In this document: positions 1 through 10,754 of the stretch, piece by piece | Layout: the number at the start of each line of letters is the position of its first letter | Position numbering within the stretch: position 1 is the first letter of the stretch | Assembly: GCA_030616165.1 (NCBI GenBank) | Contig: JAUWXV010000124.1 | Location: forward strand, 1 to 10,754 | DNA: 10,754 nucleotides | Reading direction: 5' to 3' | Origin: a bacterium | GTDB taxonomy: Bacteria > SM23-31 > JAUVVT01 | The notes under the pieces: generated by a model | Told to the model about the DNA's origin: nothing | Seen by the model: the letters and a program-made list of their open reading frames with translations, nothing else | The model's database searches: none | Program-made: the position numbers and the translations under genes

Positions 1-193
1 ACCAAAATTCAAAAATTAAAAAAGTCTTTTAAAAACATTAATGCCTGTAATTACCCGTTAAATTATAATAAAAAACGAAATTATTTTGCTTCAGCAAACA
101 ATTCATTTTTTAAAAAATAGAAAATTTCAAAATTTACCAAAATTTGTAAAGATAAAAAGTATTATAAAATCAAACTAAATTATAGATTATACG

Positions 194-1234
194 ATGAAAA
201 ATAAGACTTATCTCAAAGCTGCTTTTGATGGGATAACAGATTTAATATTTATTATGGATAAGAATTTTAAAATAACTTTTGTAAACAAGGCATTGATGGA
301 GTTTTTTAGTATTGATAACAATGAAGTTATCGGTAAGAAATGTTATGAAATTCTCCACCACAGGGGGGATATTTGTGAAAACTGCCCGGGAGAGAAAACA
401 AAAGAATCTAAAGATATAACTATAACTGAAAAATCGATAAAGGGTGAGATACTTAAATACTGGACATATCCTGTGTTTAATGGTGAAAAAGAACTTGTGA
501 GTGTTGTATCTTATGGGAGAAATATTACTAATCAGAAGCGGATTGAACAGCAGTTAATACAATCTGAGAAGCTAACAGGAATAGGGCGGCTTGCGGCAGG
601 TGTTGCCCATGAACTTAACAATCCTCTCGCTTCAATTTTAGGATTTTCTGAACTGATGCTGGAATCTATTGGTAAGGACAGCCCTTTACATGAGTTTTTA
701 ATAGATATAATAGAAAGTGCGAACCAGAGTAAAAAAATTGTAACAGGTCTTTTGGAGTATGCCCGTCAGTCAGTTTCAAAAACGGGTTCACATAATATAA
801 TAAAGGTGATAGATAGAACAGTTTCTCTGGTCAAACATACATTAAAGGTAAAAGAAATCAGTGTTATAGTAGATAATGAAGAAGATTTGCCAGGGATTAA
901 AGTAGATATGCAAAAAACAATACAGGTATTTTTGAATATAATTACTAATGCAATCGATTCAATGCCTGATGGAGGGAAGTTATTTATTAAAACCAGAAAA
1001 GAATCGGACAAATATATTTCAGTGGGTTTTCGTGATTCGGGGATTGGAATACCTGAAGAAAATTTAAATAAAATATTTGACCCATTTTTTACCATAAAAG
1101 AGGCGGGGATAGGTACAGGATTAGGACTCTCAATATGTCTTGGAATTATTGAACAGCAGAATGGAAAGATAGATGTAAAAAGTGAGTTTGGAAAAGGAAC
1201 TACATTTAAAATATCATTACCTATCGAATATTAA
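194..1234 (+). CDS. PAS-domain sensor histidine kinase (cytoplasmic)
   Basis: A 346-residue two-component kinase that should autophosphorylate on histidine and pass the phosphate to a response regulator, most likely the NtrC-type protein that follows four bases after its stop by the longest reading. An N-terminal PAS domain spans about residues 5-115 and the HisKA dimerisation helix about 120-190. The phospho-acceptor is H139 in VAHELNNPL. The ATPase domain shows the N box (N248, N252), G1 (DSGIGIP, 281-287), F box (FDPFF, from 295) and G2 (GTGLGLSI, 307-314). No membrane segment is visible, so it senses an internal signal. The PAS domain contains C50, H55-H56, C61 and C64 (C-x2-C-P), a pattern that could hold a metal or a redox switch; this is inference. 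No clear Shine-Dalgarno precedes the ATG. The 193 bases upstream are very AT-rich and show no gene. Confidence 0.93.
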   Translation: MKNKTYLKAAFDGITDLIFIMDKNFKITFVNKALMEFFSIDNNEVIGKKCYEILHHRGDICENCPGEKTKESKDITITEKSIKGEILKYWTYPVFNGEKELVSVVSYGRNITNQKRIEQQLIQSEKLTGIGRLAAGVAHELNNPLASILGFSELMLESIGKDSPLHEFLIDIIESANQSKKIVTGLLEYARQSVSKTGSHNIIKVIDRTVSLVKHTLKVKEISVIVDNEEDLPGIKVDMQKTIQVFLNIITNAIDSMPDGGKLFIKTRKESDKYISVGFRDSGIGIPEENLNKIFDPFFTIKEAGIGTGLGLSICLGIIEQQNGKIDVKSEFGKGTTFKISLPIEY

Positions 1235-1252
1235 TATTTGGGAATGGAAAAT

Positions 1253-2587
1253 ATGAAAGGAAAGATTCTTGTTGTAGATGATGATGCAAAGATACGGAAA
1301 TTATGTTCCAACGCATTGAGCAGGCAAGGATATAAAGTTTCTGCTGCAAGAGATGCTGAGGAAGCACTAAAAATTTTTAATGAAAAGCAGTTCGACCTTG
1401 CACTTTTGGATATAGTTATGCCTAAAATTGATGGGATAGAACTGCTGAAAATGTTAAAAAAAATGGATAATAATCTGCTGGTTATAATGATAACCGGATA
1501 TCCCCAGATTGAAACCGCTGTTAAGGCTATTAAGCAGGGAGCGTACGATTATATAGCCAAACCTTTTTCCCTGGACGAAATCCGTCTTGCGGTTAAAAGA
1601 GCATTTGACTATAATCATACTTTACAAGAAAATTTACAGCTTAAGGAAGAACTACAAAAAGGGTATAGGTCAAGTGAACTAATCGGAAGCAGCCCGAAGA
1701 TGCTTGAGATTTACAGGGCTATTGAAAATGTGAAAGGAACAGACTGTACGGTCCTTATAGAGGGTGAAAGTGGCACAGGTAAAGAAGTTTTAGCCCGAAC
1801 AATTCATAATTATAGTGAACGTTCAGATAAACCGTTTATAGTGATAAACTGCGGAGCACTTCCTGAGACTCTCCTTGAAAGTGAACTTTTTGGGCATGAG
1901 AAAGGCGCCTTTACCGGTGCTGTTAGGTATAAAAAAGGATTATTCGAGGCAGCAAATGAAGGGACAATATTTCTTGATGAAGTTAGTGAAACAAGTCCCG
2001 CAATGCAGGTCAAACTCCTGCGTATACTCGACGATAAAGTATCAAGAAGGATAGGTTCAACGAAAGATATTAAGTTAGACATAAGATTAATTGCCGCTAC
2101 AAATAAAAATCTGATAAATGAGGTTAAAAAGGAGAATTTCAGAGAAGACCTTTATTACCGCCTTAACATAATTTTAATACGGATGCCTTCTCTTAGAGAA
2201 AGAAAACAGGATATACCAATCCTGTTAAAACACTTTCTCCGTATGTACAATGTAAAATATTCCAAAGAAATTACAGGATTCTCAAAGGAAGCTATGGAAC
2301 TTTTAAAGATGTATGACTATCCCGGGAATGTAAGGGAACTCGAAAATATTATAGAAGGTGTGGTTATCCTTTCAGAAGATAAAATAATACAAAAGGATAT
2401 TTTACCCGAGATTACAAAAAATCAATTTGCAGTCATTGCAGAAAATAACTTTGAACTTGAACATGCCGAAAAAATCCACATTATTCGTATTCTTGAATTT
2501 GTGAACTATCAAAAGACTAAAGCGGCAAATCTTTTGGGCATCGATAGAAAAACCCTTTATCAGAAAATTAAGAAATATGGACTTTGA
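1253..2587 (+). CDS. NtrC-family sigma-54-dependent response regulator
   Basis: A full-length (444 residues) enhancer-binding activator that uses ATP hydrolysis to open sigma-54 promoters once phosphorylated. The receiver domain covers residues 1-120, with D10/D11, phospho-acceptor D53 (LLDIVMP), T81 and K103. The AAA+ domain (about 142-380) has Walker A GESGTGKE (171-178), an intact sigma-54-contacting GAFTGA loop (218-223), Walker B FLDE (240-243) and the arginine-finger region REDLYYRL. A Fis-type helix-turn-helix closes the protein (about 405-444). I chose the ATG at 1253 because MKGKILVVDDD is the usual family start and GGGA lies 9 bases upstream. TTG at 1238 or ATG at 1244 would add 5 or 3 residues. 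It forms a tight pair with the kinase upstream, its likely partner. Target promoters are unknown; no convincing sigma-54 site was seen in this window. Confidence 0.93.
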   Translation: MKGKILVVDDDAKIRKLCSNALSRQGYKVSAARDAEEALKIFNEKQFDLALLDIVMPKIDGIELLKMLKKMDNNLLVIMITGYPQIETAVKAIKQGAYDYIAKPFSLDEIRLAVKRAFDYNHTLQENLQLKEELQKGYRSSELIGSSPKMLEIYRAIENVKGTDCTVLIEGESGTGKEVLARTIHNYSERSDKPFIVINCGALPETLLESELFGHEKGAFTGAVRYKKGLFEAANEGTIFLDEVSETSPAMQVKLLRILDDKVSRRIGSTKDIKLDIRLIAATNKNLINEVKKENFREDLYYRLNIILIRMPSLRERKQDIPILLKHFLRMYNVKYSKEITGFSKEAMELLKMYDYPGNVRELENIIEGVVILSEDKIIQKDILPEITKNQFAVIAENNFELEHAEKIHIIRILEFVNYQKTKAANLLGIDRKTLYQKIKKYGL

Positions 2588-2595
2588 ATCAAGTA

Positions 2596-2700
2596 GTGGG
2601 GATAATATCCACATTTATTGTGGCATATATCCACGCTTCAACTGTATTGATATTTATTGATTTACAAAGATTTGCAAGAATTATTGTGGAATAATTCCTC
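2596..2700. promoter_or_regulatory. Cluster of three GTGG-headed palindromes (candidate operator)
   Basis: Three dyads lie in the gap after the response regulator: GTGGGGATAATATCCAC (2596-2612), GTGGCATATATCCAC (2620-2634) and GTGGAATAATTCCTC (2686-2700). The second and third share the leader TTATTGTGG, starting at 2615 and 2681, 66 bases apart. Repeated short dyads with an AT core resemble binding sites for a dimeric regulator. The Fis-type activator encoded just upstream is an obvious candidate, but this is inference. They lie before a terminator, so they could act on the 2855 unit from a distance or on its own gene's 3' region. Confidence 0.35.
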
Positions 2701-2755
2701 AATTTCAAAATAAGAGATTTTACCGAGAGAAATCTTCTTAATTCTAATATATTGT

Positions 2756-2793
2756 AAAAAAGCCATTTAGCAGATGCTGAATGGCTTTTTTTT
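2756..2793 (+). terminator. Rho-independent terminator after the two-component unit
   Basis: AAGCCATTTAGCA pairs with TGCTGAATGGCTT around a GA loop, with one G.U pair in an otherwise perfect stem, followed by a run of eight T (2786-2793). The A-run before the stem would also let it work on the opposite strand. It separates the kinase/regulator pair from the receiver and magnetosome genes, implying that the latter have their own promoter in the roughly 60 bases before 2855. Only a weak -10-like TATTAT at 2826 is visible there. Confidence 0.85.
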
Positions 2794-2854
2794 ATTTTGT
2801 AAATTCTGGTATGGATTTTGAAGTATATTATGTGGTTAAAATGGAGGGCAAGGT

Positions 2855-3607
2855 ATGTTAAAGGTTTTAATAGCCGATAGGGATCCCCATTCACGGGAAT
2901 TTCTTCTGGCTTTATGTAAGGGCAAAGGATATGAAGTCGAGGTAGCGGGAAATTCTGGAGATGCTTTGAGAAAAATACAGGATGAAGGAATAGATGTAAT
3001 ATTCTTGGATTGTGACCTACCGGGGATGAATATAGTCGACCTTGTATCCGTGATAAACGAGTTAAAGAGGGATTTGCCTGTCATAATAACTGCAGAGCAG
3101 CCAAATAACACAATAGAGATTCAGGTGCGGTCAAAAAAAATATTTTACTTTGCTGACAAGCCTCTCGAGTCTAATGAAATCGAAAAGGTGATGAATGCTG
3201 TGGTTGATAAAATTGCATCAAAAGAATTAGTAAAAAAATATAAAGTGATTGAGGATAAAGTTAAAGTAGTGGGTGAAGAGCGAGTTGAAAGAGTTGAAAA
3301 GCGGGCTAAAAAAGATGAAATGATTAAGTTGAAAGAAGAATATGATACCCATAAAAAACAGGTACCTGAGAAACTGAAATCATATAAGAATCAGTTATTC
3401 GAAACGATATCGGAAACAGGCTCAGCAGCTGCGAGAAAAATTCAGGATGCAGATAGGACAATATCAAAGGCAGTTGGAAACGTACCTGTGCCGAAGTTAG
3501 AATTCTTTCGAAGAACTTTAACCAGACCGATATCATTCATTGACAATTCTATGAATAAATTAAGCAAACAGATTACGAATATTTTTATCATGAAGAAAAA
3601 AAAATGA
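2855..3607 (+). CDS. Receiver-domain protein with long charged C-terminal tail
   Basis: A 250-residue protein with a CheY-like receiver in residues 1-120 that keeps the phosphorylation site: D8, D52 (IFLDCDLPG), T79 and K102. The output is not a recognisable DNA-binding or enzymatic domain. Residues 121-170 are dense in Lys and Glu and look like a long helix or coiled coil. Residues 171-250 are basic, with a VPVPKLEFFRR stretch and a final run of lysines. No membrane segment is visible. A strong GGAGG (2843-2847) sits 7 bases before the ATG. mamI follows 33 bases after its stop, so it is probably the first gene of the magnetosome transcription unit. It may act through protein contacts, for instance with a cytoskeleton or scaffold, controlled by phosphorylation; that is inference. 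The kinase at 194 is a candidate phosphodonor. Confidence 0.85.
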   Translation: MLKVLIADRDPHSREFLLALCKGKGYEVEVAGNSGDALRKIQDEGIDVIFLDCDLPGMNIVDLVSVINELKRDLPVIITAEQPNNTIEIQVRSKKIFYFADKPLESNEIEKVMNAVVDKIASKELVKKYKVIEDKVKVVGEERVERVEKRAKKDEMIKLKEEYDTHKKQVPEKLKSYKNQLFETISETGSAAARKIQDADRTISKAVGNVPVPKLEFFRRTLTRPISFIDNSMNKLSKQITNIFIMKKKK

Positions 3608-3640
3608 AGTTTAAATAAGAAATAGGGAGGAAACAAAGTT

Positions 3641-3820
3641 ATGTCAAATATAATCGCAGGATTAGTAGCAGTAGTGTTGGGAATTTGGGGATTGTTAGTA
3701 TGGTGGGAGGATTTTGGTGAGGTTATGAGAGGTTTTATACCATTTGCACTTATAGTTATAGGCCTTTTATCTTTAGCATCTAAATATAATAATCGGAAAA
3801 AGGAAGAGCAAACTGGATGA
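3641..3820 (+). CDS. mamI: MamI-like magnetosome membrane protein
   Basis: A 59-residue protein beginning MSNIIAGLVAVVLGIWGLL. It has two membrane segments (about residues 4-20 and 32-47) joined by a short WWEDFGEVMRG loop, and a charged tail (NNRKKEEQTG). The pattern of small hydrophobic helix, WW, acidic/aromatic linker, R-G-x-x-P and second helix matches my recollection of MamI, a small two-helix protein needed for magnetosome vesicle formation in Magnetospirillum, usually about 70-77 residues. The Shine-Dalgarno GGGAGG (3625-3630) is strong, with 10 bases before the ATG. It lies between the receiver protein and the NifX-like membrane protein. Its length makes it easy to miss in automatic annotation. 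The identification rests on pattern and context rather than an alignment, but the surrounding mam genes make it likely. Confidence 0.82.
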   Translation: MSNIIAGLVAVVLGIWGLLVWWEDFGEVMRGFIPFALIVIGLLSLASKYNNRKKEEQTG

Positions 3821-3881
3821 CATTTAAATTTTCTCCTTTTAATAAATTGTATAATAGGAAAATTTTATCATTCTGAAAAAA

Positions 3882-4445
3882 ATGAAATCAAAAAGGTCTT
3901 CAAAAAAGTGCATCAATCCCTGGTTCAGGTTTTTAGTGATTTTTATTATTGCTTCTTTGACAATATTTGCAATGTTTGCGATAAAGTCAAAGCATATGAA
4001 ATTCGAGTATACAATTATGTCTGAAGATGATAAGAATTATAATGAAAATGTTCTTATCACCTCAACAGGTAACAGACTTAAATTTCCGGTTGCCGTGCAG
4101 TTTGAGACCTGTAAGTATTATATAGTTGTGAATCCATCAACCGGCAAATATTCGAGTTTATCAAACGATTCGAAGTTTTATAATAAAAGTCAAATTGAAA
4201 ACTTAATCAGAGATAATAATGTGGGAATAGTTATTACCGGGACAATGAATCTTGATACTTATCAGGTGCTCGAGTCATCATATGTGGACATGTATACCGG
4301 ATTAAGTGGAACAGGGAAAGAAGCCTTAAAGATGTACCGTGAGAATAAACTTGTAAAATTCACCGATTCGAAGGGTAGAACAGAAAAGATGAGTGTATCT
4401 AATAAATCAAAGAAAGTTGATTCAACAAAGAGGATAGTTTTTTAG
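3882..4445 (+). CDS. Membrane-anchored, divergent NifX/NifY-like domain protein
   Basis: A 187-residue protein with a basic N-terminus, one membrane helix (about residues 15-35) and a globular part (about 57-160). That part follows the pattern of the dinitrogenase iron-molybdenum cofactor fold: a first strand ending before F74-E-x-C77, then YYIVVNPSTGKYSSLSN, a helix, VGIVITG (114-120), and a terminal helix (GTGKEALKMY). It lines up along its length with residues 50-157 of the protein at 6895, for example TGKY in both and VGIVITG against EAVITNN. The tail (161-187) is basic and low-complexity. NifX-type domains bind iron-sulfur or FeMo-cofactor precursors; here the glycine-rich first loop is poorly kept, so ligand binding may have changed. 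No clear Shine-Dalgarno is seen. It follows mamI by 61 bases, suggesting a magnetosome role. The fold assignment is by eye. Confidence 0.72.
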   Translation: MKSKRSSKKCINPWFRFLVIFIIASLTIFAMFAIKSKHMKFEYTIMSEDDKNYNENVLITSTGNRLKFPVAVQFETCKYYIVVNPSTGKYSSLSNDSKFYNKSQIENLIRDNNVGIVITGTMNLDTYQVLESSYVDMYTGLSGTGKEALKMYRENKLVKFTDSKGRTEKMSVSNKSKKVDSTKRIVF

Positions 4446-4546
4446 AATAAACATTAATGCTCATTTGGAGAACCACGAAAAATGAAAATATATTCTATTT
4501 TCTGGATTAATTATGTAAGTGCAGATTTAATAAAAATTAATATAAA

Positions 4547-4613
4547 GGGCTTGATAAATCAAGCCCCTACAATTATAATGGTAACATTTGTAGGGGTTCG
4601 ATTTATCGAACCC
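4547..4613. repeat. Nested palindromic repeat element (paired hairpins)
   Basis: Two hairpins face each other: GGGCTTGATAAATCAAGCCC (4547-4566) and GGGTTCGATTTATCGAACCC (4594-4613). They are joined through the inverted flanks CCCCTACAA (4564-4572) and TTGTAGGGG (4588-4596). The two halves are inverted copies that differ at four bases, and those differences form two compensated pairs, so each hairpin stays perfect. It lies in the 237-base gap between the NifX-like gene and the protease gene; the rest of the gap is AT-rich with no gene seen. It resembles short non-coding interspersed repeats of the REP/MITE kind. It could stall transcription or protect mRNA ends, but there is no T-run of a terminator. 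Confidence 0.8.
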
Positions 4614-4682
4614 GATAATTAAAATATTCATATTCATTTAATCTAAAAATATATTCTAATATTCTATTTTCGAACTAAAAAA

Positions 4683-6032
4683 ATGTTAAATATATTCAAA
4701 AACAATAATAAATTCTGTGATTCATCAATTAAACCATGGGTCTTCTTTCTAATAATTTCTGCTGTGCTGGTTATAGGATGGGGAATTTATAAGAGAGAGA
4801 GTGTTGAACCTGAGAATTTAACGGAAAATTTGAGTGAGCAGTTTAACCAGAATCCAGCAGTATTGACAAATAATCCAACTCCTCAATCGGCAGATAAGAC
4901 AATCTATACTGCAATTACCAAAGCAACACCACAGGGCTCCAGCACATTGATAACGAACATCGATAGATTCAACATGCAGGAGTCGTATAAACGTATAATT
5001 GCCTCTGTGCGACCAACAGTTGTTAATATTAAAGCCACAAAGGTCATCACGAACGATAATTTGTCTCCACCTTCAATTAATATGAATATAAGGTTTGTCG
5101 ATCCATTTGGAGTAGATGCTCCGGCGAATACCAAAAGTATATATGAAAGTGTGGGGTCAGGAATAATTGTCAGTCCTCAAGGACATATTTTAACTAATTA
5201 TCATGTTATAGCCAATTCAAATAAGATACTTGTTACGGTTTTTGGTATGGGGAAGCAAAATTATCCAGCCAGAATTATTGACCATCATGCCGATACAGAT
5301 TTAACACTATTAAAAATTGAGGCGGCAGATGATTTTAAACCAGCCCAACTCGGTAACTCTGACCTTGTTGAGGTGGGTGATTGGGTTTTAGCATTTGGAA
5401 GCCCCTTTGGGTTAGAACAGACTGTTACCTCAGGTATTGTCAGTGGGAAAAGGAAGACACTCGTTATTGAGGGTATAAAATATGAAAATATGATACAAAC
5501 CGATGCGCCGATTAACCGTGGGAGCAGTGGTGGACCATTGGTCAATTTGAACGGTGAGGTAATAGGCATAAATACGGCGATTTATGCGCCAACTGGTGTG
5601 TTCAGCGGGACTGGCTTTGCAATGCCGATAAACCAGGTCAAAAGATTTCTTTCTGCCCATAATATCATCTCTGCTGGAGATTTAATTCAAGTGAACAATC
5701 CTTCAATCCAATATGGTCAGGGATGGCTGGGAATTGAGATTCAGCCTGTTGACAGGACTATTGCTCATCAGTTTGGACTGCCGTATATCGGGGGGGTATT
5801 AGTTAACAGGGTAGTATATAATTCACCAGCATGGAATGAAGGATTAGAACGCGGTGACGTCATTCTTGAATTTGATGGAAGAAAAATTTCAAGTATGAAA
5901 AGGTTAGAAAATTTAATTGCGGACCTGAGTCCGACCGAAAAGGTTAAATTGCTTGTTTTCAGAGATAAAAAATTAAAAGAATTTTTTGCAACTTTATCTG
6001 AAATGCCAGAAAACATTGAGTTTGTAAAATAA
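4683..6032 (+). CDS. mamE: MamE-type HtrA serine protease with one PDZ domain
   Basis: A 449-residue trypsin-like protease anchored by one N-terminal helix (about residues 17-36), so the catalytic part faces the periplasm or magnetosome lumen. After a low-complexity linker (40-95) comes the protease domain (about 100-325) with an intact triad: H174 (LTNYHV), D206 (TDLTLLK) and S282 (GSSGGP, where most relatives have GNSGGP). One PDZ domain follows (about 345-440, starting GWLGIEIQPV, with NEGLERGDVILEFDG). MamE in Magnetospirillum has two magnetochromes and two PDZ domains; here there is no C-x2-C-H, and those modules are encoded separately downstream. It therefore looks like an N-terminal-half MamE, a form reported from other magnetotactic groups. 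A housekeeping DegP-type protease cannot be excluded from the protein alone; context argues against it. No strong Shine-Dalgarno is seen. Confidence 0.8.
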   Translation: MLNIFKNNNKFCDSSIKPWVFFLIISAVLVIGWGIYKRESVEPENLTENLSEQFNQNPAVLTNNPTPQSADKTIYTAITKATPQGSSTLITNIDRFNMQESYKRIIASVRPTVVNIKATKVITNDNLSPPSINMNIRFVDPFGVDAPANTKSIYESVGSGIIVSPQGHILTNYHVIANSNKILVTVFGMGKQNYPARIIDHHADTDLTLLKIEAADDFKPAQLGNSDLVEVGDWVLAFGSPFGLEQTVTSGIVSGKRKTLVIEGIKYENMIQTDAPINRGSSGGPLVNLNGEVIGINTAIYAPTGVFSGTGFAMPINQVKRFLSAHNIISAGDLIQVNNPSIQYGQGWLGIEIQPVDRTIAHQFGLPYIGGVLVNRVVYNSPAWNEGLERGDVILEFDGRKISSMKRLENLIADLSPTEKVKLLVFRDKKLKEFFATLSEMPENIEFVK

Positions 6033-6138
6033 TTCACGGGGTAATATCGAAAGTTTTAAGATTAAAATAAAAACCAAAGAACTTGGAAAGTTTAAAAAAT
6101 GCCAATAATCTCTATGATTTTAGAGGAGAAAATAAAAA

Positions 6139-6867
6139 ATGAATAAACGTGTTCCTGCTTCAAAAGGCACGGCACAATATTTAATTTTTGCGGCTTTTGC
6201 TTTAGTTTTAGTCCTTATTTTATCAGCGATGATTGCAGGAAGTTCCGAAAATAAATATTCTGCTGAATGGAATGCTTCAGGGAAGGTACAAAATGGTGTA
6301 TTTGTAGAGAGGGATTGGTTCAGTGTTGATGTTAAAGATATAGATAATGAACTTGCTCGCAAATATAATTTGCCGCTGGAGATTAAAGGTATCGTAGTTA
6401 CAGAGGTCGAAGGAAACAGAGATTTAAAAACCAGGTTAAGAAAGGGTGACCTGATTAGAGGGATTAATAGAATAAAGACTGATGATATCAGGGATTTCCG
6501 CAGTGCATCACGAAAGATTAATCCAAATAATGGACTCCTTCTTGATATTGTTAGGGATGGTTATCCTACGTATGTTACAATCCCCGGAATAGATGAAACT
6601 ATAGGAAATAACAATCAAACTGTAAAATGGCAGAACCCGGACCCATTTCAAATGGCAGAAATTGCCCCCATTTTAGGAAAAAATCTCGGGACAGGTATGG
6701 CTTTTGAAGGTGGTGGAATCGGAAAGGAGATTGAAAACTGGATTAATAGTAATACAGGTGGTTATTATGTTTGTTTGAGATGCGGAACTATGGTACCATA
6801 TAATGAAAACCTGAAGTATAAAAATATATATTGCCCAAATTGTTCGAATATAATGTTCTTAAAGTAA
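6139..6867 (+). CDS. Membrane-anchored PDZ protein with C-terminal zinc ribbon
   Basis: A 242-residue protein with one membrane helix (about residues 13-33) and a PDZ domain (about 55-150; ELARKYNLPLEIKGIVVTEV, then RKGDLIRGINRIKTDD). A linker follows, then a terminal rubredoxin-like ribbon with C212-x2-C215 and C232-x2-C235. The PDZ is of the MamE/MamP type, with the YNLP turn also seen at 8537. The end, GGYYVCLRCGTMVP onward, is clearly related to the first ribbon of the next protein (GGYYTCPNCYTRMP). No magnetochrome is present. The four cysteines would bind zinc, iron or possibly a cluster. AGAGGAG (6122-6128) gives a good ribosome site. It lies between the protease and the NifX-magnetochrome gene, with only 27 bases to the latter, so the pair is probably co-translated. 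I know of no established gene name for this arrangement. Confidence 0.85.
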   Translation: MNKRVPASKGTAQYLIFAAFALVLVLILSAMIAGSSENKYSAEWNASGKVQNGVFVERDWFSVDVKDIDNELARKYNLPLEIKGIVVTEVEGNRDLKTRLRKGDLIRGINRIKTDDIRDFRSASRKINPNNGLLLDIVRDGYPTYVTIPGIDETIGNNNQTVKWQNPDPFQMAEIAPILGKNLGTGMAFEGGGIGKEIENWINSNTGGYYVCLRCGTMVPYNENLKYKNIYCPNCSNIMFLK

Positions 6868-6894
6868 AATTGTTTTTTATAAAGGAGAATTATA

Positions 6895-7938
6895 ATGGGA
6901 AATGGATTTAAAGGAGTTTACGACAAAGACATATTACCTGTAATAACGACATTTATAATTATTCTCATTGCTGTGATTGGATTATATGCTATGCTATACG
7001 GCTCAAGATATGGAGATAACTTTGATGTTGGTAATTTCCGCTGTGGAAAGATTGCAATAGCCGCTGATGGGAGAGGTATCAACTCAAATGTTTCAGAGCA
7101 GTTTGCCAGGGCAAAGCATTTTCTTATTGTTGAACCTTTTACAGGAAAATATAAATCTATACAGAATCCATATAGAAATCTCGATAGTGAGGCGGGGATT
7201 CGCGCGGCACAGCTAATTTCTGGTGAAACAGAGGAGGCTGTTATTACAAATAATATTGGACCAAATGCATATGGACTGTTAAATGGATTAGGAATAAAAG
7301 TTTATACTGTAAAATCCGGCACCGTAAAAGATGCAGTAAAAAAGTTTAAAGAAGTCAGGTTAACTGAAACTGCAAATGCAACGGTACCGCAATTTTACGG
7401 GAAGAATACTGTTCTTGCTAATGGAGGTTATTATACATGCCCGAACTGTTATACAAGGATGCCCTGTCCGCAAAACTATAATGGGGGATTACCCTGTCCA
7501 AGCTGTGGGGTGATAATGAATCAAGTGCTGGGTGGATTAGGTGGATTGTTTCCATCTACAAGCATTGCAGGGACAAATTTAAGTGTTGCAGGTGGTTTCG
7601 GATTGGGACTCGGACCTGTAGGAAATCTTATATGTCCAAACTGTGGGATGGTTATACCACATCAGAGGGGTGTGCCCTCCTATACGGTTCACTGCCCTGA
7701 ATGTGGAACCACAATGGTAAGACAATTTCCTGCAAACATACAAACGGCATTTAACACAGCGAACAATAATCAAACTAATGCTGCACCTCCCATTACAATT
7801 GATGCCGTGATGAAACATGCATACAGAGGTGTATGCAGTAAATGCCATACCATTGTCGATAGAGCGGCAGATGTTAATACCGGTAATATTATAGGAACAG
7901 CATACAGGATTGGACCCGGCGGATGTATTTTAAGATAA
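6895..7938 (+). CDS. NifX-like / zinc-ribbon / magnetochrome fusion protein
   Basis: A 347-residue mosaic. An N-terminal membrane helix (about residues 14-35) is followed by a well-kept dinitrogenase iron-molybdenum cofactor-type domain (50-157: KIAIAADGRGINSNVSEQF, then IGPNAYGLLNGLGIKVYT). Ribbon 1 has C182-x2-C185 and C201-x2-C204, and ribbon 2 has C247-x2-C250 and C267-x2-C270, separated by a Gly/Leu-rich stretch (211-243). One magnetochrome ends the protein (about 298-320): ITIDAVMKHAYRGVC then SKCH, with haem cysteines C314 and C317 and axial H318. Family knowledge: NifX-like domains carry iron-sulfur or molybdenum-iron cluster precursors, and magnetochromes bind c-type haem in magnetosome proteins. 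Inference: it handles or senses iron clusters and electrons at the magnetosome membrane. It has a strong ribosome site (AAAGGAGAA, 6881-6889). I cannot name a described homologue with this architecture. Confidence 0.88.
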   Translation: MGNGFKGVYDKDILPVITTFIIILIAVIGLYAMLYGSRYGDNFDVGNFRCGKIAIAADGRGINSNVSEQFARAKHFLIVEPFTGKYKSIQNPYRNLDSEAGIRAAQLISGETEEAVITNNIGPNAYGLLNGLGIKVYTVKSGTVKDAVKKFKEVRLTETANATVPQFYGKNTVLANGGYYTCPNCYTRMPCPQNYNGGLPCPSCGVIMNQVLGGLGGLFPSTSIAGTNLSVAGGFGLGLGPVGNLICPNCGMVIPHQRGVPSYTVHCPECGTTMVRQFPANIQTAFNTANNNQTNAAPPITIDAVMKHAYRGVCSKCHTIVDRAADVNTGNIIGTAYRIGPGGCILR

Positions 7939-8062
7939 AATTAGAAGATATATGATTAAGATGATTATATGATGTTTTAAATAAATGTTTATTAATTTCT
8001 TAGTTTATTCTGAGTAATTAATTAAACATAACACCAAAACAATTAAAAAAGGAGGATTAAAA

Positions 8063-8257
8063 ATGTTTGAAGGCTCAATTATATTATGGATAGCATTTGC
8101 TCTTATAACTGCTTTTATAGCGGCGAAAAAGAACAGGTCTTTTCTTGGTTGGCTGATTATTGGATTGGTTGTGCCCATCATAGGATTTATTCTGATACTC
8201 GTATTGCCAAGGGGTGAGGTGGAAAAAACTAAGAGAGCTAAGGAAGCAACTGCGTAG
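8063..8257 (+). CDS. Small two-helix membrane protein, unknown function
   Basis: A 64-residue protein with two hydrophobic helices (about residues 4-21 and 28-48) around a basic turn (AAKKNRSFLGW), and a charged tail (RGEVEKTKRAKEATA). A very good Shine-Dalgarno (GGAGG, 8051-8055, with 7 bases before the ATG) and regular codon use support it as a real gene. The pattern of K-K-N-R-S, G-W, then G-x-x-x-P-x-x-G-F-I resembles common small bacterial membrane proteins with no set function. It does not match MamI, MamL or MamF closely. It lies between the NifX-magnetochrome gene and the structured intergenic region, 124 bases after the former, so it may be a lineage-specific magnetosome membrane protein. 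That role is inferred from position only. Confidence 0.7.
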   Translation: MFEGSIILWIAFALITAFIAAKKNRSFLGWLIIGLVVPIIGFILILVLPRGEVEKTKRAKEATA

Positions 8258-8340
8258 GGAATTCGATGTTGTTTAAGGGATATATTCAGTATTCCAGAAT
8301 CCCTGCGTATAGAACAGTAATAATAAGTACTAAGTTATAT

Positions 8341-8376
8341 GCCAAGTATGTCCCGCGAAAATCGGGACTGCTTGAC
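8341..8376. repeat. Hairpin with GTCCCG/CGGGAC stem
   Basis: GTCCCG (8350-8355) pairs perfectly with CGGGAC (8363-8368) around CGAAAAT. An outer stem pairs CCAAG-side bases 8341-8346 with CTTG-side bases 8371-8376, with one mismatch, across a small internal loop. No T-run follows, so it is not a standard terminator. A smaller hairpin (AGGGAT 8276-8281 with ATCCCT 8299-8304) precedes it. Both sit in the 279-base gap between the small membrane protein and the three-PDZ gene, in which no coding sequence is seen. Confidence 0.6.
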
Positions 8377-8399
8377 ATTAATGCGTGCTGCATAATTAT
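8372..8399 (+). promoter_or_regulatory. Possible sigma-70 type promoter before the three-PDZ gene
   Basis: A perfect -35 hexamer TTGACA (8372-8377) is followed after 16 bases by AATTAT (8394-8399), matching four of six -10 positions. It would start a transcript near 8406 and serve the three-PDZ gene, mamL and mamB. It overlaps two inverted-repeat arms, so the match could be coincidental. If it is real, the RNA would lack the left arm of the 8381-8516 stem. Confidence 0.35.
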
Positions 8400-8516
8400 C
8401 AAATAGAACCTTAGGTTTCTCTAATAATGGGTAAGCAGGGTCAGCATAGTTTTCTAATTGTAAATATACCCAATCAAGTAACAGTCTCCTGGGAAAGATT
8501 ATTGTGCAGCATGCAC
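8381..8516 (+). ncRNA. Candidate structured RNA or leader closed by a 20-base stem
   Basis: Bases 8381-8400 pair with 8497-8516: 16 Watson-Crick pairs, two G.U pairs and two mismatches, one of them at the outermost position. Inside lie a small hairpin (GAACC 8406-8410 with GGTTT 8414-8418) and a second stem (TGGGTA 8428-8433 with TACCCA 8467-8472). G.U pairs on the + strand rather than random mismatches, plus nested stems, suggest an RNA fold. A cis-acting leader of the gene starting at 8537 (which lacks a Shine-Dalgarno), a small RNA, or a short transposon-like element with 20-base inverted ends are all possible. I recognise no known riboswitch class. Confidence 0.4.
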
Positions 8517-8536
8517 TTTAAATAAAAAAAATTAAT

Positions 8537-10087
8537 ATGTCAGAAAAAAATATATATCGTAAAATATCCGTTGTAACAATTGTAATTCTGGGCATCATAA
8601 TTTTTGCTTCATTAGTTGGTATCGGGATTGGTGAGGCTTATTGGTATGGATTATCTGTGGATCCGCTGAACCAAAAATACAGAGAACATTATAATCTATC
8701 TCCGTATGATACCGGAGTCGTTGTTGTTGGAGTTAAAGGAAAAGCAGAAAAAGCAGGCATTAAAGAGGGTGATTTAATTATCGGAATAAATGGAACGAGG
8801 GTTTATGATATAAAATCATTTCTATCTTCGGCTAAAGCTGCAAAAAACAGTAGTAATATTGTACTGGATTTAAAAAAGGGTGGGAGGCAGATGAGTTTTT
8901 CACTACCAGGGGAAAAATATGATAAAGGAAGGATTGCTGATGCTTCGCAGGTGAATTTAGGATTATTCACAGGAAGTCCTTTATACCTTACTGCCGGTAA
9001 TAATACGGTGGGTGGAGCGGTTCAAATTCCAAGAATTCCGACCGAGGGAAATTGGTTAGGAATGGAACTTGAGGGGATTACGTCGGGAACAATCAGGGAA
9101 TTGAATCTACCTGCCAGCCAGACAGGTGTATTTGTTGACGATGTGCCACCTAATAGTCTCGCGGAAAAAGGCGGATTGAAAAATGGAGATATTATCAGGT
9201 CTATCAATGGGCAGTTAATTATTAATATGGCAGATTATATTAAGGCAACAAATAATCAGCAAATAAAAACAGCAAATCTCGAGGTTGTGCGGAATGGTAA
9301 ACTTATTCTTTTGACAATTCCTGCGGCAGAAGTCGGTGTTCCGCAATTTTCGGGGATTCAGCCAAAAACAAATTTAGTTCCATCTATAACAATCGATGCA
9401 GTTATGCCTCATGCATATCGGGGGGTGTGCGTTAATTGTCATAAAATAATCGGGAGTTCGGTATTGAATAATATGCCGGTTAATTCTCCACTAAGAACAA
9501 TTATTCCGGATAACACGGGCCTTCCGAGTCCTGCTCAGCAGAAAGCGGCACAGAAAGTCTTGGTTGAGGGGCATTGGCTCGGAATGGAACTGATTCCTTT
9601 AACATCCGAACTTGTAGTAGAATACAAATTACCCAAAGGTGTGGCAGGTTTGCTTGTGGATGAAGTTACATTAGAGTCAGCCGAATCAGGACTTCTTGCC
9701 GGGGATGTTTTACAGAGCATTAATGGCTATCCTGTCAAAACACTTGATGATTTTGCAAAAGTTACGAGAAAGATTGAATCTCTCAGGGAAGTTCGTCTTG
9801 GGGTTTTACGGAATGGGAATCCATTATTTCTTTCACTTCAATCAAGTTGGGGGAAACTTGGAGTATCACAGAATGAAGCCGCTCAACCTATACAGCCGGG
9901 CGCTATTAGTCCGCATAGAGATAGGGGACGTCCTTGCACTGACTGTCATATAATAATGAAGAATGGGGGGCAGTTGCCCACGGATGCGGGAGATATTTTA
10001 CCGAATCCCCCGCCGATTAGAGGTAGTGTAAATCCTCCACATTCTTATAGAGGGAAATGTAATACTTGTCATACAATTCTTAGATAA
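8537..10087 (+). CDS. mamP: Three-PDZ, three-magnetochrome MamP/MamE-C-terminal-like protein
   Basis: A 516-residue protein with one N-terminal membrane helix (about residues 11-32). In order it carries PDZ1 (about 35-125), PDZ2 (170-265, [10 protein letters not shown]), magnetochrome 1 (283-305; PHAYRGVC, C298/C301/H302), PDZ3 (343-440, [10 protein letters not shown]), magnetochrome 2 (C467/C470/H471) and magnetochrome 3 (C508/C511/H512, four residues from the end). Magnetochromes bind c-type haem; MamP uses them to oxidise iron during magnetite growth. MamP normally has one PDZ and two magnetochromes, and the MamE C-terminus two of each, so this is an enlarged version and could equally be called MamE-Cter. 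PDZ2 and PDZ3 are similar enough to suggest internal duplication. No protease residues are present. The start lacks a Shine-Dalgarno. mamL follows 25 bases later. Confidence 0.85.
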
Positions 10088-10112
10088 GTTTAAAAAACTT
10101 CGGGATGGATAT

Positions 10113-10364
10113 ATGTTTAAATTAATTATCACCGTAATAATAACAGTATTAGTTGTAATATTTGCAGCACAAAACTTCTACAGTGTTCCAATCAGGTTTT
10201 TTACAAGTGAACCTCTTCAGATACGCCTGATATTTCTGATATTTACATCGATATTAATAGGTGCAATGATTCCTACATTTTATAGTATGATAAGAAGGAT
10301 AAACAAGATTAGAACTGAAAAGGAAATCCAGAGTAGCGAAGAAATTTTTGAAGTCGAGGATTAA
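10113..10364 (+). CDS. mamL: MamL-like (LapA/DUF1049-type) membrane protein
   Basis: An 83-residue protein with two membrane helices (about residues 3-20 and 39-60). The [11 protein letters not shown] turn after helix one and the basic stretch after helix two ([10 protein letters not shown]) are the layout of LapA-type proteins. MamL, an essential small protein of magnetosome vesicle formation, belongs to this fold (about 77-80 residues, ending in a positively charged tail). Here the basic stretch is followed by an acidic end ([10 protein letters not shown]), unlike the purely basic tail I recall for Magnetospirillum MamL. It lies between the three-PDZ gene and mamB, where mamL is commonly found near mamB/mamM. 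A plain LapA homologue would look alike, so the name rests mainly on context. A weak GGGATGG site precedes the ATG. Confidence 0.7.
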
Positions 10365-10380
10365 ATTAATATTACCAGAT

Positions 10381-10754
10381 ATGAAATGCAGTAATTGTAA
10401 TACATGCAATGCTCGTGTCGGGTGGATAGGGCTTGTGGTAGGCATTTTAATCGGTGCGTTTACTATATTAATGGGATTACTGAGTCACAGTAAAGCATTG
10501 ATCGCAGTATCTTTATGTTTGGGAATAGACGTTGCTACAGCAATGACTGTAATTTTTGGTCTTAAAATATCGAAAAAACCGATTGATTTAAAACATCCTT
10601 ACGGGCACGGGAAAATTGAATCTGTTGCGGTCGGAGGAATAAGTTTATTATTGATATTAAGTGCAGTTTTACTTTTTTTAATTTCTGTAAAAAGTATATA
10701 TCAAGGTGAAGAAGGACCTAAACAAATTCTTACACTCATTGCTGCTTTAGTTGC
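10381..10754 (+). CDS. mamB: MamB-like cation diffusion facilitator, 3' end outside window
   Basis: The reading frame is open to the last base (124 codons seen of about 290-300 expected). It starts MKCSNCNTCNARVGWIGL, with C3, C6 and C9; a Cys-rich head is typical of MamB. Membrane helices lie at about residues 13-33, 40-60 and 85-104, and the loop KISKKPIDLKHPYGHGKIE is the cation diffusion facilitator signature (K-P-x-D, HP-x-G-HG-K-x-E). MamB and MamM form the complex that carries ferrous iron into the magnetosome and starts vesicle formation. At the first transport site, where helix two of such carriers has H/D/Y-x3-D, this protein has C46 and D50. It starts 16 bases after the mamL stop. 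MamM is the alternative; the Cys head favours MamB. Confidence 0.82.
   Translation, partial: MKCSNCNTCNARVGWIGLVVGILIGAFTILMGLLSHSKALIAVSLCLGIDVATAMTVIFGLKISKKPIDLKHPYGHGKIESVAVGGISLLLILSAVLLFLISVKSIYQGEEGPKQILTLIAALV

Follow-up and report, generated by a model that had tools for sequence, protein, structure and literature searches.

The combination of a NifX domain and a magnetochrome on one magnetosome protein has already been published, in FmpB/MamP* (PMC4287615, PMC3971196), with the order MCR1-MCR2-PDZ-NitroFeMoCo in MamP* of RS-1 and BW-1 (PMC3971196). In RS-1, FmpA and FmpB are enriched on early-stage magnetosomes (PMC12748827), and mutants predicted to lose the NifX domain make few, small and misplaced crystals (PMC12748827, PMC4287615). 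MamP, MamT and MamX share a CXXCH magnetochrome, a membrane anchor and a place in magnetosome clusters, yet their magnetochromes (MCRs) are in tandem, with PDZ or alone, and none of them has NifX or ribbons. Among other proteins carrying the NifX-type fold, IssA of Pyrococcus furiosus has a domain that binds Fe and S and a Gly/aromatic tail, and builds iron-sulfur nanoparticles (PMC5524996), whereas ORP binds Mo-Cu clusters and the corresponding domain of MrpORP a [3Fe-4S] cluster (PMC6345978). In the nitrogenase chaperones, the ligand of FeMo-co/NifB-co is the histidine of an HFG motif, H121 in NafY (PMC8496260) and H35 in NifX (PMC13128457).

We find a different arrangement of these domains in a bacterial contig, analysed over its whole stretch of 10,754 nucleotides (hereafter the window). 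A single intact frame on the forward strand (6895-7938), with an ATG start and a Shine-Dalgarno GGAG 7 nt upstream (6884-6887), encodes a protein of 347 amino acids in which ORF, Pfam and motif analyses identify a membrane helix (TM), a NifX domain, two Cys4 ribbons and a magnetochrome, and which has 12 orthologues in Omnitrophota. With FmpB (DMR_41100, Desulfovibrio magneticus RS-1) it shares an anchored or exported N-terminus, the joining of magnetochrome to NifX and a position beside mamB, and with FmpB-type relatives a NifX domain that is basic and lacks the His ligand. However, FmpB is built as MCR-MCR-PDZ-NifX, with a PDZ domain, tandem MCRs and no Cys4 ribbons, whereas the window protein reads TM-NifX-ribbon-ribbon-MCR, with a single MCR and no PDZ. 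Orthology to FmpB by architecture was consequently rejected, given the differing domain order and the missing PDZ, and the two are better regarded as functional cousins; identity with MamP (23.8 bits against a model cutoff of 300) or MamT (17 bits against 200) was rejected as well. The initial annotation had treated the architecture as possibly undescribed, which holds only in part: the pairing of NifX with magnetochrome is that of FmpB/MamP*, while searches of openly accessible papers brought up no protein with the TM-NifX-ribbon-MCR order, whether from Omnitrophota or elsewhere. It is this order that seems not to have been described, together with a wider shuffling that yields NifX-ribbon, ribbon-MCR, PDZ-NifX and CDF-NifX proteins in magnetosome clusters.

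The membrane anchor and NifX-like domain proposed from the sequence were both borne out. Hydropathy predicts one strong membrane helix in the protein, at residues 13-35 (6931-6999), where AlphaFold also places a helix (pLDDT ~63-75), and the flanking charge is nearly neutral on both sides. The NifX/Nitro_FeMo-Co domain spans residues 52-159 (7048-7371), with a PF02579 match at residues 63-152 (hmmscan against Pfam, E 1.8e-18, 67.1 bits, cutoff 26.3). The full-length AlphaFold model, built from a 5-sequence alignment, is of low confidence (pLDDT 37), but the NifX domain modelled alone has a mean pLDDT of 62.5, and its strands and helices follow one another as expected. This isolated-domain model gives the NifX fold that had been predicted for residues 50-157: its top match is ORP (2wfb, E 3.7e-7, Z 11.8), with TA1041, TM1816, NafY (1p90, Z 10.5) and NifX (9ian, Z 9.7) among the further matches and unrelated structures well below (Z ~6.8). 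In sequence, the best PDB matches are MTH1175 (1eo1, E 5.4e-18), TM1290 (1rdu) and ORP (2wfb), and no NifX or NafY chain matches the window protein at E<=1. Judged by these PDB sequence matches, the domain is nearest to the MTH1175/IssA/ORP-type domains and not to NifX/NafY, and the IssA/MTH1175/ORP group of IPR003731 is the closest by fold as well (1eo1, 2wfb), although its members are cytosolic and possess neither haem nor anchor.

The residues expected of a cofactor carrier are missing. At the position of the His-Phe-Gly cofactor-binding motif (ligand role: PMC8496260, PMC13128457) the window protein has Q69-F70-A71 (7099-7107), and the 12 orthologues have unrelated residues of a T-L-x-x type, so that the histidine is absent from all 13 aligned copies; by eye, FmpB-type NifX domains likewise have no His there, showing QFG (L103, L104, L105) or NFE (L101). 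The MrpORP motifs CXHFGHCE and CDH are also absent from the aligned window domain. In the magnetosome NifX domain the motifs FGR and GGAGIQ have decayed as well, most strongly in Omnitrophota. The sole cysteine in or at the domain is Cys50 (7042-7044), directly before the first NifX strand and invariant in 13 of 13 sequences, and besides it the alignment of these 13 reveals no conserved metal ligand set. Because both the HFG histidine and the MrpORP cluster motif are missing, the domain should not be named a nitrogenase cofactor carrier; it shares the fold of the NifX/NafY chaperones without their cofactor-binding residue, and the original proposal of a carrier from nitrogenase assembly is rejected on this ground and on its closer sequence relationship to MTH1175, TM1290 and ORP. 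The domain is strongly basic throughout (pI 8.8-9.9 in all 13 copies; four FmpB-type domains give 8.6-9.8, and 16 ordinary NifX domains average ~6.0), which fits what would be expected for holding anionic iron species.

The remainder of the protein is a flexible, Q/N/G-rich tail of low complexity bearing the ribbons and the haem motif. Two zinc ribbons had been claimed, and the two Cys4 motifs are clear, CPNC-X15-CPSC at residues 182-204 (7438-7506) and CPNC-X16-CPEC at 247-270 (7633-7704), yet all matches of the protein to Pfam ribbon models fall below their cutoffs. The magnetochrome, at residues 298-322 (7786-7860) with the haem motif CSKCH, matches PF18509 with E 1.1e-6 and 28.6 bits in hmmscan, just below the cutoff of 30.4; in the genome search the same protein scores 33.5 bits, above the cutoff. 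Most of the Omnitrophota orthologues also exceed the cutoff, and the window magnetochrome matches MamP (4jj0) with E 0.0023. This single MCR contrasts with the usual tandem. Across 386 diverse genomes the profile matched only in the window's genome, and it was present in one of the six genomes searched in the window's phylum, an absence from the others that argues against a chance motif; matches were otherwise obtained from 13 of 384 genomes of Omnitrophota, the phylum of the L039 organism, and from 6 among 395 genomes belonging to a dsrA-bearing phylum. In these searches magnetochrome is specific to magnetosome genomes, and its identification in the window is upheld by the profile match, the CXXCH and the gene context.

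The 12 orthologues, obtained from one genome-contig scan and from magnetochrome profile searches of genomes, all combine a TM, NifX and one or two C-terminal MCRs; a scan of viral contigs added no sequence to the NifX alignment. Ribbons, two or three each, occur in 10 of them, while in the other two (L039 and L042) a Q/N/Y-rich tail takes their place, indicating that ribbons are not essential to the family. Mean identity of the window copy to the orthologues is ~38-42%, compared with at least 59% among the orthologues themselves (at least 63% over the NifX domain), which marks it as an outlying member from another phylum. All 12 Omnitrophota loci have the gene order of the window, namely MamE-like protease, PDZ protein, orthologue, MamP. 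Upstream of the MamE-like gene, four of four Omnitrophota clusters inspected by eye carry an ApbE-like (FMN transferase) gene (L039:5925-6875, L040:4451-5467, L041:5683-6657, L042:2046-3026).

The magnetosome setting originally proposed for the protein is likewise supported by its neighbours, all those given strand here being on the forward strand. Just upstream of the cluster lie a histidine kinase and an NtrC-type regulator (194-2587), as well as a receiver protein (2855-3607) whose C-terminus forms a long basic tail; a tail at L092:6677-7006 resembles that of the receiver. There follow a second NifX protein, also membrane-anchored but having neither ribbon nor haem (3882-4445, + strand; PF02579 E 2.5e-7), a MamE-like HtrA protease with trypsin and PDZ domains and no MCR (4683-6032, + strand; ~41% identity to the Omnitrophota copies) and a TM-PDZ-ribbon protein (6139-6867, + strand; weak PDZ matches, MamP profile 2.5e-10, CxxC pairs). 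Downstream, all on the + strand, are a predicted membrane protein of 64 amino acids known from its ORF only (8063-8257), a MamP-type protein with 3 PDZ and 3 MCR (8537-10087; MamP model 1.6e-83, PF18509 2e-19), a LapA-domain membrane protein (10113-10364) with an equivalent place in L039, and the start of a MamB/MamM-type CDF transporter (10348-10752; PF01545 4e-18), which continues on contig C135 (L092) of the same MAG. Inspection of the sequences by eye, guided by the gene order in Omnitrophota, assigned to C135 the end of MamB, MamM, MamA, MamQ, MamN, TauE, FeoB and a DtxR-type regulator. The window end (10640-10754) and L092:1-533, which meet within the MamB-type gene, are near-matching and not identical, and L092 shows what looks like a frameshift near base 220; assembly or strain variation is the likely cause. 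The magnetosome cluster on the two contigs (C181, which is the window, and C135) occurs in a phylum whose five other searched genomes are without magnetochrome.

Related domain combinations recur in magnetosome clusters elsewhere. Six Omnitrophota genomes encode TM-NifX-single-ribbon proteins of ~236 amino acids in such clusters (L124:863-1573; also L126, L127, L128, L130 and L125), and TM-ribbon-double-MCR proteins of ~190-278 amino acids are found close to these genes; both look like uncharacterised magnetosome families. FmpB-type MCR2-3-PDZ-NifX proteins were recovered in another phylum, with a PDZ3-NifX (FmpA-like) gene adjoining one of them, and the window itself encodes the TM-NifX and TM-PDZ-ribbon proteins mentioned above. 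On an Omnitrophota magnetosome contig (G759:C110), a protein of 384 amino acids joins a CDF transporter, an extra membrane helix and NifX (L125:8230-9381, - strand), a fusion in which NifX would face the lumen from a MamB/M-type transporter. A member of the family of the window's organism that has no magnetochrome (G001:C57) carries in a row a NifX gene, a CDF-NifX fusion and a signal-peptide NifX gene (L085:276-2346, - strand); the fusion, of 424 amino acids with a dimerisation domain, is thus flanked by two NifX genes, and the row suggests NifX domains on both membrane sides around one transporter. The CDF-NifX fusion offers the best hint that the NifX domain handles transported metal.

The ribbons may have a traceable origin. 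Ribbon 2 has homologues among small free-standing ribbon proteins whose genes neighbour NifX genes in other anaerobes (57% identity, E 4e-13 for the match in G032). In L007 and L008, the latter locus being from the window organism's own class, such proteins are 51-61% identical to ribbon 2, and their genes are immediately flanked by NifX on one side and MinD/ferredoxin ATPase on the other. In the genome search 7 of ~15 ribbon matches were within 4 kb of a NifX match, always on the same strand. This homology and gene order lead us to infer that the window protein arose by fusion of adjacent genes of a cytosolic ORP-like operon, with an anchor and haem added. In a tree whose ordinary NifX set was picked by similarity to the window, a branch (89/89) separates all magnetosome NifX domains, whichever of the two architectures they belong to, from ordinary NifX; window and Omnitrophota domains are joined at 97/95, and the second NifX protein of the window, which is acidic (pI 5.0), forms a long branch grouping weakly with FmpB-type NifX. 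This topology is compatible with a single recruitment of magnetosome NifX domains, though it does not prove it. We tentatively raise the possibility that an iron-handling, IssA-type NifX domain entered the magnetosome lumen in a single early event, coming from cytosolic operons for iron-sulfur assembly (NifX-ribbon-MinD/ferredoxin ATPase; NifX-CDF transporters), and that it serves there as a scaffold for mineral precursors and has since been reshuffled with ribbons, PDZ, magnetochrome and CDF in deep-branching magnetotactic bacteria.

As regards function, we lean towards a magnetosome membrane protein that faces the lumen and acts early in biomineralisation, its NifX domain binding iron or a precursor and its ribbons and haem dealing with metal and electrons. 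Attachment of c-type haem takes place outside the cytoplasm, where magnetochrome proteins work, and for this reason we assign the tail to the lumen of the magnetosome or of its precursor; the lumenal side, iron binding and electron transfer are all inferred. The basic NifX-type domain would bind iron, or a precursor of the mineral, as it arrives through the neighbouring MamB/MamM transporters, and the two Cys4 ribbons (zinc or iron) and single magnetochrome haem on the flexible tail would hold metal and move electrons, setting, beside MamP, the ratio of Fe(II) to Fe(III). Such a scaffold is supported by the place kept between the MamE-like/PDZ pair and MamP in 12/12 Omnitrophota loci, by the NifX fold, the magnetosome-specific magnetochrome, the basic charge and the common side of the tree, and by the FmpB-type proteins, the CDF fusions and the nanoparticle-building IssA. 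Counting against it are the absence of a conserved metal ligand set other than Cys50, the two orthologues that have no ribbons and, for the topology, the nearly neutral charge around the helix of the window copy. The early stage of action is borrowed by analogy from the RS-1 data on FmpB cited above, that is, the early enrichment of FmpA/FmpB and the crystal-poor mutants. The comparison with IssA has its bounds, as IssA handles sulfide-bound iron and the window cluster may make oxide. For comparison with the cationic Gly/aromatic thioferrate-binding tail of IssA, the tail here is Q/N/G-rich, with pI 7.7-8.9 and 5-10% aromatic residues.

These readings presuppose that the gene is real. The window is one short contig in a MAG of 343, and none of the five further genomes of the phylum that were searched has MCR, as might be expected if a misbinned or chimeric contig had joined unrelated genes. 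However, the architecture recurs at twelve independent orthologous loci, which refutes an artefact for the gene itself, the tetranucleotide profile of the window correlates far better with its own MAG (r 0.87) than with Omnitrophota (r 0.50), and the rest of the cluster is present on C135 of the same MAG. An assembly join, named initially as what could undo the observation, is accordingly rejected, and we consider an artefact of this kind very improbable.

Two further explanations concern the NifX domain itself. It may no longer bind metal, serving instead as a dimerisation or structural module that places MCR and PDZ partners (MamP, the MamE-like protease), with the chemistry left to haem only. 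The eroded ligand, FGR and GGAGIQ motifs would then be explained, as would the low-complexity tails and the PDZ proteins next door; against this, the domain is well conserved within Omnitrophota (at least 63%), keeps its basic charge and Cys50, is fused elsewhere to CDF transporters, and costs crystals when mutations affect it in RS-1, and we regard a purely structural role as unlikely. Alternatively, as first proposed, the domain might carry a true Fe-S or heterometal cluster, electrons passing between cluster, ribbons and haem, as the clusters of ORP and MrpORP (PMC6345978), the rank of ORP among the fold matches and the descent of ribbon 2 from an ORP-type neighbourhood could suggest. Yet neither the HFG histidine nor the MrpORP motifs are there, one cysteine is all that the domain offers, and some route for inserting clusters outside the cytoplasm would be required, such that we hold this to be quite unlikely.

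To our knowledge, deep-branching magnetotactic bacteria lack many Magnetospirillum factors. For the question of how crystals start in these organisms, the NifX family points to a testable nucleation or iron-handling step: it binds iron-sulfur polymers or clusters elsewhere, recurs on lumen-facing magnetosome proteins and is found fused to an iron-type transporter. FmpB of RS-1 provides a genetic system in which the role of the NifX domain may be tested.
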